A stretch of 64,000 nt of DNA from a bacterium (lineage in GTDB: Bacteria > Elusimicrobiota > Elusimicrobia > Elusimicrobiales > UBA9959), in assembly GCA_021786295.1 (NCBI GenBank), contig JAJYNO010000019.1:1-64000 (forward strand), given 5' to 3'. The position numbers and the translations under genes are program-made. A model generated the notes under the pieces. That model saw only the letters and a list, made by a program, of their open reading frames with translations. It was not told the origin of the DNA and did not search any database. Below, piece after piece: positions 1 through 64,000 of this stretch (its first letter is position 1; each line of letters begins with the position of its first letter).

Positions 1-305
1 TTCGTGACCTGCACCATGACCTCCTGGTCCTTCTTCAGCAGCTTGTCGATGCCGTCCTTCTGGTTGCCGAGCACGTCGGAGATATAGATATAGGCGTTCT
101 TGTCGAGGCCTATATCCATGAACGCGCTCGAGATGCCGGGCAGCACGTTCTCGACGCGGGCCTTATAGATGTTGCCCACGATGTTCCCCGAGCTGCGGCG
201 TTCCCAGAACAGTTCGGCGAGCTTGCCGTCCTCCAGGATGGCTATGCGCGTCTCCTCGAAAGAGGTGTTCGCGAAAATTTCCTTCTTTACTTTGTGGTTT
301 GACAT
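1..305 (-). CDS. rng: Ribonuclease E/G, N-terminal part (cut by window edge)
   Basis: The first 101 residues are present; the rest lies beyond the left edge. The protein would be the RNase E/G endoribonuclease that processes rRNA and mRNA. The visible part has the family opening (SFEETRIAILEDGKLAELFW) followed by the start of the S1-like RNA-binding fold (GNIYKARVENVLPGISSAFM, then a DIGLDKNAYIY segment). The ATG at 305 is preceded by AAGGAG at a good distance. It is the last visible gene of the minus-strand cluster, directly after the DUF2344 gene, a pairing seen in other bacteria. RNase E and RNase G cannot be told apart without the C-terminus. Confidence 0.9.
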   Translation of the reverse strand, partial: MSNHKVKKEIFANTSFEETRIAILEDGKLAELFWERRSSGNIVGNIYKARVENVLPGISSAFMDIGLDKNAYIYISDVLGNQKDGIDKLLKKDQEVMVQVT

Positions 306-325
306 GTACGGTCTCCTTGAAACCC

Positions 326-1003
326 TTAGAATACCTCGAGCTTGCCGCCCGAGCCGAACCAATAAAGCTCCTTCCTCACTATGCGCCTGAAGTCCGGCCT
401 GACGCCGGCCATCAGCTCCGCCACCGTCTCCGGCTTGACGTTCTTGCCGGGCTCCAGCTTCAGCGTGACCTTGAGCAGCGAGACCGCTGGGTCGTACGAG
501 GCCGACAGCACCGGGGCCCTGGCGTCCAGCGTCCTGCTCTCGCCGGAGGGCTTGAGCTTTTCCCACGGCACGCTCTTCTTAGCCATGAAGGTGTCCACGG
601 AAGCGCCGGAAAAGCCCTCCGGGAACCCCGCCTCCATGAAATATTCGGCCGCGTTCACCGCGGCCTCTATCGACGGGAAGAACACCGGGATGCGCCTCGC
701 CGAGATCAGCGTGAACCTGGCGTCGTCCAGCGGCCGCACCCTCTCCGCCGCGGACTCCTCGCGCGCGAACTCCTCCAGGTACAGGTCCGCGTACTCGCAG
801 AGACTCTCGTGCCCCACGGAGACAGCCGGTCCGAAAGCCATCTTTGGCACCGTCTGGCCTCCCACTTTGGCCGGCCAGAACCTGAGCCCGCTGGCGGCCG
901 CGCGCGAACGCAGCGTCTTTATCTGTTCCAGGTGGGTCATCTCCCGGGCCGGCGCCAGGCGCGCGAACTTCAGCCTTATCCTGGATCTGGGTCCTTCGTT
1001 CAT
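326..1003 (-). CDS. DUF2344 (TIGR03936) radical-SAM-associated protein
   Basis: This 225-residue protein matches the DUF2344 family, which is normally fused to or next to a radical SAM protein. The opening RSRIRLKFARLAPAREMTHL corresponds to the usual R-R-F-K-G-P-hF-hS-HL-E pattern, which supports the upstream Met at 1003 even though its Shine-Dalgarno is poor (AAGG almost touching the ATG). No radical SAM partner is visible here. The gene follows rodA by 37 nt and precedes the RNase E/G gene by 20 nt. The biochemical function is unknown. Confidence 0.8.
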   Translation of the reverse strand: MNEGPRSRIRLKFARLAPAREMTHLEQIKTLRSRAAASGLRFWPAKVGGQTVPKMAFGPAVSVGHESLCEYADLYLEEFAREESAAERVRPLDDARFTLISARRIPVFFPSIEAAVNAAEYFMEAGFPEGFSGASVDTFMAKKSVPWEKLKPSGESRTLDARAPVLSASYDPAVSLLKVTLKLEPGKNVKPETVAELMAGVRPDFRRIVRKELYWFGSGGKLEVF

Positions 1004-1040
1004 ACCTTAGTCAGCGGCGCGGCCCCGGGGCGTCCCCGCG

Positions 1041-2381
1041 TCAGACCAGCGCGTACCTCCTGGCGTAGACCGACTGCGCTATCCCCAGCGCCGTCATCGT
1101 GGCCAACAGATTGGAGCCGCCGTAAGAGAGCAGCGGCAGCGGCACTCCCGCCACCGGGGCCAGGCCCAGCAGCATGCCGAAATTTATGCTGAAATACACC
1201 AGGAACATGCCGAAGATGCCGCAGTTGACCAGGTAACCGAAGCGGTCGCGCGCCAGGCGCGCGCCCTGGATCAGGCGCCGCATCAGCAGCGCGTAGAGGC
1301 CCGTCACGGCCAGCATGCCCCAGAAGCCCATTTCCTCCCCGACCACGGCCAGGATGAAGTCGGTATGGCGCTCAGGCACGAAGCCAAGTCTGGACTGGGT
1401 GCCCGAGAAGATGCCGCGGCCGAGTATGCCCCCGGAACCTATCGCTATCCTGGCCTGCAGCAGGTTGTAGCCAGCTCCGCGGGGATCCGTCTCCGGGGAG
1501 AGGAACACCTCGAGCCGCTTCTCCTGGTACTCCTTCATCTGCCGCTTCACCAGCACTCCCGAGAAGAAACCGAGTATCAGCACCACTGCCGCTCCGGCGA
1601 AGTAGATGCCGGAGAGGTTGGCGTAGAGCCGCACGGACAGGCGCCACAGCAGCCAGAACCCGAAGACCACGGCGGCCACGAAGATTAGGGCGCTGGTCCA
1701 GGAATCTGAGAGGTGGAAGAAATAGGAGATCAGCGCGTTGTCCATCAGCTCCGGGTTCAGCTTGATGATGGTCCAAAGGATGGGGAACAGCCCGGAGATC
1801 AGGGCGTAGCCGACGATGATCGACAGGTGGAACACGCTGGCCCCGGCCGCGAAAAGCATGATAAGCGCCAGCGGGAACGTCAGCAGCACTCCGGAGAAGT
1901 CAGGCTGCTCTATCATCAGGATGAAGACGGGCAGGCACAGCGCGAAGGCGCCGAGCACGGTGCGCAGTTCCTTGATCTTGCCCATCCGCTTGTCCAGGAA
2001 GTTTGCCAGCACCAGTATCAGCCCCACCCGCGCGAACTCGGAGGGCTGCACCGAGAAGAACGGCAGGCGGTACCACGAGCGGGAGCCCTTGTCCACCACG
2101 CCGAAAACGAGCACGCCGGCGAGCATAGCGAGCAGGAAGCCGTAGACGAACTTCCACTGGTCCTGGTAGACCTGGTAGTTCAGGCTCCAGGCGGCCCCGA
2201 AGGCGAGCATGGCCAGCGGTATGGCGGTCAGCTGTATCCTGACGATGCGCGCCTGGTTCGGCAGCGCGGACACGGACGAGATGACCGCGAGCGTTCCGAT
2301 CGCCAGCAGCGTCAGCGCGGCGAAGAAGAGCACCCAGTCCACCCTGCCCTTCTTAAGGCCGGTCCCGGGAGTGAAGATCAT
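1041..2381 (-). CDS. rodA: Rod-shape SEDS peptidoglycan polymerase RodA
   Basis: This 446-residue polytopic membrane protein of the FtsW/RodA/SpoVE family polymerises lipid II in the elongasome together with PBP2. The family signatures are present: a PSEFAR segment near residue 113, a VVGEEMGFWG motif near 340 and a GVPLPLLSYGGSN motif near 410. It is longer than E. coli RodA (370 aa) because of an enlarged loop between about 215 and 300. It overlaps mrdA by 4 nt (ATGA), so translation is probably coupled. The local order mreB-mreC-mreD-mrdA-rodA is the classic one. Confidence 0.95.
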   Translation of the reverse strand: MIFTPGTGLKKGRVDWVLFFAALTLLAIGTLAVISSVSALPNQARIVRIQLTAIPLAMLAFGAAWSLNYQVYQDQWKFVYGFLLAMLAGVLVFGVVDKGSRSWYRLPFFSVQPSEFARVGLILVLANFLDKRMGKIKELRTVLGAFALCLPVFILMIEQPDFSGVLLTFPLALIMLFAAGASVFHLSIIVGYALISGLFPILWTIIKLNPELMDNALISYFFHLSDSWTSALIFVAAVVFGFWLLWRLSVRLYANLSGIYFAGAAVVLILGFFSGVLVKRQMKEYQEKRLEVFLSPETDPRGAGYNLLQARIAIGSGGILGRGIFSGTQSRLGFVPERHTDFILAVVGEEMGFWGMLAVTGLYALLMRRLIQGARLARDRFGYLVNCGIFGMFLVYFSINFGMLLGLAPVAGVPLPLLSYGGSNLLATMTALGIAQSVYARRYALV

Positions 2382-4246
2382 ATCTCAGCCCCCTCCGCCG
2401 CGGGCGCGCCCGCCGGCGGCTCTTCCGGAGTATCGGTGGAGACGGCGGGGCCGGCAGGCGGAGCGGCCGGCTTATTCCGTGGCAGATCGTTGCGCAGCAC
2501 CGCCTCTATCACGGCCTTGGCGATAGGAGCAGCGGCCGAGGCCCCGTGCTCGCCGTGCTCCACCAGCACCGCCACGGCCACTCGGGACGGCTGTCCGTCC
2601 ACGGTGGCGTAGGCCACGAACCAGGCGTGGTCCTTGCCGTGCGGGTTCTGCGCGGTGCCGGTCTTGCCGTAGACCTCGACGCCCTTTATCTGAGCCGCGC
2701 GGCCGGTCCCTTCGTCCACCACGCTGTGCAGGCCCTCCCTTATAAGGGCCCAGGTGGAGGGCTTAAGTTTCACTGTGCCGTAGGCCTTCGGCTTAGCGCG
2801 GCGCACCACCTGTCCGTCGGGGCGCACGATATAGTCCACGTAGTAGGGCCTGTAAAGCGTCCCGCCGTTGGCCACGGCGGAGATCAGTTCCGCGGCCTGG
2901 ACGGGGGTGACCAGCGTCTCTCCCTGGCCGATGGCCAGATTGAGCGTGTCGCCGATGAACCAGTAACTCTTCTGGTCCGCCCTTTTGCTGGGGCCGAAGA
3001 CGTTGCCGCCCTTCTCGCCCGGCAGGTCTATGCCGGTGGGCTTGCCGAGGCCGAAGGCCCTGGCGTACTTCTCTATGGCCAGCGGGCCGGCGCGCAGCCC
3101 GGCGTTGTAGAAATAGACGTCGCAGGAGTTAGCCAGTCCGTCTATGAAGTCCACGTAGCCGTGCCCTTTCTTGTCCCAGCACTTGAAGATGCGGCTGCCG
3201 GCGTCGAACCAGCCGGGGCAGTAGAACTTCTCGTCGGGGCTCACGCGGCCGCTCTCCAGGACGGCCGCCCCCGTGATTATCTTGAAGATGGAGCCGGGCG
3301 GATAGGTGCCCTGCAGCGCCTCGTCGAACTCAGGCAGGACCGAGCCCTCCGGCAGCGCCTCCCGCTCCGGGCCCGACAGCACGAACATATTGGGGTCGTA
3401 CTCGGGCAGCGAGGCCAGCGCCAGCACGGCGCCGGTCCTGGGGTCGAGGGCCACCACGGCGCCTTTGCCGCTGATGGACTTCTTCAGCCCCTCCTCGGCC
3501 GCGGCCTGAGCCTCGGAGTCTATCGTCAGGTGGATGTCGTCGCCGGGGGACCATTTGCGGCTCTCCAGCACGCGGTTCAGTTTTCCGCGCGAATCCACCT
3601 CCAGGTAGATGCCGCCGTCCTTCCCTTTCAGCTCGCGCTCGAACATCTTCTCCATCCCCGCCTTGCCTATGCGCGAGTCTATCGTGTAGTCGCCTTCGCC
3701 GGAGTAGAAAGCCCAGTCCTTGGGGTCCATCCTGCCTATATAGCCTATCAGATGGCTGAGATAGGCGCCGAACGGATAGTAGCGCCTGGCCTCCACGATT
3801 ATGTTGATGCCGGGATAGACGGCCTTCAGCTCGGAGAGCACCAGCATTACCTTGGGAGGCAGGTTCTCGGCCAGGCGCACCGGCTTCTCGTGCGTGGCGG
3901 CGCGGAAGAGCGTCCTGCGCAGCTGGTCGTAGTCGGCGCCCAGAGGCTTGGCCAGCACGCGGGCCAGGCGGTCCAGTTCCGGGCCCGGCCTGGTCTGCCC
4001 GGGGAAATAGACGAGGCTGAAGGAAGGGCGGCTGGTGGCTATGGAGACCCCGTCGGCCGAGATGATCCGGCCGCGCGGGGCCGTCTGGCTTATGATCTGC
4101 GTGCGGTTCTTCTCGGCCAGGGCCCTGTAATGCGAGCCGCCTATGATCTGCAGGCTGACCAGGCGGAAAAGGAAGATCATCGCCGCCGCTCCGGCGAGGA
4201 TCCAGAGGAAGTCCAGCCGCTCCTGGGGCATCTGGCGGTCTATCAT
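2378..4246 (-). CDS. mrdA: Penicillin-binding protein 2, elongasome transpeptidase
   Basis: This 622-residue class B PBP has an N-terminal membrane anchor (about 14-32), a pedestal dimerisation domain and a transpeptidase domain. The active-site motifs are visible: SxxK as SIFK within YPPGSIFK, an SCD motif in LANSCDVYFYN and KTG within VYGKTGTAQNPHG. The tail after about 590 is Pro/Ala-rich and probably disordered. It cross-links side-wall peptidoglycan made by RodA, with which it overlaps by 4 nt; it also overlaps mreD by 4 nt. Confidence 0.95.
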   Translation of the reverse strand: MIDRQMPQERLDFLWILAGAAAMIFLFRLVSLQIIGGSHYRALAEKNRTQIISQTAPRGRIISADGVSIATSRPSFSLVYFPGQTRPGPELDRLARVLAKPLGADYDQLRRTLFRAATHEKPVRLAENLPPKVMLVLSELKAVYPGINIIVEARRYYPFGAYLSHLIGYIGRMDPKDWAFYSGEGDYTIDSRIGKAGMEKMFERELKGKDGGIYLEVDSRGKLNRVLESRKWSPGDDIHLTIDSEAQAAAEEGLKKSISGKGAVVALDPRTGAVLALASLPEYDPNMFVLSGPEREALPEGSVLPEFDEALQGTYPPGSIFKIITGAAVLESGRVSPDEKFYCPGWFDAGSRIFKCWDKKGHGYVDFIDGLANSCDVYFYNAGLRAGPLAIEKYARAFGLGKPTGIDLPGEKGGNVFGPSKRADQKSYWFIGDTLNLAIGQGETLVTPVQAAELISAVANGGTLYRPYYVDYIVRPDGQVVRRAKPKAYGTVKLKPSTWALIREGLHSVVDEGTGRAAQIKGVEVYGKTGTAQNPHGKDHAWFVAYATVDGQPSRVAVAVLVEHGEHGASAAAPIAKAVIEAVLRNDLPRNKPAAPPAGPAVSTDTPEEPPAGAPAAEGAEI

Positions 4247-4722
4247 AGTATGCCGAACCGCCGCTTGAGCCTGCGGAACGCGTAGAACAGCGCCGGCACG
4301 GCCAGCGCGTTCAGGAACGGCTCCACCAGGAAGATCTTCACGCTCCCGGGGTTGATCCTGGAAAAGACCAGGCTAAGGCCCATGTAGAAAAGCATGGAGG
4401 CCCAGGAGAGAGAGAGCGCCGCGACCAGCTGGGAGAAGAAACTGTCCATGTCGAACTGCCGCTTGACCAGGTAGACCGCGTAGGCCATCAGCGTGTAGGT
4501 AAGGGCGTACCCGCCGAAAACCCCCGAACCGAGCAGGTCCGCGTAGAGGCCGAGGAAAAACCCCCAGGTCATGGCCTTGACCGGGCCGGACAGGATGGCC
4601 GCGCTGAGAGCGGCGGCGAAGATGATGTCCGGTGCGAGCCCGAAGAAAGAGAGGTTCTGCGTCCACCACCAGTAGAAGGCGCCGGTCGCCAGGTAGAGGA
4701 GCGCTTCCAGCAGGAAGGTCAC
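4243..4722 (-). CDS. mreD: Rod shape-determining membrane protein MreD
   Basis: This 159-residue hydrophobic protein has five to six predicted membrane segments and the size and position typical of MreD. A family-like WGFFLGLYADLLGSGVFGGY segment is seen near 53-72. It overlaps mreC and mrdA by 4 nt each, which suggests strict stoichiometric translation. It is thought to link MreC, RodA and PBP2 in the membrane. The call rests mainly on position and hydropathy because MreD is poorly conserved. Confidence 0.9.
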   Translation of the reverse strand: MTFLLEALLYLATGAFYWWWTQNLSFFGLAPDIIFAAALSAAILSGPVKAMTWGFFLGLYADLLGSGVFGGYALTYTLMAYAVYLVKRQFDMDSFFSQLVAALSLSWASMLFYMGLSLVFSRINPGSVKIFLVEPFLNALAVPALFYAFRRLKRRFGIL

Positions 4723-5576
4723 GGCGTCGCCTCCCCGGTCTCCGAGATCTCCCTCGGCAGGCTACGGTGCACGACGTAGACCTCCTTCAGCGTATTGACG
4801 TTCACCAGCGGCGTCACGTCGGCCGTGATGAAGTTCATCGAGGATTCCTTAGGATAGACCCTGCTCACCCGCCCCACCGGGACCCCGGCCGGGAACAGCA
4901 GGCCGCCCTTGGCGGTTTCCAGTTCCGCGCCCTCCTGCAGGCCGGAGTCCTCCGGCACGTAGTTCATCTTCAGCAGCCAGGTGCCCCGCCCCTCCACCAG
5001 CGCCTCCACCCCGGACGGGACTATGGAGCAGACCGCGGAGGCCGCGGCATTGGTCAGCAGCAGCACTTTGGAGAACTTAGGATAGACCTCGAAGACGCGG
5101 CCGGCCAGGGCCGCGGTATCGCCCTGCATGCCGAGCACGGTGTCGTTGACGGCTATCCCGTCGTCGGAGCCTTTGTCTATGAAGATGGAGCCGTACCAGT
5201 CGGAAGGGGTCTTGTTGACCACCCTGGCCCATGCCCCGGTCCAGGGCAGGTAGCGGGAAAGCTTCATCTCCGCGCTGAGCCTTGCGTTGTCCTCCGCCAG
5301 CACGGAGAGGTTCTGCAGCTTGAGTTCCAGGTCGCGGTTCTTCTCCCTGAGCGCACGGTTCTCCTGGTCCGTCTCCAGCAGCGCCAGCACGTTGGCGGGG
5401 ACGTTGCGTATGAAATGCGTGTAGTCCGCCCCGTAATGGAGCGACGGGTAGAGGCTGTAGCTGGCTATTACTCGGACGGTGTGGGCTACGCGGGAGGACG
5501 GAAAAAGCAGCAGCAGGACCGAAAGAACGGCAAAGAAGATCAAAGCGTAATTCGCGGCGTCTTTCTCTCTGCTCAT
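4719..5576 (-). CDS. mreC: Rod shape-determining protein MreC
   Basis: This 285-residue periplasmic protein has one N-terminal membrane segment (about 10-30), a coiled coil (about 68-105, rich in E/L/R/N) and the beta-barrel MreC core. SDWYGSIFIDKGSDDGI and PSGVEALVEGRG segments are typical of the core. MreC activates PBP2/RodA. It lies 52 nt after mreB and overlaps mreD by 4 nt. Confidence 0.95.
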   Translation of the reverse strand: MSREKDAANYALIFFAVLSVLLLLFPSSRVAHTVRVIASYSLYPSLHYGADYTHFIRNVPANVLALLETDQENRALREKNRDLELKLQNLSVLAEDNARLSAEMKLSRYLPWTGAWARVVNKTPSDWYGSIFIDKGSDDGIAVNDTVLGMQGDTAALAGRVFEVYPKFSKVLLLTNAAASAVCSIVPSGVEALVEGRGTWLLKMNYVPEDSGLQEGAELETAKGGLLFPAGVPVGRVSRVYPKESSMNFITADVTPLVNVNTLKEVYVVHRSLPREISETGEATP

Positions 5577-5628
5577 CGCCTGTCCCCGACCGGGACCCGG
5601 CTGAAAGAGCGCTGTCCCGGCGCGCCGG

Positions 5629-6663
5629 TCAGCGGTAGGCGTTAAGGGTCTCGGGCCGCTGGATCTTGTCCAGCTCTTCCAGGTACTTGCCGCAGCCCAA
5701 GGCGACGCAGCTCAGAGGATCGGCGGCCCTGTGGACGGGCAGTTCTGTCTCCTGCCTGATAAGTTCCGGGAAACCGCGCAGCAGCGAGCCGCCGCCGGCC
5801 AGCACCATGCCGCGGTCCACGAGGTCGGAGGAAAGCTCCGGCGGCGTGGCTTCCAGAACCTGCTTTATCACGTCCACGATAAGCTGCACAGGCTCCATCA
5901 GGGCCTGCCTGATCTCTTCCGAAGTAACGAGAATCGTCTTGGGCAGGCCCTTGGCCTGGTCCCTGCCCTTAACCTCTATCGTCTTCTCTTCTTTCAGCGG
6001 GAAAACCGAACCTATCTGTATCTTCACCTCTTCAGCGGTGGTCTCACCGATGACCAGGTTGTGCTTGCGGCGGAAATACTGAACTATGCAGTCGTCCATC
6101 TCGTCGCCGGCCACGTCCAGGGACTTGGCCACCACGAGACCGCCCAGCGAAATGACCGCCACCTCGGTGGTGCCGCCGCCTATGTCGCAGATCATGCTGG
6201 CGTGCGGCTCCGAGACGGGAAGGTCCGAGCCTATGGCGGCCGCCATAGGCTCCTCTATCAGCGCCACCTCGCGGGCGCCGGCCTGCTCGGCCGACTCCTG
6301 CACGGCGCGCTTCTCCACTTCGGTAATGCCTGACGGGATGCCTATCACTATGCGGGGGTGCAGCAGGCTTCTCCTGTTGTGCACCTTGCGGATGAAATAC
6401 TTTATCAGCTCCTGCGTCAGCTCGAAGTCGGCTATCACGCCGTTCCTGAGCGGCCGCACGGCCGTTATGCTCGAGGGGGTGCGGCCCAGCATCAGCTTGG
6501 CCTCCGCGCCCACGGCGAGCACCTTCCTCCTGTTCTTGTCTATCGCGACCACCGAAGGCTCGCGCAGCACTATCCCCCGCCCTTTAACGTAGACGAGGGT
6601 GTTCGCGGTGCCGAGGTCTATGCCGATGTCGTTGGAGAACAGGCTGAAGAAGTAGTCGAACAT
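5629..6663 (-). CDS. mreB: Rod shape-determining actin homologue MreB
   Basis: This 344-residue actin-family ATPase forms membrane filaments that guide the elongasome. Phosphate-binding loop 1 ([15 protein letters not shown], about 14-28), phosphate loop 2 ([17 protein letters not shown], about 164-180) and the adenosine motif ([10 protein letters not shown]) are all present. The N-terminus [10 protein letters not shown] is an amphipathic membrane-binding segment. The start lies only 4 nt after the rplQ stop with a poly-A/T junction and no clear Shine-Dalgarno of its own, so it is probably translated by reinitiation after rplQ. Confidence 0.97.
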
Positions 6664-6667
6664 TTTT

Positions 6668-7009
6668 TTAGACCAGTTTCACCAGCGCCGTCTCCGTGGC
6701 GTCCCCTTTGCGGAGGCCGAGCTTGAGGATGCGGGTAAAGCCGCCGGGGCGCTCCTTGTAGCGCGGGGCTATCACCTCGAACACCTTGTTGTAGACGGCC
6801 TTGTCCTTGACGACGCGCCGCACTTCCACGCGGCGGCCGTTCTTCGCGTCGGCTATCACGCGTTCCACGACGCGGCGCAGCTCCTTGGCCTTGGCCAGCG
6901 TGGTCTCCACCTTCTCGTGCAGCAGCAGGCTGGAGGCCATATTGGAGAACATCGCGCGGCGGTGGGAGCCGGTCTTGGAAAGTTTCCTTGCGCCTAAGTT
7001 TCTTATCAT
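6668..7009 (-). CDS. rplQ: 50S ribosomal protein bL17
   Basis: This 113-residue protein carries the bL17 signature ([20 protein letters not shown], residues 9-28) and normal length. It is the last ribosomal gene of the alpha-operon part. It is followed almost immediately by mreB, which is an unusual neighbour. Confidence 0.97.
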
Positions 7010-7042
7010 AGCGTTTCCTTAAAAAAAGAATCAGTTCCGGGG

Positions 7043-8017
7043 TCAGTCCATCTTCATCCCGAGGCCGAGACCCATTTCCTTGAGTTTTTCCTTTATCTCG
7101 TCCAGGGACTTCTGTCCGAAATTCTTGACCGCCAGCAGGTCGTCCTCGGTCTTGCCGACCAGTTCGCCTATCGTGCGGATGCCGGCGACCTTCAGGCAGT
7201 TGGAGGCGCGCGAGGAGAGCTCTATCATCTCCACGCCCTGCTCCAGCTTGGAGGCGTTCTCGCCGGAGGGCTCGCTCTTGGCGGACTCCGCCTTCGCGGG
7301 TTCCTTGGCGGCCTCCTCTGCGGGCAGGAACGGCATGATCGAGCGGCGCAGCAGCCCCGCGGTGTCCTTGACGGCCTCGTCCGGGGTCATCGTCCCGTCG
7401 GTCCAGACCTCGAGCACGAGCTTGTCGTAGTCGGTGCGCTGGCCCACGCGGGCGTTCTCCACGGTGTAATGGACCTTCTGTATCGGGGAGAAGATCGCGT
7501 CCATCGGGATGAACTCCATCGGCAGGTTCATGCGGCTGCGGATCTCCTCGGAGGTCAGGTAGCCGGAGCCCCTGGCGATCTCCAGTTCGGCCTCGAACTC
7601 GGCGCCGCTCTCCACGTGCGCTATCACGAGGTCCTTGTTGATGATCTCCACGTTGGAGTTCTCGCGGATGTCCCCGGCGGTCACTTCCTTCTTGCCCTTC
7701 ACGCTGATCAGCAGCGTTTCGGGGCCCTCGCCCTTAAGGCGGACGCGCAGCTTCTTCAGATTGAGGACGATATTGACCACGTCCTCCTTCACGCCGTTGA
7801 CGGCGGAATACTCGTGGCGAGCGCCCTTGATGCGCACGGCCACTACGGCCGCGCCCTCGAGGGACGACAGCAGGATGCGGCGCAGCGAGTTGCCTATAGT
7901 GTGGCCGTAGCCCTTCTCGTAAGGCTCCGCGGTGAACTTCGCGTAGTTGTCGGTCTTGGTCTTTTCCTCGACGCCCAGGGCCTCGGGGATAACGAGCTGT
8001 TTAGAGAAAGTTGACAT
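7043..8017 (-). CDS. rpoA: RNA polymerase alpha subunit
   Basis: This 324-residue alpha subunit has the assembly domain (about 1-230, with EKGYGHTIGNSLRRILLSS near 35-53) and a complete C-terminal domain (about 262-318, with LKVAGIRTIGELVGKTEDDL and NFGQKSLDEIKEKL). A charged linker joins the two. The intact CTD means UP-element and activator contacts are possible. It sits between rpsD and rplQ. Confidence 0.97.
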   Translation of the reverse strand: MSTFSKQLVIPEALGVEEKTKTDNYAKFTAEPYEKGYGHTIGNSLRRILLSSLEGAAVVAVRIKGARHEYSAVNGVKEDVVNIVLNLKKLRVRLKGEGPETLLISVKGKKEVTAGDIRENSNVEIINKDLVIAHVESGAEFEAELEIARGSGYLTSEEIRSRMNLPMEFIPMDAIFSPIQKVHYTVENARVGQRTDYDKLVLEVWTDGTMTPDEAVKDTAGLLRRSIMPFLPAEEAAKEPAKAESAKSEPSGENASKLEQGVEMIELSSRASNCLKVAGIRTIGELVGKTEDDLLAVKNFGQKSLDEIKEKLKEMGLGLGMKMD

Positions 8018-8030
8018 TCGGTCTCCTCGC

Positions 8031-8678
8031 TTACTTGGAATAGAATTCGACTATCAGCTGCTCATCGGCGGAGATGCTCGACTCGGCGCGGTCCGGCCAG
8101 CGGACCAGCTTGCCCTTCTTGGAGCCGGCGTCCCAGGACAGAAAGCTGGGCCTGAAAGCCGTCTTCTCGGCGTGCTCCATGCCCTGCTTGACCAGCAGCG
8201 TCTCGCCTATTTTCTGGCTCGCCGGGTTGATGCCGACCTCGTCTCCGGGCTTCAGCATGGCGGAAGGGATGGAGAGCACGCGGCCGTTGACGCAGACATG
8301 GCCGTGGTTGACCAGCTGGCGGGCGGCCTTCAGCGAGACCGCGAAGCCGAGCCTGCGCACGACGTTGTCGAGCCTTACTTCCAGGAAGCGCAGCAGCGCC
8401 GCGCCGGTCTGGCCCTTGTCCTTGGCGGCCTTGGAGAAGAAGCGGCGGAACTGCGCCTCGTTCACCTGGGCGGAGAGGCGGGCTATCTGCTTCTCGCGCA
8501 GGTGTTTGCCGTAGTCGGACATCTTGTTAGGGCGGCCTCCGGAGGAGAAACGCTTCTCCTTCTCGGCGCGCTGCGCCTTGTCCACGGCGCAGTTGGTATG
8601 GCACTTGGTTCCCTTCAGGAACAGTTTCTGGTTGAGTTTCCTGCACTTCTTGCAGCTGGGTCCGGTATATCTCGACAT
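8031..8678 (-). CDS. rpsD: 30S ribosomal protein uS4, zinc-binding form
   Basis: This 215-residue primary 16S rRNA binder keeps the N-terminal zinc knuckle (C9, C12, C26, C30 in SCKKC and KCHTNC). It also has the S4 RNA-binding domain (RLDNVVRRLGFAVSLKAARQ, about 102-121). Its place between rpsK and rpoA matches the E. coli alpha operon rather than Bacillus, where rpsD is separate. Confidence 0.96.
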   Translation of the reverse strand: MSRYTGPSCKKCRKLNQKLFLKGTKCHTNCAVDKAQRAEKEKRFSSGGRPNKMSDYGKHLREKQIARLSAQVNEAQFRRFFSKAAKDKGQTGAALLRFLEVRLDNVVRRLGFAVSLKAARQLVNHGHVCVNGRVLSIPSAMLKPGDEVGINPASQKIGETLLVKQGMEHAEKTAFRPSFLSWDAGSKKGKLVRWPDRAESSISADEQLIVEFYSK

Positions 8679-8707
8679 TTCAAAGTCTCCTTACGTTATC
8701 CTGTTGC

Positions 8708-9139
8708 TTACACGCGGCGGGCTTTAGGGGGCCTGCAGCCGTTGTGCGGGATCGGGGTCACGTCCTTGATGGATACGACGTGGATGCCGCTCTGCGCTAC
8801 CGCGCGTATCGCGGTCTCGCGGCCGGGGCCGGGGCCGCTGACGAAGACCATCGCCTGGCGCACGCCGTACTCTGCGGCGCGGGCCGCTGCTTTGGAGGCG
8901 GTGATCTGCGCGGCGAAGGGCGTGCCCTTCTTCGTGCCGCGGAAGCCGTTGCCGCCGGAGGTGGACCAGGCTATCACGCCGCCCTTCTCGTCGGTGAAGG
9001 TGATGATCGTGTTGTTGAACGAGCAGTTCACGTACACGCGGGCGAACGCCACGGTGCGGAAGCGGCGCTTGGGGGCGGCCTTCTGCTCGGGTTTCTTGGC
9101 CCCGTCCTGGGGCTGCTGGTTCTTGTTCTCTTCGGCCAT
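8708..9139 (-). CDS. rpsK: 30S ribosomal protein uS11
   Basis: This 143-residue uS11 has conserved blocks NNTIITFTDEKGGVIAWSTS, GTKKGTPFAAQ and DVTPIPHNGCRPPKARRV. A Lys/Gln-rich extension of about 20 residues precedes the usual start. AAGGA lies about 12 nt before the ATG, and a strong hairpin lies between this gene and rpsM. Confidence 0.96.
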   Translation of the reverse strand: MAEENKNQQPQDGAKKPEQKAAPKRRFRTVAFARVYVNCSFNNTIITFTDEKGGVIAWSTSGGNGFRGTKKGTPFAAQITASKAAARAAEYGVRQAMVFVSGPGPGRETAIRAVAQSGIHVVSIKDVTPIPHNGCRPPKARRV

Positions 9140-9170
9140 AGTCTTGGATCTTCCTTTTTAGTTTTCTAAC

Positions 9171-9194
9171 CCCCCTCCGCTCCCGCGGAGGGGG
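9171..9194 (-). promoter_or_regulatory. 10-bp GC hairpin between rpsM and rpsK
   Basis: A perfect 10-bp stem (ccccctccgc / gcggaggggg) with a tccc loop lies just after the rpsM stop. On the transcribed strand it is followed by GTTAGAAAACT, which is not a clean U-run. It may be a partial terminator, an RNase processing site or a 3' stabiliser that sets expression of rpsK-rpsD-rpoA-rplQ apart from the upstream genes. Confidence 0.5.
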
Positions 9195-9200
9195 CGGGCC

Positions 9201-9602
9201 TTACTTACCGCCCGGGGCGGCGGCGGCCGCCTTGCCGGCGGATCCCACCGTGCGGCGGCGGCCGCGGCGGGTGCGGGCGTTGGTGCGGGTGCGCTGGCCG
9301 CGCACCGGCAGGTTCCTGCGGTGGCGATACCCGCGGTAACTGTTGATCTCGACGTAGCGCTTGAGGTTCGCTGTGATCTCCCTGCGGAGCTCGCCCTCGA
9401 CCTTGTACTCCTTGGAGATCACGGAGTTAAGCAGACCGACCTGGTCTTCGGTCAGGTCCTTGACCCGGGTATCGGGGGTGATCTGGGCGCTGAGGCCGGC
9501 CAGGATCTTCTTCGCCATCGGCCGCCCTATGCCGTAGACATAAGCCAAAGCTATGACTATCTTTTTCTCTCTCGGTAAGTCCACACCTGCTATACGTGCC
9601 AT
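9201..9602 (-). CDS. rpsM: 30S ribosomal protein uS13
   Basis: This 133-residue uS13 starts with [20 protein letters not shown] and contains the helix-two-turn-helix and the [22 protein letters not shown] signature (about 94-115). The C-terminal tail is Arg/Lys/Ala-rich. It sits between rpmJ and rpsK, as in most bacteria. Confidence 0.97.
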
Positions 9603-9659
9603 ACTTTCTCCTTGCTGCTGTGATCGGTCACCGGCTGACGCTGGTCACCAGCCGGGGGC

Positions 9660-9773
9660 TCAGCCCTGGCGCTGCTTGTGGCGGGGATCGCCGCATATCA
9701 CGCGAACTACGCCCTTGCGCTTGACTATCTTGCACTTATTGCAAATCTTCTTGACGCTGGCTCTTACTTTCAT
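9660..9773 (-). CDS. rpmJ: 50S ribosomal protein bL36
   Basis: This 37-residue gene starts at the ATG at 9773 and reads [20 protein letters not shown], ending in a [11 protein letters not shown] tail. The zinc ligands C11, C14, C27 and H32 are all present, so this is the zinc-binding form. It lies between infA and rpsM, the standard position. Confidence 0.97.
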
Positions 9774-9811
9774 CGAAGCACCTCTGACCTTGATTGCGCC
9801 GCGGCGGCGGC

Positions 9812-10033
9812 TTATTTTTCCCTGTAAACTATCCTGCCCTTGCTGAGATCGTAAGGAGAAAGCTCCAGTTTCACCTTGTCGCCCGGCAGTATCTTGATGT
9901 GGTGTATGCGCATCTTGCCGGAAATGATGCCGAGTATAGTCTTGCCCGGCGCTATCTCCACCTTGAAAGTGGCGTTCGGGAGAGACTCCTTTACCACGCC
10001 TTCAAGCTCTATCTTGTCGCTGTTCTCGGACAT
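9812..10033 (-). CDS. infA: Translation initiation factor IF-1
   Basis: This 73-residue OB-fold protein has the IF-1 blocks [36 protein letters not shown] and [14 protein letters not shown]. It binds the ribosomal A site during initiation. It is located between map and rpmJ, as in Firmicutes-type spc/alpha clusters. Confidence 0.97.
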
Positions 10034-10071
10034 ATTTATATATTATACAAAATGAGGCCTTCTCTCAGAAA

Positions 10072-10821
10072 CTATATCCTGCTGAGAACCTCGCAGCCGT
10101 CCTCCGTAACGGCCACCGTATGCTCGTAATGGGCGGCCAGACTCCCGTCGGCGGAGACCGCGGTCCACCCGTCGTTCTTCACCACCACTTCGGCCCGCCC
10201 CAGGCATATCATCGGCTCTATCGCCAGCGTCATGCCTGACTTCAGGAGCGGCCCCGTACCGGACCTCCCGAAATTGGGGATCGAAGGCTCCTCGTGCAGA
10301 TGGCGTCCTATGCCGTGGCCCGTGAACTCCCGCACCACCGACATGCCGTTGGCCTCCGCGTACTCCTGCACGGCGTGGGAGACGTCGCCCAGCCTGACCC
10401 CGGCCCTGACCTTCGAAAGCGCCAACTCCAAAGAACGGCTGGTGACCTCCATCAACTTCCTGGCCTGCGGGGTTATCCCGCCGGCCGCCACGGTGAGGGC
10501 CGCGTCGCCGTAGAAACCGTCGCAGACGGCCCCCATGTCCAGGCTGACCACGTCCCCGTCGCGGACCACCCTCCTGGGGCTGGGGATGCCGTGCACGATC
10601 TCCTCGTTGATGGACACGCAGAGCGTGGCCGGATAACCGCGGTAGCCGAGGAAGGCCGGCACGGCGCCCAGTTCGCGCACGCGCCGCTCCGCAAAACTGT
10701 CCAGTTCCGCCGTGGTGATCCCCGGTTTCACCAGGGGTTTCAGCTCGGCGAGCACCTCCGCCACTATGCGCGAGGCCCGCCGCATGGCCTCTATCTCCGC
10801 CGGGGTCTTTATCTCTATCAC
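10072..10821 (-). CDS. map: Methionine aminopeptidase type I
   Basis: This 249-residue enzyme removes the initiator Met. Metal-ligand regions are seen in order: VSLDMGAVCDGFYGDAALTV (two Asp), FTGHGIGRHLHEEP (His), TLAIEPMICLG (Glu) and HYEHTVAVTEDGCEVL (Glu). The open frame extends further upstream, but homology begins at VIEIKTPAEIEAMRRAS. The start is therefore the GTG at 10821, which overlaps the adk stop as GTGA. Confidence 0.95.
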   Translation of the reverse strand: MIEIKTPAEIEAMRRASRIVAEVLAELKPLVKPGITTAELDSFAERRVRELGAVPAFLGYRGYPATLCVSINEEIVHGIPSPRRVVRDGDVVSLDMGAVCDGFYGDAALTVAAGGITPQARKLMEVTSRSLELALSKVRAGVRLGDVSHAVQEYAEANGMSVVREFTGHGIGRHLHEEPSIPNFGRSGTGPLLKSGMTLAIEPMICLGRAEVVVKNDGWTAVSADGSLAAHYEHTVAVTEDGCEVLSRI

Positions 10822-11459
10822 GGCCGGCGCAGCATGGAGGAGAGCTTCTCCGCCACCGTCTCCGGCGGCAGGGACCCGTCCGCCTCGTAGAAATTCCCGG
10901 AAGCCCTGTAATAGGCCAGCAGCGGCTCGGTCTGGTCCCTGTATACCTGCAGGCGCCGCTCTATCACGGCCGGCTTGTCGTCGTCGCGCGTAACCAGCCC
11001 CTTGCCGCAGGCGTCGCAGACGCCTTCCTTCCCCGGCGGGGCGGAGATCACGTTGTAGATCCTGCCGCACCCGGAGCAGGTGCGCCTGGCGCCGAGGCGC
11101 CGCGCGACTTCCGCCTCCGGCACGTTGAGAAAGACCACCGCGTCTATCGCCTGGCCGCGCGAGCCGAACCAGCTGTCCAGCCCCTCGGCCTGCTCCACCG
11201 TGCGCGGGAATCCGTCGAACAGCAGACCGCGGGTCTCGGCGCCGAGCCTGGCCTTGAGCACATCGAGCACCAGCCTGTCCGGGACCAGGCGGCCGGCGTT
11301 CAGATAGCCGGCCACTTCCTGCCCGAGGGCGGTCTTCTTCGCCAGCTCCTCGCGGAAGATGTCGCCGGTGGAGACGTGGAACATGCCGAGTTTCTGAGAA
11401 AGAACCTTCGCCTGGGTCCCCTTTCCGGAACCCGGATACCCCAATAAGATCACGTTCAT
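10818..11459 (-). CDS. adk: Adenylate kinase, zinc-LID form
   Basis: This 213-residue long-type adenylate kinase interconverts AMP+ATP and 2 ADP. The P-loop is GYPGSGKGTQ (7-16) and the NMP-binding FDGFPRT motif is near 81. The LID holds four Cys (CSGC and CDAC), predicting a bound zinc. It lies between secY and map, the usual position. Confidence 0.97.
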   Translation of the reverse strand: MNVILLGYPGSGKGTQAKVLSQKLGMFHVSTGDIFREELAKKTALGQEVAGYLNAGRLVPDRLVLDVLKARLGAETRGLLFDGFPRTVEQAEGLDSWFGSRGQAIDAVVFLNVPEAEVARRLGARRTCSGCGRIYNVISAPPGKEGVCDACGKGLVTRDDDKPAVIERRLQVYRDQTEPLLAYYRASGNFYEADGSLPPETVAEKLSSMLRRP

Positions 11460-11493
11460 GCTTCCCTCCGGACCTCCGGCCGCGCGCGGCCGC

Positions 11494-12825
11494 TCAGCTG
11501 CCCACGTTGAACCAGCGGCCCTTTATCTTGGAGTTCTTGTAGAAGCCCTCGTAGTTCCGCATCACCAGGTGCGCCTCCGTCTGCGCGATCGTGTCGAGGG
11601 CGACGCCCACGACGATCAGCAGCGAGGTGCCGCCGAAGTAGAACGGCACGTTGAACTTGGCGCGCAGGTAGTCCGGCAGCACGGCTATAGCTGACACGAA
11701 GATGGCGCCGCCCAGCGTTATCCTGTTCAGCACCCATTCTATGTGGGAGGCCGTCGGCTCGCCCGGCCGGATGCCGGGGATGAAGCCGCCCCACTTCTTC
11801 ATGTTGTCCGCCAGGTCCTTCGGGTTGATGCTGACGGAGTTGTAGAAATAGCAGAAGAAGATAATCAGCGCCACGTAGATCAGCTGGTAGAGCACGCTGG
11901 TGCGGTTCAGCCAGTTCATCATCGTCTGCGCCCAGGCCGCCTGCGGGTTGAAGGAGCCGATCGTGTACGGCACGCTGAGCAGCGACACCGCGAAGATCAC
12001 GGCGATGACGCCGCTCTGGTCCACCTTCAGCGGGAGGAACGTGGAGGCGCCGCCGTACATCTTGCGGCCCACCATGCGCTGCGCGTACTGCACCGGGATC
12101 TTGCGCTGCGCCGTCTCCACCCAGACCACGAAGGCCATGATCAGCAGCACCATCGCGAAGATGGCCAGGCCGGAGAGCAGGCTTATTTCGTCTATCTGGA
12201 TCAGCTTGACCATGCCCATCACGGCGGAGGGCAGGCGGTCGACGATCCCGGCGAAGATGATCAGCGAGATGCCGTTGCCTATGCCGCGTTCGGTCATCTG
12301 TTCGCCGAGCCACATCACGAAGATCGTGCCGGTCACCAGCGTCAGCACCGTGACGAAATAGAAGGAGAACGTGGGGTTGGCCACGATCTGAGGGCCGTCG
12401 CCGCCGCCGCCCATCTTGGTCAGCGCTATCGTCAGGCCTATGGACTGGATGACGGCCAGCAGCAGGGTGAACCAGCGCGTGTACTGCGTTATCTTCTTCT
12501 GGCCGGTCTGCCCTTCCTTGGCCAGGCGGTCGAGCGCCGGGAACACGTGCGCGCCCTGCACCAGGCTGACGATGATGGAGGCGTTGATGTACGGCATCAC
12601 GCCCATCGAGAAGATGGAGAAGCGGCTCAGGGCCCCGCCGGAGAAGATGTCCAGGAAGCCCAGCAGCGAGCCCTTCTGCGCCTCGAAGAAGGCCTGCAGC
12701 GCCGCCGTGTTGATGCCCGGGATCGGGATGGAGGCGCCCAGCCTGTAGACGGCCAGCGCGACCATCACGTAGATTATCCGCTTTTTAAGGTCTTCTATCT
12801 TAAAAATGTCGGTTATCTGCTGCAT
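11494..12825 (-). CDS. secY: Preprotein translocase channel subunit SecY
   Basis: This 443-residue, ten-helix membrane protein forms the Sec channel. Signature 1 (NTAALQAFF preceded by RLGASIPIPGI, about 26-45) and signature 2 (GQTGQKKITQYTRWFTLLLA region, about 108-125) are present. The frame stays open upstream through a shadow of rplO, but the family start is MQQITDIFKIEDLKKR. The ATG at 12825 overlaps the rplO stop (TAATG), which implies translational coupling. Confidence 0.96.
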   Translation of the reverse strand: MQQITDIFKIEDLKKRIIYVMVALAVYRLGASIPIPGINTAALQAFFEAQKGSLLGFLDIFSGGALSRFSIFSMGVMPYINASIIVSLVQGAHVFPALDRLAKEGQTGQKKITQYTRWFTLLLAVIQSIGLTIALTKMGGGGDGPQIVANPTFSFYFVTVLTLVTGTIFVMWLGEQMTERGIGNGISLIIFAGIVDRLPSAVMGMVKLIQIDEISLLSGLAIFAMVLLIMAFVVWVETAQRKIPVQYAQRMVGRKMYGGASTFLPLKVDQSGVIAVIFAVSLLSVPYTIGSFNPQAAWAQTMMNWLNRTSVLYQLIYVALIIFFCYFYNSVSINPKDLADNMKKWGGFIPGIRPGEPTASHIEWVLNRITLGGAIFVSAIAVLPDYLRAKFNVPFYFGGTSLLIVVGVALDTIAQTEAHLVMRNYEGFYKNSKIKGRWFNVGS

Positions 12826-13295
12826 TATTTCGTATCCGTTTTGGGAGCCTCTATCAGGGCGGCCTTGCCGCCGGCCTTCTCTATCTTCTCCCTGGCGGAA
12901 GCGGAGAAAGCGTGCGCCTTCACGGTCAGGGCCTTCTTCAGCTCGCCGTCGCCGAGCACCTTTATCAGCTCGGGCTTCTTCACCAGGCGGGCCTTGACCA
13001 TGGCCTCGGGGGTGACCTCGGCGCCGGCCTTGAAGTTCTTCTCCAGCGACGAGACGTTCACCCACTGGTACTCGGTGCGGAACTGCACGTTGTTGAAGCC
13101 GCTCTTCGGGATGCGGCGGAGCAGCGGCAGCTGGCCGCCCTCGAACCCGTCCGGCTTGGCGCCGCCGGAGGTGGAGTTCTGGCCCTTCTGGCCGCGCGTC
13201 GAGGTCTGCCCGTGACCGGAACCCTGTCCGGTGCCGAGGCGCTTCTTCCTGTGAGCGGAACCGGGCTTAGGCTTGAGATTGTTCAGTCCGACCAT
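12825..13295 (-). CDS. rplO: 50S ribosomal protein uL15
   Basis: This 156-residue uL15 has a basic, glycine-rich N-terminus (LKPKPGSAHRKKRLGTGQGSG) and the FEGGQLPLLRRIPKSGF motif. It directly follows rpsE with a 43-nt gap, which leaves no room for rpmD (uL30), normally found between them. Confidence 0.96.
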   Translation of the reverse strand: MVGLNNLKPKPGSAHRKKRLGTGQGSGHGQTSTRGQKGQNSTSGGAKPDGFEGGQLPLLRRIPKSGFNNVQFRTEYQWVNVSSLEKNFKAGAEVTPEAMVKARLVKKPELIKVLGDGELKKALTVKAHAFSASAREKIEKAGGKAALIEAPKTDTK

Positions 13296-13338
13296 AATGT
13301 TTCTCCTGTTCGCTGCTGGATCGTTTACGGCTGGCGGC

Positions 13339-13890
13339 TCACTCTCGGCCGCGGATCTTCATGACTTCGTCCCTGGTCTTGAGCCGCTTCAGCGCGTCGA
13401 CGGTGGCGTAGACGGCGTTGAAGGCGTTGCGGGTGCCGAGGTTCTTCGTCAGGATGTTCTTGACGCCGGCGGCCTCGAGGACCGCGCGCACTCCGCCGCC
13501 GGCTATCAGGCCGGTGCCGCCCACGGCGGGCTTCATCCAGACCTTGCCCGAGCCGAACTTGCCCTCCACCTCGTGCGGGATCGTGGAATTCTCTATCGGG
13601 AACTGGAACATATCCTTGCGGGCGCCGGCGGTGCCTTTCTGTATCGCCCCCTGCACCTCGTTGGACTTGCCGAGGCCCACGCCGACCTTGCCGTTGCTGT
13701 CGCCGACGACCACCAGGGCGTTGAACGAGAAGCGCTTGCCGCCCTTGACCACCTTGGTCACGCGGTTGATGACTACGGTCACGACCTTTTCCTCTTTGAC
13801 GTCCTTCAGGTCGAGCTCCATCGGCTCGGGGGACTTGCCCTGGGCGTTGAGTTCCTTGCTGGTCTTGAGCTGTTTCTGGTTTCTGAGCAT
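13339..13890 (-). CDS. rpsE: 30S ribosomal protein uS5
   Basis: This 183-residue uS5 has the double-stranded RNA-binding-like N-terminal domain ([20 protein letters not shown], about 35-54) and the [20 protein letters not shown] motif. An unusual N-terminal extension rich in Lys/Glu precedes the core. It lies between rplR and rplO. Confidence 0.96.
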
Positions 13891-13948
13891 TTTGGCTTCT
13901 CCCTTGGGCCGCTCATGAGCATAGCTCCCGAAGCGGCACAGACAAAGT

Positions 13949-14311
13949 CTAGAATTTCAGGCCGGCCTCGCGGGCCGCGTCGGCCAGCGCCTTGATGCGG
14001 CCGTGGTAGATCCTGCCGCCGCGGTCGAAGCAGACCTCGGTCACGCCCTTCGCGATGGCGCGCTTGGCCAGCAGTGCCCCGACCACCTTGGCGGAGCCGA
14101 TGCTTTTGCCGGACTTCAGCTTGCCCTTCAGCTCCTTGTCCTGGCTGGAGGCGGCCGCCATCGTTACGCCCTTCACGTCGTCCACGACCTGCGCGTAGAT
14201 GTTCTTCGCGCCGCGGTAGACGCTCAGGCGCGGCCTCTTGATGCCGTTCTCGAACAGATTACGGCGGGAGCGGGCCTTGCGGAACTCGTATCTTTCCTGT
14301 TTGCTTATCAT
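13949..14311 (-). CDS. rplR: 50S ribosomal protein uL18
   Basis: This 120-residue 5S rRNA-binding protein has [20 protein letters not shown] (about 25-44) and the C-terminal [26 protein letters not shown]-type ending. Normal length and normal position after rplF. Confidence 0.96.
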
Positions 14312-14350
14312 TGGGTATTTCCTTTTCCTCTGAATCGCTCTTGGCGCCCG

Positions 14351-14917
14351 TTATTTCTTGGCCGCGCCGGCGCCGGCGCCCGCGGCGGTCTTGCCGGCCT
14401 TGCGGATGATATGTTCGCCCTGGTACCTTATGCCGGTGCCCTTGTAGGGCTCGGGCTTCTTGATCCTCTTGATCTGGGCGGCCAGGTTGCCGACGGCCTC
14501 CCGGTCTATGCCCTTTATCGTAAGCACGGTCTGCTTAGGGTCGAAGGACATCTTGATGCCGGGCGGGATGTCCATTATCACGGGATGCGAGAAGCCGAGA
14601 GTGAGCGAGACCTTGGACCCCTCCACGGCGCCCTTGAAGCCCACGCCGCTTATCTCGAGCACCTTCGCGAACTCCTTGGTCACCCCGGCCACCATGTTGT
14701 TGATGCGCGCGCGGGCCGTGCCGAACAGCGCGCCCTTGTCCTGGGCGCCCTGGGCCACGCTGACGTTGATCGTGTTGCCGGCCACCGCGGCGTTGATGCC
14801 CTCGGGCAGCCCGTAGGAGAGCTTGCCGAGCGGGCCCTCGACGAGGACGCTGCGGCCGTCGACGCGGGCCTTCACCTTGTCCGGAATCTGAATGGGTTTT
14901 TTTCCGATCCTGCTCAT
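14351..14917 (-). CDS. rplF: 50S ribosomal protein uL6
   Basis: This 188-residue uL6 starts MSRIGKKPIQIPDKVKA and carries the C-terminal signature KKPEPYKGTGIRYQGEHI (about 154-171). The tail ends in an Ala/Gly/Lys-rich stretch. Located between rpsH and rplR. Confidence 0.96.
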   Translation of the reverse strand: MSRIGKKPIQIPDKVKARVDGRSVLVEGPLGKLSYGLPEGINAAVAGNTINVSVAQGAQDKGALFGTARARINNMVAGVTKEFAKVLEISGVGFKGAVEGSKVSLTLGFSHPVIMDIPPGIKMSFDPKQTVLTIKGIDREAVGNLAAQIKRIKKPEPYKGTGIRYQGEHIIRKAGKTAAGAGAGAAKK

Positions 14918-14941
14918 GGTTTTACCTCTCGTATCTTGCGG

Positions 14942-15349
14942 TTACCACACCTGGCAGAGCACTTCTCCGCCGAGCTTCTGCTTCTTGGCCTCGGCGTCGG
15001 TCAGCAGGCCCCTGGAGGTGGAGACTATCGTCACGCCGAACGCGGCGCGCACGCGCGGCAGTTCCTCGTGGCCGCGGTAGACGCGCAGACCGGGCTTCGA
15101 CACGCGGCGCAGGCCGTTTATAACGGACTGCTTGTCCTGCGTGTACTTCAGCGTGATGCGGATCACGCCGCGCCGGTCGATGGTCTTGTCCAGCTTCGGG
15201 TCGAGCACCTTGAAATTGGAGACGAAGCCCTCGTCCTTGAGCAGCTTCACCAGCCCGGCCTTGATGCCGGAGAACGGCACGTCCACGCGCTCCTTCCTTT
15301 TGACGGTGGCGTTCTTGATCGCCGCGAGCATGTTAGATATCGGGTCCAT
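14942..15349 (-). CDS. rpsH: 30S ribosomal protein uS8
   Basis: This 135-residue uS8 begins MDPISNMLAAIKNATVKRKE and ends with the STSRGLLTDAEAKKQKLGGE signature plus VLCQVW. In E. coli uS8 is the spc-operon repressor; whether it has that role here cannot be read from the sequence. Confidence 0.96.
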   Translation of the reverse strand: MDPISNMLAAIKNATVKRKERVDVPFSGIKAGLVKLLKDEGFVSNFKVLDPKLDKTIDRRGVIRITLKYTQDKQSVINGLRRVSKPGLRVYRGHEELPRVRAAFGVTIVSTSRGLLTDAEAKKQKLGGEVLCQVW

Positions 15350-15376
15350 TAGTTTCTCTCCTTCCTTGAATTCGCG

Positions 15377-15562
15377 TTACCAGCTGGACTTCTTGAGGCC
15401 GGGGATCAGGCCCTCGTGCGCCATCTTCCGCAGGCAGATCCTGCAGAGGCCGAAGTCCCTGTAGTAGCCGCGCGGCCTGCCGCAGATCTGGCAGCGGTTG
15501 CGGAAGCGCGTAGAGAACTTCTGGGGTTTGCGCATCTTCGCCATCCAAGCGTATGTAGCCAT
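15377..15562 (-). CDS. rpsN: 30S ribosomal protein uS14, zinc-binding short form
   Basis: This 61-residue uS14 has the zinc ribbon CQIC (24-27) and CRIC (40-43) and the ending [15 protein letters not shown]. This short zinc form is ancestral; the long Cys-less form (about 100 aa) is not seen here. Confidence 0.96.
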
Positions 15563-15588
15563 TTCTTTCTCCTGTTTCCTCGGTTAAA

Positions 15589-16281
15589 TTACTTTTTCGC
15601 CTCGGGCTTCCTGAACGGCATGCCCAGGTACTCGAGCAGCGCCTTGCCCTTCGTGTCGTCGCCGGCGGTGGTCACGAACGTGATGTTCATGCCGCGCGCC
15701 TTCGGGGACTTCTCCATGTTGACCTCGGGGAAGATATGGTGCTCCTTGAGGCCGATGTTCAGGTTGCCGCGGCCGTCGAAGAAGCGGGGGTCGAAGCCCT
15801 GGAAGTCGCGGATGCGGGGCACGGAAAGGCTGACGAACCGGTCGAAGAACTCGTACATGCGGGCGCCGCGCAGCGTGACGCGCACGCCTATCGGCATGCC
15901 CTCGCGCAGTTTGAAGTTGGAGATGGACTTCTTGGCCTTGCGGATCTGCGGGGCCTGGCCGGAGATCAGCATCAGGTCCTCCTTGGCGAGGTCGATGGCC
16001 TGCACGTTCTCCTTGGCCTCGGACACGCCGATATTGATGACGATCTTCGTCATCTTCGGGCAGGCCATCGGGGAGGAAAGCGAGAAATCCTTCATCAGGG
16101 CAGGCTGCACCTTCTCGCGGTAGGCGGCGGCCAGACGCACCGTGTAGCCCTTGGGCATAGGAGCCACCGCGCCCTTCGGGACTTCGGTCAGCTGCAGCTT
16201 CTGCTGCACGTGCTCCTTCTTGGGCGCCTTCGGCGCCTTCGCCTGCTTCTCAGTTCCTTCTTTAGCGGTTTCTTTCGCCAT
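15589..16281 (-). CDS. rplE: 50S ribosomal protein uL5 with N-terminal extension
   Basis: This 230-residue protein is uL5 (core from about 45, with ACPKMTKIVINIGVSEA and LREGMPIGVRVTLRG). It carries about 45 extra residues rich in Lys/Ala/Pro before the usual start. The long start is supported by AAGAGG a few nt before the ATG at 16281. uL5 binds 5S rRNA and contacts the P-site tRNA. Confidence 0.94.
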   Translation of the reverse strand: MAKETAKEGTEKQAKAPKAPKKEHVQQKLQLTEVPKGAVAPMPKGYTVRLAAAYREKVQPALMKDFSLSSPMACPKMTKIVINIGVSEAKENVQAIDLAKEDLMLISGQAPQIRKAKKSISNFKLREGMPIGVRVTLRGARMYEFFDRFVSLSVPRIRDFQGFDPRFFDGRGNLNIGLKEHHIFPEVNMEKSPKARGMNITFVTTAGDDTKGKALLEYLGMPFRKPEAKK

Positions 16282-16293
16282 TGTGGGTACCTC

Positions 16294-16602
16294 TTAAACT
16301 ATCGTTTCGCCGCACTTCTTGCAGGCGCGCAGCCTCTCGCCGCCCTGGACTACGGCCTTTACGCGGACCGGCTTGCCGCACTTGGGGCAGACCAGCTGCA
16401 CGTTGGAGATGGACAGCGGGGCCTCCACCTTGTGGATGCCGCCGGGCTTGTCCTGGGTGGTCTTCTTGTGCTTGGAGACGATATTGACCCCCATTACCAC
16501 CACCTTGCGCTCGGCCGGCAGGATCTCCTTGACCTCGCCCTTCTTGCCCTTGTCCTTGCCGGCTATAACCATAACGGTGTCTTTCTTCTTGAGTTTCAGC
16601 AT
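16294..16602 (-). CDS. rplX: 50S ribosomal protein uL24
   Basis: This 102-residue uL24 has the KOW motif (KKDTVMVIAGKDKGKKGEVK, about 5-24) and the assembly-initiator fold. Two CxxC pairs in the C-terminal half (CPKC and CKKC) suggest a bound zinc. Confidence 0.96.
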   Translation of the reverse strand: MLKLKKKDTVMVIAGKDKGKKGEVKEILPAERKVVVMGVNIVSKHKKTTQDKPGGIHKVEAPLSISNVQLVCPKCGKPVRVKAVVQGGERLRACKKCGETIV

Positions 16603-16615
16603 AATTTCCGCCTTA

Positions 16616-16984
16616 TCAGATGACTTCGGGCGCGAGCGAGACGATCTTAAGGAAGTTCTTGCCGCGCAGCTCGCGGGCCACGGGTCCGAAGACGCGCGTA
16701 CCCTTGGGCTCGCCGTTGTCGTCTATCACGCAGGCCGCGTTGTCGTCGAAGCGTATGTAGGAGCCGTCCGGCCTGCGCGCCTCCCTGCTGACGCGCACCA
16801 CCACGGCCTTCACGACGTCGCCCTTCTTGATGGCGGCGTGAGGGATGGCGTCGCGGACCGAGCAGACTATCGTGTCGCCGAGGAAGGCGTACTTGCGGTA
16901 GCTGCCGCCGTTGACGTGGAAGCACTGCAGCTTCCTGGCGCCGGAGTTGTCGGCGACGTTGAGAATTGTTCTGAGCTGTATCAT
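16616..16984 (-). CDS. rplN: 50S ribosomal protein uL14
   Basis: This 122-residue uL14 begins [20 protein letters not shown] and ends with the [20 protein letters not shown] signature. Normal length. Confidence 0.97.
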
Positions 16985-17008
16985 GTTCTCTCTCCGTTCT
17001 GGGCCGGA

Positions 17009-17281
17009 TTACTTCGCGGCCTTCTCGAGTATGCGGACGACGCGCCAGCGCTTCAGCGCCGACAGCGGGCGGGTGGCGGCGATCTCCACCAGGTCGCCCA
17101 TCTTAGACTCGTTGGCCTCGTCGTGAGCGTAGAACTTGCGGTGGCGCCTGAGGGTCTTGGCGTAGACCGGGTGGCTGATCACGTGGTCGACGCTGATCAC
17201 GCGGGTCTTGGCCATCTTGTCGGAGACGACCACGCCGCGCAGCAGTTTGCGCTTGGCTCTTTTCTCGGTATTCTCGGTCAT
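17009..17281 (-). CDS. rpsQ: 30S ribosomal protein uS17
   Basis: This 90-residue OB-fold protein has [20 protein letters not shown] and the [20 protein letters not shown] signature. Its start overlaps the rpmC stop by 4 nt. Confidence 0.96.
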
Positions 17282-17550
17282 TTTTTAACCTCGGCGTTCT
17301 TGGATTTGGCCGCCTGACGAGCATCGCTCTTGTGCGGCACTGGCTTAGCCTTGGCCAACTCGCGTTCGCGGAGATAGGTGTTGATCAGAGCTACCTTGCG
17401 GCGGTTGGTGCGCAGCACCAGCGGGTTCTCCACCGGAGCGGCGCTGCGCTTGAACTTGATCTGGAAGATCTGCTTCTTGAGGTCGGCGGCCTGAGCGCGG
17501 AGCTCGGCGTCGCCCATGTTCCTAAGGTTTTCCTTGTCTTTTCTTTTCAT
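17278..17550 (-). CDS. rpmC: 50S ribosomal protein uL29
   Basis: This 90-residue protein is longer than the usual 60-70 aa. The two-helix core ([20 protein letters not shown], then [20 protein letters not shown]) is followed by an extra basic C-terminal tail. It forms part of the exit-tunnel platform. It overlaps rpsQ by 4 nt. Confidence 0.95.
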
Positions 17551-17570
17551 GGTACGTTAGGCTCCTTGGC

Positions 17571-17984
17571 TCAGTTCTCGCGGCTGACAAAGCGCGTCTT
17601 GATAGGCAGCTTGTGGCCGGCCCGGGTGAAGGCCTCCTTCGCGGTGGGCAGGTCCAGGCCTTCCACCTCGAAGAGCATCCGGCCGGGCTTCACGACGGCC
17701 ACCCAGTGGTCGGGCGCGCCCTTGCCCTTTCCCATGCGGGTCTCGGCGGGATGCTTCGTGATGGCCTTGTCGGGGAAGATGCGGACCCAGATCTTGCCCT
17801 TCTTGCGCAGGTAGCGCACGATCGTAACGCGGCACGCCTCTATCTGGCGGGCGGTGATCCAGCGGGGCTCCAGCGCCTTCAGGCCGAACTCGCCGAAAGC
17901 CAGCGTGGTGCCGCGCTTGGCCGGGCCCTTAATGCGGGGCGCCGAATGCGGCTTGCGGTATTTCACTCTCTTAGGCATCAACAT
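17571..17984 (-). CDS. rplP: 50S ribosomal protein uL16
   Basis: This 137-residue uL16 starts [16 protein letters not shown] and has the [20 protein letters not shown] signature (about 82-101). Normal length and position between rpsC and rpmC. Confidence 0.97.
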
Positions 17985-18010
17985 ATTTATGCTCCTTAGG
18001 CTGAAACTCC

Positions 18011-18748
18011 TCAGGCGGCCGGCTGCTCCCGGCGGGCGGCGGCGGCCTCGTCCAGCACCGGGGTTTCGGTCGGGTTCTCGGCCTCAAGCTTCATCAGCTG
18101 CTCGCGCAGCTCGCGCGGGGTCTTCGCGAAGAAAAGTTTCTTGAAGATCCAGACCTTTATGCCGATCTTGCCCATCGAGGTATGCGCCTCGGTAAGACCG
18201 TAATCGATGTCGGCCGATATCGTCTGCAGCGGCACGCGGCCCTTGCGGTACCACTCGCGGCGGGCGATCTCGGCGCCGCCGAGGCGGCCGGAGGCCATGA
18301 CCTTTATGCCGAGCGCGCCGGAGCTCATCGTGCGCTCCATCGCGCGCTTGATGGCGCGCTTGAAGCTGATGCGCTTCTCCAGCTGCTGCGCGACGGACTG
18401 CCCGACTAGGCGGGCGTCCAGCTCTGGGATCTTTATCTCGGAGACGTTGACGAACACCTTGCGCTTGGTCAGGCGTTCCACGGCCTTCTTCAGGGCCTCG
18501 ATGTCCGCGCCCTTGCGGCCGATCACTACGCCGGGGCGGGCCGTGTGGATCGTGACCTTCAGGTACGCGCCGGCGCGCTCTATGTCCACCCAGCTGACGG
18601 AAGCCGTGGCGAAGCGCTCGGTCACCATGTGCCTTATCTCGAAGTCCTCGCGGATCAGTTCGGGCATCTTCTTGGGGGAGAACCAGCGGGACTGCCAGTC
18701 CTGGATGTAGCCGAGCCTTAAGCCCTTGGGATGTATTTTCTGACCCAT
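18011..18748 (-). CDS. rpsC: 30S ribosomal protein uS3
   Basis: This 245-residue uS3 begins [18 protein letters not shown] and contains the KH domain ([20 protein letters not shown], about 71-90). Its C-terminal domain carries the [15 protein letters not shown] signature. Residues after about 215 are Ala/Glu-rich and probably disordered. Confidence 0.97.
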
Positions 18749-18749
18749 A

Positions 18750-19112
18750 TTATTTGCGCTCCTTCGACTTCGTGTCCGAGACCACCACGCTGATGTGGCA
18801 CATCTTGCGCTTGAAAGGCATCGCGCGGCCCTGCGGGCCGGGCTGCACGCGGCGCAGGAATTTCATCGGGCCCTGGTCGGCGAAGCACTCGGTCACCCAG
18901 ACCTGCCTGAGGTCCAGTTTCTTGCCGAGCTTGACGGACAGGTTGGCGCCGGCGGACTTGATGGCCTTGCCCAACACGTCGGTGGCCCGCATCGGGATGC
19001 TGGCCAGGATATACTGGGCCTCGTACAGCGACTTGCCCCGCACCTGGTCCATCAGCTGGGCTACCTTGCGGCGGCCGTAGCGCTGGTATTTGAGATGGCA
19101 TTTAGCTTCCAT
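18750..19112 (-). CDS. rplV: 50S ribosomal protein uL22
   Basis: This 120-residue uL22 has RYGRRKVAQLMDQVRGKSLY and the exit-tunnel hairpin region (RVQPGPQGRAMPFKRKMCHI). One base separates it from rpsC. Confidence 0.96.
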   Translation of the reverse strand: MEAKCHLKYQRYGRRKVAQLMDQVRGKSLYEAQYILASIPMRATDVLGKAIKSAGANLSVKLGKKLDLRQVWVTECFADQGPMKFLRRVQPGPQGRAMPFKRKMCHISVVVSDTKSKERK

Positions 19113-19136
19113 GATATATCTCCTGTCGGCCTTGTC

Positions 19137-19424
19137 TTAGGTGAGGTCCGTGGCTTCCTTGGTATGGGACTGGCCGTGGCCCTTGAAGAGCCGCGGGAAC
19201 GAGAACTCGCCCAGCTTGTGGCCGACCATGCGCTCGGTCACGTACACCGGCAGGAACTTGCGGCCGTTGTGCACCATCAGCGTCTGCCCGACGAAGTCGG
19301 GGGTTATCGTGCAGGCGCGCGACCAGGTCTTTATCTGCGCCTTGGCGCCGCTCTGCGCGGCGGCCTGGATCTTGGCCAGCAGCTTCTGGTCGACGAAAGG
19401 CCCTTTCTTAGACGATCTGCTCAT
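19137..19424 (-). CDS. rpsS: 30S ribosomal protein uS19
   Basis: This 95-residue uS19 has the [18 protein letters not shown] start and the [20 protein letters not shown] signature followed by [13 protein letters not shown]. Normal length. Confidence 0.97.
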
Positions 19425-19435
19425 TTATTCCTCCG

Positions 19436-20275
19436 TTACGCGGCCGTCGACTTGCGGCGGTCCTGCACTATCATCCAGCTCCAGATCTTGGACTTGGTCC
19501 TGGTCTTGAAGCCCTTCGAAGGCTGGTTCCACGGCGAGCGCGGAACGTTGTTGCCCTTCGAGTGGCCGCGGCCGCCGCCGAGCGGGTGGTCTACGGCGTT
19601 CATCGCGGCCCCGCGCACGGTCGGGCGGATGCCCAGGTGGCGCTTGCGGCCGGCCTTGCCGAGGGTTATCGTGTTGTGCTCGATGTTGCCGACCTGGCCG
19701 ATAGTGGCCATGCAGTTTTTCAGCACCTTGCGGATCTCGCCGGAAGGCATCTTGACGAGGGCGTAGTCGCCCTCCTTGGCCATCAGCTGCGCCTGCGTGC
19801 CGGCCGCGCGCACGAACTGCGCGCCCTTGCCGGGGATCATCTCGATGGCGTGGATGAACGTGCCGTCGGGGATGTTGGCCATCGGCAGCGCGTTGCCGAG
19901 CCGGATCTCGGCCTTGGGGCCGCTCATGACGGTGGCGCCCACGCCCAGGCCCAGCGGGGCCGGGATGTAGCGCTTGTCGCCGTCGGCGTAGACCAGCAGC
20001 GCGATGCGGGCGTTCCTGTTAGGGTCGTACTCTATCGAGGTCACCTTCGCGGGCACGCCGAACTTCTCGCGCTTGAAATCAACCGCGCGGAAGCGGCGGC
20101 GGTGGCCGCCGCCGTGGTGGCGGACCATGACCATGCCGGTGTTGTTGCGGCCGCCGTGCTTGCGCATGCCGGCGGTCAGTCTCTTCTCGGGCTCGGTCTT
20201 AGTGATGTCCGAATAATCGGCCATCTGCATAGTCCGCCTCGAGGGGGTGTAGGGTCTGTATGATTTGATCGGCAT
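19436..20275 (-). CDS. rplB: 50S ribosomal protein uL2
   Basis: This 279-residue uL2 has the [20 protein letters not shown] and [13 protein letters not shown] segments of the peptidyl-transferase region, including the conserved His of [10 protein letters not shown]. It lies between rplW and rpsS. Confidence 0.97.
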
Positions 20276-20297
20276 ATTTTCCTCTCGCTCGGCCGCC

Positions 20298-20588
20298 TTA
20301 CTTGGGCAGGTCCGTCATGTCTATCTTCTGGCCGGTCTTAAGGGTGACTATGGCCTTCTTCCAGTCGGAGCGGTAGCCTTCGCTGCGGCCCACGCGGTGA
20401 AGTTTGCCCGGCAGCGTGGCGGTGCGCACGGCGGTGACCTTCACCTTGAAAAGGGTCTCCACTGCCTTCTTGATCTCGGTCTTGTTGGCCTTGGGGCTCA
20501 CCTGGAAAGTATAGCGGTTCTGCTTGTCCTTCAGCAGCACGCTCTTCTCGCTGAGTATGGGGGCTATCAGCACTTCGGTAAAGTTCAT
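20298..20588 (-). CDS. rplW: 50S ribosomal protein uL23
   Basis: This 96-residue uL23 has [20 protein letters not shown] and [19 protein letters not shown]. It forms the docking site for SRP and trigger factor at the exit tunnel. It overlaps rplD by 4 nt. Confidence 0.96.
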
Positions 20589-21211
20589 TTTGCCTCCTTC
20601 ACGCTCTGCGCCAGGGCCTTAAGGCCGTCGGCGGTGAAAACGAGCTTCTCGCTGCGCATCGCCTCGTAGGCGTTCAGGTTGCGGGCCAGGCACCAGCCGA
20701 AGTCAGCTATGTTGCGGGACGCGGTCCTGAAGTTCTTGTCCATCTTGTCGGTGACGAACAGCACGCTCTTGGCGTTCAGGGCTTTGCGCAGTCCGTTCAG
20801 GGAGCTGGTCTTGGCGGCCTCGAGGCCGAGGTTCTCTATCGCCAGCACCGCGCCGGCGGCGGCGCGGGCGGAAAGGGCCTCCACAAGGGCCTGGCGCAGC
20901 TTCTGCTGCGGCAGGTACTGGCGGAACGAGCGCGGCTTAGGGCCGAACACGACTCCGCCCTTGCGCCAGATCGGCGAGCGGGTAGAACCGTGGCGGGCGC
21001 GGCCGGTGCCCTTCTGCTTCCACGGCTTCTTGCCGCCGCCGGAGACCTCGGAGCGGGTCTTCGTGCAGGCGGTGCCGCGGTGCTTGTTGGCGAGGTAGTG
21101 CTTTACCACCTCGTGGATGAAATAGGAGTCCGGCTTGGCGGAAAAGATGTCCTCCGGCAGGTCGAACTTGCCGACTTCCTGTCCCTTCAGGTTAAAGAGC
21201 TTGGTTTCCAT
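20585..21211 (-). CDS. rplD: 50S ribosomal protein uL4
   Basis: This 208-residue uL4 contains the tunnel-loop region TRSEVSGGGKKPWKQKGTGR followed by ARHGSTRSPIWRKGG. In E. coli uL4 represses the S10 operon; a comparable role here is untested. Confidence 0.97.
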   Translation of the reverse strand: METKLFNLKGQEVGKFDLPEDIFSAKPDSYFIHEVVKHYLANKHRGTACTKTRSEVSGGGKKPWKQKGTGRARHGSTRSPIWRKGGVVFGPKPRSFRQYLPQQKLRQALVEALSARAAAGAVLAIENLGLEAAKTSSLNGLRKALNAKSVLFVTDKMDKNFRTASRNIADFGWCLARNLNAYEAMRSEKLVFTADGLKALAQSVKEAK

Positions 21212-21229
21212 GTTAATCCTCTCAGGGCC

Positions 21230-22024
21230 TTATTTCTTGGCGGCCGGCTTGGCCGCGGCCTTGACGGCCTCTTTCTTCTTGCTCTTCGCGGGCCCGGCGG
21301 CGACCGGCTTGGGGGTCTTCTTGTTGGTGCGCGTGATGTAGACCATGCTGCCGGCAGCTCCGGGGATGCCGCTGTTGACGAGCAGCAGGTTCTCTTCCGG
21401 GATGACCTTCACGACCTTCACCTTCTGCACGGAAACGGTCTCTACGCCCCAGTGGCCGGCCATGCGCTGGCCGGGGAGCACGCGGCCCAGAGAGCGGCGG
21501 CTGCCCAGGGAGCCGGGGGCGCGCTCGCGGTCGGAGGCGCCGTGGCTGGCGGGCTGGCCTTTGAAGTTGTGGCGCTTCATCGCTCCGGACCAGCCATGAC
21601 CTTTGGAGACGCCCTGCAGGTCCACCCAGTCGCCGGCAGCGAAGCGCTCGACGCCCGCGGTCTGGCCCTGCTCGGCACCGGCGAGATCGCTGACGCGGAA
21701 CTCCCTGAGATGCTTCAGGGCGGGAGTGCCCAGCTTCTTGGCGAGCCCGAGCTCCGCCTTGTAGGAGTTCTTCTCTTTCTTGTGGCCGAAGCCGAGGCAG
21801 ACGGCCTGATAGCCGTCCTTCTCCTTGGTGCGGGTATAGGCCACGCGGCAGGGGCCGGCCTTCACGACCGTAACGGCGTGCAGGTTGCCGGCGGCGTCGA
21901 AGATCTGGGTCATGCCCATCTTCTCGCCGATCAGAAATTTATGCGCCGCGTTGAGCTGCTTAGCTTCCGGCTTTCCTTCAGGCTTGGCCTCGGCAGCCTT
22001 GTTCTCTTTGTTCTCTTCTGTCAT
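21230..22024 (-). CDS. rplC: 50S ribosomal protein uL3, first gene of the cluster
   Basis: This 264-residue uL3 is longer than E. coli's 209 aa. An acidic/Lys N-terminal extension of about 25 residues and a Lys/Ala-rich tail flank the core (IGEKMGMTQIFDAAGNLHAV; GHWGVETVSVQKVKVVKVIP). The ATG at 22024 has AAGGAG 10 nt upstream; the frame is open further but without a better start. rpsJ, the usual first gene, is missing, so transcription of the cluster begins at rplC. Confidence 0.95.
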   Translation of the reverse strand: MTEENKENKAAEAKPEGKPEAKQLNAAHKFLIGEKMGMTQIFDAAGNLHAVTVVKAGPCRVAYTRTKEKDGYQAVCLGFGHKKEKNSYKAELGLAKKLGTPALKHLREFRVSDLAGAEQGQTAGVERFAAGDWVDLQGVSKGHGWSGAMKRHNFKGQPASHGASDRERAPGSLGSRRSLGRVLPGQRMAGHWGVETVSVQKVKVVKVIPEENLLLVNSGIPGAAGSMVYITRTNKKTPKPVAAGPAKSKKKEAVKAAAKPAAKK

Positions 22025-22056
22025 GTCAGTACCGCTCCTTGCCGTTCTTCCGACGT

Positions 22057-22078
22057 AAAAGTCCCCGATAACCCGGGG
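22057..22078 (-). terminator. Attenuator-like hairpin in the rplC leader
   Basis: On the transcribed strand CCCCG-GGTTAT-CGGGG is followed by ACTTTTA, about 30 nt before the rplC start. A second stem (CGCGGC-AAC-GCCGCG, 22264-22278) occurs near the 5' end of the leader. The geometry resembles an intrinsic-terminator attenuator for ribosomal-protein autoregulation. The short 5-bp stem makes this uncertain. Confidence 0.4.
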
Positions 22079-22293
22079 TCCCGCTGCGGAATGCGAACGG
22101 ACCGCGCCGGAACCTTTCGGCTCCGGTTCTGGTGCTTCTTTTTTTTTAGTTTCTATGATTAGCCCGCAGGCGGAGGGAATCAAGGCCGCTCCGTCTATAG
22201 GGCCGCCGCCCGTATTCCGTGGAACGCGGCGGCGTAATAATAAAAACTTCTTTTCAAAGAAACCGCGGCGTTGCCGCGATCGACTACCGGATT

Positions 22294-22322
22294 ATTATAA
22301 CAAAACTCCGCGGAGGAGTCAA
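22294..22322 (-). promoter_or_regulatory. Sigma-70-type promoter for the rplC-rodA cluster
   Basis: On the minus strand TTGACT (22322-22317) and TATAAT (22299-22294) are separated by exactly 17 nt. The -10 is preceded by TTTTGT, the element seen at many other promoters in this window. The spacer holds a perfect 10-bp palindrome CTCCGCGGAG (22306-22315). The predicted leader to rplC is about 260 nt; this region (22025-22339) holds no other gene that I can see. Confidence 0.75.
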
Positions 22323-22339
22323 CGCGCCGGGCAGGGCGG

Positions 22340-22720
22340 CTAAAGAACCCCGACCGCGGCCGCCAGCAGGGCCAGGAACAGCGCCATCGGCCAGCTCTTC
22401 CTGAACCAGTGCTTGTCGTTCACGTCGATAAAATCGTCCGAGGAGTCTTCGTTCATCCAGCCGGCCGCCCGGCTCGCGGCGGAAGCGGGAGGCGGTTCCG
22501 GGGCCGGAGAGGCGGCCGGGACCTCGGCGGGACGCTCCGGGACGGCGGGCGCCTCCTTGGGGAGTACGGCGGGCCTGACGGGCTCGGATTGGGGAACCAC
22601 CCCTTCAAGGCGGGACGGCAGAGCCCCCCGATGGGCGCAGGCCGACCCGCACAGCAGGCCGGCCGCCAGCAGGATGGCGCCGCCCTGATATCGCCGCCTG
22701 GGGTTATAATTGGTATTCAT
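22340..22720 (-). CDS. Small membrane-associated protein of unknown function
   Basis: I do not recognise this 126-residue protein. It has an N-terminal hydrophobic stretch ending GLLCGSACAHRG, which could be a signal peptide or a weak lipobox. A Pro/Ala/Glu-rich linker (about 35-85) follows, and a C-terminal membrane helix (about 108-126) after SSDDFIDVNDKHWF. The start lies inside a 22-bp perfect palindrome. It is the last gene of a minus-strand run beginning at 26840. Confidence 0.6.
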   Translation of the reverse strand: MNTNYNPRRRYQGGAILLAAGLLCGSACAHRGALPSRLEGVVPQSEPVRPAVLPKEAPAVPERPAEVPAASPAPEPPPASAASRAAGWMNEDSSDDFIDVNDKHWFRKSWPMALFLALLAAAVGVL

Positions 22721-22737
22721 ATAGATATCTATATGAA
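22716..22737. promoter_or_regulatory. 22-bp perfect AT-rich palindrome
   Basis: ttcatatagat/atctatatgaa reads identically on both strands. It is strikingly AT-rich in GC-rich DNA and contains the ATG of the 22340-22720 gene. It could be an operator, or in RNA a hairpin covering the start codon. Confidence 0.55.
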
Positions 22738-22741
22738 GGTC

Positions 22742-23599
22742 CTATTGCAGCAGTTCCACTGTGCCGTATTTCTCCTTCGCCTTCTTTTCCTGACGCTGCC
22801 CGGCCGGTTTTTCAGGCGAAATTGCGCCTCTTGCGCCGGCGAAGATCCCCGGCCGGCCGAGCAGCAGGAACCGCATGCTCAGCCCGGAGATGTCCCCTTC
22901 TCTGGCCTTCACCGTCCGGGACTTTCCAAGCGCCAGCCTCTCGTCCCCCCCGGCCGAAAGCGGGGCGGCATCCCTGTCCAAGGCGTTCTCCGCCTGGTAC
23001 TGCAGCATAAGCTCGCCGCCCGGGCCGTACGACAGGACCCCCCCGAAAGTGAAGGAATAGCTCTTTCCCGCCTCGCCAAGGGAGTCCGAGACGCTGTACT
23101 GGCCGTCTGCCCGCAGGACCAGCCGGCAGTCCTCCGGGTAATCTCCGGACAGCGCCCTGGCGGTAAGATGATAATTGCCGGAAGAGCGAAGGCTCCAGGG
23201 GGTGTCCTTCTTGCCTTCGGCCCCGCGCCCAGCGTCAAGCTCGAAGCGCAGGCGCCAGGGCCCGCAGGCCACGGCGGTGATCCTGGAACCGCGCATCAGC
23301 GAAAGGGAGCCGCCGGCGCGGAAGGAGCGCGTCCTGACCTCTGGACCGCTGGAGAGCGCCACCTCGTATTCCAGTCTGTACAGCCCTCGGCCCGAGCGCG
23401 TAAGGCCGCCGGAAAAAGACAGTCTCCGGGAATTTACCATGCGGGAGAATTCGGCCCTTTCTCCGTCCTTTACGAGGACGGCGTGCCCGTATGGGACATC
23501 CCCGTTGAAGACCCTGACGGCGAGCGAATGAGCGGCGGCCGAGGCTGCGGCCGGAGAGAACGGCAGCGAGGCGGCCAGAAATACGGCTGCGAGTTTCAT
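22742..23599 (-). CDS. Secreted protein of unknown function
   Basis: This 285-residue protein has a signal peptide (about 1-22, cleaving after an Ala-rich stretch) and then appears all-beta. I recognise no catalytic motif. Two Cys lie near 107 and 152 and the C-terminus is Lys/Gln-rich and charged. GGGAGGA sits before the ATG at 23599. It lies between the FlgO-like lipoprotein gene and the small membrane protein gene, which suggests a shared envelope role. Confidence 0.65.
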   Translation of the reverse strand: MKLAAVFLAASLPFSPAAASAAAHSLAVRVFNGDVPYGHAVLVKDGERAEFSRMVNSRRLSFSGGLTRSGRGLYRLEYEVALSSGPEVRTRSFRAGGSLSLMRGSRITAVACGPWRLRFELDAGRGAEGKKDTPWSLRSSGNYHLTARALSGDYPEDCRLVLRADGQYSVSDSLGEAGKSYSFTFGGVLSYGPGGELMLQYQAENALDRDAAPLSAGGDERLALGKSRTVKAREGDISGLSMRFLLLGRPGIFAGARGAISPEKPAGQRQEKKAKEKYGTVELLQ

Positions 23600-23632
23600 A
23601 TTTCCTCCCGGGCCGCCTGCCGCGGCCAGCTC

Positions 23633-24175
23633 CTATTTTATCAAAACGCCGGCGCTTTGACCGCCGGGAGCGGCCGCGCCGGCGGGAGGGAGCACCGTAT
23701 CGGCCGCGGTCAGGATGGAAACCGTCCCTGTCGCGATAAGGCGCGCCTTTACGGCCATGGAGCCGTCGCTCCTGGGGATCAGCGCGCCAGTCACTATCGC
23801 GGCCGCCCCGAGGCGGACGCCGAGGTCCTTTATGGCAGCGGGGCTCAGCGCGGCCGAAGGCGCCAGGCCGGCGCCGGAGAGCGCCTGCCGCACCAGGCCC
23901 TGCTCCAGGACCTGCATGCCGCCTCCGGCGGCCAGGGCGGCGCCAAGGTTGTCCGCTACAGTCTGCCCTTCCCCGGAAAAGCGCTGGTCGGAGCAGGCGA
24001 ACGGCAGCACGGCCACCTTCCCGCTCCCCAGCGCCCTCCCGCCAGCGGTCAGTTCCGCGGCCAGGCGCGCGTACGGGTCGTCAGCCGCGGTTTTGCCGGT
24101 TTTCAGCCCGGCCCGGCCGCCGCAGCCGCAGAAGACGGCAAGAGCCGCCAGCGCTATGAAGACGTTCCTGTTCAT
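23633..24175 (-). CDS. FlgO/CsgG-like lipoprotein
   Basis: This 180-residue protein has a signal peptide with a lipobox-like FCGCGG near 15-20. A domain follows in which KVAVLPFACSDQRFSGEGQT, VADNLGAALAAGGGMQVLEQ and LGVRLGAAAIVTGALI resemble the FlgO/CsgG fold of outer-membrane-associated assembly lipoproteins. AAGGAGGAGG precedes the ATG. The family call is by motif pattern only. Confidence 0.6.
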   Translation of the reverse strand: MNRNVFIALAALAVFCGCGGRAGLKTGKTAADDPYARLAAELTAGGRALGSGKVAVLPFACSDQRFSGEGQTVADNLGAALAAGGGMQVLEQGLVRQALSGAGLAPSAALSPAAIKDLGVRLGAAAIVTGALIPRSDGSMAVKARLIATGTVSILTAADTVLPPAGAAAPGGQSAGVLIK

Positions 24176-24197
24176 TTTCCCTCCTCCTTGAAACTAT

Positions 24198-25448
24198 TCA
24201 CCGGCCGCCGGCGGAACAGCCGGCCCTGAGCTTCTTATAGGCCAGTCCGAGCGGCGTCATTTCGCCCGGCCGGGCCGCTTCCGCCATCTTCCACTCGCCC
24301 GGCAGGCAGGCTGGCCAGGCGGGCCTGCCGGCGTGATCGTGGCCGGCCGAGTAGAAGAAGTACTGCGGGAAGTACGGAGTTATCAGCGCGACGCCCTCCT
24401 TCCTTCCTATCAGCTCCAGCAACGAGAGGAAGCGAGCGTCGAGCGGTTCCCAGAAACCGTAGGCGTTCCGGCCGTAGGCTTCAGTATCGAAGACGCCGCC
24501 AGGCTCGCCGGCGCCGTGCTTGTAGAGCCAGGCCTCGCTGATCACCAGCCCCTTGGCCGGGTCCGCCCTCTTCACCCTGTCCATGGCCGCCAGCAGGGCA
24601 GCGGTGTAGTCCGTGGTTCCCAGCCTGAGCGGGTAGAAATGGAGATCTATATAGTCCAGGCCCTTCACTTTCGAGAAGGCGTCGACGTACTCCGGGGATT
24701 CCCATATCCCGGACCCGGCGCCGATCCTGGTCCCGCCCTTTATGCCGGCCGCGGAAACGTCGGCCAGCAGGTCCCGCAGCCAGGCGGCGTAGTCGGCCGG
24801 GGGGATGGAGAACCCCAGGAACCTGTCGTTGGTCTCCGGTTCCGTGACCACGGAGAGATAGTCCGGCCTGATCCTCGCCAGGATGAGCTCTGTCTCCCGC
24901 TTCTTCATGTCCAGGAAGGTCCTCTCGGGGTCCTGCTGCCGCTTCAGGCCAGCCACGAACCTGCTGGCAGGCGCGGGGGTGGAGGGCGGATAGACGAACT
25001 GCTCCACCAGCAGTTTCATGCCCCGCTTGCGCACCTCCGCCGCCAGCGCCTCATAGAACCGGAGCACCGGCCCCGGGTCACGCACCTCCGGCGTGAGGTC
25101 CGGGAAAGAGATCATAACGGAGACCCCGCCTGCGCCCAGAGCGCGGAGCCGGTCCAGCATGCCCAGCATGCCGTCCCAGGCCGGGGTGCCGGGCGCGGAG
25201 TACTGAGTGAAATAGCTGGAAGCGGGGAAGAGGGCCGGAGCGGACAGCGCGCAGCCGCCTCCGCCCGGCAGCGCCGAGACCTCTTTTTCCGCGGTCCCCA
25301 GCTCGCCGGAAAGTTCGGAGTAGAGCGGCCTGAACTCCGCCGGGACGGCCGGCGGCGTCCGCCTACCGGAGAGGGCGGCGCAGCCGGCTGCGGCCAACGC
25401 CAGCGCCCCAACGATCAGATATCTCCGCGCGTTCGTCCTTATTCTCAT
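24198..25448 (-). CDS. Glycosidase-like (TIM-barrel) lipoprotein
   Basis: This 416-residue lipoprotein (lipobox LAAAGC near 20) looks like a clan GH-A TIM barrel. A TEPETND segment could supply the acid/base Glu at strand 4, and an ISEAW segment the nucleophile Glu at strand 7, with HFYPL between them as in GH-A enzymes. GGAGG precedes the ATG at 25448; the frame extends 23 codons further without a better start. No substrate can be named. Confidence 0.55.
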   Translation of the reverse strand: MRIRTNARRYLIVGALALAAAGCAALSGRRTPPAVPAEFRPLYSELSGELGTAEKEVSALPGGGGCALSAPALFPASSYFTQYSAPGTPAWDGMLGMLDRLRALGAGGVSVMISFPDLTPEVRDPGPVLRFYEALAAEVRKRGMKLLVEQFVYPPSTPAPASRFVAGLKRQQDPERTFLDMKKRETELILARIRPDYLSVVTEPETNDRFLGFSIPPADYAAWLRDLLADVSAAGIKGGTRIGAGSGIWESPEYVDAFSKVKGLDYIDLHFYPLRLGTTDYTAALLAAMDRVKRADPAKGLVISEAWLYKHGAGEPGGVFDTEAYGRNAYGFWEPLDARFLSLLELIGRKEGVALITPYFPQYFFYSAGHDHAGRPAWPACLPGEWKMAEAARPGEMTPLGLAYKKLRAGCSAGGR

Positions 25449-25500
25449 AGTCCCTCCAATAAGCAGCAGGCGGGCCGCGAGGCTTTCGCTGTCCGCTCCG

Positions 25501-26346
25501 TCATAGTCCGCCCCCACCTTCCCGGCGCAGCAGCTCGTTCGCCCCGCGGTACCTGCCGGAAGGAACGTTGGGAGAAGCCAGCATCAGGTACTGCTCCCGC
25601 GTCATGGGCGGCGGATCCAGCAGCGAGAAGAGCGGCAGCAGCGGGAAGAAAAAACGCCGCGGGAGCCCCGCCACCGGCCGGCGCACCCCGGCCGCCGAAA
25701 GTTCCGCGGCCAGAAGTTCCCTGAAGCTCATCACCTTTTCCCCGCCCAGCTCGAAAATTTCGTCCCGGACCGAGTCGTCCTCGGCGGCGCGGGCGAAACA
25801 GGCCGCCACGGTCCCGGCGTCTACGGGCGCCGCGTAGGAATCGGAAGGCGCGGCGAATACCGGCGTAAAGCGCGCGAGGGCCCCGAGCTCGGCGCGCAGC
25901 TTCTGTCCCTCGCCGGTTATATAGGAAGGCCTGAAGATGACGTACGGCAGCCCCGAGGCCCGCACAGCCTCTTCCCCGGCGAACTTGCTGCGGTGATACT
26001 CGGACGGAGCGCCGGGAGCGGCCCCCAGGGCGGACATCTGGACGAACTTGCGGCAGCCGGCCCGCTTCGCCCCCGCCAGCAGCCTGCGCGTGTACTCCTC
26101 GTGGACCAGCCGGAACGTGACGCCGGGCGACGAGCGTATTATGCCCAGCAGGTTTATCACGACCTCGGGCCGCGCCCCGGCGGCCAGACCTTCCAGGTCC
26201 TCCGTAAAGGCCGGGAACTCGGCGTCCAGGCCGGCTGTCTTCTGGCGGGCCGGGTCCCTGGACGGAAGTATCAGCGCGTGCCCGGCCAGCCTGCGGACCA
26301 GGACGCTTCCCACGAAACCGCTTCCGCCGGCTATCAATATCCTCAA
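25501..26346 (-). CDS. NAD(P)-binding NDUFA9/atypical SDR family protein
   Basis: This 281-residue Rossmann protein has the dinucleotide motif GGSGFVGS (7-14) and conserved VINLLGIIR, FVQMSALGA and YHRSKFAGEEAVR segments of the atypical SDR group related to complex I NDUFA9. It overlaps msrC by 4 nt. The function in bacteria is usually unknown; a sugar or quinone-related role is possible. Confidence 0.75.
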   Translation of the reverse strand: MRILIAGGSGFVGSVLVRRLAGHALILPSRDPARQKTAGLDAEFPAFTEDLEGLAAGARPEVVINLLGIIRSSPGVTFRLVHEEYTRRLLAGAKRAGCRKFVQMSALGAAPGAPSEYHRSKFAGEEAVRASGLPYVIFRPSYITGEGQKLRAELGALARFTPVFAAPSDSYAAPVDAGTVAACFARAAEDDSVRDEIFELGGEKVMSFRELLAAELSAAGVRRPVAGLPRRFFFPLLPLFSLLDPPPMTREQYLMLASPNVPSGRYRGANELLRREGGGGL

Positions 26347-26840
26347 GGCTCTATCCCTTCCCCCCCGAGCGTGGCGACGGCCGCCACTTCTTCGAGGTAT
26401 TTGCGGTCGACCCCGTCGAAGGCCCCCGCCACGTCCTGGTCCACGTCCAGCACTCCGGCCACGCGCCCTTCGCGGTCCTTCAGCGGCACGACTATCTCCG
26501 ACCTGGAGGCCGGGTTGCAGGCTATGTGCCCGGGGAAAAGCCTGACGTCCTCCACGATGACAGTCTCCCCGCTCTCCCAGCAGCGCCCGCAGACGCCGCG
26601 GCCCCTGGCTATGCGCGTGCAGGCCACCGGCCCCTGGAACGGGCCAAGCACCAGCTCTCCGCCTTTGACCAGGTAGAAGCCGGCCCAGAAATAGCCCATG
26701 CCGTACTTCAGCGCGGCGCAGATATTTGCCATGCGGGCCACGGCGTCCGGCTCCCCCGCAGCCAGGGCCCTGACCTGCGGCAGCAGGCTGCGGTATCTTT
26801 CTTCCCGGCTGCTGCCAGTGACCGTCAGTTCTTCCGACAT
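26343..26840 (-). CDS. msrC: Free methionine-(R)-sulfoxide reductase (GAF type)
   Basis: This 165-residue GAF-domain enzyme closely follows the YebR/MsrC pattern: FYLVKGGELVLGPFQGPVAC, GRGVCG, then LFPGHIACNPASRSEIVVPL and GVLDVDQ. The three Cys positions used in the catalytic relay are present. It reduces free Met-R-sulfoxide. The ATG at 26840 has AGGAGG upstream; the frame is open 18 codons more. It is divergent from the histidine kinase gene. Confidence 0.88.
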   Translation of the reverse strand: MSEELTVTGSSREERYRSLLPQVRALAAGEPDAVARMANICAALKYGMGYFWAGFYLVKGGELVLGPFQGPVACTRIARGRGVCGRCWESGETVIVEDVRLFPGHIACNPASRSEIVVPLKDREGRVAGVLDVDQDVAGAFDGVDRKYLEEVAAVATLGGEGIEP

Positions 26841-26863
26841 CGGCTCCTCCTGCGGCGGCGGCA

Positions 26864-26869
26864 ATTCTA
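26864..26869 (-). promoter_or_regulatory. -10 element for msrC operon
   Basis: On the minus strand TTTAA-TAGAAT lies 24 nt before the msrC start, with AGGAGG in the leader. It is back to back with the TATAAT of the plus-strand kinase gene. Confidence 0.55.
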
Positions 26870-26927
26870 TTAAACCGGCCCGCGCCGCCGCCAAGGCGCG
26901 GACAGCAACTTCCGCGCGTATTTTAAC

Positions 26928-26933
26928 TATAAT
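26928..26933 (+). promoter_or_regulatory. -10 element TATAAT directly before the kinase gene
   Basis: TATAAT ends 5 nt before a GTG (26939) and 8 nt before an ATG (26942). The expected transcription start coincides with the start codon, predicting a leaderless mRNA. No good -35 is seen. Confidence 0.5.
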
Positions 26934-26938
26934 ACTAT

Positions 26939-29095
26939 GTGATGAGCGAGAGCAAGAACCGCGTCCTGATCATAACCAGCGGCAAGGAGCTGCTTGCCGA
27001 AATGACGCCCTCCATGTCCGGCAGGGGCATGGAGATAGTCTGCGTGCCGACGCTGAAGTACGCCGCGGAGAAGCTGGCCGCCGGCGAGTGCTCCGCCGTG
27101 GTGGCCGACTTCGGCTGGCTGCCGCCTGCCGAAAGGGAGAACCTGCTCTCGCTGCACGGACAGTTCCCGAAGGTGCCGCTGTTCACTCTCGAATCCGTGG
27201 CCAGCCTTACCCCGTCCGCTAACTCGCCGCTGCGCCGGCTCAGCTGGCCGCTGCCGATGGGCTTCGCCGACCAGGCGCGGGTGATAGCGCGCTCCGTGGT
27301 CATAATGGCCGACCAGGTCCTGTTCTCCACCGGGGCCGTGCAGACCGCCCTGCAGCAGGCCGGGGTGAACGCCATCTCCGTAGAGGCGATCAAAGGCCTG
27401 CCCGAGTTCATCCGCGAAAAGAACGAGGCGCGCATACTTGCCGCCAAGGCCAAGAAGCCGAAGAAAGGCTGGTCGCTGCTGGGCGGCAGCGACGAAGGCG
27501 AAGAGGGCGCCGCCGGCCCCCCGCCGCCCAACGTCGTGCTGGTCAAGTTCGCGGGTTCGCTGCAGGACGCGGCCGCTCTGGACGCGGCCGTGCGCTCGGC
27601 CGTGCCCGAAGCCGTCTGCTACTACGTCTCCGGCACCGACACCGCGCGTTACGCCCTGCAGGCGCTTAAGGAGGCCCAGCCGGTGGCCGTCCCGCGCGAG
27701 CACGCCGGACGCATAGCCGGCATACTGGCCGAGAGCAGCGAGGGCGGCGCAGAGGCGCGGCTCCGCGAACGCGAGCGCGAGCGCATCCTGCTGCTGGACA
27801 ATTTCAAGCCGGCCCTGACGATGCTGAGCCAGGCCCTGATCGCGGCGGGCTACGAGGTGACCGCCACGATGGACGGCGCGGAGGCCCTGGACCTCTGCAA
27901 GCAGGGGGCCTTCCACCTGGCCGTCATAGGCACCGCCATCACCTTCGCCGAACACACCGGGGCGGAACTCGCGCAGAAACTGCGCGAACGCGACCCGGAC
28001 CTGCGCATCATCTTCATGGTGGACCAGTACCCGCTGAAGGCCGCGCTGCAGGGCGTCAGCCAGGTGGTGGAGCTGGGCCTCGACGACGCGCTCCTGAAGC
28101 CGGTCGAGGCCTCGCGCCTTATCTTCTCGGTGCAGAAGGCGCTGGAAGCCCGCTTCCTCAAGCTCGAGAACGCCCGGCTGCTCAAGGAGACGCAGGAGCA
28201 GAAGACGCAGCTCGAGCTGATCAACGGCTTCCAGAAGAAGTTCTTCGCCACGGTGGCGCACGACGTGAAGAGCCCGCTGACCGCCATCCTCGGCTACTCC
28301 GAGGTCCTGACCGGCAAGCTCAAGACGATGCCGAGCGAACAGCGCTACGCCGCAAACATACAGACCTCGGCCAAGACCCTCAACATCCTGGTCTCGGACC
28401 TGGTGGACCTGGCCGCGATAGAGTCCGGCAAGCTGCGCGTGGAGATAGGCGAGCTGCACCTGCTGAACGTGATCCAGGACGTCTACGAGCGCGTCAGCAT
28501 AGCCGCTCAGAAACGCCAGCTCAACATGATAAAGGAAGTGCCCGCCTCGCTGCCGCCGCTGGCCGGGGACGACGCCAGGATCGGCCAGGTGGTGCAGAAC
28601 CTCTGCACCAACGCCATCCAGTACACCAAGGAAGGCGGCAAGATAACCATCAGGGCAGAGCTGAAGCCGGACCGCGTAGAGGTCAGCGTCATAGACACAG
28701 GCATCGGCATCTCCAAGGAGGACCTGCCCCGCGTCTGGGAGCGGTTCTTCCAGACCAAGGAAGCGCAGGGCATGCGCAAGGCCGGCTTCGGCCTCGGCCT
28801 CAAGATCGCGCGCGAGATAGTGCAGCGCCACGGCGGCGAGATGGGCATAGAGTCCGAGCTCGGCGTGGGCTCGCGCTTCTTCTTCTTCATCCCCACCGGC
28901 AGGGAGATCCCCAGGCCGCAGGCTGGGGCCCCGCCGGCCGCCCAGCAGGCGCCGGCCCCCTCGCCTTCTCAAGCCCCCCGGCAGCCGGGACCCTTTGTCC
29001 AGCCGCCCCAATCGCCACCGCGCCCGGAGCTGCCGCCGCAGCCGCCGGCCGGCCATCCCATGCCGCCTATCCCTCCGAAGAGAGAGATAAAATAA
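26939..29095 (+). CDS. Sensor histidine kinase with degenerate receiver domains
   Basis: This protein of about 718 residues has two or three receiver-like N-terminal regions (about 7-120, 180-260 and 280-405). A HisKA domain follows with FATVAHDVKSPLTAILGYSE (His near 441), then a HATPase with N box (QNLCTNAIQYTKEGGK), G1 (DTGIGISKEDL) and G2 (GFGLGLKIA). The tail is Pro/Gln-rich. In the third receiver the phospho-acceptor Asp position reads LAVIGT, so it probably cannot be phosphorylated, although the K of LLKPVEA remains. No transmembrane segment is seen, so it is cytoplasmic. Start may be the GTG at 26939 or the ATG at 26942. Confidence 0.88.
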   Translation: MMSESKNRVLIITSGKELLAEMTPSMSGRGMEIVCVPTLKYAAEKLAAGECSAVVADFGWLPPAERENLLSLHGQFPKVPLFTLESVASLTPSANSPLRRLSWPLPMGFADQARVIARSVVIMADQVLFSTGAVQTALQQAGVNAISVEAIKGLPEFIREKNEARILAAKAKKPKKGWSLLGGSDEGEEGAAGPPPPNVVLVKFAGSLQDAAALDAAVRSAVPEAVCYYVSGTDTARYALQALKEAQPVAVPREHAGRIAGILAESSEGGAEARLRERERERILLLDNFKPALTMLSQALIAAGYEVTATMDGAEALDLCKQGAFHLAVIGTAITFAEHTGAELAQKLRERDPDLRIIFMVDQYPLKAALQGVSQVVELGLDDALLKPVEASRLIFSVQKALEARFLKLENARLLKETQEQKTQLELINGFQKKFFATVAHDVKSPLTAILGYSEVLTGKLKTMPSEQRYAANIQTSAKTLNILVSDLVDLAAIESGKLRVEIGELHLLNVIQDVYERVSIAAQKRQLNMIKEVPASLPPLAGDDARIGQVVQNLCTNAIQYTKEGGKITIRAELKPDRVEVSVIDTGIGISKEDLPRVWERFFQTKEAQGMRKAGFGLGLKIAREIVQRHGGEMGIESELGVGSRFFFFIPTGREIPRPQAGAPPAAQQAPAPSPSQAPRQPGPFVQPPQSPPRPELPPQPPAGHPMPPIPPKREIK

Positions 29096-29145
29096 GAAGC
29101 GCCGGGGCATTCCCGGCGCCTCCGCCGCGGCGGCCCAGCACGCGC

Positions 29146-29595
29146 TCAGGCGGCCGGCGGCTCCAGCCTGAAGCGCACCCGCAGCACGCCGTCCGCGAAG
29201 CTGCTGGAAACTATCCTGAAAAAACCTACCGAACCCGTCCTGGCCACGTGCTCCCCTATGCACGGACAGGCGTCGTAATCCCCGACGCGCACTACGCGCA
29301 GCCCGTCCCCGCCCGTCCCGGGAGGCAGGCGGCGCAGGTCCAGTTCGGCCGCTGCCTTCTCCGCCGGCACCAGTTCCGCCGTGACCGGCAGATCGGAGAG
29401 CAGGACCTCGTTGACCCTCCTCTCCAGCTCGGCGGTCTCCTCCGCGGTCAGCCCCCTGCCGAAACGGTAGTCGCACTTGGACTTCTTACGCTCTATGTGC
29501 GAGCTGAAGGCCCGGCCGCAGCCGAACATCACGGCCATGGTCCGGTTCAGCACGTGCTCGGCGGTGTGCATCCGAGGATCCGAATACTTTTTCAC
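29146..29595 (-). CDS. AlaX-like alanyl-tRNA editing protein
   Basis: This 149-residue protein matches the second additional domain of AlaRS: the metal motif HTAEHVL (HxxxH, about 11-15) and a CIGEHV segment (CxxxH, about 112-116). Such free-standing proteins hydrolyse mischarged Ser- or Gly-tRNA(Ala). The likely start is the GTG at 29595; the mscL stop lies 22 nt upstream and a GAGGAAAGGG stretch may serve as ribosome site. Confidence 0.8.
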   Translation of the reverse strand: MKKYSDPRMHTAEHVLNRTMAVMFGCGRAFSSHIERKKSKCDYRFGRGLTAEETAELERRVNEVLLSDLPVTAELVPAEKAAAELDLRRLPPGTGGDGLRVVRVGDYDACPCIGEHVARTGSVGFFRIVSSSFADGVLRVRFRLEPPAA

Positions 29596-29617
29596 GGTGC
29601 GGCAGCCCGCCCTTTCC

Positions 29618-30061
29618 TCATTTCAGGTCGGAGGCGCAGTGCGCGCACTTCACGGCTTTCAGCGGAATGACAGACAGGCAGAACGGACATTCCCTGGTGG
29701 TCGGAGCCGGCGGGGCCGCCGGCCTCTCGAAGCGCCGCTTCAGCGCGTTCATCTGGCTGACCACCAGGAACATCGCGCCGGCCACTATCAGGAAATTGAC
29801 GACCGTATTCAGGAACACGCCGTAGTTCACCGTGGCCGCGCCGGCCTTCTGCGCTTCGGCGAGACTGGCGTAGGAGGTCCCCGAAAGGTTAAGGTAAAGG
29901 TTCGAGAAGTCGACGCCGCCGGTCAGCCTGCCGATCGGGGGCATCAGCACGTCGTTGACCAGCGAGCCCACTATCCGCCCGAAGGCGCCGCCGATAACCA
30001 CGCCCACGGCCATGTCCACCACGTTGCCCCGCATCACGAATTCTTTGAAGTCCTTGAGCAT
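29618..30061 (-). CDS. mscL: Large-conductance mechanosensitive channel MscL with C-terminal zinc ribbon
   Basis: This 147-residue channel has the N-terminal KEFVMRGNVVDMAVGVVIGG motif, two membrane helices (about 15-45 and 80-103) and the LKRR cytoplasmic helix. A CPFC...CAHC pair near the C-terminus forms a predicted zinc ribbon not found in E. coli MscL. It opens under osmotic downshock. It is in a minus-strand run with alaX and the DUF481 gene. Confidence 0.93.
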   Translation of the reverse strand: MLKDFKEFVMRGNVVDMAVGVVIGGAFGRIVGSLVNDVLMPPIGRLTGGVDFSNLYLNLSGTSYASLAEAQKAGAATVNYGVFLNTVVNFLIVAGAMFLVVSQMNALKRRFERPAAPPAPTTRECPFCLSVIPLKAVKCAHCASDLK

Positions 30062-30084
30062 AACGCCCCTCCTCCGGGTCCGGC

Positions 30085-30804
30085 CTAGTAGTTCGCTATG
30101 ACTGCCATCGAGGTTATCGTGTCCGTCCTCTTGAAGCCGCTGGCCGGGCTGTTCACGTACTTCCAGACGTAGGACGCCTTCAGCGAGAAGTGCGAGTTGA
30201 TGGAGGCCACCAGCGCCGTCTCCGCGTTCATGCGGTAGCCTTTGGAGTCCTCCAGGTCGCCCAGGTACTCCAGGTCCTGGCTGGCGCCGGCCGTGGCCGA
30301 AAGCGTGCGCTGGTACCTGGCGTAACCGCGGTACGTGCCGAAGCTCTGGTTCGCCGAGCCCAGCCGGTCCTCCAGGATGTAGCCGCCGCCGGCCTCTACG
30401 GACAGCTTGTCGCCGGCCGTGTCCAGCAGGTCGCGGCCCAGGCCGAGCAAGGCCTCGTAGCGGTCGTTTATGCCGGAAAAGCGGTCCTTGCTCCAGCCGC
30501 CCTTCTCGAACGCGTAGTTCCTGCCGGCCAGCTTAAGGCTGACCTTCTCGCCGGCGCTGTACTGCTCCGCCGTAACCTTGTTGCCGCTCTGCGTGCCCAG
30601 GCCGCCGGCCGTCAGCTCCAGCGCGGACCTGCGCCAGTCGTAGGCGAAGCGGTTCTTGGCCGCCAGCGTAGAGGTCCTGGTGTTGCCCGAGGTCTGCACA
30701 TAGGACAGCTCGGCAGTGTCCTTCCAGTTCTTAGGCGCGGCCTGCTGGGCCCAGGCCGCGGAAGACAGGAACAACATAGCCGCGGCGATGCGGTATCCGC
30801 TCAT
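30085..30804 (-). CDS. DUF481 outer-membrane beta-barrel protein
   Basis: This 239-residue protein has a signal peptide (cleaving after AWA near 19) and the DUF481 pattern: TAELSYVQTSGNTRTSTLAA at the start and repeated amphipathic strands, ending in an aromatic C-terminal residue (ANY). The function of the family is unknown. The open frame continues upstream, but AAGGAG lies before the ATG at 30804, where the signal peptide begins. Confidence 0.8.
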   Translation of the reverse strand: MSGYRIAAAMLFLSSAAWAQQAAPKNWKDTAELSYVQTSGNTRTSTLAAKNRFAYDWRRSALELTAGGLGTQSGNKVTAEQYSAGEKVSLKLAGRNYAFEKGGWSKDRFSGINDRYEALLGLGRDLLDTAGDKLSVEAGGGYILEDRLGSANQSFGTYRGYARYQRTLSATAGASQDLEYLGDLEDSKGYRMNAETALVASINSHFSLKASYVWKYVNSPASGFKRTDTITSMAVIANY

Positions 30805-30878
30805 GAGAAGCTCCTTGATCAGCGAAATTTTCCCCGCGACCATTATAGCAAAGAACGTCTTCCGGCGGGGACGGCCCG

Positions 30879-31241
30879 TCAGCTCCCGCCCAGCAGGGCC
30901 GCCGCCTTCGGCATCCACCCGCCGATATGTATCTTCTGGGGGCACTTGCTCTCGCAGGCCCCGCACGCGACGCAGGCGGAGGCCCGCTCCCCTTCGGCCA
31001 TGAAGCGGCCGTACCTGAAGCGCGCGGTTTCCGCGTCGTCGTACATCACGGCGGCGTTGTACAGTTCGAAGTTGAAAGGGATGTTCACGCCGCGGTCTAT
31101 GCCCAGCCGTATCATGCGCACGGCCAGTTCCTCGTCCACGTCCGCTCCCGAGTTGCCGCCGCTCCTGCACGGCAGGCGCATGCAGCCGAAGCCCAGCGCC
31201 GACGGTTTCCAGTCCAGTTTTCCGAAGGTCCTGTAGTTCAT
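30879..31241 (-). pseudogene. Aldo/keto reductase remnant with in-frame internal deletion
   Basis: The 120-residue frame joins the first part of a ferredoxin-type aldo/keto reductase (MNYRTFGKLDWKPSALGFGC, ending IDRGVN) directly to the last part (IPFNFELYNAAVMYDD, then a CVACGACESKCPQKI cluster motif). The roughly 250 residues of the TIM barrel, including the catalytic Asp/Tyr/Lys/His region, are missing. The reading frame and the 4Fe-4S cysteines are intact. It is either a decayed gene or a small ferredoxin-like product. It sits 20 nt after the M20 peptidase gene. Confidence 0.75.
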
Positions 31242-31261
31242 GCGCCCTCCCGCGGCGCGCC

Positions 31262-32407
31262 TCAGAACGCGCCCATCTCCCGAAGTATCTCCCAGAATAT
31301 CCTGTTGCCGGTCTCCAGCGCGGCCGGGTCGAAGTCGAACCTCGGGCTGTGCAGCGGGTGCACGAAGCCCTGCTTCGCGTTCTTCGAGCCGAGCAGGAAG
31401 TAGAGCCCCTTTGCGCCCTTCTGGAGGTAGAACGAGAAGTCCTCCGAGCCTGACAGCCGGGCGCCCTCGTACACCTTAGCCCCCGCCTTCCTCGCCGCGC
31501 GCAGGAAGACGGCGTAGAGCTCCGGCGAGTTGACTATGGCGGGGTAGAAAGGTTTGAAGCCCATCTTTATCCGCACGCCGTAGGCCGTTTCGAAACCCTT
31601 GTTTATGGCCTCCAGCCGCGCGCGGATGAGCTTCAGCAGCGTCCTGTCGGTCACGCGTATCGTGCCGGTTAGTTTGGCGGTCTCCGGGATGATGTTCCGC
31701 GCGCCGCCGGCGTGGAAACTGCCTATGCTCAGCACCGCCACGTCCTCGGGCTTGAGGTTGCGCGACACTATGGACTGGTAAGCCTCCACCAGCTTGGCCC
31801 CCACCAGGATGACGTCTATGCCGCGGAAGGCCTGCGCGCCGTGGCAGCCGCGGCCCGCTATCTCTATGTCCAGGTCGCAGTTCTGGTAGCTCACCGGCCC
31901 GGCGGCGCTGCCTGCCGCGCCCTCCTCCATTCCCGGTGCGAGGTGCAGCGCGAAGACGCCGTCTATCTTCTTCGAGGCGAAGACCCTGTGGCGGGCCACC
32001 GCGCGCGCGCCTCCGGCCCCCTCCTCCGCGGCCTGGAAGATGAGCATCACTGACTTCTTAAATCTATGCCCGGCCGCGGCCCGTTCCTTCAGGCGCCCGG
32101 CCAGCAGCAGCAGATTGGCCGCGTGGCCGTCGTGGCCGCACGCGTGCATCAGGCCGGGATGCTCAGAAGCGAAAGGGCGCCCCGTCTCCTCCGCCACCGG
32201 CAGGGCGTCTATGTCGGCCCGGAAGGCCAGCCAGCGCGGCCCTCCGCCGAAGCACGCCACCGTGCTGGTGCCTACCGCCGTGTACTCTATGCCGTTCCTG
32301 CCGAGGAACTCCCGGATGTACCCGGCCGTCCTGAACTCCTCCAGCGCGGCCTCCGGTATCCGGTGCAGGTCCTCCCGCGTATTTCTCAGGAACTTTTTTG
32401 TATCCAT
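31262..32407 (-). CDS. M20 family amidohydrolase/aminoacylase
   Basis: This 381-residue metal-dependent amidohydrolase (hippurate/N-acyl amino acid type) has HACGHDGHAA (about 91-100), the EEGAGGA segment with the catalytic Glu, and a dimerisation domain. A C-terminal HPLHSPRFDFD segment supplies the last metal His. The exact substrate cannot be read. A 39-nt gap separates it from the YtcJ-like amidohydrolase, with which it is probably cotranscribed. Confidence 0.88.
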   Translation of the reverse strand: MDTKKFLRNTREDLHRIPEAALEEFRTAGYIREFLGRNGIEYTAVGTSTVACFGGGPRWLAFRADIDALPVAEETGRPFASEHPGLMHACGHDGHAANLLLLAGRLKERAAAGHRFKKSVMLIFQAAEEGAGGARAVARHRVFASKKIDGVFALHLAPGMEEGAAGSAAGPVSYQNCDLDIEIAGRGCHGAQAFRGIDVILVGAKLVEAYQSIVSRNLKPEDVAVLSIGSFHAGGARNIIPETAKLTGTIRVTDRTLLKLIRARLEAINKGFETAYGVRIKMGFKPFYPAIVNSPELYAVFLRAARKAGAKVYEGARLSGSEDFSFYLQKGAKGLYFLLGSKNAKQGFVHPLHSPRFDFDPAALETGNRIFWEILREMGAF

Positions 32408-32446
32408 GGTCCGTATCCTGTCCGATATCCGCGCTAAGCGGCGGCG

Positions 32447-33652
32447 TCAGAGGGCGGAGGCGAGGCGCACTTCGACGGCGGCCGTCCTCTTTTCCTCGTC
32501 TATCTCCAGCGCCAGCCGCCCGGCCGAGGTGTCCGGCAGGCAGTAACCGGCGCGGAACTCCGCGAGGGCGAGCCGCTGCCCCGGGTAAGGCGGGAACAGC
32601 GCGGCCTCGAGCGCGGCCCGCGCTCCGTGCGGCATCCCGTCGGAGCCGAACAGCAGGTCCTCCCCGGGGACGAAGCCGGCCCCGTCGATCAGCATCCTGA
32701 AAGGGTTGTTGGCGCGCAGGCACTCCTCCGGGAGCCTGTCGGCGTAATCGGCCGAATCGGAGCTGAAGTTGGGCTGCATGCAGAGAACGGCCCCCAGTTT
32801 TTTAGCGCGGCGGGCCTGCTCCGGACCTATCAGCTGCGCGTGCTCGATGCGCACCGCCAGGTCACCCGCCGGTATGCCGCTCCTCTCCAGCGCCGAAAGC
32901 AGCTGCTCCAGCGCCGCGCCGCCTATAGCGTGCACGGCCACCCTCCCGGTGAGGTCAGCCGCCTCCCGCAGGAGCCCTTCCAGTTCGTCGCGGGAGTGGA
33001 GCAGCAGGCCCTGGCCGCCGCGAAGATATTCCCCGCTCAGCGCCGCCGTGCGCGCGCCGAGGGCCCCGTCGGCGAAAAGCTTTATCCCGCCGACGGCCTT
33101 CTTAGCCTCCTGCCCCAGCCGGCGGTAGACGTCCGGCGCGGCCCAGAGCTTCACGCGGCCGGCGTAACTCCGCGCCAGCAGCAGCGCCGCCTCCTCCGGG
33201 CAGACCAGCATGTCCTCGGCCGCCCACACGCCGAGCGCGGCCAGGCGCTCCATGAAGCCAGGTATCCCGCCGGCGCCGGAGGCCGTGAAAAGCGAGAAGA
33301 CGCGCGGCAGATGGCGCTCCACCCAGTCCTGGTCGTCTATGCCCGCGGCTATGTCCGGGAAATCGCGCGCCAGCAGTTCCCTGGCCGGCGCGCTCATCCT
33401 GAAACTGTGCAGCGACACGTTGCAGACCAGCGCCGGGCCCAGCCTGTCCAGCGCCGCCGGCGGCAGTTCGTAGAGGTTGCTGCGCCAGCCGCGCCCCAGC
33501 CGCAGCGGGCCCTTCTGCTCCCCGAGCTTTTCGAGCGCCTCGCCAAGGACGCGGCAGCCGGACAGGTCGGCCGCCGCGGCCAGCGCCGCGTAGAACGACA
33601 CGTGCGTGTGCCTGTCGTGAAGGAGAGGCAGTTCGGCCCGGAACGCGCTCAC
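32447..33652 (-). CDS. YtcJ-like amidohydrolase family protein
   Basis: This 401-residue protein is a PF07969-type amidohydrolase. DRHTHVSFY carries the HxH metal motif near 14, followed by GGIKLFADGALGARTAALSG, AVHAIGG, RIEHAQL and FGSDGMPHG. It is shorter than typical YtcJ (about 530 aa) because the N-terminal composite beta-domain is reduced. The start is the GTG at 33652, overlapping the upstream stop (GTGA) with GGGAGG upstream. Confidence 0.82.
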   Translation of the reverse strand: MSAFRAELPLLHDRHTHVSFYAALAAAADLSGCRVLGEALEKLGEQKGPLRLGRGWRSNLYELPPAALDRLGPALVCNVSLHSFRMSAPARELLARDFPDIAAGIDDQDWVERHLPRVFSLFTASGAGGIPGFMERLAALGVWAAEDMLVCPEEAALLLARSYAGRVKLWAAPDVYRRLGQEAKKAVGGIKLFADGALGARTAALSGEYLRGGQGLLLHSRDELEGLLREAADLTGRVAVHAIGGAALEQLLSALERSGIPAGDLAVRIEHAQLIGPEQARRAKKLGAVLCMQPNFSSDSADYADRLPEECLRANNPFRMLIDGAGFVPGEDLLFGSDGMPHGARAALEAALFPPYPGQRLALAEFRAGYCLPDTSAGRLALEIDEEKRTAAVEVRLASAL

Positions 33653-34194
33653 AGCGGGCCGACCTCCCGGCCCCCGCGGGAAAAGGCCTTCCTGAGGCGC
33701 CCGACGGCGATAGGCGCCAGGAACATCGCGGCCAGGACGATCCACATCGCCATCATAGGGCTGCCCAGCCAGGTGTTCAGCTTGAGCGTGGAGGCCATCA
33801 CGACCCAGAAATAGAACATGTCCCCGGTTATGGCTATGGCCCAGCCGCTGACGAAGCCGTGCCCGGCCGCTTTAGCCGCCGAGCGCCCCGTCATCGGGTC
33901 CACTCCGAAGGACACCATGATCAGCGCCAGCGGGCCGGAGCCGCGGTAATGCGCCGTCAGACGCCGCGTGGACTCGCTGAAGGCCCAGCCCAGCCGCGCC
34001 AGGAAGGGGGACTTCCGGCTGGCGGCTATGAACAGCAGCATCAGCGGTTCGAACACCGCGGCCAGCAGCAGGTCCGACACCAGGTAGAGAACGGAGGTGG
34101 TGGTCCAGGGCATGCCGCGCGCGTGGGCCAGCAGCACCCCGGCAGGGATGCCGCCGCCTACGGGGATCACGAAGAGGGACAGCACAGCGAGCAT
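33649..34194 (-). CDS. Integral membrane protein of unknown function
   Basis: This 181-residue protein has four to five predicted helices and a basic C-terminus. I recognise no named family with certainty. The start is close to a TAGAAT promoter and lacks a Shine-Dalgarno, so the mRNA has a very short leader. It overlaps the downstream amidohydrolase by 4 nt and heads the 34.2-29.1 kb minus-strand run. Confidence 0.65.
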   Translation of the reverse strand: MLAVLSLFVIPVGGGIPAGVLLAHARGMPWTTTSVLYLVSDLLLAAVFEPLMLLFIAASRKSPFLARLGWAFSESTRRLTAHYRGSGPLALIMVSFGVDPMTGRSAAKAAGHGFVSGWAIAITGDMFYFWVVMASTLKLNTWLGSPMMAMWIVLAAMFLAPIAVGRLRKAFSRGGREVGPL

Positions 34195-34205
34195 ATTAAA
34201 GCTCT

Positions 34206-34216
34206 ATTCTACAAAA
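34206..34216 (-). promoter_or_regulatory. TTTTG-TAGAAT promoter
   Basis: On the minus strand TTTTG abuts TAGAAT (34211-34206). The start codon follows 11 nt later, giving a leader of only a few nt. No -35 match is evident. Confidence 0.6.
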
Positions 34217-34237
34217 CGGCGGGGCGCAGCAGGCCGC

Positions 34238-34894
34238 TCACAGCGGGAAACCGATGGTCTGGCCGAAGAGCGGCCTCTGGTCCCGGCGCAGGCGGAGAGC
34301 CTTAGCCAGGGCCGCCCTGTCGCAGTTGTGCAGCCACGCCGCGAGCCCCTGCGAGGCCGCGAACAGGTAGACGTTGCCGGCCATCAGCCCGGCGTCGGCG
34401 TAGTAGTAGGATTTCTGTACCTCGGGGTCGTAAAGCCCGGGCTCGGGGAAACCGGCCCGGTTGAACTTGTCCAGGTCGGCCACGTAGATCAGCCGCACCG
34501 GAGCCTCCGCGCCGGCGCCCCCCTGCCCCGCGCCTATGGCCAGCACGCGCAGGTCCCCGGCGGCGGCGGGCTCCAGCCTGTGGCCGGCCGGGTCGTAAAG
34601 ATAGATGCCGTCCTCCAGCGCCGCGTAGACGTCCACCTCCTGCGAGTTGCTGGCCGAGGCCGCGGTCCGGCCCGGCCCGCCGAAAGGACCCTTCGCCCGG
34701 TTTATTCCGCAGGCGGCCCACAGCAGGTTGGAAAGCGTCCGGAGCGGCAGCTTTTCCGGGCCTATCTCCCTGACGGTGCGCCTTTCCTTCAGCGCGCGGA
34801 GAACGGAGCAGCCGCGCCAGGGCCCGGGCTTGGGCAGTTCGATGCCGCCCGGCCGGCCGCGCGAAGCTTTCCAGTAAGACGTCCTTCCGGCCAT
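34238..34894 (-). CDS. SagB/ThcOx-family nitroreductase-like oxidoreductase
   Basis: This 218-residue FMN protein of the SagB group shows the RRTVREI motif (about 38-44), LSNLLWAACGINR, PSASNSQ-like SASNSQEVDVYA and SYYYADAGLMAGNVYLFAA. No precursor peptide or cyclodehydratase for a thiazole/oxazole pathway is nearby, so it is probably a generic oxidoreductase. AAGGAGG precedes the ATG at 34894. It lies 47 nt after the PBP1A gene. Confidence 0.82.
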   Translation of the reverse strand: MAGRTSYWKASRGRPGGIELPKPGPWRGCSVLRALKERRTVREIGPEKLPLRTLSNLLWAACGINRAKGPFGGPGRTAASASNSQEVDVYAALEDGIYLYDPAGHRLEPAAAGDLRVLAIGAGQGGAGAEAPVRLIYVADLDKFNRAGFPEPGLYDPEVQKSYYYADAGLMAGNVYLFAASQGLAAWLHNCDRAALAKALRLRRDQRPLFGQTIGFPL

Positions 34895-34941
34895 GATCCC
34901 CTCCTTGAGCCCGGACCGCCTCCGGCGGAGCGCGGCGCGGC

Positions 34942-37191
34942 TCATTTCATCCCGAAGATGCGCTTGAACCAGCCCTTTACGCCCGCCGAGTGCAGCGGGC
35001 ACTCCTTCACCGGCTCGGTGCCGGCTATGAAAAGCTCGGTGCGGCGCTGCGGGCAGCCGGACACGGCCAGCAGGCCGCTTTCCGGGTCTATCACGGCCGA
35101 GACCAGCCCCGCCTCTGGCTTCCTGAAATCCGCCGGCGGTCTTCCCGCTTCCGCCGCCTTCATGAAATCCGCCCAGATCGGCAGCGCGTCCCCGGCCCCG
35201 ACCAGTCCCACCGGCTTGTCGGAATCGTCCCCGGCCCAGACCCCGGCCAGCAGCTCCGGCGTATAGCCCACGAACCAGGCGTCGCGCCCTCCGGAGGAGG
35301 TGCCGGTCTTTCCGGCCGCGGGGCGAGTCCAGCCGTACGCCTTGGCCAGGCTGGAACCGGTGCCGTCCTTCACCACGCTCTCCAGCAGCGAGGTCATCAG
35401 GTAGGCCAGGGCGGGGGTGGTGACCGAGCTCCTCTCGCGCGTGCCGTAGTAGAGCGGCCTGCCGTCCGGCCCCTTTACGGCCGTTATCAGCTCCGGCCGC
35501 ACCCGGAAGCCGCCGTTGTCGAAAGGCGCGTAGGCAGCGGTCAACTCCAGCAGTCCGACCCCGGAGTCCCCCAGCGCTACGGCCAGGCTGTCGTCCAGCG
35601 GGCTGGTCACGCCCAGGCGGCGCGCGAAATCTATTATCCTGGCCGGGCCGACGCGCCCGGCCAGGTCCAGCGTGGCCGAGTTCAGCGAGCGGGCAAGCGC
35701 GGTGCGCAGCGTGACCGTCCCCAAATAGACCCCGCCGTAGTTGTGCGGCTCCCACGCCGCGCCGCCGGAGCCGCCGTACCTGCGCCGCTCGTCGGAGAGC
35801 AGCGTGGCCGGCGTGAAGCCGTCCTCCAGCGCCGCCCCGTAGACGAAAGGCTTGAAGGCGCTGCCGGGCTGCCGCAGGGATTGCGTGGCCCGGTTGAACT
35901 GCGAGGTCCCGTAGTCCTTGCCGCCGGCCAGCGCCAGCACCGCGCCGGTGGCCGGGTCCAGCGCGGCCAGCGCGGCCTGGTAGCGCGCCCGCCGCACGGC
36001 CGCCATCGCGTCGGCCTGCAGCTCCGGGTCCAGAGTGGTATAGACGGAAAGCCCGTACCGGAACACCTCGTCCTCGTCGAAGCTGTCCAGCAGCCTGCGC
36101 ACCACCTCGGAGACGAAATAAGCGTTCGCGTCCGGGGCGCGGCGCGGCTCCGGCGCCAGGCGCAGCGGCTCGGCCTGGGCCGCCAGCTCCTGATCCGCGG
36201 TTATCATGCCGTCGGCCAGCATCCGGCCCAGCGCGTAGTTGCGCCGCTCCACCGCCGCGCGGGGATCGCGGCGCGGGTTGTAGAGATAGGGGGAGCGGAT
36301 CATGCCGGCCAGCAGCGCGCACTCGGACAGGTCCAGGTCGCCAAGCTTCTTGCCGAAGTAGAACTCCGCGGCAGCTTTCACTCCGGCGATGCTGACCGGC
36401 CCGTCCTGGCCGAGGTAGATCTCGTTGAGGTAGAGCGTAAGTATCTGTTCTTTGGTATAACGGCGCTCGAGATAGAACGCCAGGAAGGCTTCCGCCAGCT
36501 TCCTGCGCAGCGTGCGCTCCGGCGAGAGGAAGATGTTCTTGGCCAGCTGCTGAGTGATGGTGCTGCCGCCCCAGACCCCGGGCCTGGTCAGGTCGCGCCA
36601 GAGCGCCCCGGCCGTAGCGCGGAAATCCACCCCGTGGTGCCGCATGAAGCGCTTGTCCTCCACCGCGATCACGGCGGAACTCAGCGCGGGCGGGATCTCG
36701 GCGGCTCCGGCAGGCTCACGGCGCACCCTGCTGGGACCGGAAAGCTCCGCCGCCAGCTCCGGCTCCAGCAGGACCCCCTCAGTACCGCCGCCGGACAGGA
36801 AATGCCAGCCTTTCGGGCCGTACTCCAGAGAGACGGGGCCTGGCGCCTGGGAAAGCAGCGGCGCGCTGAAGCCGCGCAGGTTGACGTAGAGCGCCGGCGG
36901 CTCCCAGTCATATTGCCCGGGAGAGGGTGCCCCGGGCGCCGCGGCGTATTTGAGCGCGGCCAGCCGCTTCAGCAGCAGGTCGGGCGGGGAGAAATCCCCT
37001 TCCTTCACCGCGAAAGGGGCGCTGTAGATCCTTGTGGAGAATGATTCGCCCAGACCTCCGGGCGCGAAGCGCGACAGCCTGTACCCGGCGAACATCCAGA
37101 GCCAGGCCCCCGCGGCCGCCGAAGCGGCCAGGAAAACCGCGGCAAGAGCCAGCCAGGTCTTTTTTCCGATGATCGCGCGGGTCCGGGGCAT
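34942..37191 (-). CDS. Class A penicillin-binding protein 1A
   Basis: This 749-residue bifunctional enzyme has an N-terminal anchor (about 10-30). The GT51 domain shows EDKRFMRHHGVDF with the catalytic Glu, then GGSTITQQLAKN and LYLNEIYLGQ. The transpeptidase domain has SAFK, SLN and KTGTSSGGRDAWFVGY. It polymerises and cross-links peptidoglycan. The start lies 7 nt after a TAGAAT element and has no ribosome site, so a leaderless mRNA is expected. Confidence 0.94.
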   Translation of the reverse strand: MPRTRAIIGKKTWLALAAVFLAASAAAGAWLWMFAGYRLSRFAPGGLGESFSTRIYSAPFAVKEGDFSPPDLLLKRLAALKYAAAPGAPSPGQYDWEPPALYVNLRGFSAPLLSQAPGPVSLEYGPKGWHFLSGGGTEGVLLEPELAAELSGPSRVRREPAGAAEIPPALSSAVIAVEDKRFMRHHGVDFRATAGALWRDLTRPGVWGGSTITQQLAKNIFLSPERTLRRKLAEAFLAFYLERRYTKEQILTLYLNEIYLGQDGPVSIAGVKAAAEFYFGKKLGDLDLSECALLAGMIRSPYLYNPRRDPRAAVERRNYALGRMLADGMITADQELAAQAEPLRLAPEPRRAPDANAYFVSEVVRRLLDSFDEDEVFRYGLSVYTTLDPELQADAMAAVRRARYQAALAALDPATGAVLALAGGKDYGTSQFNRATQSLRQPGSAFKPFVYGAALEDGFTPATLLSDERRRYGGSGGAAWEPHNYGGVYLGTVTLRTALARSLNSATLDLAGRVGPARIIDFARRLGVTSPLDDSLAVALGDSGVGLLELTAAYAPFDNGGFRVRPELITAVKGPDGRPLYYGTRERSSVTTPALAYLMTSLLESVVKDGTGSSLAKAYGWTRPAAGKTGTSSGGRDAWFVGYTPELLAGVWAGDDSDKPVGLVGAGDALPIWADFMKAAEAGRPPADFRKPEAGLVSAVIDPESGLLAVSGCPQRRTELFIAGTEPVKECPLHSAGVKGWFKRIFGMK

Positions 37192-37198
37192 TTATGAC

Positions 37199-37233
37199 AT
37201 TCTACAAAACCCGGCCCCCGCGTAACGGGGGCC
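37199..37233 (-). promoter_or_regulatory. Terminator hairpin fused to a TTTTG-TAGAAT promoter
   Basis: On the minus strand an 8-bp stem (GGCCCCCG/CGGGGGCC, loop TTACG) is followed by GGGTTTTG and TAGAAT (37204-37199). The T-run thus serves both as terminator tail for the response-regulator gene upstream and as the upstream part of the PBP1A -10 element. Confidence 0.65.
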
Positions 37234-37282
37234 GCAGCGCCCTGTAAGGCCGGGAAAAGTCCGCCCGAGCCCGGCGGCGGGC

Positions 37283-37654
37283 TCACTTCCCTATCAGCGC
37301 CTCCGCTTTCTTGCGCAGGTCCTCCAGCGAGACCGGCTTGGAGAGGAACCCCTTGAAGTTGGGCTCCTGCGCGAAGACCGAGTACATCCCCCCGTCGAAA
37401 TAGCGCCCGCTGACCAGCAGCACGGGGATGCCGGCCGTCTCCTCGTATGACTGCAGTTCACGCAGCACCTCTATGCCGTTCATGCCTGGCATCATCACGT
37501 CCAGCAGGACCAGGGCCGGTTTCAGCGCGCGCGCCCGGGAGAGTCCCTCTTTGCCATCGCCAGCCACCTCCGCCGCGTAGCCGGCCTTGGCCAGATACGC
37601 TACGGCGAGAGCGGTGAAATCCCTGTCGTCGTCTATTATGAGTATGGTCTGCAT
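37283..37654 (-). CDS. Stand-alone response regulator receiver
   Basis: This 123-residue CheY-like protein has the acidic pocket (IIDDDRD, 6-12), phospho-acceptor Asp in LVLLDVMMPG (near 53), the Ser of LLVSGR and Lys of LSKPVS. No output domain is present. It precedes PBP1A; its partner kinase is not evident, although the kinase at 26939 is the only one in this window. Confidence 0.9.
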   Translation of the reverse strand: MQTILIIDDDRDFTALAVAYLAKAGYAAEVAGDGKEGLSRARALKPALVLLDVMMPGMNGIEVLRELQSYEETAGIPVLLVSGRYFDGGMYSVFAQEPNFKGFLSKPVSLEDLRKKAEALIGK

Positions 37655-37759
37655 TCTCCCCCCGCCGAGGCCCGAGAGCGCGTCAGCGCCGGCCCACCGT
37701 ACAAATATACCAAAAATAAGCCGCCGCGGCGCGGGCTTTCTATCGGCGGCCGTTTTCGC

Positions 37760-37765
37760 TATAAT
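37760..37765 (+). promoter_or_regulatory. TATAAT promoter of the HELGHH protease gene
   Basis: CCGTTTTCGC-TATAAT fits the local TTTT-rich extended -10 pattern. The leader to the ATG is about 50 nt. Confidence 0.5.
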
Positions 37766-37818
37766 AGTCCTGCAGATCGGCCTTCGTCATACCCTTAACA
37801 AAAGAGAGCCAAAACAAG

Positions 37819-38751
37819 ATGAAAAGGAACCTTATCCTGTCCGCAGTTTCGGTCCTGCTGCTCGGAGCCCCGGCCCTGAGCGCTTCGACCTACCAGTATC
37901 CCAGCTTCCTGCCCCCGAACGACATGCGCATTCCGGTCGGGTCGACGCAGTCCCGCGGCATGGATGAAGCCCAGTACGACAAAGTGCTGGACGCCATCCA
38001 GCGGGTCTACGCGCCGATAGTCGCCAAGCACGGCGGCGTGCTGCAGATAAACCGCCTCTGGGCCGACGATACCGTGAACGCCTCGGCGCAGCAGAGCGGC
38101 AACAAGTTCATCCTCAACATGTACGGCGGCCTGGCCCGCCACGCCGACATCACGATGGACGGCCTCTCGCTGGTGGCCTGCCACGAGCTGGGCCACCATC
38201 TGGGCGGCGCGCCCAAGAGCAGCGGCTGGTACAACAGCTGGGCCTCCATCGAAGGCGAGGCCGACTATTACGCCACTCTCAAGTGCCTCAGGCTCATCTT
38301 CGCCGATCCAGGCGCCCGCTCCTTTACGCAGGCCCGCGACGACGACCAGGTCGCGATAAAGGACTGCGACGCCGCTTTCTCCTCACCCGGCGACCGCGGC
38401 GTCTGCATCAGGAGCGCCAAGGCCGGCAAGTCGGTGACCTCGCTCTTCATGGACCTTCACCACGAGACCACCGAGCCGCACTTCGACACTCCGGACACCG
38501 CCGTCGTGTCCCAGATGTACGAGGACCATCCCGCCACGCAGTGCCGCCTGGACACCTACCTGCAGGGCGCCCTGTGCGCGCAGCCGGCCTCCGCGCCGCT
38601 GAGCGACACCGACCCGGCGGTCGGCGCCTGCACCCGCGGCGGCGGCTTCACCACAGGCTTGCGCCCGCTCTGCTGGTACAAGCCGGAGAACCCCGAGAAG
38701 CTTTCCTCCCCAGGCGCGGCCTTCTCCGCCCTGCGCGGCCTGGCCTGGTAA
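37819..38751 (+). CDS. Secreted zinc metalloprotease-like protein (HELGHH)
   Basis: This 310-residue protein has a signal peptide (about 1-22) and the zinc motif CHELGHHLGG (H122, E123, H126). An EGEADYYA segment near 145-152 could give the third ligand. Its M48/gluzincin-type arrangement is clear but the subfamily is not. Eight or more Cys suggest disulfides after export. A strong terminator follows. No partner genes are recognisable. Confidence 0.75.
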   Translation: MKRNLILSAVSVLLLGAPALSASTYQYPSFLPPNDMRIPVGSTQSRGMDEAQYDKVLDAIQRVYAPIVAKHGGVLQINRLWADDTVNASAQQSGNKFILNMYGGLARHADITMDGLSLVACHELGHHLGGAPKSSGWYNSWASIEGEADYYATLKCLRLIFADPGARSFTQARDDDQVAIKDCDAAFSSPGDRGVCIRSAKAGKSVTSLFMDLHHETTEPHFDTPDTAVVSQMYEDHPATQCRLDTYLQGALCAQPASAPLSDTDPAVGACTRGGGFTTGLRPLCWYKPENPEKLSSPGAAFSALRGLAW

Positions 38752-38775
38752 CCGGCCCAGGCGAGCGGCCAAAGG

Positions 38776-38806
38776 CCGCCGGGCCGAAGCCCGGCGGTCT
38801 TTTTTT
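38776..38806 (+). terminator. Rho-independent terminator
   Basis: A perfect 9-bp stem (ccgccgggc / gcccggcgg, loop cgaa) is followed by tcttttttt, 24 nt after the protease stop codon. Confidence 0.9.
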
Positions 38807-38830
38807 CTGCCGGAGCCGTCCAGCGCAGTT

Positions 38831-38842
38831 TTTTGATATCAT
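38831..38842 (+). promoter_or_regulatory. TTTTGA-TATCAT promoter
   Basis: The -10 TATCAT (38837-38842) ends 6 nt before a GTG start codon, which predicts a leaderless transcript. Confidence 0.5.
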
Positions 38843-38848
38843 TCGAAT

Positions 38849-39730
38849 GTGAACTGGTCCGACCGCCATTACCTCCTTAACCTGCTGCTCTGCGCCGGCA
38901 TGCTCGCCGAGACCGGGCTGCTGCTCGCCTCCAACCTCAAGAGGGACCGCATAAGGCTTCTCGCCCTGCCCCTGATATGGGGCTTCGCCTATTTTATCTC
39001 CTCCGTTTCGTTCGACCCGCAGGACTACTATCTGCGCATGATCGTCCCCGTAGTGGCCATGGGGGTGTCCGCGGCCTTCATCTTCGCCGGGGAGATACTT
39101 CCGGCCATCACCAAGTTCCACGCCCTCTCCTACACGCTGGTCTTCTGGTACGTTATAGCCGCGGTCCGGCTGGCCCATGGCCCAGCGGACCCCGTCTTCC
39201 TGACGATCTGCGCCGTTTTCTCGGCCGCGGCCCTGCTTAGCCTGCTGCCGTCCGGCCGGGCCGGGGCGGTCCTCAGGCCGGCCTCCTATATCTGGTACAT
39301 CTTCGTGGTCGTCTACACCGCGGCCGCCCAGTTCTCGGGCAACGCCGCGCTGAACATAGACCCGGACGTTCCGGCGGCCAGGCTGCCCGGCGTCCTGCCG
39401 GTATTCGTCGCCGGAATGGCGCTGATGTTCCTGGTCGTAATCTTCACCGAGCTGGCCTTTATCACCCTCCTTTCGCTGAACGCCGGGAGATACCCCGGGC
39501 GGGACCCGAGGCGGCTTTTCAGGAAAAAATTCCCGGACATCCCCGCCAGGAGCCGCGCCGCGCTGGCTGGCGTGCTGCTCCTGCAAGCGCTCCTCACCAT
39601 GGCGAACTACCGGCTGGGCCTGCTCGCCCCGTTCTTCTTCGCGAACTGCTGCCTGCTGGCCATGCCCCGCCTGGTCTCGATGCAGCTGGCCGCGGACCCC
39701 GCCGACCTGCAGACTCAGGACGTGTTCTGA
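38849..39730 (+). CDS. Multi-pass membrane protein of unknown function
   Basis: This 293-residue protein has about eight hydrophobic segments and no motif I recognise. The GTG start at 38849 lies directly after a -10 element and has no ribosome site. A basic loop (RYPGRDPRRLFRKKF, about 212-226) is probably cytoplasmic. Confidence 0.65.
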   Translation: MNWSDRHYLLNLLLCAGMLAETGLLLASNLKRDRIRLLALPLIWGFAYFISSVSFDPQDYYLRMIVPVVAMGVSAAFIFAGEILPAITKFHALSYTLVFWYVIAAVRLAHGPADPVFLTICAVFSAAALLSLLPSGRAGAVLRPASYIWYIFVVVYTAAAQFSGNAALNIDPDVPAARLPGVLPVFVAGMALMFLVVIFTELAFITLLSLNAGRYPGRDPRRLFRKKFPDIPARSRAALAGVLLLQALLTMANYRLGLLAPFFFANCCLLAMPRLVSMQLAADPADLQTQDVF

Positions 39731-39758
39731 ACGGACCGGGGGAGGCGGTGTTTTTTTA

Positions 39759-39764
39759 TAGAAT
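39759..39764 (+). promoter_or_regulatory. TAGAAT promoter of the small lipoprotein gene
   Basis: GTTTTTTTA-TAGAAT precedes the gene at 39804; the leader is about 33 nt. Confidence 0.55.
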
Positions 39765-39803
39765 GAGAGAAAGCCGCCCGGAAAGCGGCCCTGGGAGAAA
39801 AAA

Positions 39804-40205
39804 ATGAAATACCTGATCCCCGTCCTGGTCCTGGGCCTGGCGATAGCCGCCGGCTGCAAGCGGAAGGAGTCGCCGGCCGCCGGCCAGGCTCCCGCCGCGG
39901 CGTCCGCCTTCGAGTTCACCGTGCACAGGAAGGGCGACAGCCTCGAGTTCAAATCCTCCCGGGGAACCAGCTGGAAAGACGCCTCCTATGTCTGCAAGGC
40001 CGGAGGCTGCGTTTTTAAGCTCGACGACGCCGGGATCAACTCCAGGACCGCCTCGCCGGCGTTCTCCATCTCCTTCAGCGTCAACGGCGGGGGCGTGGAC
40101 ATGACCGCGGAGAGCGGCGCCTCCTGGAAGACCCTCTCTTACAACTGCCCTCCCGGCGGCTGTTCCTTCCTGCTGAACGCCCAGGGCGTCAGCAGCGGGA
40201 AATAG
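39804..40205 (+). CDS. Small lipoprotein with a two-fold internal repeat
   Basis: This 133-residue protein has a signal peptide with lipobox IAAGC near 14-18. After a Pro/Ala linker, two similar units of about 30 residues follow: SSRGTSWKDASYVCKAGGC and AESGASWKTLSYNCPPGGC, each ending in a hydrophobic strand and Ala/Asp-Gly. Each unit has two Cys, probably disulfide bonded. The family is unknown to me. Confidence 0.65.
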   Translation: MKYLIPVLVLGLAIAAGCKRKESPAAGQAPAAASAFEFTVHRKGDSLEFKSSRGTSWKDASYVCKAGGCVFKLDDAGINSRTASPAFSISFSVNGGGVDMTAESGASWKTLSYNCPPGGCSFLLNAQGVSSGK

Positions 40206-40219
40206 CGCGTCCGGACGCG

Positions 40220-40256
40220 GGACCGGCCCTCAGGCTCGCCTGAAGGCCGGTCCTTT
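40220..40256 (+). terminator. Long-stem terminator
   Basis: ggaccggcc pairs with ggccggtcc, with an inner pairing of ctcagg and cctgaa around a ctcg loop, then ctttcg. The U-run is weak but the stem is about 15 bp. Confidence 0.7.
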
Positions 40257-40278
40257 CGCGCCGCGGCGCGTCCTCCGG

Positions 40279-40869
40279 CTAGTCTTCCAGCCTGTTTATG
40301 GAGAATATGCCGCCAGCCAGCAGCAGCGCGCTCCCGCCGGCCAGCAGGGCCGAGGGAGTATGCCCCGCCGAGCCGGCCGGGCTGAAGTAAAGATAAAGCT
40401 CGTAGCTGAAGCCGGCGAGCCCGGCCAGGGATACCGCGCCCAGCGCGTACTTCAGAAAGGGGGCGCGGCCTCCCGGCTGCGCCTCCGGCTCCGGGGCGGG
40501 AGCGGGGCGGGCGACGCGCACCTCCGTCCTGCCCCCGACGATACCCAGCAGTTTCTCCAACAACGCCAGCTCGTGAGAATCCAGCCAGACGCCGCCGCAG
40601 GTCCCGCATTTATCCACTATCAGCAGCGGGTTCACCAGGCCGCCGCGCGTCATCCCGCTCCTGCAGCGCGGGCAGGACAGCCCCTCCGGTTTCGGGGAAA
40701 TAAGGCTCAGGTCCGCCCCGGCGCCGCCCTGCGACTGGGCCAGCAAGGCCTCCAGTTCCCCTTTATCGAACCAGATGCCGCCGCAGGCAGGACAGACGTC
40801 CAGCGGGATGTTGCCGAGAGCCGAGGTCTCGACCAGAGTTTCGGAATCGCATTTAGGACAATCCATCAT
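40279..40869 (-). CDS. Two-zinc-finger (zf-TFIIB) membrane protein
   Basis: This 196-residue protein has two zf-TFIIB-like ribbons: CPKC...CPACGGIWFDKGELE (about 4-40) and CPRC...CGTCGGVWLDSHELA (about 66-102). A linker and two membrane helices (about 138-158 and 172-190) follow. The domain is common but uncharacterised. It is transcribed divergently from the 41023 gene through a mirrored promoter region. Confidence 0.8.
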   Translation of the reverse strand: MMDCPKCDSETLVETSALGNIPLDVCPACGGIWFDKGELEALLAQSQGGAGADLSLISPKPEGLSCPRCRSGMTRGGLVNPLLIVDKCGTCGGVWLDSHELALLEKLLGIVGGRTEVRVARPAPAPEPEAQPGGRAPFLKYALGAVSLAGLAGFSYELYLYFSPAGSAGHTPSALLAGGSALLLAGGIFSINRLED

Positions 40870-40928
40870 ATGGGCAGCGCCCTCCGTACCGCGTGTCTCG
40901 CGTCCCCGGGGCAGCCCCCGGGAGATAT

Positions 40929-40978
40929 ATTGTAACTTTTTCCCGGCCTCCGCCGAGCCGGGGAAAAAGTGCTACACT
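40929..40978. promoter_or_regulatory. Palindromic divergent promoter pair
   Basis: The arms ACTTTTTCCC-GGC and GCC-GGGGAAAAAGT mirror each other. Leftward, AAAAAGT leads to TACAAT (40934-40929); rightward, AAAAAGTGC leads to TACACT (40973-40978). Each reads into the flanking gene (40869 minus, 41023 plus). Confidence 0.55.
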
Positions 40979-41022
40979 TTAATGCGGAATACTATGTCCA
41001 GCCCTTCAGGAGGTCCTTTAGC

Positions 41023-41895
41023 ATGTCTTTTGCCGCCGGCCTGATCCTCGTGCTTGTCGGCATAGCCGGCCTGCTGCTCGCCCCCTCCTGGAGTTCGGAC
41101 ATGGGGAGGCTCGACCTCTTCATAGCAGCCATAGGCGCGCTGCTGCTGCTCTACGGCGCCTTTTCCAAAGGTCCTTCCGCCGTCAAGAAAGCCGAGGAGC
41201 GCAACGCCCTGCGCGGTCTGGTGGCCGTGGTTTCGTTCGCGATGCTGACCGTCGGGATGCTGGTGGTCATGATCTGTTTCTTCGGGCACATCGACGACCT
41301 GCGGCCCTTCGTCCCGTGGGCCGCGGCCGGCCTGGTCCTGGGCGCCGCCGGCTTCTACTACGGCATGGCCTACCAGCAGGACACGGACCTGGTGAAGCTG
41401 GCTCCGGAGATAGGCTTCATTCCGGCCGACACGGGCCCCCGGGGTCCGGACGGCCAGTACGACATAAAAGGCACGGCCGGCGGCCTGCAGACGCTGGTGA
41501 ACCTGGAGCAGTATCCCTCTTCGCGGAACGCCCCGGCGTCCTTCTCCATCTACATCCTCTGCAGGACGGCCAATCCCTACGGCGTGGAGCTGAAGATAAA
41601 GCCGGAAGGGCTGGCCGACAAGCTGTCGCGCCCGCCCCTCGCCGTGCCGCGCTGGGACTGGTATTCGGTCAGGACCAACAACGAGGAGCTGGTCATGAAG
41701 AAGCTCCCTGCCGCGCGCCAGAACGGCGACAGCTCGTTCTCCGACAAGTACGGTTTCCGTTCGCTGGAAGCCAAGGGGACGGATTTCGTCTTCAGCTTCA
41801 AACGCGACGGCTACTTCTCCGTAGACGGAAAGGAATACCTGCTGAAGCTGCTGGCCGACTGCTCCGCGCTGGCCGCCTCTTTCGATCAGGGCTGA
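41023..41895 (+). CDS. Membrane protein with extracytoplasmic domain, unknown function
   Basis: This 290-residue protein has four N-terminal membrane helices (within about 1-125) and a soluble domain of about 165 residues. I do not recognise the domain. The frame opens at 40969, but AGGAGG lies before the ATG at 41023 and the promoter overlaps the earlier codons. Its 3' end overlaps the convergent lipoprotein gene by 10 nt. Confidence 0.65.
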   Translation: MSFAAGLILVLVGIAGLLLAPSWSSDMGRLDLFIAAIGALLLLYGAFSKGPSAVKKAEERNALRGLVAVVSFAMLTVGMLVVMICFFGHIDDLRPFVPWAAAGLVLGAAGFYYGMAYQQDTDLVKLAPEIGFIPADTGPRGPDGQYDIKGTAGGLQTLVNLEQYPSSRNAPASFSIYILCRTANPYGVELKIKPEGLADKLSRPPLAVPRWDWYSVRTNNEELVMKKLPAARQNGDSSFSDKYGFRSLEAKGTDFVFSFKRDGYFSVDGKEYLLKLLADCSALAASFDQG

Positions 41896-42284
41896 CCGCG
41901 CCCGCCGTCCTTTTTCGGGGCTGACGCCTTGCAGGAGTTGCCCTTGAACGAAACCCCGGCCACCCTGTTGTCCTTGCCTATCTCGAAATAGGTGTAGCAG
42001 TAGAAATTAAGGGTGTCTCCGCCGTAGGCCGTGGAGTACCCGGTGCCGCTGCGCGGGTCGTAGGTATAGGTAGTGAACCTGGAGGTTTTGTAGGTCTCGC
42101 TGCTGTCGTATTCGTATACCGTGTTGCCGTCCGGCGCGGCGAAGGTCCTCTCCGGGTATCCCCAGCTCTTGACCAGAGTCTCGGCGTCCACCCCTATCCA
42201 GGAATCCACCGCCCTGCGGTAGTTGGCCGTGGTGGCGCAGCCGCACAGCCCGGCAAGCGCCAGCAGGAAAAGAGTCCGTTTCAT
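41886..42284 (-). CDS. Small lipoprotein, SmpA/OmlA-like
   Basis: This 132-residue lipoprotein has the lipobox LCGC near 13-16. An early helix with LVKSWGYPERTFAAPDG and an alternating aromatic sheet (VYEYDSSETYKTSRFTTYTY) recall the SmpA/BamE-type fold. The family assignment is tentative. It overlaps the convergent 41023 gene at their 3' ends. Confidence 0.55.
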   Translation of the reverse strand: MKRTLFLLALAGLCGCATTANYRRAVDSWIGVDAETLVKSWGYPERTFAAPDGNTVYEYDSSETYKTSRFTTYTYDPRSGTGYSTAYGGDTLNFYCYTYFEIGKDNRVAGVSFKGNSCKASAPKKDGGRGQP

Positions 42285-42307
42285 GTTCCCTCCTCGTCCC
42301 TCGCGGC

Positions 42308-42631
42308 TTAGGGCCGGCGGGCCGGATCCTGCCCGGCGCCTTCCTGCCCAAGGAATTTTGCCACGTCTATCCCTTCGCTCCAGGCTATCCTGTACGACAG
42401 CCTCTTCAGGTAGAACCCCAGCGAGTAAAGCGCCGCCAGCGCCAGCACGGCGAAGCCCGCCGCTTTCCCGCCGCCGGGCAGTTTTACCAGGAGCACCACC
42501 GGCCAGGCCGCCAGCGCCAGCACGATGCCGAAAAGGCCCGCCAGGTTGAGCCAGCGCCCCAGCAGCCAGAGCAGGCGCCCGCGCGAACCGCGCCGCACCA
42601 TCTCCTCGTAAAGCGGACGGTCCGGGACCAT
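42308..42631 (-). CDS. Small two-helix membrane protein
   Basis: This 107-residue protein has two hydrophobic segments (about 27-50 and 57-72) between basic ends. No family is recognised. It follows the nitroreductase gene by 7 nt, so cotranscription is likely. Confidence 0.5.
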   Translation of the reverse strand: MVPDRPLYEEMVRRGSRGRLLWLLGRWLNLAGLFGIVLALAAWPVVLLVKLPGGGKAAGFAVLALAALYSLGFYLKRLSYRIAWSEGIDVAKFLGQEGAGQDPARRP

Positions 42632-42638
42632 ATCCCGG

Positions 42639-43550
42639 TCAGGAGAGTCGCGAGACCGGAGGCCTGACCGCCTCCTCGTGCGCGGCTCCGGCGCGGGACG
42701 GCTTCCCCTGCCGCGCTGAAGGCCAGCCGAGGCCGGCCGCCTTAAGCATCCCGAGGTGCTTCGGAGTCAGCCTGAGCATCAGGTCGGCCTTGTAGTCCAG
42801 GCCGAACCTCAGCTGAGCCACGTTGAAGTAGCCCGCGGTCCTCGCCGCCGCCGCGCATTTCCGCGCGAAAGCCCCTCCCTGCGAGCCCTCGCAGGTCCTC
42901 TCGAAGGCGGCGAGCCTTTCGGCCGAGACCTTCTCAGAGATCCCCTTATATTTTTCGGCGTAGGCGGCCAGCAGCGCCTTGTCCGGCAGCTCGCGGTAAA
43001 CCTCGTCGTGCACCACCGCCTCCGGCGCCAGGCGCCTGCGCACCGGCGGCCTGGCCGCGGGGTACCCCACGGCCAGCGAGACCACAGGCACCACGGCCTT
43101 CGGCAGGCGGCACATGCGCCGTATGGCGGCCATCTGGTCGAACACAGGACCTATGTAGACGGACCCCAGGCCTAGCGACTCCGCCGCCACGCACATGCTG
43201 TGCGCGCAGATCACGGTGTCCTGGAAGGCCAGCCAGAAGGGTCTCAGCGACCTGTCCGCCGAGTACGGCGCGTACTGCAGGGCCGCCCAGCGCTTGAGCC
43301 GGTGCAGGTCCACGCAATAGACGAAATGCAGCGGCGCCTTTTCCATGAACTTCTGCCCGCAGAGCCCGGCCAGTTCCCTGATCGCGCCGGGCTTCTCTAT
43401 CTTTATGACGGAATACGGCTGCAGGTTGCCGCCGGTCGGCGCGTGTATCCCGGCCTCTATCAGCCGCCGCGCCACATCGCGCGGCACTTTTTTGTCCTTG
43501 AACGCCCTGCAGCTGCCCCGTTCGGTAAGAAGTTTCAAAGTCTGGTTCAT
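42639..43550 (-). CDS. Nitroreductase-family FMN protein with C-terminal extension
   Basis: This 303-residue protein has a nitroreductase core (about 1-190): RGSCRAFKDKKVPRDVARRL, HAPTGGNLQPYSVIKIE, AAESLGLGSVYIG. About 110 further residues follow, including several Cys, as in the group with an extra C-terminal helical region. The substrate is unknown. Confidence 0.82.
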   Translation of the reverse strand: MNQTLKLLTERGSCRAFKDKKVPRDVARRLIEAGIHAPTGGNLQPYSVIKIEKPGAIRELAGLCGQKFMEKAPLHFVYCVDLHRLKRWAALQYAPYSADRSLRPFWLAFQDTVICAHSMCVAAESLGLGSVYIGPVFDQMAAIRRMCRLPKAVVPVVSLAVGYPAARPPVRRRLAPEAVVHDEVYRELPDKALLAAYAEKYKGISEKVSAERLAAFERTCEGSQGGAFARKCAAAARTAGYFNVAQLRFGLDYKADLMLRLTPKHLGMLKAAGLGWPSARQGKPSRAGAAHEEAVRPPVSRLS

Positions 43551-43607
43551 TTGTATCGCCCTCCCTCCCCAGTTATTGTACCAAACAAAAGCGCGCCCGA
43601 TTCCGCT

Positions 43608-44657
43608 TCACGCCCCGCCGGCCCTCTCCAGCTTGGCGGCGAGAGCCAGCTCCCGGGCGCGGCCGGCGTACCCTTCGTGCGGCAGAGGAGGCGGGCTCTC
43701 CAGGTGCGCGCGCACCACCGACCGCAAATATTCCTCCGGGCCGCGCGCGGAGAAACCGAGCGAGAAGGCCCTGGCCGGGTCCGGCCGCGAGCACCAGCGT
43801 CCCCAGTAGGGGGCGCAGGTGCCGGCCAGGCCCGCCGCCGCCAGCTCCCCAGCGGGCGCCGGCACGAACCGCGGGGCCAGCCCCGCGAAGCCGGCCGCCA
43901 GCTCCAGGAACTCACGGAGCGTCGTCTCCCCGGGCTGGGCCAGGTTCAGCGCCGGCAGCTCCGGCCAGGCCGGAGCGGAAGCCAGCCGCAGCAGGGCGAG
44001 CGCTGCGTCCCCGGAATAGACGAAGCGCACCGGCTGCTGGCCTCCGTCTGGCAGCAGCACCGGGCCGCCGTCGGCCATACGCTGCAGCCAGCCCCAGAGC
44101 CGCCTGGAATTAAGCCCGTCCAGCTCGCCCTGCACCACCGGCAGGCGCAGCGCCAGAGCCCTGAACCCGAGCCCGGCGGCCATCTCCCTCAGCGCCGCTT
44201 CGGCCGCGCGCTTGCCCATGCCGTAGACCCAGTTATGCCAGTCCCGCGTGCCCGCCTCCGGCTCCGGCATGGCCGGCGCCCCGGCGTCCTCCTCCCTGAA
44301 GGGCGGAAGCGCCCCCCGGCCCACCAGGTACACCTGCCCTGTGGAGATCATGACCAGCCGTCCCGGGGAGAAGCGGGGAACGGAGAGGAGCCTCTCCACT
44401 CCGGCCGCGTCGTAGGCCAGGAAATCGGCGGTGAAATCGAACCTCTCCCCCTTAAGCGCGGCGGCCAGGGAAACGGCGTCGTTCCGGTCGGCCTTCAGCC
44501 GGCGCTGCCGCTCGCGGTCCGGCAGCGGCCGCAAGCCGCGCGCGATCACCGTCACTTCGTGGCCGGCGGCCAGGAAGGCCTCGCGCGCGGCGCCGCTCAG
44601 CAGGCCGGAGCCGCCCAGCAGCAGCACGCGCAGTCTCGGTGCGTTCTTCAGGTCCAT
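43608..44657 (-). CDS. NAD-dependent epimerase/dehydratase (extended SDR)
   Basis: This 349-residue Rossmann protein has LLLGGSGLLSGAAREA (about 11-26) and MISTGQVYL (Ser/Thr). A Tyr-x3-Lys pair lies in VYGMGKRAAE. Similarity is to CsrA/mRNA-binding CSP41-like and sugar-nucleotide SDRs. It is divergent from the MATE gene. Confidence 0.78.
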   Translation of the reverse strand: MDLKNAPRLRVLLLGGSGLLSGAAREAFLAAGHEVTVIARGLRPLPDRERQRRLKADRNDAVSLAAALKGERFDFTADFLAYDAAGVERLLSVPRFSPGRLVMISTGQVYLVGRGALPPFREEDAGAPAMPEPEAGTRDWHNWVYGMGKRAAEAALREMAAGLGFRALALRLPVVQGELDGLNSRRLWGWLQRMADGGPVLLPDGGQQPVRFVYSGDAALALLRLASAPAWPELPALNLAQPGETTLREFLELAAGFAGLAPRFVPAPAGELAAAGLAGTCAPYWGRWCSRPDPARAFSLGFSARGPEEYLRSVVRAHLESPPPLPHEGYAGRARELALAAKLERAGGA

Positions 44658-44693
44658 ATCGTCCGGGGGCGGCGCCGGGGCCGCTCCTCCCGT

Positions 44694-44699
44694 ATTCTA
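44694..44699 (-). promoter_or_regulatory. TTTGA-TAGAAT promoter
   Basis: This -10 element on the minus strand (44699-44694) lies about 36 nt before the epimerase ATG and back to back with a TATAAT at 44725-44730 on the plus strand. Confidence 0.5.
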
Positions 44700-44728
44700 T
44701 CAAACCCGCAATAAGGTAGACTTGTATA

Positions 44729-46111
44729 ATGAGCAGATTCTGGCGGCGCAGCGCGCTGGACCGGGAGATCTTCAGGATAGCCGTGCCCGCCTTCCTGGGG
44801 TTCCTCGGCTTCATTCTGTTCGACGTCATCAACATCTTCTGGGTGGGCAAACTTGGGACCCCGGTCATAGCCGGCGTGGCCTCGGCGGCCTTCCTGACCT
44901 GGGCCGTCTACGCCGCGATGAACGCGACCACCGTCGGCGCTAACAGCCTGATAGCGCAGTTCTTCGGCGCCGGGAAAAAGGAGGAGGCGCTGAGCGCGGC
45001 GGTGCAGGCGGCCTGGCTTAGCATGGGCGCCAGCCTGCTCATCATGACGGCGCTGCTGCCCTCCATGGGCGCGGTCTTCCGCCTTATGGGCCTTCACCCC
45101 GGCACGGCCGTGTTCGCGCGGCAATACCTTACGATCTACGTCTGCGCCCTGCCTCTCTACTACCTCTGCAATCTGGCCGGCAGCGTCTTCAACGCCTACG
45201 GCGACACGCGCACCAACGTGCTGATAATGTCCTCCTCGGTGGCCGTCAACATGCTGCTGGACCCGGTGCTGATACTGGGCTACGGCACGGGGCGCCCCTT
45301 CGGCGTGGCCGGCGCGGCCGCGGCCTCAGTCTTCGCCACGGCCTGCGCCCTGACGCTGCAGGCGGTCTTCCTGCGCCGGCGCGGTTTCCTGCCGCCGCTC
45401 CGGGAGGTCTTCCGCCCGCCGGCCTTCGCTCACGCGCGGCGCATATTGCGCATCGGCCTGCCGGCCGCCTCGGTCAACGTGGTCTGGTCGCTGGTCTACC
45501 CGGCGCTCACCGTCATCATCACGCGTTTCGGGGAGGCCCAGCTGGCGGGGCTCAGCGTCTGCTTCAGGCTGGAGGGGGTCCCGTATTACCTCGGCATAGG
45601 CTTCTCCACCGCGATGGCCGCGCTGATAGGGCAGTCCTACGGGCGCGGAAACAGGCGGCGCGTCAGGCAGATAGCCGCCCGCGGCCGGCTGCTGATCACG
45701 GCGCTGCTGCTCCCTGTCGCCCTGGCCTTCGTCCTGCTCCCGGACCTGCTGATAAGACCGCTGGCCCCGGACCCGGCGGTGGTGGCCAGCGCGGTCCGTT
45801 ACCTGCGGGTTATAGGCTATTTCGAGATCTTCCTTGGCTGGGAACTACTCTTCCAGGGCGCCTTCAACGGCCTGGGCCACACGCGCGACTACATGCTGAT
45901 CTCGGTGCCGCTGACCGTGGCGCGCTGGCCTCTGGCCTGGCTGCTGGCCATAACCCTGGGACTGGGCGCCCCCGGCATCTGGTGGGCCATCAGCCTCTCC
46001 ACCCTGGCCAAGGGGGCCTGGCTCTCCTGGCTCTTCCGCCGAGGCGCCGCGACGACGCGCCTGCTGGAGCCGGGGCCGCTTCCGGCGCCGGAGCCCGTCC
46101 TGCAGCAATAG
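44729..46111 (+). CDS. MATE family efflux transporter
   Basis: This 460-residue protein has twelve predicted helices and the MATE-type repeats (IAVPAFLGFLGFILFDVINI; GTPVIAGVASAAF; VAVNMLLDPVLILGYGTG; GLPAASVNVVWSLVYPALTV). It exports cationic drugs or toxins by Na+ or H+ antiport. The ATG overlaps a TATAAT (44725-44730), so either that sequence is not the promoter or translation starts elsewhere; no good alternative start is visible. Confidence 0.92.
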   Translation: MSRFWRRSALDREIFRIAVPAFLGFLGFILFDVINIFWVGKLGTPVIAGVASAAFLTWAVYAAMNATTVGANSLIAQFFGAGKKEEALSAAVQAAWLSMGASLLIMTALLPSMGAVFRLMGLHPGTAVFARQYLTIYVCALPLYYLCNLAGSVFNAYGDTRTNVLIMSSSVAVNMLLDPVLILGYGTGRPFGVAGAAAASVFATACALTLQAVFLRRRGFLPPLREVFRPPAFAHARRILRIGLPAASVNVVWSLVYPALTVIITRFGEAQLAGLSVCFRLEGVPYYLGIGFSTAMAALIGQSYGRGNRRRVRQIAARGRLLITALLLPVALAFVLLPDLLIRPLAPDPAVVASAVRYLRVIGYFEIFLGWELLFQGAFNGLGHTRDYMLISVPLTVARWPLAWLLAITLGLGAPGIWWAISLSTLAKGAWLSWLFRRGAATTRLLEPGPLPAPEPVLQQ

Positions 46112-46120
46112 CGGTCCGGC

Positions 46121-47092
46121 TCAGGAGGCTCCGCCTCGGGCCGCGCGCTCCAGCTCCTCGGCCTGGCTCTCTGGCATCAGACCCAGCACGCCGGCCCTGG
46201 CCGCCCGTCCCTCCCGTCTCACTGCCAGGGAGGCCCGTACTATGCGCAGGTCTTCAGCGGCGGTCGCGCAGGTGCCGAGCCCCGTCAGCACCGCCCCCGG
46301 CCCCCCTTTAACCATCATGGGCACCGAGGGGATGGCGATCTTGCGCGCGGCGTTCACCAGCGGGTTGGCCAGCGAGTTCAGGACGATGTTGCCTATCTCT
46401 ATCAGCAGCCCTTCCTCCAGGTCGGCCACCGCGGCGGTATCGTAGAGCGGGCCCCTGGCCCAGCAGCTGGAGATGAAGTTTATGTCCTCCGAGCGGAACA
46501 GCAGCGCGGCCGCCAGCCTGAAACCGTCCCTTATGTTGACCTGAACGGAAGCCGCGGAGGGGCCGAAATCCAGCAGCCTTGGGACGTCGGAGAGCCTGCC
46601 GCGCAGCACTTCCAGATCTACCAGCTCCCAGGCCCAGGTGGAGACCTCCGAGGTCCTGAGCATGCAGAGGCTGAGCCCTCCGGCGGCCAGCCTGATCAGT
46701 GTCTCATCCTGCGGCGGCGGGACCGTCCTTCTCTCCGACGGACCGGCGGAAGCGAAGGCCTTCTCGAAGTCTTCGGCCTTGAAGGGCTTGTAGATTATGC
46801 CGGAGGCCCCGAGCAGCAGCAGCCTCCGGTTTATATCGTCCTGCTCCACGGCCGTCACCATGAAGACCCTGGCTCCGGGGTCCAATCTCCGGATCTCCTC
46901 CAGCACTTCCAGTCCCGACTTGCCGGGCATGATGATGTCCAGCAGCACCACGTCGGGGCGCAGTTCGGAGAAGGCCCTGAGCCCGGACTCCCCGTCTCCG
47001 GCCTCGGCGGCCACCGTGTGGCCTTTGCTCTCCAGTATTACCCTTATCAGCGCCCTTATATCCGGGCTGTCGTCCACTATCAGTACCTTCAT
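46121..47092 (-). CDS. Receiver-CheC/CheX fusion protein
   Basis: This 323-residue protein has a complete receiver domain (1-118; IVDDSPD, phospho-acceptor in VVLLDIIMPG, Lys in YKPFK). It is followed by a domain of about 170 residues containing LEEGLLIEIGNIVLNSLANP, close to the CheC/CheX phosphatase signature E-x2-N. It could dephosphorylate response regulators in a chemotaxis-like or other signalling route. No other che genes are in this window. Confidence 0.78.
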   Translation of the reverse strand: MKVLIVDDSPDIRALIRVILESKGHTVAAEAGDGESGLRAFSELRPDVVLLDIIMPGKSGLEVLEEIRRLDPGARVFMVTAVEQDDINRRLLLLGASGIIYKPFKAEDFEKAFASAGPSERRTVPPPQDETLIRLAAGGLSLCMLRTSEVSTWAWELVDLEVLRGRLSDVPRLLDFGPSAASVQVNIRDGFRLAAALLFRSEDINFISSCWARGPLYDTAAVADLEEGLLIEIGNIVLNSLANPLVNAARKIAIPSVPMMVKGGPGAVLTGLGTCATAAEDLRIVRASLAVRREGRAARAGVLGLMPESQAEELERAARGGAS

Positions 47093-47122
47093 CGTTCTCC
47101 CCTGGCGGCCGCCGCCACCGTT

Positions 47123-47133
47123 ATTCTAGCAAA
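47123..47133 (-). promoter_or_regulatory. TTTTGC-TAGAAT promoter
   Basis: This lies 30 nt before the receiver-CheC ATG on the minus strand, with GGGGAGA in the leader and a GC-rich palindromic stretch (GGCCGCCGCGGCCGCC) just upstream. Confidence 0.6.
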
Positions 47134-47176
47134 ACACGGCGGCCGCGGCGGCCCGCCCAGGCGCCCCGAAAAAGTG

Positions 47177-47182
47177 TAGAAT
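47177..47182 (+). promoter_or_regulatory. TAGAAT promoter
   Basis: AAAAAGTG-TAGAAT precedes the gene at 47235; leader about 45 nt. Confidence 0.5.
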
Positions 47183-47234
47183 AGGGGACGGCTCCGCGCG
47201 GCCGGACTTACCGCCGCCGGGCCCCGGGGGTTCC

Positions 47235-47870
47235 ATGGACAAGAGGAAAGAGAAGCTCAACTGCCAGCTGCGGCTGATCGCCGCCCTGAAGGATTTCACC
47301 GGGCCGGTGCCTGCCGGCCAGTTCACCCAGAAGGAGTTCTTCATCGTCAGGCTGCAGGGCATCGGCGCCCTTCTGGAGGAGTTCAAGCGGGAGAAGCTCG
47401 GCGAACTCCACGACTGGCTCTCGGCCAGACCGGCCGGCGGCCTGACGGAGGCGGACGCGGCCAGGCTCAGGGAGTCGCTGGCCCAGCTGACAGGCGGGCA
47501 GGACTACAACGCGGTCTGTTCGGCGCTCAGCGGCAGCAGGGAACTGCTGCTTCAGCGCCTGTCGCGCGTTTCGCCGCTTTCGGTAGCGGCCGAGGAGCGC
47601 AAGCGCCCCGGCGAGTTCAGGGAGCCGTCCACGGAAAAACTGGTCTCCGGCGCCTACGCCAGGATGGGCTTCGACAGGCTTGAGAAGGAGTTCGCGGCCG
47701 GGCGCCCGGAGGACGAGGTCCTGGCCCAGGCCAGGGAGCGCGTCGGCGCCTTCAGCGCTGTGGGGAAGATGCCCCTGGGCGCGGACAAGACCATGCCTTC
47801 CCCGACCCTCAACACCATAGAGGCCGCCGCGGGGGCCTGCTTCCGCCTTCTGTCCCGCATGAAGCGCTAG
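47235..47870 (+). CDS. Helical protein of unknown function
   Basis: This 211-residue, charged, mostly helical cytoplasmic protein has no signal peptide and no motif I recognise. It lies between the divergent receiver-CheC gene and the ankyrin lipoprotein gene, 69 nt upstream of the latter, which has its own promoter. Confidence 0.6.
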   Translation: MDKRKEKLNCQLRLIAALKDFTGPVPAGQFTQKEFFIVRLQGIGALLEEFKREKLGELHDWLSARPAGGLTEADAARLRESLAQLTGGQDYNAVCSALSGSRELLLQRLSRVSPLSVAAEERKRPGEFREPSTEKLVSGAYARMGFDRLEKEFAAGRPEDEVLAQARERVGAFSAVGKMPLGADKTMPSPTLNTIEAAAGACFRLLSRMKR

Positions 47871-47908
47871 GCCGGCCCGTAAGCGCCTAAAGTCAGCGGA
47901 CAGTTCGA

Positions 47909-47914
47909 TAGAAT
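47909..47914 (+). promoter_or_regulatory. TTCGA-TAGAAT promoter
   Basis: The -10 is 25 nt before the ankyrin lipoprotein ATG. Confidence 0.5.
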
Positions 47915-47939
47915 ATCCGCGCCGCACGGTAAAGCCATT

Positions 47940-48617
47940 ATGAGAGAACCTTCAAAGAAGAAGCTGCTGGCCGCGCTCTGCGCGGCCCTCCTGCTGTCGG
48001 GCTGCAAACTTTTCCAGGAAACCCCCATGGAAAAGCTGGAGAAGGCCATAAACAACGACACCGCGGTCACGGTCAAGGAGCTGATCGCCGGGGGGCTCTC
48101 TCCAGACGAGAGGACGAAGAGCGGCCTGACCCCGCTGATGATGGCCACCACCAGGAACGCCACCGACATCATGCAGCTCCTGCTGCAGCATCACGCCGAC
48201 GTCAACGCGCGCGACAGGCAGGGACGCACGGCCCTGCACCTTGCGGCCCGCTGGGCCAAGCCGGCCACGGTAAAGCTGCTGCTGGACCACCACGCCAACA
48301 CCGAGGCCCGCGACTACCTGAGCTGGACCCCGCTGATGTGGGCCGCCCTGCAGGGCAGGACCGAGATAGTCCGCACGCTGGTGGACGGCGGGGCCTCGCC
48401 TTTCGAGACCGACGGCGACGGGAACTCGCCGCTGATGCTGGCGGCCTGGCGCGGCCACCGGGACACGGTGGAGCTGCTCGTCGGCATGGGCTCCGACCCG
48501 GCGTACCGCAACAGCCACGGTCTCGACGCCGCCGACGTCGCCAGGCAGAACGGCTTCCCGGACCTGGCCAAATACCTGGATTCCCTGCCGCGCCCCGCCC
48601 AACCCGGGAAAAAATAG
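47940..48617 (+). CDS. Ankyrin-repeat lipoprotein
   Basis: This 225-residue protein has a signal peptide with lipobox LLSGC (about 17-21) and about five ankyrin repeats: SGLTPLMMATTRNATDIMQL, GRTALHLAARWAKPATVKLL, SWTPLMWAALQGRTEIVRTL, NSPLMLAAWRGHRDTVELLV and GLDAADVARQNGFPDLAKYL. It is probably a periplasmic protein-binding scaffold. Confidence 0.85.
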   Translation: MREPSKKKLLAALCAALLLSGCKLFQETPMEKLEKAINNDTAVTVKELIAGGLSPDERTKSGLTPLMMATTRNATDIMQLLLQHHADVNARDRQGRTALHLAARWAKPATVKLLLDHHANTEARDYLSWTPLMWAALQGRTEIVRTLVDGGASPFETDGDGNSPLMLAAWRGHRDTVELLVGMGSDPAYRNSHGLDAADVARQNGFPDLAKYLDSLPRPAQPGKK

Positions 48618-48637
48618 GCCCGCCGCTCCGCCGCGAA

Positions 48638-48666
48638 GAAAAAGACCGCCGGGAAACCCGGCGGTC
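48638..48666 (-). terminator. Terminator, mainly for the minus strand
   Basis: The perfect 10-bp stem gaccgccggg/cccggcggtc with loop aaa is followed on the minus strand by TTTTTC. It ends the flavoprotein gene at 48690 and may also stop readthrough of the ankyrin gene. Confidence 0.85.
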
Positions 48667-48689
48667 CTGCTTTCGGGGCGGGCAGCCTC

Positions 48690-49268
48690 CTATGGGTGGA
48701 GCCTGGAAAGCAGCCAGGCCATGTTCTCGCCCAGCACCTTCATCGTCCGCATCCCCTCCTCGTCGCCCCGCACCTCTCCTATCTCCCGGCCCAGGCCGAA
48801 ATTCCAGTAACTCGCGCCGGGCACCACCATCTGGTTTATCAGGAAAAAATGATTTACGCTGTCGAAGACGTGCACCGCGCCGCCGCGCCTGGCCGCGGCC
48901 ACGGCCGCTCCGGCCTTGCGCCTGTACAGCCCGCCGTTGGCCATGCCCACGTAACCGGCCCGGTCTATCAGCGCCTTGGCCTCGGCCGTCATGTCGGAAA
49001 AATAGGTGGGGCTGCCTATGATCACGCCGTCCGCCTCGCACATCTTCTCCACGTAGCCGTTCAGCCCGTCGTCGGGCAGCGTGCACTTGCGGTCCTTGTT
49101 CCTGAAGCAGCCTTTGCAGGCGGTGCAGCCCCGCAGCGGCCTGCCGGCCAGCTGCACCAGTTCGGTCCGGTGGCCGGCGGCCTCCAGCTCCGCCAGCGCC
49201 GCCCGGAGCATTATCGCCGTGTTCCCGTCCTTGCGCGGGCTGCAGTTGAAAGCGACTACCTTAGCCAT
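48690..49268 (-). CDS. NADPH-dependent FMN reductase / iron-sulfur flavoprotein-like
   Basis: This 192-residue flavodoxin-fold protein has the phosphate loop FNCSPRKDGNT (7-17), a CTACKGCFRNKDRKC cysteine segment (about 48-62) like that of iron-sulfur flavoproteins, and IIGSPTYFSDMTAEAKALID. It is probably a redox protein. The frame opens upstream, but AGGAGG marks the ATG at 49268. Confidence 0.82.
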   Translation of the reverse strand: MAKVVAFNCSPRKDGNTAIMLRAALAELEAAGHRTELVQLAGRPLRGCTACKGCFRNKDRKCTLPDDGLNGYVEKMCEADGVIIGSPTYFSDMTAEAKALIDRAGYVGMANGGLYRRKAGAAVAAARRGGAVHVFDSVNHFFLINQMVVPGASYWNFGLGREIGEVRGDEEGMRTMKVLGENMAWLLSRLHP

Positions 49269-49291
49269 ATATCCTCCTGTTCTGCCCCTAA

Positions 49292-49302
49292 ATTCTACAA
49301 AA
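49292..49302 (-). promoter_or_regulatory. TTTTG-TAGAAT promoter
   Basis: This minus-strand -10 (49297-49292) is 23 nt before the flavoprotein ATG. The remaining sequence up to 49512 shows no gene that I can support. Confidence 0.6.
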
Positions 49303-49512
49303 CAAGGCCGCCGCACTTCCCCGGAGCCATCAGCGCCGTGTCCCGCCTGTCGGACGGGACGAAGGCGCAGCCGTAGCCCATTATCCCGAGGCGGAGCGCC
49401 AGCCAGCCCGGCATCGAATCGCCATTAAATTCCTCCCCCCCTGTAAATCTCAGCCGATTTGCGTCCGGGGACCGAACCTGCCGGCGCCCCGGCGTTCCGC
49501 TCCAGGAACCGG

Positions 49513-49524
49513 TTTTGCTAAACT
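49513..49524 (+). promoter_or_regulatory. TTTTGC-TAAACT promoter
   Basis: The -10 TAAACT ends 6 nt before the nudC ATG, so the mRNA is predicted to be leaderless. Confidence 0.55.
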
Positions 49525-49530
49525 CTCATC

Positions 49531-50229
49531 ATGACGCAGAAAGACGGAAAGGGACCGAGATTCAAGGGCGACTCGGTGCTGCTAGGTGGGGAATGGGTGC
49601 CGCTCAGGTCGCTGCTGACCTCGCTGGCGCCGGAGGAGTTCGCGGCGCTGGCGCAGGCGCGGGGGTTGGACCATTTCCTGGCCACGCACGCCTTCTGCGG
49701 CCGCTGCGGCGCTCCGATGGAGCCGGCGCCCGACGCCGCAGCGCCGCACGCGCGCCGCTGCTCCGCCCCGGCCTGCGAGGGGCGCTCCAAGTTCTCCTAT
49801 CCCTCCTTCTCGGTCGCCATCCTCGCGGCCGTCACCAGGAACTCCGGCGCGGAGCTGCTGCTGGCTCACAACGCCGCCTGGCCGGCCCCGCGCCTGAGCC
49901 TGGTGGCCGGCTTCCTGCAGCCCGGAGAATCGCTGGAGGACTGCGTCAGGCGCGAGGTGCTGGAAGAGACCGGCCTGCGCGTTTCGCGGCCGGTCTTCCG
50001 CGGCAGCCAGGCCTGGCCCTTCCCCTGTTCGCTGATGGCGGGCTTCTCCGCCGAATGGGAGTCCGGCGGGATACGTCCCGACGGGACCGAGATAGACCGG
50101 GCCGAGTGGATGACCAGGGAAAGGTTCAAGGCCGCGGCGGAATGGTCGCAGCCGCCGGGCGGCGGCCCGCAGATCCCGCCCAAGGGCAGCCTGGCGCGGC
50201 GGCTGATGGACGACTGGGCAGCCGGCTAG
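49531..50229 (+). CDS. nudC: NADH pyrophosphatase / NAD-decapping Nudix hydrolase
   Basis: This 232-residue protein has a zinc ribbon (CGRCG near 56-60, then C...C near 75-81). The Nudix box is GFLQPGESLEDCVRREVLEE followed by TG, and the NudC-specific SQAWPFPCSLM motif follows about 20 residues later. It cleaves NADH/NAD and can remove NAD caps from RNA. Its last codons overlap the convergent DTW gene by 4 nt. Confidence 0.92.
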   Translation: MTQKDGKGPRFKGDSVLLGGEWVPLRSLLTSLAPEEFAALAQARGLDHFLATHAFCGRCGAPMEPAPDAAAPHARRCSAPACEGRSKFSYPSFSVAILAAVTRNSGAELLLAHNAAWPAPRLSLVAGFLQPGESLEDCVRREVLEETGLRVSRPVFRGSQAWPFPCSLMAGFSAEWESGGIRPDGTEIDRAEWMTRERFKAAAEWSQPPGGGPQIPPKGSLARRLMDDWAAG

Positions 50230-50891
50230 CGGCCGCGCCCGTTCTCCTCGCGCCTGTGGCGGTGTTCCCTGCTGTAGCGCAGCTGCGTCTCCACCAGCTT
50301 CCCGAAGACGGCCATCAGCACCTCCGCCTTCCGCCCCAGCTCCTCTCGCCCGGCTTCCTCCGCCTCCCTGCACAGGTGATAGACCGCCTCTATGGTGGCG
50401 ACGCAGTGCGGCCTGGGCTGGCGCTTGATGGCGAATTGGGACAGGTAGGCGCGCGAGAAGGAGATGCGCGGCAGGCCGCGGACGTTGCGGCTCTTGTTCA
50501 GCAGGCTCCTGGCGGTGCGCCAGGTCCCGTCTATCACGAAGATCAGGATGGTCTTGCCGGGCGGTGCGGCGCTTTCTCCAAGCCCGGCGAAGCTCACCGC
50601 CCCCGGGCCGGGATACAGCACGAAAGGGACGTACGAAGGATCGGCCAGCAGGGCGTTCACCCGTTCGTCGTTCGAGAAGTCGGTGCCGACCAGCAGCTCT
50701 GAGTTCTCGAGGCAGAGCCCGGCCAGGCGGCCGGTGCCGGTCTTCTGGTTGCGCGCCTCCTCGCTGTGCATCAGTATCACGAAGCGCATCCGCGTGGCAA
50801 AAGGCCTTATGCTGCCGCAGAGGCAGTTCACCTTCGCCCTGCGGCAGGCGTAGCAGTACTCCCTGTATTTTACGGCCGGAGGCGCGTCCAT
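50226..50891 (-). CDS. DTW-domain protein (tRNA acp3U transferase family)
   Basis: This protein of about 221 residues has the Cys cluster YCYACRRAKVNCLCG, MHSEEARNQKTGTGRLA and the name-giving DGTW motif in IFVIDGTWRTARSLL. DTW proteins transfer the aminocarboxypropyl group of SAM to tRNA uridines. Two ATGs exist (50897 and 50891); the -10 element ends 3 nt from the first and 9 nt from the second, which favours 50891. Confidence 0.88.
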   Translation of the reverse strand: MDAPPAVKYREYCYACRRAKVNCLCGSIRPFATRMRFVILMHSEEARNQKTGTGRLAGLCLENSELLVGTDFSNDERVNALLADPSYVPFVLYPGPGAVSFAGLGESAAPPGKTILIFVIDGTWRTARSLLNKSRNVRGLPRISFSRAYLSQFAIKRQPRPHCVATIEAVYHLCREAEEAGREELGRKAEVLMAVFGKLVETQLRYSREHRHRREENGRGR

Positions 50892-50900
50892 GCTCATACA

Positions 50901-50911
50901 ATTCTACAAAA
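50901..50911 (-). promoter_or_regulatory. Hairpin plus TTTTTG-TAGAAT promoter
   Basis: On the minus strand GCGGC-CT-GCCGC is followed by GTTTTTG-TAGAAT (50906-50901), directly before the DTW gene; a leaderless or near-leaderless mRNA is expected. Confidence 0.55.
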
Positions 50912-51051
50912 ACGCGGCAGGCCGCTAGTCCTCCATTTTCAGCGCGGCTGCCCGACCCGGCCCGCGACCTTGCAGCGGTGCGGCCGGCGAAATCGTTCCC
51001 TGCCTACCCCATCGCCCTGAAATTATGTACCCTATATCGAAGGCGCAGGAC

Positions 51052-51447
51052 ATGGACGGGACCGATATAATCGTGGTCGAGGACGACAAGCTGGTGGGGG
51101 AGCTCACGCGCGGCCTGCTGGAGCACTGCGGCTTCTCGGTTCGGCTCGTGCCGGATTCGCGCAACGCCCTCTCCCTGATCGAGCGGACATCCCCCAAGCT
51201 GGTCATAGCCGACATCATGCTGCCGGGCATCGGCGGCCTGGAGCTCTGCAAGCGCATCACCTCCGACCCGGCCCTCTCCGGGGTTAAGGTGATGATCATG
51301 TCGGCCAAGGCTTTCGATGCGGAGATAAGGCGGGCGCGCGCGTTCGGCGCGCTCCATTTCCTGGTCAAGCCCTTCGGCAAGGAAGAGCTGCTGGACGCCG
51401 TGAACGCCCTCCTGGGCCGCCGCGAACCCAGCCTCCGGGTTTCCTGA
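51052..51447 (+). CDS. Stand-alone response regulator receiver
   Basis: This 131-residue CheY-like protein has the acidic pocket (VVEDDK), Asp in LVIADIMLPG, MSAKA and Lys in LVKPFGKEE. The open frame begins at 51025 (nine more residues), but homology begins at the ATG at 51052. No output domain or partner kinase adjoins it. Confidence 0.88.
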   Translation: MDGTDIIVVEDDKLVGELTRGLLEHCGFSVRLVPDSRNALSLIERTSPKLVIADIMLPGIGGLELCKRITSDPALSGVKVMIMSAKAFDAEIRRARAFGALHFLVKPFGKEELLDAVNALLGRREPSLRVS

Positions 51448-51459
51448 ACCCGCCCCCTC

Positions 51460-51675
51460 TCATACCTCCGGTCTCCTCAGCCCGGCGCGCCACCCGCCCC
51501 ACGACTCAGTTGCCAGGAAGCTCTCGTCCATGCCGCGCGTCATGCGCCCGGACTTTGGCGTCGGAACGGCGGAACTGAGCGCCCCCTTCGGCATGAACGG
51601 CCCCGCGCTGGCGTCGAAACTCCCGAGCACCGCCCTGGGCCTGGCGGAGAGCTTCTCTTTCAGCCCCAGGTCCAT
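51460..51675 (-). CDS. Possible small protein, unknown
   Basis: This 71-residue frame has GGAGG about 5 nt before its ATG and follows the DUF2784 gene by 43 nt on the same strand. No family is recognised and the composition (Ser/Pro/Gly) is not distinctive. It may be real or spurious. Confidence 0.3.
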   Translation of the reverse strand: MDLGLKEKLSARPRAVLGSFDASAGPFMPKGALSSAVPTPKSGRMTRGMDESFLATESWGGWRAGLRRPEV

Positions 51676-51718
51676 AAAGCCTCCGCAACCGCGGCCGCCG
51701 CAAGACGGGGCCGCCGGC

Positions 51719-52126
51719 CTATTTCTTCCTGGGCGGCCTGAACGCGAAGACAGCGGCGGAGAACAACGCCAGCAATATCGTAGGCACGATCAGGGCGAGC
51801 GGCGGCAGACCGGGATAGACCAGCCCGCCTATATGCGCGGCGATGAAGGAACCCGGATAGGCGGCGCCCGACCCCGACAGGGCGTTGAGCCTGTTCTCCA
51901 GCAGCGTCAACGGGCATGGCAGCCCGGCCGCCGCCAGCAGGGCCGTAAAGAGTACGCCTATCAGGTGGACGGTCCTGAAACGCGCAAGTCTGAAGAGGCG
52001 CTCGTACCTGAACGCGGCTGCCGCCAGAACTCCGCCCGATATCATGAAAACTATCCAGGCGAAATGCAGGGCCATCACCGCGTCCGCGAGCAGTTTGAAA
52101 AGCGCCCCTCCGCCCTGTTCCCCCAT
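51719..52126 (-). CDS. DUF2784 membrane protein
   Basis: This 135-residue protein has three to four helices and matches DUF2784: LLADAVMALHFAWIVFMISG at the N-terminus and GLPCPLTLLENRL in the middle. The function is unknown. Confidence 0.78.
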   Translation of the reverse strand: MGEQGGGALFKLLADAVMALHFAWIVFMISGGVLAAAAFRYERLFRLARFRTVHLIGVLFTALLAAAGLPCPLTLLENRLNALSGSGAAYPGSFIAAHIGGLVYPGLPPLALIVPTILLALFSAAVFAFRPPRKK

Positions 52127-52194
52127 CCCCAGCTCCTAAAGGAAGAGGCTCGCCCTTTGGCCGCCTCCCTGCAGCCGTCGTTCAGCGCCCCTTG

Positions 52195-52563
52195 TTATTC
52201 CCCTCGCAGTTTCCCGAGGTCTGGCCCACGCCCGCGCGCCTCGTACACGCCAAGACTCAGGGCCACGCGGGCTCCGTTCTCAAGAAAGAGCGCCGCATTG
52301 ACCCCGCCGGCCATGAGCCGGTCCTTGCCGCTGTTCCATGACCGCAGCTTCCGTCCGGGCTCCGCCGGACCGGCGGAGAGCGCCGGCCTGCCCGCGGAAT
52401 ATAGCCCCGGGGAGGACTTCGTGCTCAAGGTCAGCACGCCGCCCTCGTAAGAGCCGGACGCGATCGGCAGCACGAACAAACGCTCCCCCGCGCCGTTCCC
52501 GGCCGCCGCTGCCATCGCCAGACAGCCCAGTCCCGCGGTCAACGACAAAAGTCTAACGTTCAT
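52195..52563 (-). CDS. Small secreted protein, unknown
   Basis: This 122-residue protein has a signal peptide (about 1-20) and a mature part with short beta-like stretches. No motif is recognised. It lies 31 nt after the B3/4-domain gene. Confidence 0.55.
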   Translation of the reverse strand: MNVRLLSLTAGLGCLAMAAAAGNGAGERLFVLPIASGSYEGGVLTLSTKSSPGLYSAGRPALSAGPAEPGRKLRSWNSGKDRLMAGGVNAALFLENGARVALSLGVYEARGRGPDLGKLRGE

Positions 52564-52594
52564 CCGACCCTCCCCGCCTCAAGCCTCGCATCTG

Positions 52595-53299
52595 CTACAG
52601 GACGATTACTCCAGTTCCCCCCTCGCGCAGGAAGAGCTTGCCGCCGGAACCGCCGCCGCGCGTGAGCCCGGCCATGAACTCGGCCGCGGCGGCCCCTATC
52701 TCCTCCGCGCGCATCGCCGCGGAGGGATAATAGACGGCCCCTATAACCGTCCTCGTCCCGGGGCGCACCTTGGTGCCCATCCCGTCCTTTATCGGGTTCA
52801 CTATCGGTCTGGACCCACCCCCGTCGCCGATCTCGCAGCCGCACACCAGGTCGGCCAGCTCGATCTGCTGCCCGGAATTATTGAAGACGTAGCGCTCTCC
52901 TTCCCTGCCGAGGCGGAACTCGAAATCGGCCGAGGCGCAGCGCCCGGCGTCCCACAGCGAGATAGGCAGCACGTACTTGAGGCTGATGAAATTATTGACG
53001 TCGACGAGCGCGCTCACCCGCGGAAAGGCGCCCTCGCGGGCCGCGCCCAGCAGGTATTCGCTCGCCGGCTTGCCGCGGCCGGTGGGCTTGTAAGCACCGT
53101 TACGCAGCATGTCGCGCGCGGCAGAGCGCACCTTCTCCTCGGCCCCTGAGAGCGGCCGCGCTTTGCGCTCCGCGAGCAGCGCTGCCAGCTCCGCCTCCGT
53201 CTCAGGGTGCAGCGGCGCGTCCCCGGCCACGCCCGCCGCCGCCACGACGGCCACGCCTATATCGTTCCTCGGGATATTGTGCCGGAATGAGAATTGCAC
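52595..53299 (-). CDS. B3/4 (tRNA-binding) domain protein
   Basis: This 234-residue protein contains the B3/4 domain of the PheRS beta chain (VDVNNFISLKYVLPISLWDA). Free-standing versions are found in many bacteria and are probably editing or tRNA-binding proteins. The frame opens at 53431, but AAGGAGG 6 nt before the GTG at 53299 and the promoter at 53337 fix the start. Confidence 0.75.
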   Translation of the reverse strand: MQFSFRHNIPRNDIGVAVVAAAGVAGDAPLHPETEAELAALLAERKARPLSGAEEKVRSAARDMLRNGAYKPTGRGKPASEYLLGAAREGAFPRVSALVDVNNFISLKYVLPISLWDAGRCASADFEFRLGREGERYVFNNSGQQIELADLVCGCEIGDGGGSRPIVNPIKDGMGTKVRPGTRTVIGAVYYPSAAMRAEEIGAAAAEFMAGLTRGGGSGGKLFLREGGTGVIVL

Positions 53300-53336
53300 G
53301 CTGGCCCTCCTTGCCGGCGGCGCGCCGGCCCCGGAT

Positions 53337-53348
53337 ATTCTATCAAAA
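53337..53348 (-). promoter_or_regulatory. TTTTGA-TAGAAT promoter
   Basis: This minus-strand -10 (53342-53337) is preceded by CGCGGCCG-TTTTGA. The leader is about 30 nt and contains AAGGAGG. Confidence 0.65.
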
Positions 53349-53444
53349 CGGCCGCGTTCCCCAGGCAAACTGCGGCGCCATGCAGAAGTTGAGCGCGGGA
53401 AGCCCCTTCCGGCCGGGAAGAGGGAACGCAACTCCGCACCCCTT

Positions 53445-53500
53445 GAACAAAACCGCCGGGGCGGCCCGGCGGTCGTGTACAGGAAGTTGGGATGCAGCTT
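53445..53500 (-). repeat. Tag-hairpin repeat copy, serving as terminator
   Basis: On the minus strand GGGAAGCTGCATCCCAACTT (start of the tag) is followed by the perfect stem CCGCCGGG-CCGC-CCCGGCGG (53472-53453) and TTTTGTT. It directly follows the stop codon of the 53503 gene. The tag matches those near 56.9 and 60.07 kb. Confidence 0.65.
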
Positions 53501-53502
53501 CC

Positions 53503-55431
53503 CTACTGGAGGCTGAGCTTGTCGCTCTTGATATAGCCCTCGGTCCAGTTGCCGGCGGCCACGTCGGACCTGCGGACCTTGTAGTAGCTTCCCTGCTGGC
53601 CGGTTATTATCACCTTGTCGCCCTGGCTGAGCGAAGCGATCTTGCCGGGGAAGAACCAGGTGGCCTTCTTCGTTACGTCGGCGCCGTCCTTGCCCACCAC
53701 CCCTACTTTGTTGGCGTTGGTGCGCGTGTACGCCTGCTGGTAATCGCCGACCGGCTGGCCCTTCAACGAGAAGGTCACGTAAAGGGTGTCAGCGTCCGGC
53801 GCGACCACGTCGTAGAGTTTGCCGACGGCGAGGTCCACCTCCGCCTTCGCCCTGCCGCCCACACCCGCCGCCTGCAGGTTTGGCACCAGGGTTATCTCCC
53901 CGCGCTCGCTCTTCACGGTTATGGAGACCGCGTCGGAAGGCTGGAAGCCGTAGTTGCTTATCTCGGCCTTCAGCATGACGTTCTCGTCCGCCTCGAACTT
54001 GCCGTTGCCGTTAGCGTCGTAGAACGAGACGCCGGAGACCTTCAGCACGGGGTTCTCGTGATAATACTTGTCGGCCGCCGCCATACCGGCCTGTTTGCCG
54101 GCCGCGAACGCGCCGGGATACACCTCGGCCGCCTTCTTCTGGTAACCGTCGTCGTAGCCGCGCTTCGTCTGCTCGGCGCTGCCGGCCGCGAAGCCGTCCT
54201 TCTGGCCGGCGGCCTTCCCGTCGCTTACGCCCTGGGCCCTCCGGTCGGCGTACTCCATCTTGCTGTACTGATCGTAGTACTCGTTGTAAGCCGAGTTATA
54301 GGCCGAGTTATAAGCGTCCTGATAGCCCTTGTCTTTCCCCTCGTTATAGCCGTCCCTGTAACTGATGGAGTACTGGGCGTTATAGGCCTGGCTGTAGGCG
54401 TTCTGATACCTCTCGTTATAGCCCTGCCGCTTGGCGTCGTCGTACGCCCGCTGATAGGCATTGCGGTAGCCCTGCTGATAGCCTTGCTGATAGGCCTGCT
54501 GCTCCTGCGGGGTAGAATACCCGTTGCGCGCCAGTTCTATCGGAAGGCCCGTCAGTTCGCCCCCGGTCCGGTCGGGGCCGGCGAAGACGGCTCTCGCGGC
54601 GGACGCGCCGGAGAGGGAACCCTGAAGCTCGGTTTCGCGCTGGCTGAACCCGGCCTCATAGCCGGCCTTCTGGCCGTTCTGCACCTCGGTGACGGCCGCC
54701 TCGGCCTGTCCCTTGGCGAAACCGGCGCTGTAGGAAGCGGCGTCCTGCTCTCCCGCCTGCTTCGCGGCGGCATATGCGGGGTTGTAACCGCTGGTATAGC
54801 CCTCGTCGTAGCAGCGCTTCTGCCCGGCCGCGGCGCCGTTGGCGGCCCCGGTGTTCTGGCCGTCGGAATTACCTTTCTGCGTTGCCGCGGACTGATCCAC
54901 GTTGTAACCGTCGTTATAACCGGCCTGCCGGCCGGCGGTATCGGCGTCGTCGGCACCTCTCCTGCGCCCATCCATCTCTCCGGCATTTACGCCGTCGGAG
55001 TAGCCCTGCTGCCTTCCTTCCCACGAACCTCTCTGTGCGCCGTCCCGTAAACCGTCGTTATAAGCATGCGTGGTATCCACCGGCGCGGGCGGCTGAGGCT
55101 GCGGAGGCTGGGGATGCGGCTGGGGGCCGGGCTGCGGCGGCACCGGCTGCGGGTGCGGCTGGGGGCCGGGGAAAGGCTGCGGATGCGGTCCCGGCTGGAC
55201 AGGCTGGCCGGGGTGCCAAGGCTGACCGGGCTGACCAGGATGAACGGGCTGCCAGCCCGGACGAGGCTGCTGCCCGGGTTGACCTTGAAGATCTTTCTGT
55301 TCTTGAACGGCCTGCTGAAGACTGTCGTTGACGTCCGACAGCTGCAGGACAGCTCCCTCGGACGCAAAGGCCATGCTGGAGGCCACTAAAAGAGAAGGGA
55401 CCAACGCCACCGCGCGGATTGTCTTTTTCAT
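53503..55431 (-). CDS. Large secreted Tyr/Gly-repeat protein
   Basis: This 642-residue protein has four parts: a signal peptide (about 1-24, cleaving after MAFA); a Pro/Gln/His/Gly-rich stretch (about 50-115) with PHPQP and PGQP repeats; a long Tyr/Gly/Ala/Asp/Gln-rich region (about 120-430) built of short units such as GYNDGY, AYQQGYQQGY, AYNSAYNSAY; and a C-terminal region (from about 460) with an EF-hand-like DANGNGKFEADE and an SH3-like end (about 597-642). The ATG at 55431 has AGGGG upstream; the signal peptide starts here. It may be a surface fibre or adhesive protein. No named family fits the whole. Confidence 0.8.
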   Translation of the reverse strand: MKKTIRAVALVPSLLVASSMAFASEGAVLQLSDVNDSLQQAVQEQKDLQGQPGQQPRPGWQPVHPGQPGQPWHPGQPVQPGPHPQPFPGPQPHPQPVPPQPGPQPHPQPPQPQPPAPVDTTHAYNDGLRDGAQRGSWEGRQQGYSDGVNAGEMDGRRRGADDADTAGRQAGYNDGYNVDQSAATQKGNSDGQNTGAANGAAAGQKRCYDEGYTSGYNPAYAAAKQAGEQDAASYSAGFAKGQAEAAVTEVQNGQKAGYEAGFSQRETELQGSLSGASAARAVFAGPDRTGGELTGLPIELARNGYSTPQEQQAYQQGYQQGYRNAYQRAYDDAKRQGYNERYQNAYSQAYNAQYSISYRDGYNEGKDKGYQDAYNSAYNSAYNEYYDQYSKMEYADRRAQGVSDGKAAGQKDGFAAGSAEQTKRGYDDGYQKKAAEVYPGAFAAGKQAGMAAADKYYHENPVLKVSGVSFYDANGNGKFEADENVMLKAEISNYGFQPSDAVSITVKSERGEITLVPNLQAAGVGGRAKAEVDLAVGKLYDVVAPDADTLYVTFSLKGQPVGDYQQAYTRTNANKVGVVGKDGADVTKKATWFFPGKIASLSQGDKVIITGQQGSYYKVRRSDVAAGNWTEGYIKSDKLSLQ

Positions 55432-55475
55432 TAACGCACCCCTGGTTTTCCGGCTTCCCGGAGGATCGATAAGAT

Positions 55476-55481
55476 ATTCTA
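55476..55481 (-). promoter_or_regulatory. TAGAAT promoter of the repeat-protein gene
   Basis: On the minus strand GTTCAGC-TAGAAT lies 44 nt before the ATG. Confidence 0.5.
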
Positions 55482-55581
55482 GCTGAACCAGCCGCGGGGA
55501 GATAGAGCACAAAGTCCCGGGGCCGCGTAAAAAAATGTCGCCCTTGGCATAGGCCCTATGGCCCAGGAAACGGGCGGCTAT

Positions 55582-56388
55582 TCAGTTATTCTGCAGGAAC
55601 GATCTGACGGCGGACGCGAAGCGCTCCGGCTGGTCCAGCTGGACGGCATGACCGGCCTCCGGGATACGTTCCACCTGCAACTTCGGGTTAAGGCGCCGCA
55701 GCTCCCCGGCGACGGCGGACGAGACCACGCCCCTGTCCCCGAATATGAGCAGGCTCGGCAAGTCTATCCCTTTCATTAGCCGCTCATGATCTGGATAGGG
55801 CGGGGTAAGAACGTCGAGGGCGGCCATGCTGGTCTGCAGCCGCGCTCTGGCGAGCAGCTCGAGGGTCTCATCCGACCGGTCATCCGGGTGCCTGCTCCTC
55901 GCTTCCGCCACAACCTCCCCCACCGGTCTGCCCAGAAGCCGCCGATGCTTGTCGGCCACGTCGCTGTCGCGGACCTCGCGCTGGATTTTCGGGCCGATGA
56001 AGGGCGGATCGGCCAGGACCAGGCCGCCGAGCAGCCCGGGTTCGCGGTTCGCCACTACGGCCGCGGTCATCCCTCCCATGGAATGTCCGAGCAGGACCGG
56101 CCTGGAAAGCCTTAAATCCTTTATGAGGGCGATGACATCGCGCGCATGGTCCTCGTAACCGTACCCGAAATCCGGCACGCCAGACCGCCCATGCCCCCGG
56201 GCGTCAGGCATGAGCACGTCATACTCGTCCTCCAGCGCGCGGGCCAGGCCGCTCCAGCAGAGCCCGTTTGTCATCAATCCGTGCAGCAGGAGCAAGGGCG
56301 GCTTGTTCCCGCCGGTTCTCGTATAGAATATCTCGATACCGTTAGCCGCGCAGACCGCCTGGCTCCATTCAGCCGTTCTTTTTCCCAT
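55582..56388 (-). CDS. Alpha/beta hydrolase
   Basis: This 268-residue hydrolase has the oxyanion segment LLLHGLMTNGLCW, the nucleophile elbow GHSMGG (Ser near 97), Asp in LIFGDRGVV and His in IPEAGHAVQLDQPE. The substrate is unknown. A GAGG site precedes its ATG, which overlaps the end of the preceding small gene by 20 nt. Confidence 0.9.
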   Translation of the reverse strand: MGKRTAEWSQAVCAANGIEIFYTRTGGNKPPLLLLHGLMTNGLCWSGLARALEDEYDVLMPDARGHGRSGVPDFGYGYEDHARDVIALIKDLRLSRPVLLGHSMGGMTAAVVANREPGLLGGLVLADPPFIGPKIQREVRDSDVADKHRRLLGRPVGEVVAEARSRHPDDRSDETLELLARARLQTSMAALDVLTPPYPDHERLMKGIDLPSLLIFGDRGVVSSAVAGELRRLNPKLQVERIPEAGHAVQLDQPERFASAVRSFLQNN

Positions 56389-56713
56389 TTTGCCTCAAAT
56401 CCCCGCCATGGAACTGGCCGAAGTGCTTTGCGCCGCTAAGGCCGCTCAGCAGAAAGCCGGCGAACAACGAAGCGATATGCCGGCCGCTGCGCGCGTTGAA
56501 GACGCCCACCCTGAACACCAGCAGATAGGCTAAGAGCAGGTTCGCTATCCCCCACGCTACGTTGACGGTGCTAGAAGAAAGCCCTTTCCCCGGGGGACGC
56601 GAGAACGGCGTCTGAAAAGCTTCGCCGCGGGTGCCGCTCGCCAGGTGAGGTACCGCATTCAGCAGGAACGCGCCGCCCAGGCAATAACTAGCGCAATCGA
56701 CGAATTCCCTCAT
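56369..56713 (-). CDS. Small membrane protein, unknown
   Basis: This 114-residue protein has two to three hydrophobic segments (about 7-24, 48-66, 78-93) and a conserved-looking ending GAKHFGQFHGGDLR. AAGGAG marks the ATG at 56713. It is translationally linked to the alpha/beta hydrolase gene by overlap. Confidence 0.65.
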   Translation of the reverse strand: MREFVDCASYCLGGAFLLNAVPHLASGTRGEAFQTPFSRPPGKGLSSSTVNVAWGIANLLLAYLLVFRVGVFNARSGRHIASLFAGFLLSGLSGAKHFGQFHGGDLRQNGKKNG

Positions 56714-56795
56714 ACGGCTTCTCCTTGCGGCGACCGGGCCGCCCCTATTATTTCTTGCGGGCCTTCCCCGCCCGCAGGCTGGCCGGCTCCGGCGC

Positions 56796-56840
56796 CTACG
56801 CGTCCCGCAGGAAATCCGAAGTTTCCCTGAAAGTGCCCAT
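56796..56840 (-). other. 14-codon leader or relic frame after a strong promoter
   Basis: An ATG 6 nt after TAGAAT opens MGTFRETSDFLRDA and then a stop. Its first ten coding bases after the start (GGGCACTTTC) are identical to those of the divergent FkbM gene (GTG-GGCACTTTC). It could be a leader peptide for the 56713 gene or a broken copy of the FkbM start. Confidence 0.35.
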
Positions 56841-56846
56841 ATCCCA

Positions 56847-56912
56847 ATTCTATCAAAAGGCGGCCCCGGGCCTTCGCGTCGGCAGTTTGGAAGATAGGAA
56901 GCAGCGTCCCTA
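56847..56912 (-). repeat. Tag-hairpin-promoter repeat copy
   Basis: On the minus strand GGGACGCTGCTTCCTATCTT (tag, from 56911) is followed by a GC-rich imperfect hairpin and TTTTGA-TAGAAT (56852-56847). The tag is nearly identical to the one at 60063-60086. Confidence 0.6.
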
Positions 56913-56915
56913 TTG

Positions 56916-56921
56916 TAAAAT
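56916..56921 (+). promoter_or_regulatory. TTG-TAAAAT promoter of the FkbM gene
   Basis: The -10 ends 6 nt before the GTG at 56928, which predicts a leaderless mRNA. Confidence 0.5.
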
Positions 56922-56927
56922 AGTTGT

Positions 56928-58001
56928 GTGGGCACTTTCTGGGACAGGCTGCCGCCGGGCCACGGCGGGGCGGAAGAGGACCTGGGGCGGCTGACCGCCT
57001 CCGGCCTGCCTTTCGTGCTGTACGGCGACGGCTGGTACGCTCCCTACTTGCGCGAATACCTGAGGCGCCGCGGCCTCGCGCCGGCCGCCGCGTTCACCGA
57101 CGCCGGCTTCACCTCCTCCGGCGAGGCCGTGAGCTTCGCCGAGGTCAGCCGCCGGTTCCCCGAGTTCGCCGTGGTCATAGCCTTCGCCAACGCCGGCCTG
57201 GCAAGGAAGAAGCTGGCGCGCCTCGGCGTAAGCGCTGACCGCGTCTTCTTCTTCGACGTGATGGGCGAACTGCTGGGGAGCGCGTTCGGCCGCTCCTACC
57301 TGGAAGCCAACCGCGCCCGGTTCGAGGAGGCCTACGGCCTGCTGCAGGACGGCCTCTCGCGCGCCACTTTCGAGGCCGCCCTCGCCGCCAAGCTGGGAGC
57401 CCCCGGCGAGCCGCTAGCGGCCGTGTGGCGCAAGGAGCAGTATTTCCCCCGCGACATCGTGCGGCTTTCGGACAGCGAGGTGTTCGTGGACGGCGGGGCC
57501 TACACCGGCGACACGCTGCTCACCTTCCTGCGCCTCACCGGCGGCGCCTGCGCCGGGTGCCGCGCCTTCGAGCCGGACCCGCGGAACGCCGCAAAGCTCA
57601 GGGCCGCCGTGGAGAGGCGCGCCCTGCGCGGCGTGACCGTGCACAACAAAGGCCTGTGGAGCGAGCCCGCCGCGCTGCCCTTCGCCGCGTGGCACGGCAC
57701 TTCGGCCTCGGCCGTTTCCCCCGGCGGAGAGACCTCGGTGGAGACCGAGACCATAGACCGCGCGGCCCCCGACGCCACCTTCATCAAGCTGGACGTGGAG
57801 GGCGCCGAACTGGAGGCCCTGAAAGGAGCGACAGCCACCATAAAGCGCAACCGCCCCAGGCTGGCCGTCTGCGTCTACCACCGCCCGGGCGACCTGTACG
57901 AGATCCCGCTGTTCATCCGCGCGCTGGTCCCGGACTACCGCTTCTACCTGCGCCAGCACCAGCCCGTCGCCTGCGAGACAGTCCTCTACGCGGTGCCCTA
58001 G
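56928..58001 (+). CDS. FkbM-family methyltransferase
   Basis: This 357-residue protein has an N-terminal region of about 150 residues and then the FkbM SAM domain: FVDGGAYTGDTLLTFLRL (motif I), AFEPDPRNAAKL, and the hallmark FIKLDVEGAELEALKGA. FkbM enzymes O-methylate sugars or polyketides, often in surface polysaccharide. No glycan genes adjoin it. The GTG start has no ribosome site. Confidence 0.85.
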   Translation: MGTFWDRLPPGHGGAEEDLGRLTASGLPFVLYGDGWYAPYLREYLRRRGLAPAAAFTDAGFTSSGEAVSFAEVSRRFPEFAVVIAFANAGLARKKLARLGVSADRVFFFDVMGELLGSAFGRSYLEANRARFEEAYGLLQDGLSRATFEAALAAKLGAPGEPLAAVWRKEQYFPRDIVRLSDSEVFVDGGAYTGDTLLTFLRLTGGACAGCRAFEPDPRNAAKLRAAVERRALRGVTVHNKGLWSEPAALPFAAWHGTSASAVSPGGETSVETETIDRAAPDATFIKLDVEGAELEALKGATATIKRNRPRLAVCVYHRPGDLYEIPLFIRALVPDYRFYLRQHQPVACETVLYAVP

Positions 58002-58003
58002 CC

Positions 58004-58040
58004 CCGGCGGCATTTCGGGAGACAGGAGGCGGCGTTCCAG
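58004..58040 (+). repeat. Partial copy of the tag repeat
   Basis: ccggcgg is followed by catttcgggagacaggag and gcggcgttcc, resembling the tag downstream of the hairpin in the copies at 62.35 and 60.05 kb. Only one hairpin arm is present. Confidence 0.35.
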
Positions 58041-58127
58041 GGGCCCACGTCTTAAGGGCCATAGTACCCATGTACAGCCGGCCCAATAAATGTCATACTG
58101 TATAGGTAGTCAGACCTGAACTCACAC

Positions 58128-58141
58128 TTTTTTGCCTAATT
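58128..58141 (+). promoter_or_regulatory. Possible promoter of the RRM gene
   Basis: TTTTTTGC-CTAATT fits the local TTTTG pattern, and an alternative lies at TGTATAGG near 58099. The leader is about 70 nt, purine-rich, and ends in AGGAGAATAACA before the ATG, as in cold-induced RNA-binding protein genes. Confidence 0.3.
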
Positions 58142-58215
58142 CTCCCAACTGACAGTCGGAAGAGATAGAGAAAGAGAACTGAGACGAGGTTGAGATAGTC
58201 ATTAGGAGAATAACA

Positions 58216-58539
58216 ATGAGCAAGCGCATATACGTGGGCGGACTGCCCTTCAAGACCACCGAGGAAGAGCTGAACGCCCTGTTCACCAGCCACGGCCAGG
58301 TCGTCAGCGCCAAGCTGATCACCGACAAGTTCACGAACCAGAGCCGCGGCTTCGGCTTCGTGGAAATGGCGAACGACGAGGAGGCCGTTGCGGCCATCTC
58401 CAAGCTGGACGGCACCGACTTCGACGGCCGCAAGCTGACCGTCAACGAAGCCCGCCCGATGGAGCCCCGCACCGGCGGCGGCAACCGCGGCTACCACCGC
58501 GACCGCGGCGGCCGCGGCGGCTACGACCGCAGCTGGTAA
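58216..58539 (+). CDS. RRM RNA-binding protein, Gly-rich tail
   Basis: This 107-residue protein has one RRM with RNP2 IYVGGL (5-10) and RNP1 RGFGFVEM (near 49-56). A Gly/Arg/Tyr tail follows (TGGGNRGYHRDRGGRGGYDR). It resembles the cyanobacterial Rbp and other bacterial glycine-rich RRM proteins linked to cold response. Confidence 0.93.
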   Translation: MSKRIYVGGLPFKTTEEELNALFTSHGQVVSAKLITDKFTNQSRGFGFVEMANDEEAVAAISKLDGTDFDGRKLTVNEARPMEPRTGGGNRGYHRDRGGRGGYDRSW

Positions 58540-58564
58540 TTAAAACCCTTTTAACGGTTTTTAA

Positions 58565-58593
58565 CCGCCGTCCGCAAGGGCGGCGGTTTTTTT
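58565..58593 (+). terminator. Rho-independent terminator
   Basis: A 9-bp stem (ccgccgtcc/gggcggcgg with one G-T pair, loop gcaa) is followed by seven T. Confidence 0.9.
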
Positions 58594-58723
58594 ATTGCCC
58601 CAAACGGGCGCAGGAGTTGCAGGCGCCCAAGCTGGGCGGCAGCGCCTATGTAATACTTTACCGTTCCGGAGCGTAATCATATATGGAAGTTCACGGACAG
58701 GCGGCGGCTCCTCGGGAGGATAT

Positions 58724-59203
58724 ATGAGAACTGCAAGGATAGCGGTATTGACGGCGGTTATGGTCGGGTGGGCTGGGGCGGCCTTCGCCGGCCCGGCGGC
58801 GCTGAACGTGCCTCCGGGCTACAGGGCCACGGTGGTCCCGGCGGGAAGAGCGGAACTCTATTTCATAAAGCCGGGAAACCATCTGGACATGACCGTCACC
58901 TTCAAAGCCATGATGAGAGACGGGGCGCAGCCGGTCACCGCCACCATACTGCAGGACGTGCTGGTGCTGGACACGCTGGACAAGGACGGGATGCACGCGG
59001 TGCTGCTCGCGCTGAACCCCAACGAGGCCCAGTACGCCATGCTCTCGCTCACGGAAGGCTACAGGATAAACTTCACGATACGCGGCAAGGGCGACGTGGA
59101 ACTGCACCCCATGGAGATAGCCAGTTTCCAGCGGCTCTACAGCGACGGCCCGGACAAGGCCCCCGGCAAGGAAGCCTCAGACAAGACCCCCGCCAAGAAC
59201 TAA
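58724..59203 (+). CDS. Stand-alone RcpC/CpaB-like (Flp pilus) domain protein
   Basis: This 159-residue protein has a signal peptide (about 1-22) and a domain in which HLDMTVTFKAM, PVTATILQDVLVLDT and NEAQYAMLSLTEG follow the pattern of the C-terminal RcpC domain of CpaB. The tail is Lys/Pro/Asp-rich. CpaB normally carries a SAF domain before this; here it is absent. GGGAGGA lies before the ATG at 58724. No other pilus genes are visible. Confidence 0.6.
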   Translation: MRTARIAVLTAVMVGWAGAAFAGPAALNVPPGYRATVVPAGRAELYFIKPGNHLDMTVTFKAMMRDGAQPVTATILQDVLVLDTLDKDGMHAVLLALNPNEAQYAMLSLTEGYRINFTIRGKGDVELHPMEIASFQRLYSDGPDKAPGKEASDKTPAKN

Positions 59204-59239
59204 GCCCCGCGGGGGGATCCGGCGACAGCCCCAGCACGC

Positions 59240-60013
59240 TTATTTCCGCAGCACGGCAAGGGCAGCGCCGTAGAGCGCCTCAAGACCGCCCGCGGTACGC
59301 CTGTGATGGAACCTCGGCTTCCATTTCAGGTCGGCCAGGGAATCGCTTATGGTGAACATGGCGCCTATGGGCACGCGCCGTACCTGAGCCGCGGCGAAAA
59401 GCGCCGAGGCCTCCATTTCCACCGTGGAGACGCCTTCCTTCTGATACTTCTTCACCTCGGCCACGGTCTCCCTGTACGGGGCGTCCACGGTCCACGTAGT
59501 GCCGCAGAAGAACTCGAGCCCGCAGGCCTTAAGCGCGGAGCGGATGTCGGCCGTAAGACTTTTGGAGGGATAGGCGTACTTGGACGGCTTTAGGTAATGA
59601 TAAGAGGTCCCCTCGTCCCTTATGGCGCGGTCGCAGACCATAAGGCCGCCGATGCTGATCCCTTTGCGCAGCGCGCCCGCCGTGCCCAGCGAGATGAACC
59701 GCTTCACGCCGAAAGCTATAAATTCTTCCAGGTTGGCTACGGCCGCCGGCGCGCCTATGCCGAACTTCCCCGCAACGCCCACTCGCCCGCCGGTCTCGTC
59801 CAGCAGGTACGTGTCGCCGCCGATGCCGCGCAGGCGGGTGGTCTTGTGTTTCCTCAGGATATAGTCCATCAGGCTGGACTGATAGCAAAGTATCATCCCG
59901 TGAGGCGCCTTGAATTTGGGATAGCGTCCCACCTGCCGCAGGTACGCCATGAAATCGCCCGACGTGAACAGTGCGCCGCGGCTATGCTTGCCTTTTAAAT
60001 TAGGAAATCCCAT
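59240..60013 (-). CDS. Nucleoside phosphorylase (uridine phosphorylase-like)
   Basis: This 257-residue PNP/UDP-family protein has GVAGKFGIGAPAAVANLEEF, ISLGTAGALRKGI and the VEMEASALFAAA signature. It cleaves a nucleoside to base and ribose-1-phosphate. The ATG at 60013 lies 6 nt after TAGAAT, with no ribosome site, so the mRNA should be leaderless. Confidence 0.88.
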   Translation of the reverse strand: MGFPNLKGKHSRGALFTSGDFMAYLRQVGRYPKFKAPHGMILCYQSSLMDYILRKHKTTRLRGIGGDTYLLDETGGRVGVAGKFGIGAPAAVANLEEFIAFGVKRFISLGTAGALRKGISIGGLMVCDRAIRDEGTSYHYLKPSKYAYPSKSLTADIRSALKACGLEFFCGTTWTVDAPYRETVAEVKKYQKEGVSTVEMEASALFAAAQVRRVPIGAMFTISDSLADLKWKPRFHHRRTAGGLEALYGAALAVLRK

Positions 60014-60019
60014 CCGTAA

Positions 60020-60088
60020 ATTCTACAAAAACAGAACCGCCGGGCTTCCCCGGCGTAAGTTAGGAAGATAGGAAGCAACGTCCCTGGC
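60020..60088 (-). repeat. Tag-hairpin-promoter repeat, type copy
   Basis: On the minus strand, right after the stop of the truncated kinase gene, comes the tag GGGACGTTGCTTCCTATCTT (from 60084). The stem CGCCGGG-GAAG-CCCGGCG (60055-60038) follows, then TTCTGTTTTTG and TAGAAT (60025-60020). It ends one gene and starts the phosphorylase gene. Confidence 0.7.
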
Positions 60089-60229
60089 TTATGCCTCCCA
60101 GAACAGCGCGTCCAGCTCGATGTCCGTCAGCCCGAACCTCGCCGCCAGCCTCCCCGCCAGCACGCTCTTCCCCGCCCCGCTAGTCCCCACCACCAAAACC
60201 CTCGACCTCGAACTGAACATTCCATTCAT
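60089..60229 (-). pseudogene. Truncated copy of the P-loop kinase gene
   Basis: This 46-residue frame (MNGMFSSRSRVLVVGTSGAG...) is almost identical to the first 42 residues of the gene at 62377-62925. It breaks off after DALFW and runs into EA-stop. The DNA identity spans about 60097-60258 versus 62799-62955, including promoter and hairpin start. Only the Walker A region remains, so it is presumably non-functional, though its promoter looks intact. Confidence 0.85.
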
Positions 60230-60236
60230 CCCCAAA

Positions 60237-60273
60237 ATTCTACCAAAACAAACCGCCGGGGAGCTCCCGGCGG
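60237..60273 (-). repeat. Hairpin-promoter half of a repeat interrupted by the IS
   Basis: The stem CCGCCGGG-AGCTC-CCCGGCGG (60273-60253) is followed by TTTGTTTTGG-TAGAAT (60242-60237), 7 nt before the truncated gene's ATG. The tag half lies on the far side of the insertion element, near 61678-61698. Confidence 0.65.
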
Positions 60274-60293
60274 CTTCAATTAGAATGATATGT

Positions 60294-60303
60294 TGAGGTG
60301 TCA
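60294..60303 (+). repeat. Left subterminal inverted repeat
   Basis: TGAGGTGTCA is the exact complement of the right copy at 61657-61666; the match extends imperfectly to about 17 positions. Confidence 0.7.
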
Positions 60304-60363
60304 TGCCTCCTCCAACTGATAGTGTTAAACTATCTTTGGGAACAAAACCAGAAGGAGGAAGAC

Positions 60364-61437
60364 ATGACACAAATGCGAACCGCACAACTTGCGGGCAACT
60401 GCGACGTCTTTTGCGGCATCGACGTGGACAAGAAAAGCTTCGCCGTTACGTTCAAAGACCGCCTGAATATGAACTATAGCAAGAAGATGCCCGCGGAACC
60501 CGAGTACCTCTGCAATTATATAAAAAACCACTTCGCCGGCAGGCAGGTGCTGTGCGTCTACGAAGCCGGCCCCACAGGCTATCATCTTTACGATCACATG
60601 AAGCGCAAAGGCCAGGCTTGCGTGATAACCTCCCCCATCACGATGAGGCGGGCCCCGAACGAAAAGGTCAAGACCAACCGCCTTGATTCCGTAAAGCTCG
60701 CGGAGGAGCTGCAAGCCGGTCTTCTAAAGTTCGTCCGGGTCCCTGAGGGCGCTTACAGGGAACTGCGCCAGCTCGTCAAAAGCCGGGAGGACTACGCTAT
60801 AGCGGTAAAAAAAGCGAAGCAACGGATAAAAGCGCTGCTGCTGTATAATCACCTCGAATCGGACCTGCGGGAGCCGGATGCGGGCTGGTCTAACAGGTAC
60901 ATAAGCAGTTTGAAAGAACTTGAATGCGGTCAGGGCGCCAGGCTGCGGCTGGACATGCTTCTGGCCGACCTGGACTACGGACGGCGGCAGACGCTTGCCA
61001 TACTACGGGGGCTGAAATCTTTTTTCAGGGAACACCCCGAGCTTGCAACCCACTTAAAGCATCTGCAGAGCATTCCAGGCATAGGCTTTGTGACCGGCAC
61101 GTCCATCCTTGCGCGGATAGGGGACCCGGCCGGACTTAGGTGTGTGCGTGAACTTGGTGGATTCCTCGGAGTTGTCCCGAAAGAGAGCTCAACGGGGGAC
61201 CGGGTAACAAGAAGCTCGATCACCCACCTGGGCAACAAGGTTCTGCGCGCCCTTATGGTGGAGGCGGCCTGGGTGGCGATACGCAGGGACACGGAACTGG
61301 GACAATTCTATCACCGGATACGGCTGCGGCACCACCCGGGGATAGGCGCGAGGAAAGCGATAGTGGCGGTCGCCAGGAAGCTGACGCACAGGGTTTACTG
61401 TGTGCTGAAAGAACAGCGGGACTATATCGCGCGCTAA
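60364..61437 (+). CDS. IS110-family transposase (recombinase)
   Basis: This 357-residue DEDD recombinase has the RuvC-like N-terminal domain: D20 in CGIDVDKK, E67 in YEAGPTGYHLYD and D108 in KTNRLDSVKLAE, where the usual first Asp is N105. The C-terminal Tnp domain has HLQSIPGIGFVTG and FLGVVPKESSTGDRVTRSSI with the conserved Ser (S275/S276), then LRALMVEAAW. AAGGAGG precedes the ATG at 60364; the frame opens at 60298 but without homology. Confidence 0.93.
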   Translation: MTQMRTAQLAGNCDVFCGIDVDKKSFAVTFKDRLNMNYSKKMPAEPEYLCNYIKNHFAGRQVLCVYEAGPTGYHLYDHMKRKGQACVITSPITMRRAPNEKVKTNRLDSVKLAEELQAGLLKFVRVPEGAYRELRQLVKSREDYAIAVKKAKQRIKALLLYNHLESDLREPDAGWSNRYISSLKELECGQGARLRLDMLLADLDYGRRQTLAILRGLKSFFREHPELATHLKHLQSIPGIGFVTGTSILARIGDPAGLRCVRELGGFLGVVPKESSTGDRVTRSSITHLGNKVLRALMVEAAWVAIRRDTELGQFYHRIRLRHHPGIGARKAIVAVARKLTHRVYCVLKEQRDYIAR

Positions 61438-61440
61438 GCC

Positions 61441-61601
61441 GTTTTCAGGATCAGGAGCGATTCCTATTGAGACGACTCGACTAATTCCAGAAATACGATT
61501 CGCAATTAGAAAGAGACTCAGAAGGAAAACGACGGAAGAACCATAGAGTGCGTCCTCTTGGGAGGAGCCACGAATAACAGATAGTTTCGCGTCCTGAAAA
61601 C
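61441..61601 (+). ncRNA. Candidate bridge RNA in the IS right end
   Basis: A perfect 10-bp pairing (gttttcagga 61441-61450 with tcctgaaaac 61592-61601) would close a 161-nt RNA. Inside lie a stem ctaatt/aattag (61481-61486, 61504-61509) with a 17-nt loop, and a hairpin tcctc-ttgg-gagga (61553-61566). The size and position after the transposase gene suit the right-end bridge RNA of IS1111-type elements. No coding frame spans it. Confidence 0.55.
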
Positions 61602-61656
61602 AGCTCGTCAGTTAGGAACCGTTAAGAGGACAGGAGAGCGATCCTGTATGGAAGCT

Positions 61657-61666
61657 TGACACCTCA
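61657..61666 (-). repeat. Right subterminal inverted repeat
   Basis: TGACACCTCA pairs exactly with the left copy. A hairpin cagga/tcctg (61631-61646) lies just before it. Confidence 0.7.
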
Positions 61667-61689
61667 CATAACAGGACTTAGGAATGAAC

Positions 61690-61770
61690 GTCTCCTAGCC
61701 CCTACCAAAACAAAACCGCCAGGCACCTCCCGGCGGCTCCGATCAGGGATCAACGACCCCTATTCCCTTC
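61690..61770 (-). repeat. Degenerate tag-hairpin repeat copy
   Basis: On the minus strand GGGGTCGTTGATCCCTGATC is followed by a hairpin with one mismatch (61736-61716) and TTTTGTTTTGG-TAGGGG. The -10 is destroyed, and no minus-strand gene follows. The stretch 61438-61808 holds no protein gene that I can support. Confidence 0.55.
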
Positions 61771-61808
61771 CCATTATTATATGATTGCTTTTAGCAGAGC
61801 AGACAACG

Positions 61809-62294
61809 ATGAAAGAACTCACCTTCCGCGGATATCTCCTCAGGCGCCTCGACCTCGACCGGGAAGAACTGCTGGCCCATCCCAACGACCGCGGCCGCTT
61901 TCTGCTCATGCGGATGCTGGACCGCGCGTTCACATCACCTTCGCTTTCCATGTTCTGGCGCTACTGGAACCCGGTATACGGCTACTTCCTCAGTAAATAC
62001 ATCTACAGGCCATGCCGCCGCATACTTCCCCGCTGGACCAGCCTGCTGCTCACGTTCGCTTTCTGCGGCTTCTTCCTGCACGACGCGCTGGCCTGGCCGG
62101 CGGCGATAACCCGTACCGGGAAGCTCTTCCCCCCGCCGCACAGGATCACCGCCTGGTTCACGCTGATAGCGGCTGGAATACTCCTATCGGAAGCCCTGGG
62201 CCTGCGCTTCGACGCTCTCTCCCGCCGCGCCCGCATAGCCCTGCACCTGGCCTACCTGGCAATAACACTAACCCTCGCCCTGCTCCTCCCCTGA
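61809..62294 (+). CDS. MBOAT-like membrane protein (short)
   Basis: This 161-residue protein has MFWRYWNPVYGYFLSKYIYR and FAFCGFFLHDALAW, which mirror the FWRRWN and HG/HD motifs of membrane-bound O-acyltransferases, then three hydrophobic segments. It is much shorter than full MBOAT proteins (about 450 aa). The start at 61809 is chosen over TTG 61785. A TATTAT/TATGAT sequence at 61775-61785 may be its -10. Confidence 0.55.
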   Translation: MKELTFRGYLLRRLDLDREELLAHPNDRGRFLLMRMLDRAFTSPSLSMFWRYWNPVYGYFLSKYIYRPCRRILPRWTSLLLTFAFCGFFLHDALAWPAAITRTGKLFPPPHRITAWFTLIAAGILLSEALGLRFDALSRRARIALHLAYLAITLTLALLLP

Positions 62295-62319
62295 CGCCCC
62301 GAAATCCCGCCCCTCCCCC

Positions 62320-62376
62320 AAAACAGAACCGCCGGGCAATTCCCGGCGGGTTAGATCGGGAGACAACGCCCCGCAG
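62320..62376 (-). repeat. Tag-hairpin repeat copy with dead promoter
   Basis: On the minus strand GGGGCGTTGTCTCCCGATCT follows the stop of the kinase-like gene. The perfect stem CCGCCGGG-AATTG-CCCGGCGG (62349-62329) comes next, then TTCTGTTTTGGGGG. It acts as terminator; no -10 is left. Confidence 0.65.
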
Positions 62377-62925
62377 CTATAACTGCCCCGCGCTAGCCAG
62401 GAGCTCCGCGGCCTCCCGCGGCCTTTTCAGGCGGAGGATGCGGAGATGCGGGTAAGCGTTATCGCGGATGAGCTTTTCGTACTGGCGCTTGTTGGAGCCG
62501 TAAGTCTGCAGCGCCCAGAGGATGATGGAGTCCCTGCTGAAGAAGACCATCCGCGCGCTCTCCCGGTTGCCGCCCCAGAGCTTCTTGCGCTTCAGGATCC
62601 TGCCGACGGACCGCCTGGTCACCCGCCAGAGCACCACCGGCAGCGCGTAATCCAGCCAGATGACCGTATCCGCCCTGCCCCAGGTAAGGTCTTGCACCTT
62701 GCTGTAGTTCCCGTGCACCACCCAGCCTTCGCCCCGGGCCATGGCGCTCTCTATGCGGCCGCGGAACACGGGCTGCTCCGCCTCGGTCCAGCCGGGCCCC
62801 CAGAACAGCGCGTCCAGCTCGATGTCCGTCAGCCCGAACCTCGCCGCCAGCCTCCCCGCCAGCACGCTCTTCCCGGACCCGCTGGTCCCCACCACCAAAA
62901 CCCTCGACCTAGAACTAAAATCCAT
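62377..62925 (-). CDS. FlaR-like P-loop kinase (adenylate kinase fold)
   Basis: This 182-residue protein has Walker A GTSGSGKS (about 13-20), IELDALFWGPGWTEAEQ and a WVVHGNYSKV segment. DTVIWLDYALPVVLWRVTRR is typical of proteins annotated as topology modulation protein FlaR. The true substrate is unknown. The ATG at 62925 lies 6 nt after TAGAAT, suggesting leaderless translation. A truncated near-identical copy lies at 60089-60229. Confidence 0.8.
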   Translation of the reverse strand: MDFSSRSRVLVVGTSGSGKSVLAGRLAARFGLTDIELDALFWGPGWTEAEQPVFRGRIESAMARGEGWVVHGNYSKVQDLTWGRADTVIWLDYALPVVLWRVTRRSVGRILKRKKLWGGNRESARMVFFSRDSIILWALQTYGSNKRQYEKLIRDNAYPHLRILRLKRPREAAELLASAGQL

Positions 62926-62931
62926 CCCCAA

Positions 62932-62943
62932 ATTCTACCAAAA
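62932..62943 (-). promoter_or_regulatory. TTTTGG-TAGAAT promoter
   Basis: This -10 (62937-62932) with TTTGTTTTGG upstream lies 6 nt before the kinase ATG; a diverged hairpin (ccgccgga...tccctacgg) adjoins it. Confidence 0.6.
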
Positions 62944-63032
62944 CAAACCCGCCGGAGAAGTCCCTACGGTTACGCCTCGGTTAGGAAACCGAGAACAGTG
63001 GCCCCGGCCAACGTCACCCCCTCCTCTTTTCA

Positions 63033-64000
63033 CTACTTCCGAGGCAGTTTATTGAGATCCATATTAACGGGCGGGAACTCATACACCTCAGGGACAGTCA
63101 CTTTTTGGGCGCGATCCTCTTCGCTAAGCACAAGCGGGATATAAATGTCCTGCGTAGGATTGTCCCTGTCTATGGTAGGATGCTGAAGTCCGCCTGTCTT
63201 TTCAGCGACAGTCCGCGATACATAGTCAAGCAGTTCATGAACATCCACTTTTCCGTCGAAATTCGCGTCCGCGTTCCTGGTAGTAAGCGCGTCAATGAGC
63301 TCATGAGTAAAGAAACCGTTATTTATCTCCGGGCTTTCATAGGATATCTCGTCGCCCCGCGAAGAGGAAAAGACTATCGTCCCCGATTGTTGGAACATAT
63401 CGTTATAAATGAACCTGTTCCTGGCCAACAGCCAGGCGCGTCCTGGAATACGCGAACGCGCGGCCCGACGCGATTTATCTGGCTTACGGGACGTCCGGGG
63501 AGCGAACCCGGAAACCTCGGCGGCGGCATAATAGTTGTCAAAGGTGTCTTCGTCCAGCTCTCCGGATCCGCAGGTATCCAGCAGCAAGAGTTTCTTTCTG
63601 GGTTTAATGCCGTCCAGGAGACCGGCTATGCTCTTATAAACGACACCGCTGCCGGTAAGGTCCCGGCGGTCGGCTTCGTACGGCAGGAAATAGTACTTGG
63701 GATCGGGACCCTGGTCATAACCGCCGTGCCCGGCTATAAAGAGCACTACCGTGTCGCCGGTTTTAGCGTCCTTCAGGAAACCAGAGAGCTTATGAATGTT
63801 CTTAGCCGTCGCCTCTGAATTCAGAAGCGTCTTAACGTGAACCGCGGCATAGCTTCCTTTCATTTCCGACATCGTGCGGGCAAGGTCCCGGGCATCCTTG
63901 GCCGCATATCCCAGCGCCAGCGACGGATCCTTGTATCCGGATATGCCGACCGCCATAAGATAAAGGTCCCCCTTTTCCTTTCCGACATAGTCGGCGTACG
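63033..64000 (-). CDS. Caspase-domain (C14) protein with EF-hand, 5' end beyond window
   Basis: The visible 322 residues are open to the right edge. They carry a caspase-like fold: LYLMAVGISGYKDP, catalytic His in LFIAGHGGYD and Cys in LLLLDTCGSGELDED. A canonical EF-hand loop DANFDGKVDVHE lies in the C-terminal part, which could make activity calcium-dependent. An unusual basic insert (SRKPDKSRRAARSR) follows the Cys. The N-terminal part, often a WD40 or repeat domain in such proteins, is not in the window. Confidence 0.88.
   Translation of the reverse strand, partial: YADYVGKEKGDLYLMAVGISGYKDPSLALGYAAKDARDLARTMSEMKGSYAAVHVKTLLNSEATAKNIHKLSGFLKDAKTGDTVVLFIAGHGGYDQGPDPKYYFLPYEADRRDLTGSGVVYKSIAGLLDGIKPRKKLLLLDTCGSGELDEDTFDNYYAAAEVSGFAPRTSRKPDKSRRAARSRIPGRAWLLARNRFIYNDMFQQSGTIVFSSSRGDEISYESPEINNGFFTHELIDALTTRNADANFDGKVDVHELLDYVSRTVAEKTGGLQHPTIDRDNPTQDIYIPLVLSEEDRAQKVTVPEVYEFPPVNMDLNKLPRK

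Follow-up and report, generated by a model that had tools for sequence, protein, structure and literature searches.

We propose that the insertion sequence at positions 60284-61674 of the window, the 64,000-nucleotide stretch of bacterial DNA analyzed here, is very probably an IS1111-group element of the IS110 family in which the non-coding region behind the transposase gene encodes a structured guide RNA (a bridge RNA or seekRNA) that defines the insertion site. The preliminary description of this DNA had assigned it to the same family and group, with an RNA of the bridge/seekRNA type in the right-hand non-coding region, and our analysis supports that assignment. The element belongs to a small natural series in which the guides of four members and the sites of a fifth can be read. 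Across this series the guide RNA has apparently been retargeted: in the window to a position beside an intergenic hairpin repeat, in L018 to what looks like a miniature transposon end, in L019 to an open reading frame and in the fifth element to short tandem words. The series confirms, outside the experimentally studied elements, that a reading of the right end predicts the target, and it supplies recombinases whose active-site pattern is unusual. All features described below are on the forward strand unless stated otherwise.

The element, its transposase and its relatives

The ends of the element were set from the tips conserved in four elements, ATGATATG and CATAACRG, with the shared AG (60282-60283 or 61673-61674) counted once. 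The subterminal inverted repeats, TGAGGTGTCA at 60294-60303 on the left and TGACACCTCA at 61657-61666 on the right, have 17-nt arms that are 88% complementary, with the first 10 bases perfect, and fall within the 7-17 bp range of the IS1111 group. Because the right-hand repeat reaches 61657-61666, the element must end near 61674, 73 bases past position 61601, and the earlier placement of its end at 61601 fails. The terminal extensions, judged by the conserved tips, are about 10 and 8 bases long, and the region 3′ of the transposase gene (61438-61674) is 237 bases long, versus 80 bases upstream (60284-60363). There is one full copy in its own genome (79% complete), where three other matches of 45-63 bases cover flank only. 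Among the papers searched, on bridge RNA and seekRNA, on IS110 and IS1111 and on miniature transposons, we found no report of this element.

The transposase gene (60364-61437, 357 amino acids) contains both Pfam domains of the broad IS110 family, the RuvC-like PF01548 (DEDD_Tnp_IS110) and PF02371 (Transposase_20), and its product scores 196.3 bits against the NCBIfam model NF033542, 'IS110 family RNA-guided transposase' (cut-off 140). A profile made from the four related proteins matches the two solved sequences, ISCro4 (9t56) and IS621. The catalytic residues of the window protein are D20, E67, N105, D108 and T277-G278, with S276 preceding T277, and hence it has N105 and T277-G278 where the broad family has the DEDD signature and a serine before the glycine. 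The IS1111 motif G(L)-P----S/TG is present, as GVVPKESSTG in the window and with GL in three relatives.

A scan of genome contigs gave 12 transposase loci, one of them, L005 from a Caldithrix MAG, 54% identical to the window protein and the other 11 at 27-34%, while a search of 101 genomes added L018 (60%) and L019 (55%) together with three loci at 26-28%; at E 1e-60, 340 genomes of the phylum gave no further transposase relatives. Since these searches yielded only three close relatives, with transposases 54-60% identical to that of the window, the comparison is one of four complete elements (window, L018, L005 and L019). A fifth, multi-copy element occurs in G039, the genome of L019, where the right end was found in three copies (L111-L113) and the left end in five (L123-L127), and it is known only by its ends because the contigs stop inside it. 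The right-end pattern matches 19 of the 340 genomes when up to three mismatches are allowed, and exactly only in the window, at one place in G048 (the genome of L018) and at four in G039; among 10 further places that were inspected, only three from G039 were usable, apart from possible relics. Another stretch in G048, L114, resembles a right end (38 of 42 positions identical to that of L018), is joined to the repeat at which L018 lies and may be a relic.

An RNA model run over 25 sources recovered the four elements, 3′ fragments of the fifth (L111-L113) and a weak match at L117 (12.3 bits, E 0.52). The last of these, in G053 (1491-1613 and about 1988-2010), is possibly a decayed right end of the same family broken by other sequence. 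A 26-bit match in G056 was set aside, the genome having no transposase relative by tblastn (best E 0.35). Nothing in Rfam reached the gathering score, and all six weak matches were under the cut-offs. Viral contigs contained neither transposase relatives nor the right-end pattern; 15 of them match the left-end pattern, and none of the 53 that carry the word GCCACGAATAACAGA has an IS110 gene (tblastn, E 1e-4). In the plasmid and phage collections no match among those listed reached 60% identity, the plasmid matches lying at 27.9-33.0% (the best 30 of at least 5000 records) and the phage matches at 25.2-34.1% (15 records).

Fold of the downstream RNA

The predicted guide RNA extends from 61441 to 61601, as delimited by its outer closing stem P1 (5′ arm 61441-61451, 3′ arm 61591-61601), which is based on duplex energies and folding. 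The 10-bp pairing and the 161-nt structured segment reported in the preliminary description were both recovered, as GTTTTCAGGA (61441-61450) and TCCTGAAAAC (61592-61601) are perfect reverse complements of each other and the segment folds with −45.8 kcal/mol (z −2.99, with one of 200 shuffles as good). The relatives rebuild the closing stem from other sequence, and the best partner of each 5′ side is the 3′ side of the same element. The duplex energies are −24.8 in the window, −31.7 in L018, −15.1 in L005 and −17.1 in L019, values equalled by 8, 0, 14 and 9 of 500 mononucleotide shuffles, respectively.

Inside this stem, the alignment of the four RNAs shows the constant words GACGMCTCG, AGAGACYC and GCCACGMATAACAGA, which frame two variable segments. 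The consensus fold, obtained with RNAalifold on the same four sequences after 9 of the 30 proposed pairs (8 of them in the guide loop) had been left out beforehand, has 21 pairs in three helices, with standard pairs in 96.4% of the cells and 10 of the 21 pairs changed on both sides. Stem P2 (5′ arm 61461-61471, 3′ arm 61517-61527) corresponds to helix 1, in which 6 of 10 pairs are changed on both sides and 95% of the cells are paired, and hairpin P3 (61548-61571) corresponds to helix 3, with both sides changed in 4 of 8 pairs; helix 2 is invariant across the four RNAs. In the shuffle control for the 21-pair fold, none of 500 shuffles reached the observed number of paired cells or of both-side changes, and 5 of 500 matched it in further pair types (15), another of the five fold measures, while sliding the structure along the alignment lowered the paired cells to 35.8-61.9%. 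Covariation of homologous right ends, proposed earlier as a check, is hence positive in the four elements with a readable RNA.

An internal stem with a 17-nt loop had also been described, and its two strands, CTAATT (61481-61486) and AATTAG (61504-61509), can indeed pair, but the stem is not conserved. Between the two guides described below, the longest paired run has 6 positions in the window, and in the relatives it drops to 2, 3 and 2. This stem is the window's two guides pairing with each other, which they can do because the target is nearly a direct repeat.

Guide segments and insertion sites

The loop between GACGMCTCG and AGAGAC begins with 8 bases that are antisense to the right flank and ends with 10 bases that resemble the left junction. 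In the window the likely right target guide, ACTAATTC (61480-61487), is complementary to 6 of the 8 bases of the right flank at 61675-61682, with an internal mismatch (C for A) at the third flank base, and the left target guide, GCAATTAGAA (61502-61511), shares 9 of 10 letters with the left junction 60276-60285. The earlier left guide CAATTAGAA, noted for the identity of 61503-61511 with 60277-60285, is upheld as the left-side guide. In L018, L005 and L019 the right guides match their own flanks at 7, 6 and 5 of 8 positions and the left guides at 8 of 10 in each, and in all four elements the complement of the top strand lies 5′ of the match to the bottom strand, which is the guide order of the IS1111 group.

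Pairing each guide with its own flank is the best of the 24 possible permutations for both guides (24 versus 18 for the right, 33 versus 31 for the left and 57 versus 49 for the two together), the floor of this test being 1 in 24. When flanks were drawn at random from the same loci 20,000 times, the right-guide sum was reached once and the left-guide sum never. The register could differ by one base from element to element, a freedom equally given to the random draws; a neighbouring register applies to L018 for the right guide and to L005 and L019 for the left. All left guides are rich in A and T and resemble one another in part, so much so that the L018 guide fits the window flank, and the L019 guide the L005 flank, at 8 of 10 positions, equal to their own-flank fits. 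The variation of guides with the target, which the preliminary description had also named as a check, is thus positive in the four elements with a readable RNA.

The target of L018 can be read from a population of sites. Its right flank, GGTTCACTGAAAAAGTC, occurs at 102 places in G048 with up to two mismatches, versus 2 for the reversed control, and many of the 100 places listed are arranged as inverted pairs, in most cases with a spacing of about 255 bases. At loci L132-L161 this repeat end often stands in such pairs, after TA, and it looks from its arrangement like the ends of a miniature transposon. Empty sites are readable at this 102-place repeat, and the L018 insertion fits the empty repeats. 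In 31 distinct upstream contexts from 30 of these loci, one of which is the L018 insertion itself, the three bases before GGTTCACTG are T in 29, A in 29 and G in 27, and the most frequent letters at the last eight positions give TTAATTAG. The left guide of L018 likewise reads TTAATTAG, whereas the flank of that insertion is TTAGTTAG; the guide thus agrees with the population of sites.

This bears on the idea that the right end is merely a structured untranslated region or terminator, the likeness between loop and flanks being due to chance or to captured flank sequence. Such an explanation gains something from the segment alone being only moderately more stable than its shuffles and from the left guide of the window running into element bases, but the same two loop positions vary with the flanks in all four elements, within constant words, and the captured-flank reading is disfavored because the L018 left guide agrees more closely with the consensus of the repeat's other sites than with the flank beside L018 itself. 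We consider it improbable. We give still less credence to the version in which TTCCTATTGA (61461-61470) was the second guide, a proposal that arose from its resemblance, with one bulge, to the complement of the empty site TCAATTAGGAA. Its best ungapped match, 7 of 10, is equalled by 800 of 5000 shuffles, and in L018, L005 and L019 the corresponding arms reach 5, 7 and 6 of 10 (as good in 4927, 1624 and 1955 of 5000 shuffles). The segment itself forms the 5′ side of stem P2, in which compensatory changes keep the pairing. The empty site TCAATTAGGAA itself presumes a duplicated TTAG and has to be revised, as the relatives place the junction at CAATTAG|GACTTAGG.

The flanks of the fifth element show a target preference within one genome, as four of its five left flanks end in G(A/C)GTT(T/C)ATAG, the remaining one ending in GAGAAAATAG, and all three right flanks begin with CGTT(T/C)AT(A/T)G. 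Its sites in G039 are repeats of the form GYTYATAG|CGTTYATWG, and the assembly lacks both its transposase and its guides; because the guides cannot be read, this element gives a prediction and not a test. L019 lies inside an open reading frame, and its flanks would join without an added base, because the frame on the left leaves one base and that on the right lacks two. This observation and the fit of L018 to the empty repeats bear on the absence of a target duplication, a trait of the IS1111 group.

In the window the joined flanks read CGGCGGCTTCAATTAG|GACTTAGGAATGAACGTC, just past a hairpin that is repeated at other intergenic positions. A search for an exact empty site of the window insertion found none; in a different genome the related copy L165 has GAATTAGGAATGAACG, which the right guide would, by eye, fit at 7 of 8 positions. 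A query containing the hairpin gave matches in 17 of 32 genomes of the genus, and the 60 hairpin-like matches listed follow a palindromic pattern, some being the same hairpin on the other strand and perhaps not all being one repeat. The hairpin unit ATTCTACCAAAACAAAACCGCCGGG..CCCGGCGG occurs in the window at 60020-60060, 60237-60283, 61699-61745 and 62319-62350 and elsewhere at loci L163-L176, is intergenic, recurs throughout the genus close to the starts of genes, always in one orientation, and is followed by a variable AT-rich stretch and, in many cases, by CGTCCCCTA. The idea that these repeats form an integron attC array is without support, because the integron integrase model matched in 32 of 32 genomes with none passing the cut-off and 13 of 14 control genomes match it likewise. 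On the minus strand, the open reading frames at 60089-60385 and 62377-62931 share a P-loop protein start (SRSRVLVVGTSGxGKSVLAGRLAARFGLTDIELDALFW), and the one beside the element (60089-60385) is a fragment only.

Proposed mechanism and active site

In the mechanism that we propose, the transposase and the guide RNA would excise the element as a circle, the joined ends of the circle would form a promoter (TTGACA, 18 bases, TATGTT) for both transposase and RNA, and the circle would be inserted into a matching site in one orientation. Within the loop closed by P2, the 5′ guide (61480-61487) would pair with the top strand on the right side of the target and the 3′ guide (61502-61511) with the bottom strand on its left side, so that the target site CAATTAG|GACTTAG would be defined by the two guides together. 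The multiloop segments beyond P2 probably read the element's own ends, as donor segments in the multiloop are reported for many IS1111 elements (PMC11208160), and the candidate donor guide is ATAACAG (61574-61580), identical to the right tip 61668-61674. The reading of the donor is inferred, since ATAACAG is invariant and the tip of L019 departs by one base; the making and binding of the RNA, the circle and the strand exchange are likewise taken from published relatives. The IS1111 RNAs described in PMC11187229 are 145-170 nt (long) and 70-100 nt (short), sizes that correspond to 61441-61601 and to its P2 part.

A promoter at the joined circle ends is published for relatives (PMC11187229), and in all four elements joining the ends would place the TTGACA of the right end 17-18 bases before the TATGWT of the left end. 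In the window the would-be −35 box is at 61656-61661 and the would-be −10 box, TATGTT, at 60289-60294, with a spacer of 18. The left repeat is also one arm of a predicted leader hairpin (60298-60370, folded without a shuffle control), in which it pairs with the region of the ribosome-binding site and start codon. All five leaders (window, L018, L005, L019 and L126) fold over the ribosome-binding site in this way, and in four of the five the start codon is, by eye, at least partly covered. Transcripts beginning near the circle promoter start give a less stable fold in 5 of 5, as a shorter RNA does anyway. If this arrangement is true, transcription from outside would make little transposase, because the arm formed by the left repeat covers the ribosome-binding site and start codon, while the circle promoter would start inside the hairpin arm and loosen the fold.

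IS1111 elements with guide RNAs, and their retargeting by a change of guide, are already published (PMC11187229), and insertion into transposon ends figures in the title of a work cited in PMC11208160, on IS4321 and the terminal repeats of the Tn21 family. ISEc11, ISPa11 and ISKpn4, the IS1111 elements with a seekRNA described in PMC11187229, share with the window a DEDD-type transposase, subterminal repeats, a long downstream non-coding region, the guide order, the joined-end promoter and retargeting between relatives. They differ in their terminal extensions, which are 7 and 3 bases (7 or 6 and 3 for the group as a whole), and in having DEDD with SG or TG, whereas the window has DEND, STG and its own RNA sequence. 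The domains of IS621 (PMC11208160, PMC11208158) and ISCro4 (9t56) match by profile and the two-guide target loop is shared; IS621, however, has its RNA upstream and uses D102 and S241, whereas the window has the RNA downstream, longer subterminal repeats and Asn/Thr (PMC11208160, PMC11208158). IS4321 (IS1111 group) resembles the window element in its TG motif and its 12-bp repeats and, like L018, targets a transposon end, but it is only 32% identical over 35% of the query and keeps Asp at the third DEDD position. The longer terminal extensions and the Asn in place of the third catalytic Asp would also suit an RNA-guided element of the broad IS110 family that forms a separate subgroup and is not a true IS1111 member, a placement that we regard as unlikely, since the subterminal repeats, the downstream non-coding region, the guide order and the G--P----TG motif all fit IS1111.

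What is less ordinary in the present element, read as a member of the IS1111 group, is the Asn/Thr active-site pattern together with the longer terminal extensions and the leader hairpin. All four elements have Asn as the third DEDD residue and Thr-Gly at the position of the catalytic serine. Thr-Gly is already reported for IS1111 (PMC11187229), and Asn in the third DEDD place did not occur in the descriptions consulted. In IS621 the third DEDD Asp bonds the glycine adjoining the catalytic serine (PMC11208158). We suggest tentatively, as a possibility to which we would give somewhat less than even weight, that the clade forms a subgroup of RNA-guided recombinases whose composite active site is altered (Asn at the third catalytic Asp and Thr at the covalent Ser), and that the left repeat also serves as the arm of a hairpin covering the ribosome-binding site and start codon, with the circle promoter starting inside this arm and loosening it.

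For a wider view of the active site, 47 loci and the window were offered to an open reading frame pattern that required D or N and S or T beforehand, so that other residues could not appear, and 33 rows remained after 15 loci without a fitting frame were dropped. Asp/Ser occurs in 25 rows, Asn/Thr in 6 (the window being counted twice) and Asp/Thr in one (IS4321), one further row has Asp without a letter at the second place, and Asn without Thr occurs in none of the 33; four rows are duplicate proteins (window/L209, L020/L200, L021/L197 and L022/L201). The Asn/Thr pattern is shared by a distant relative, the element L188 on a plasmid of Novosphingobium humi, whose region 3′ of the transposase gene (1710-1910) is strongly folded (z −3.88, with none of 200 shuffles as good).
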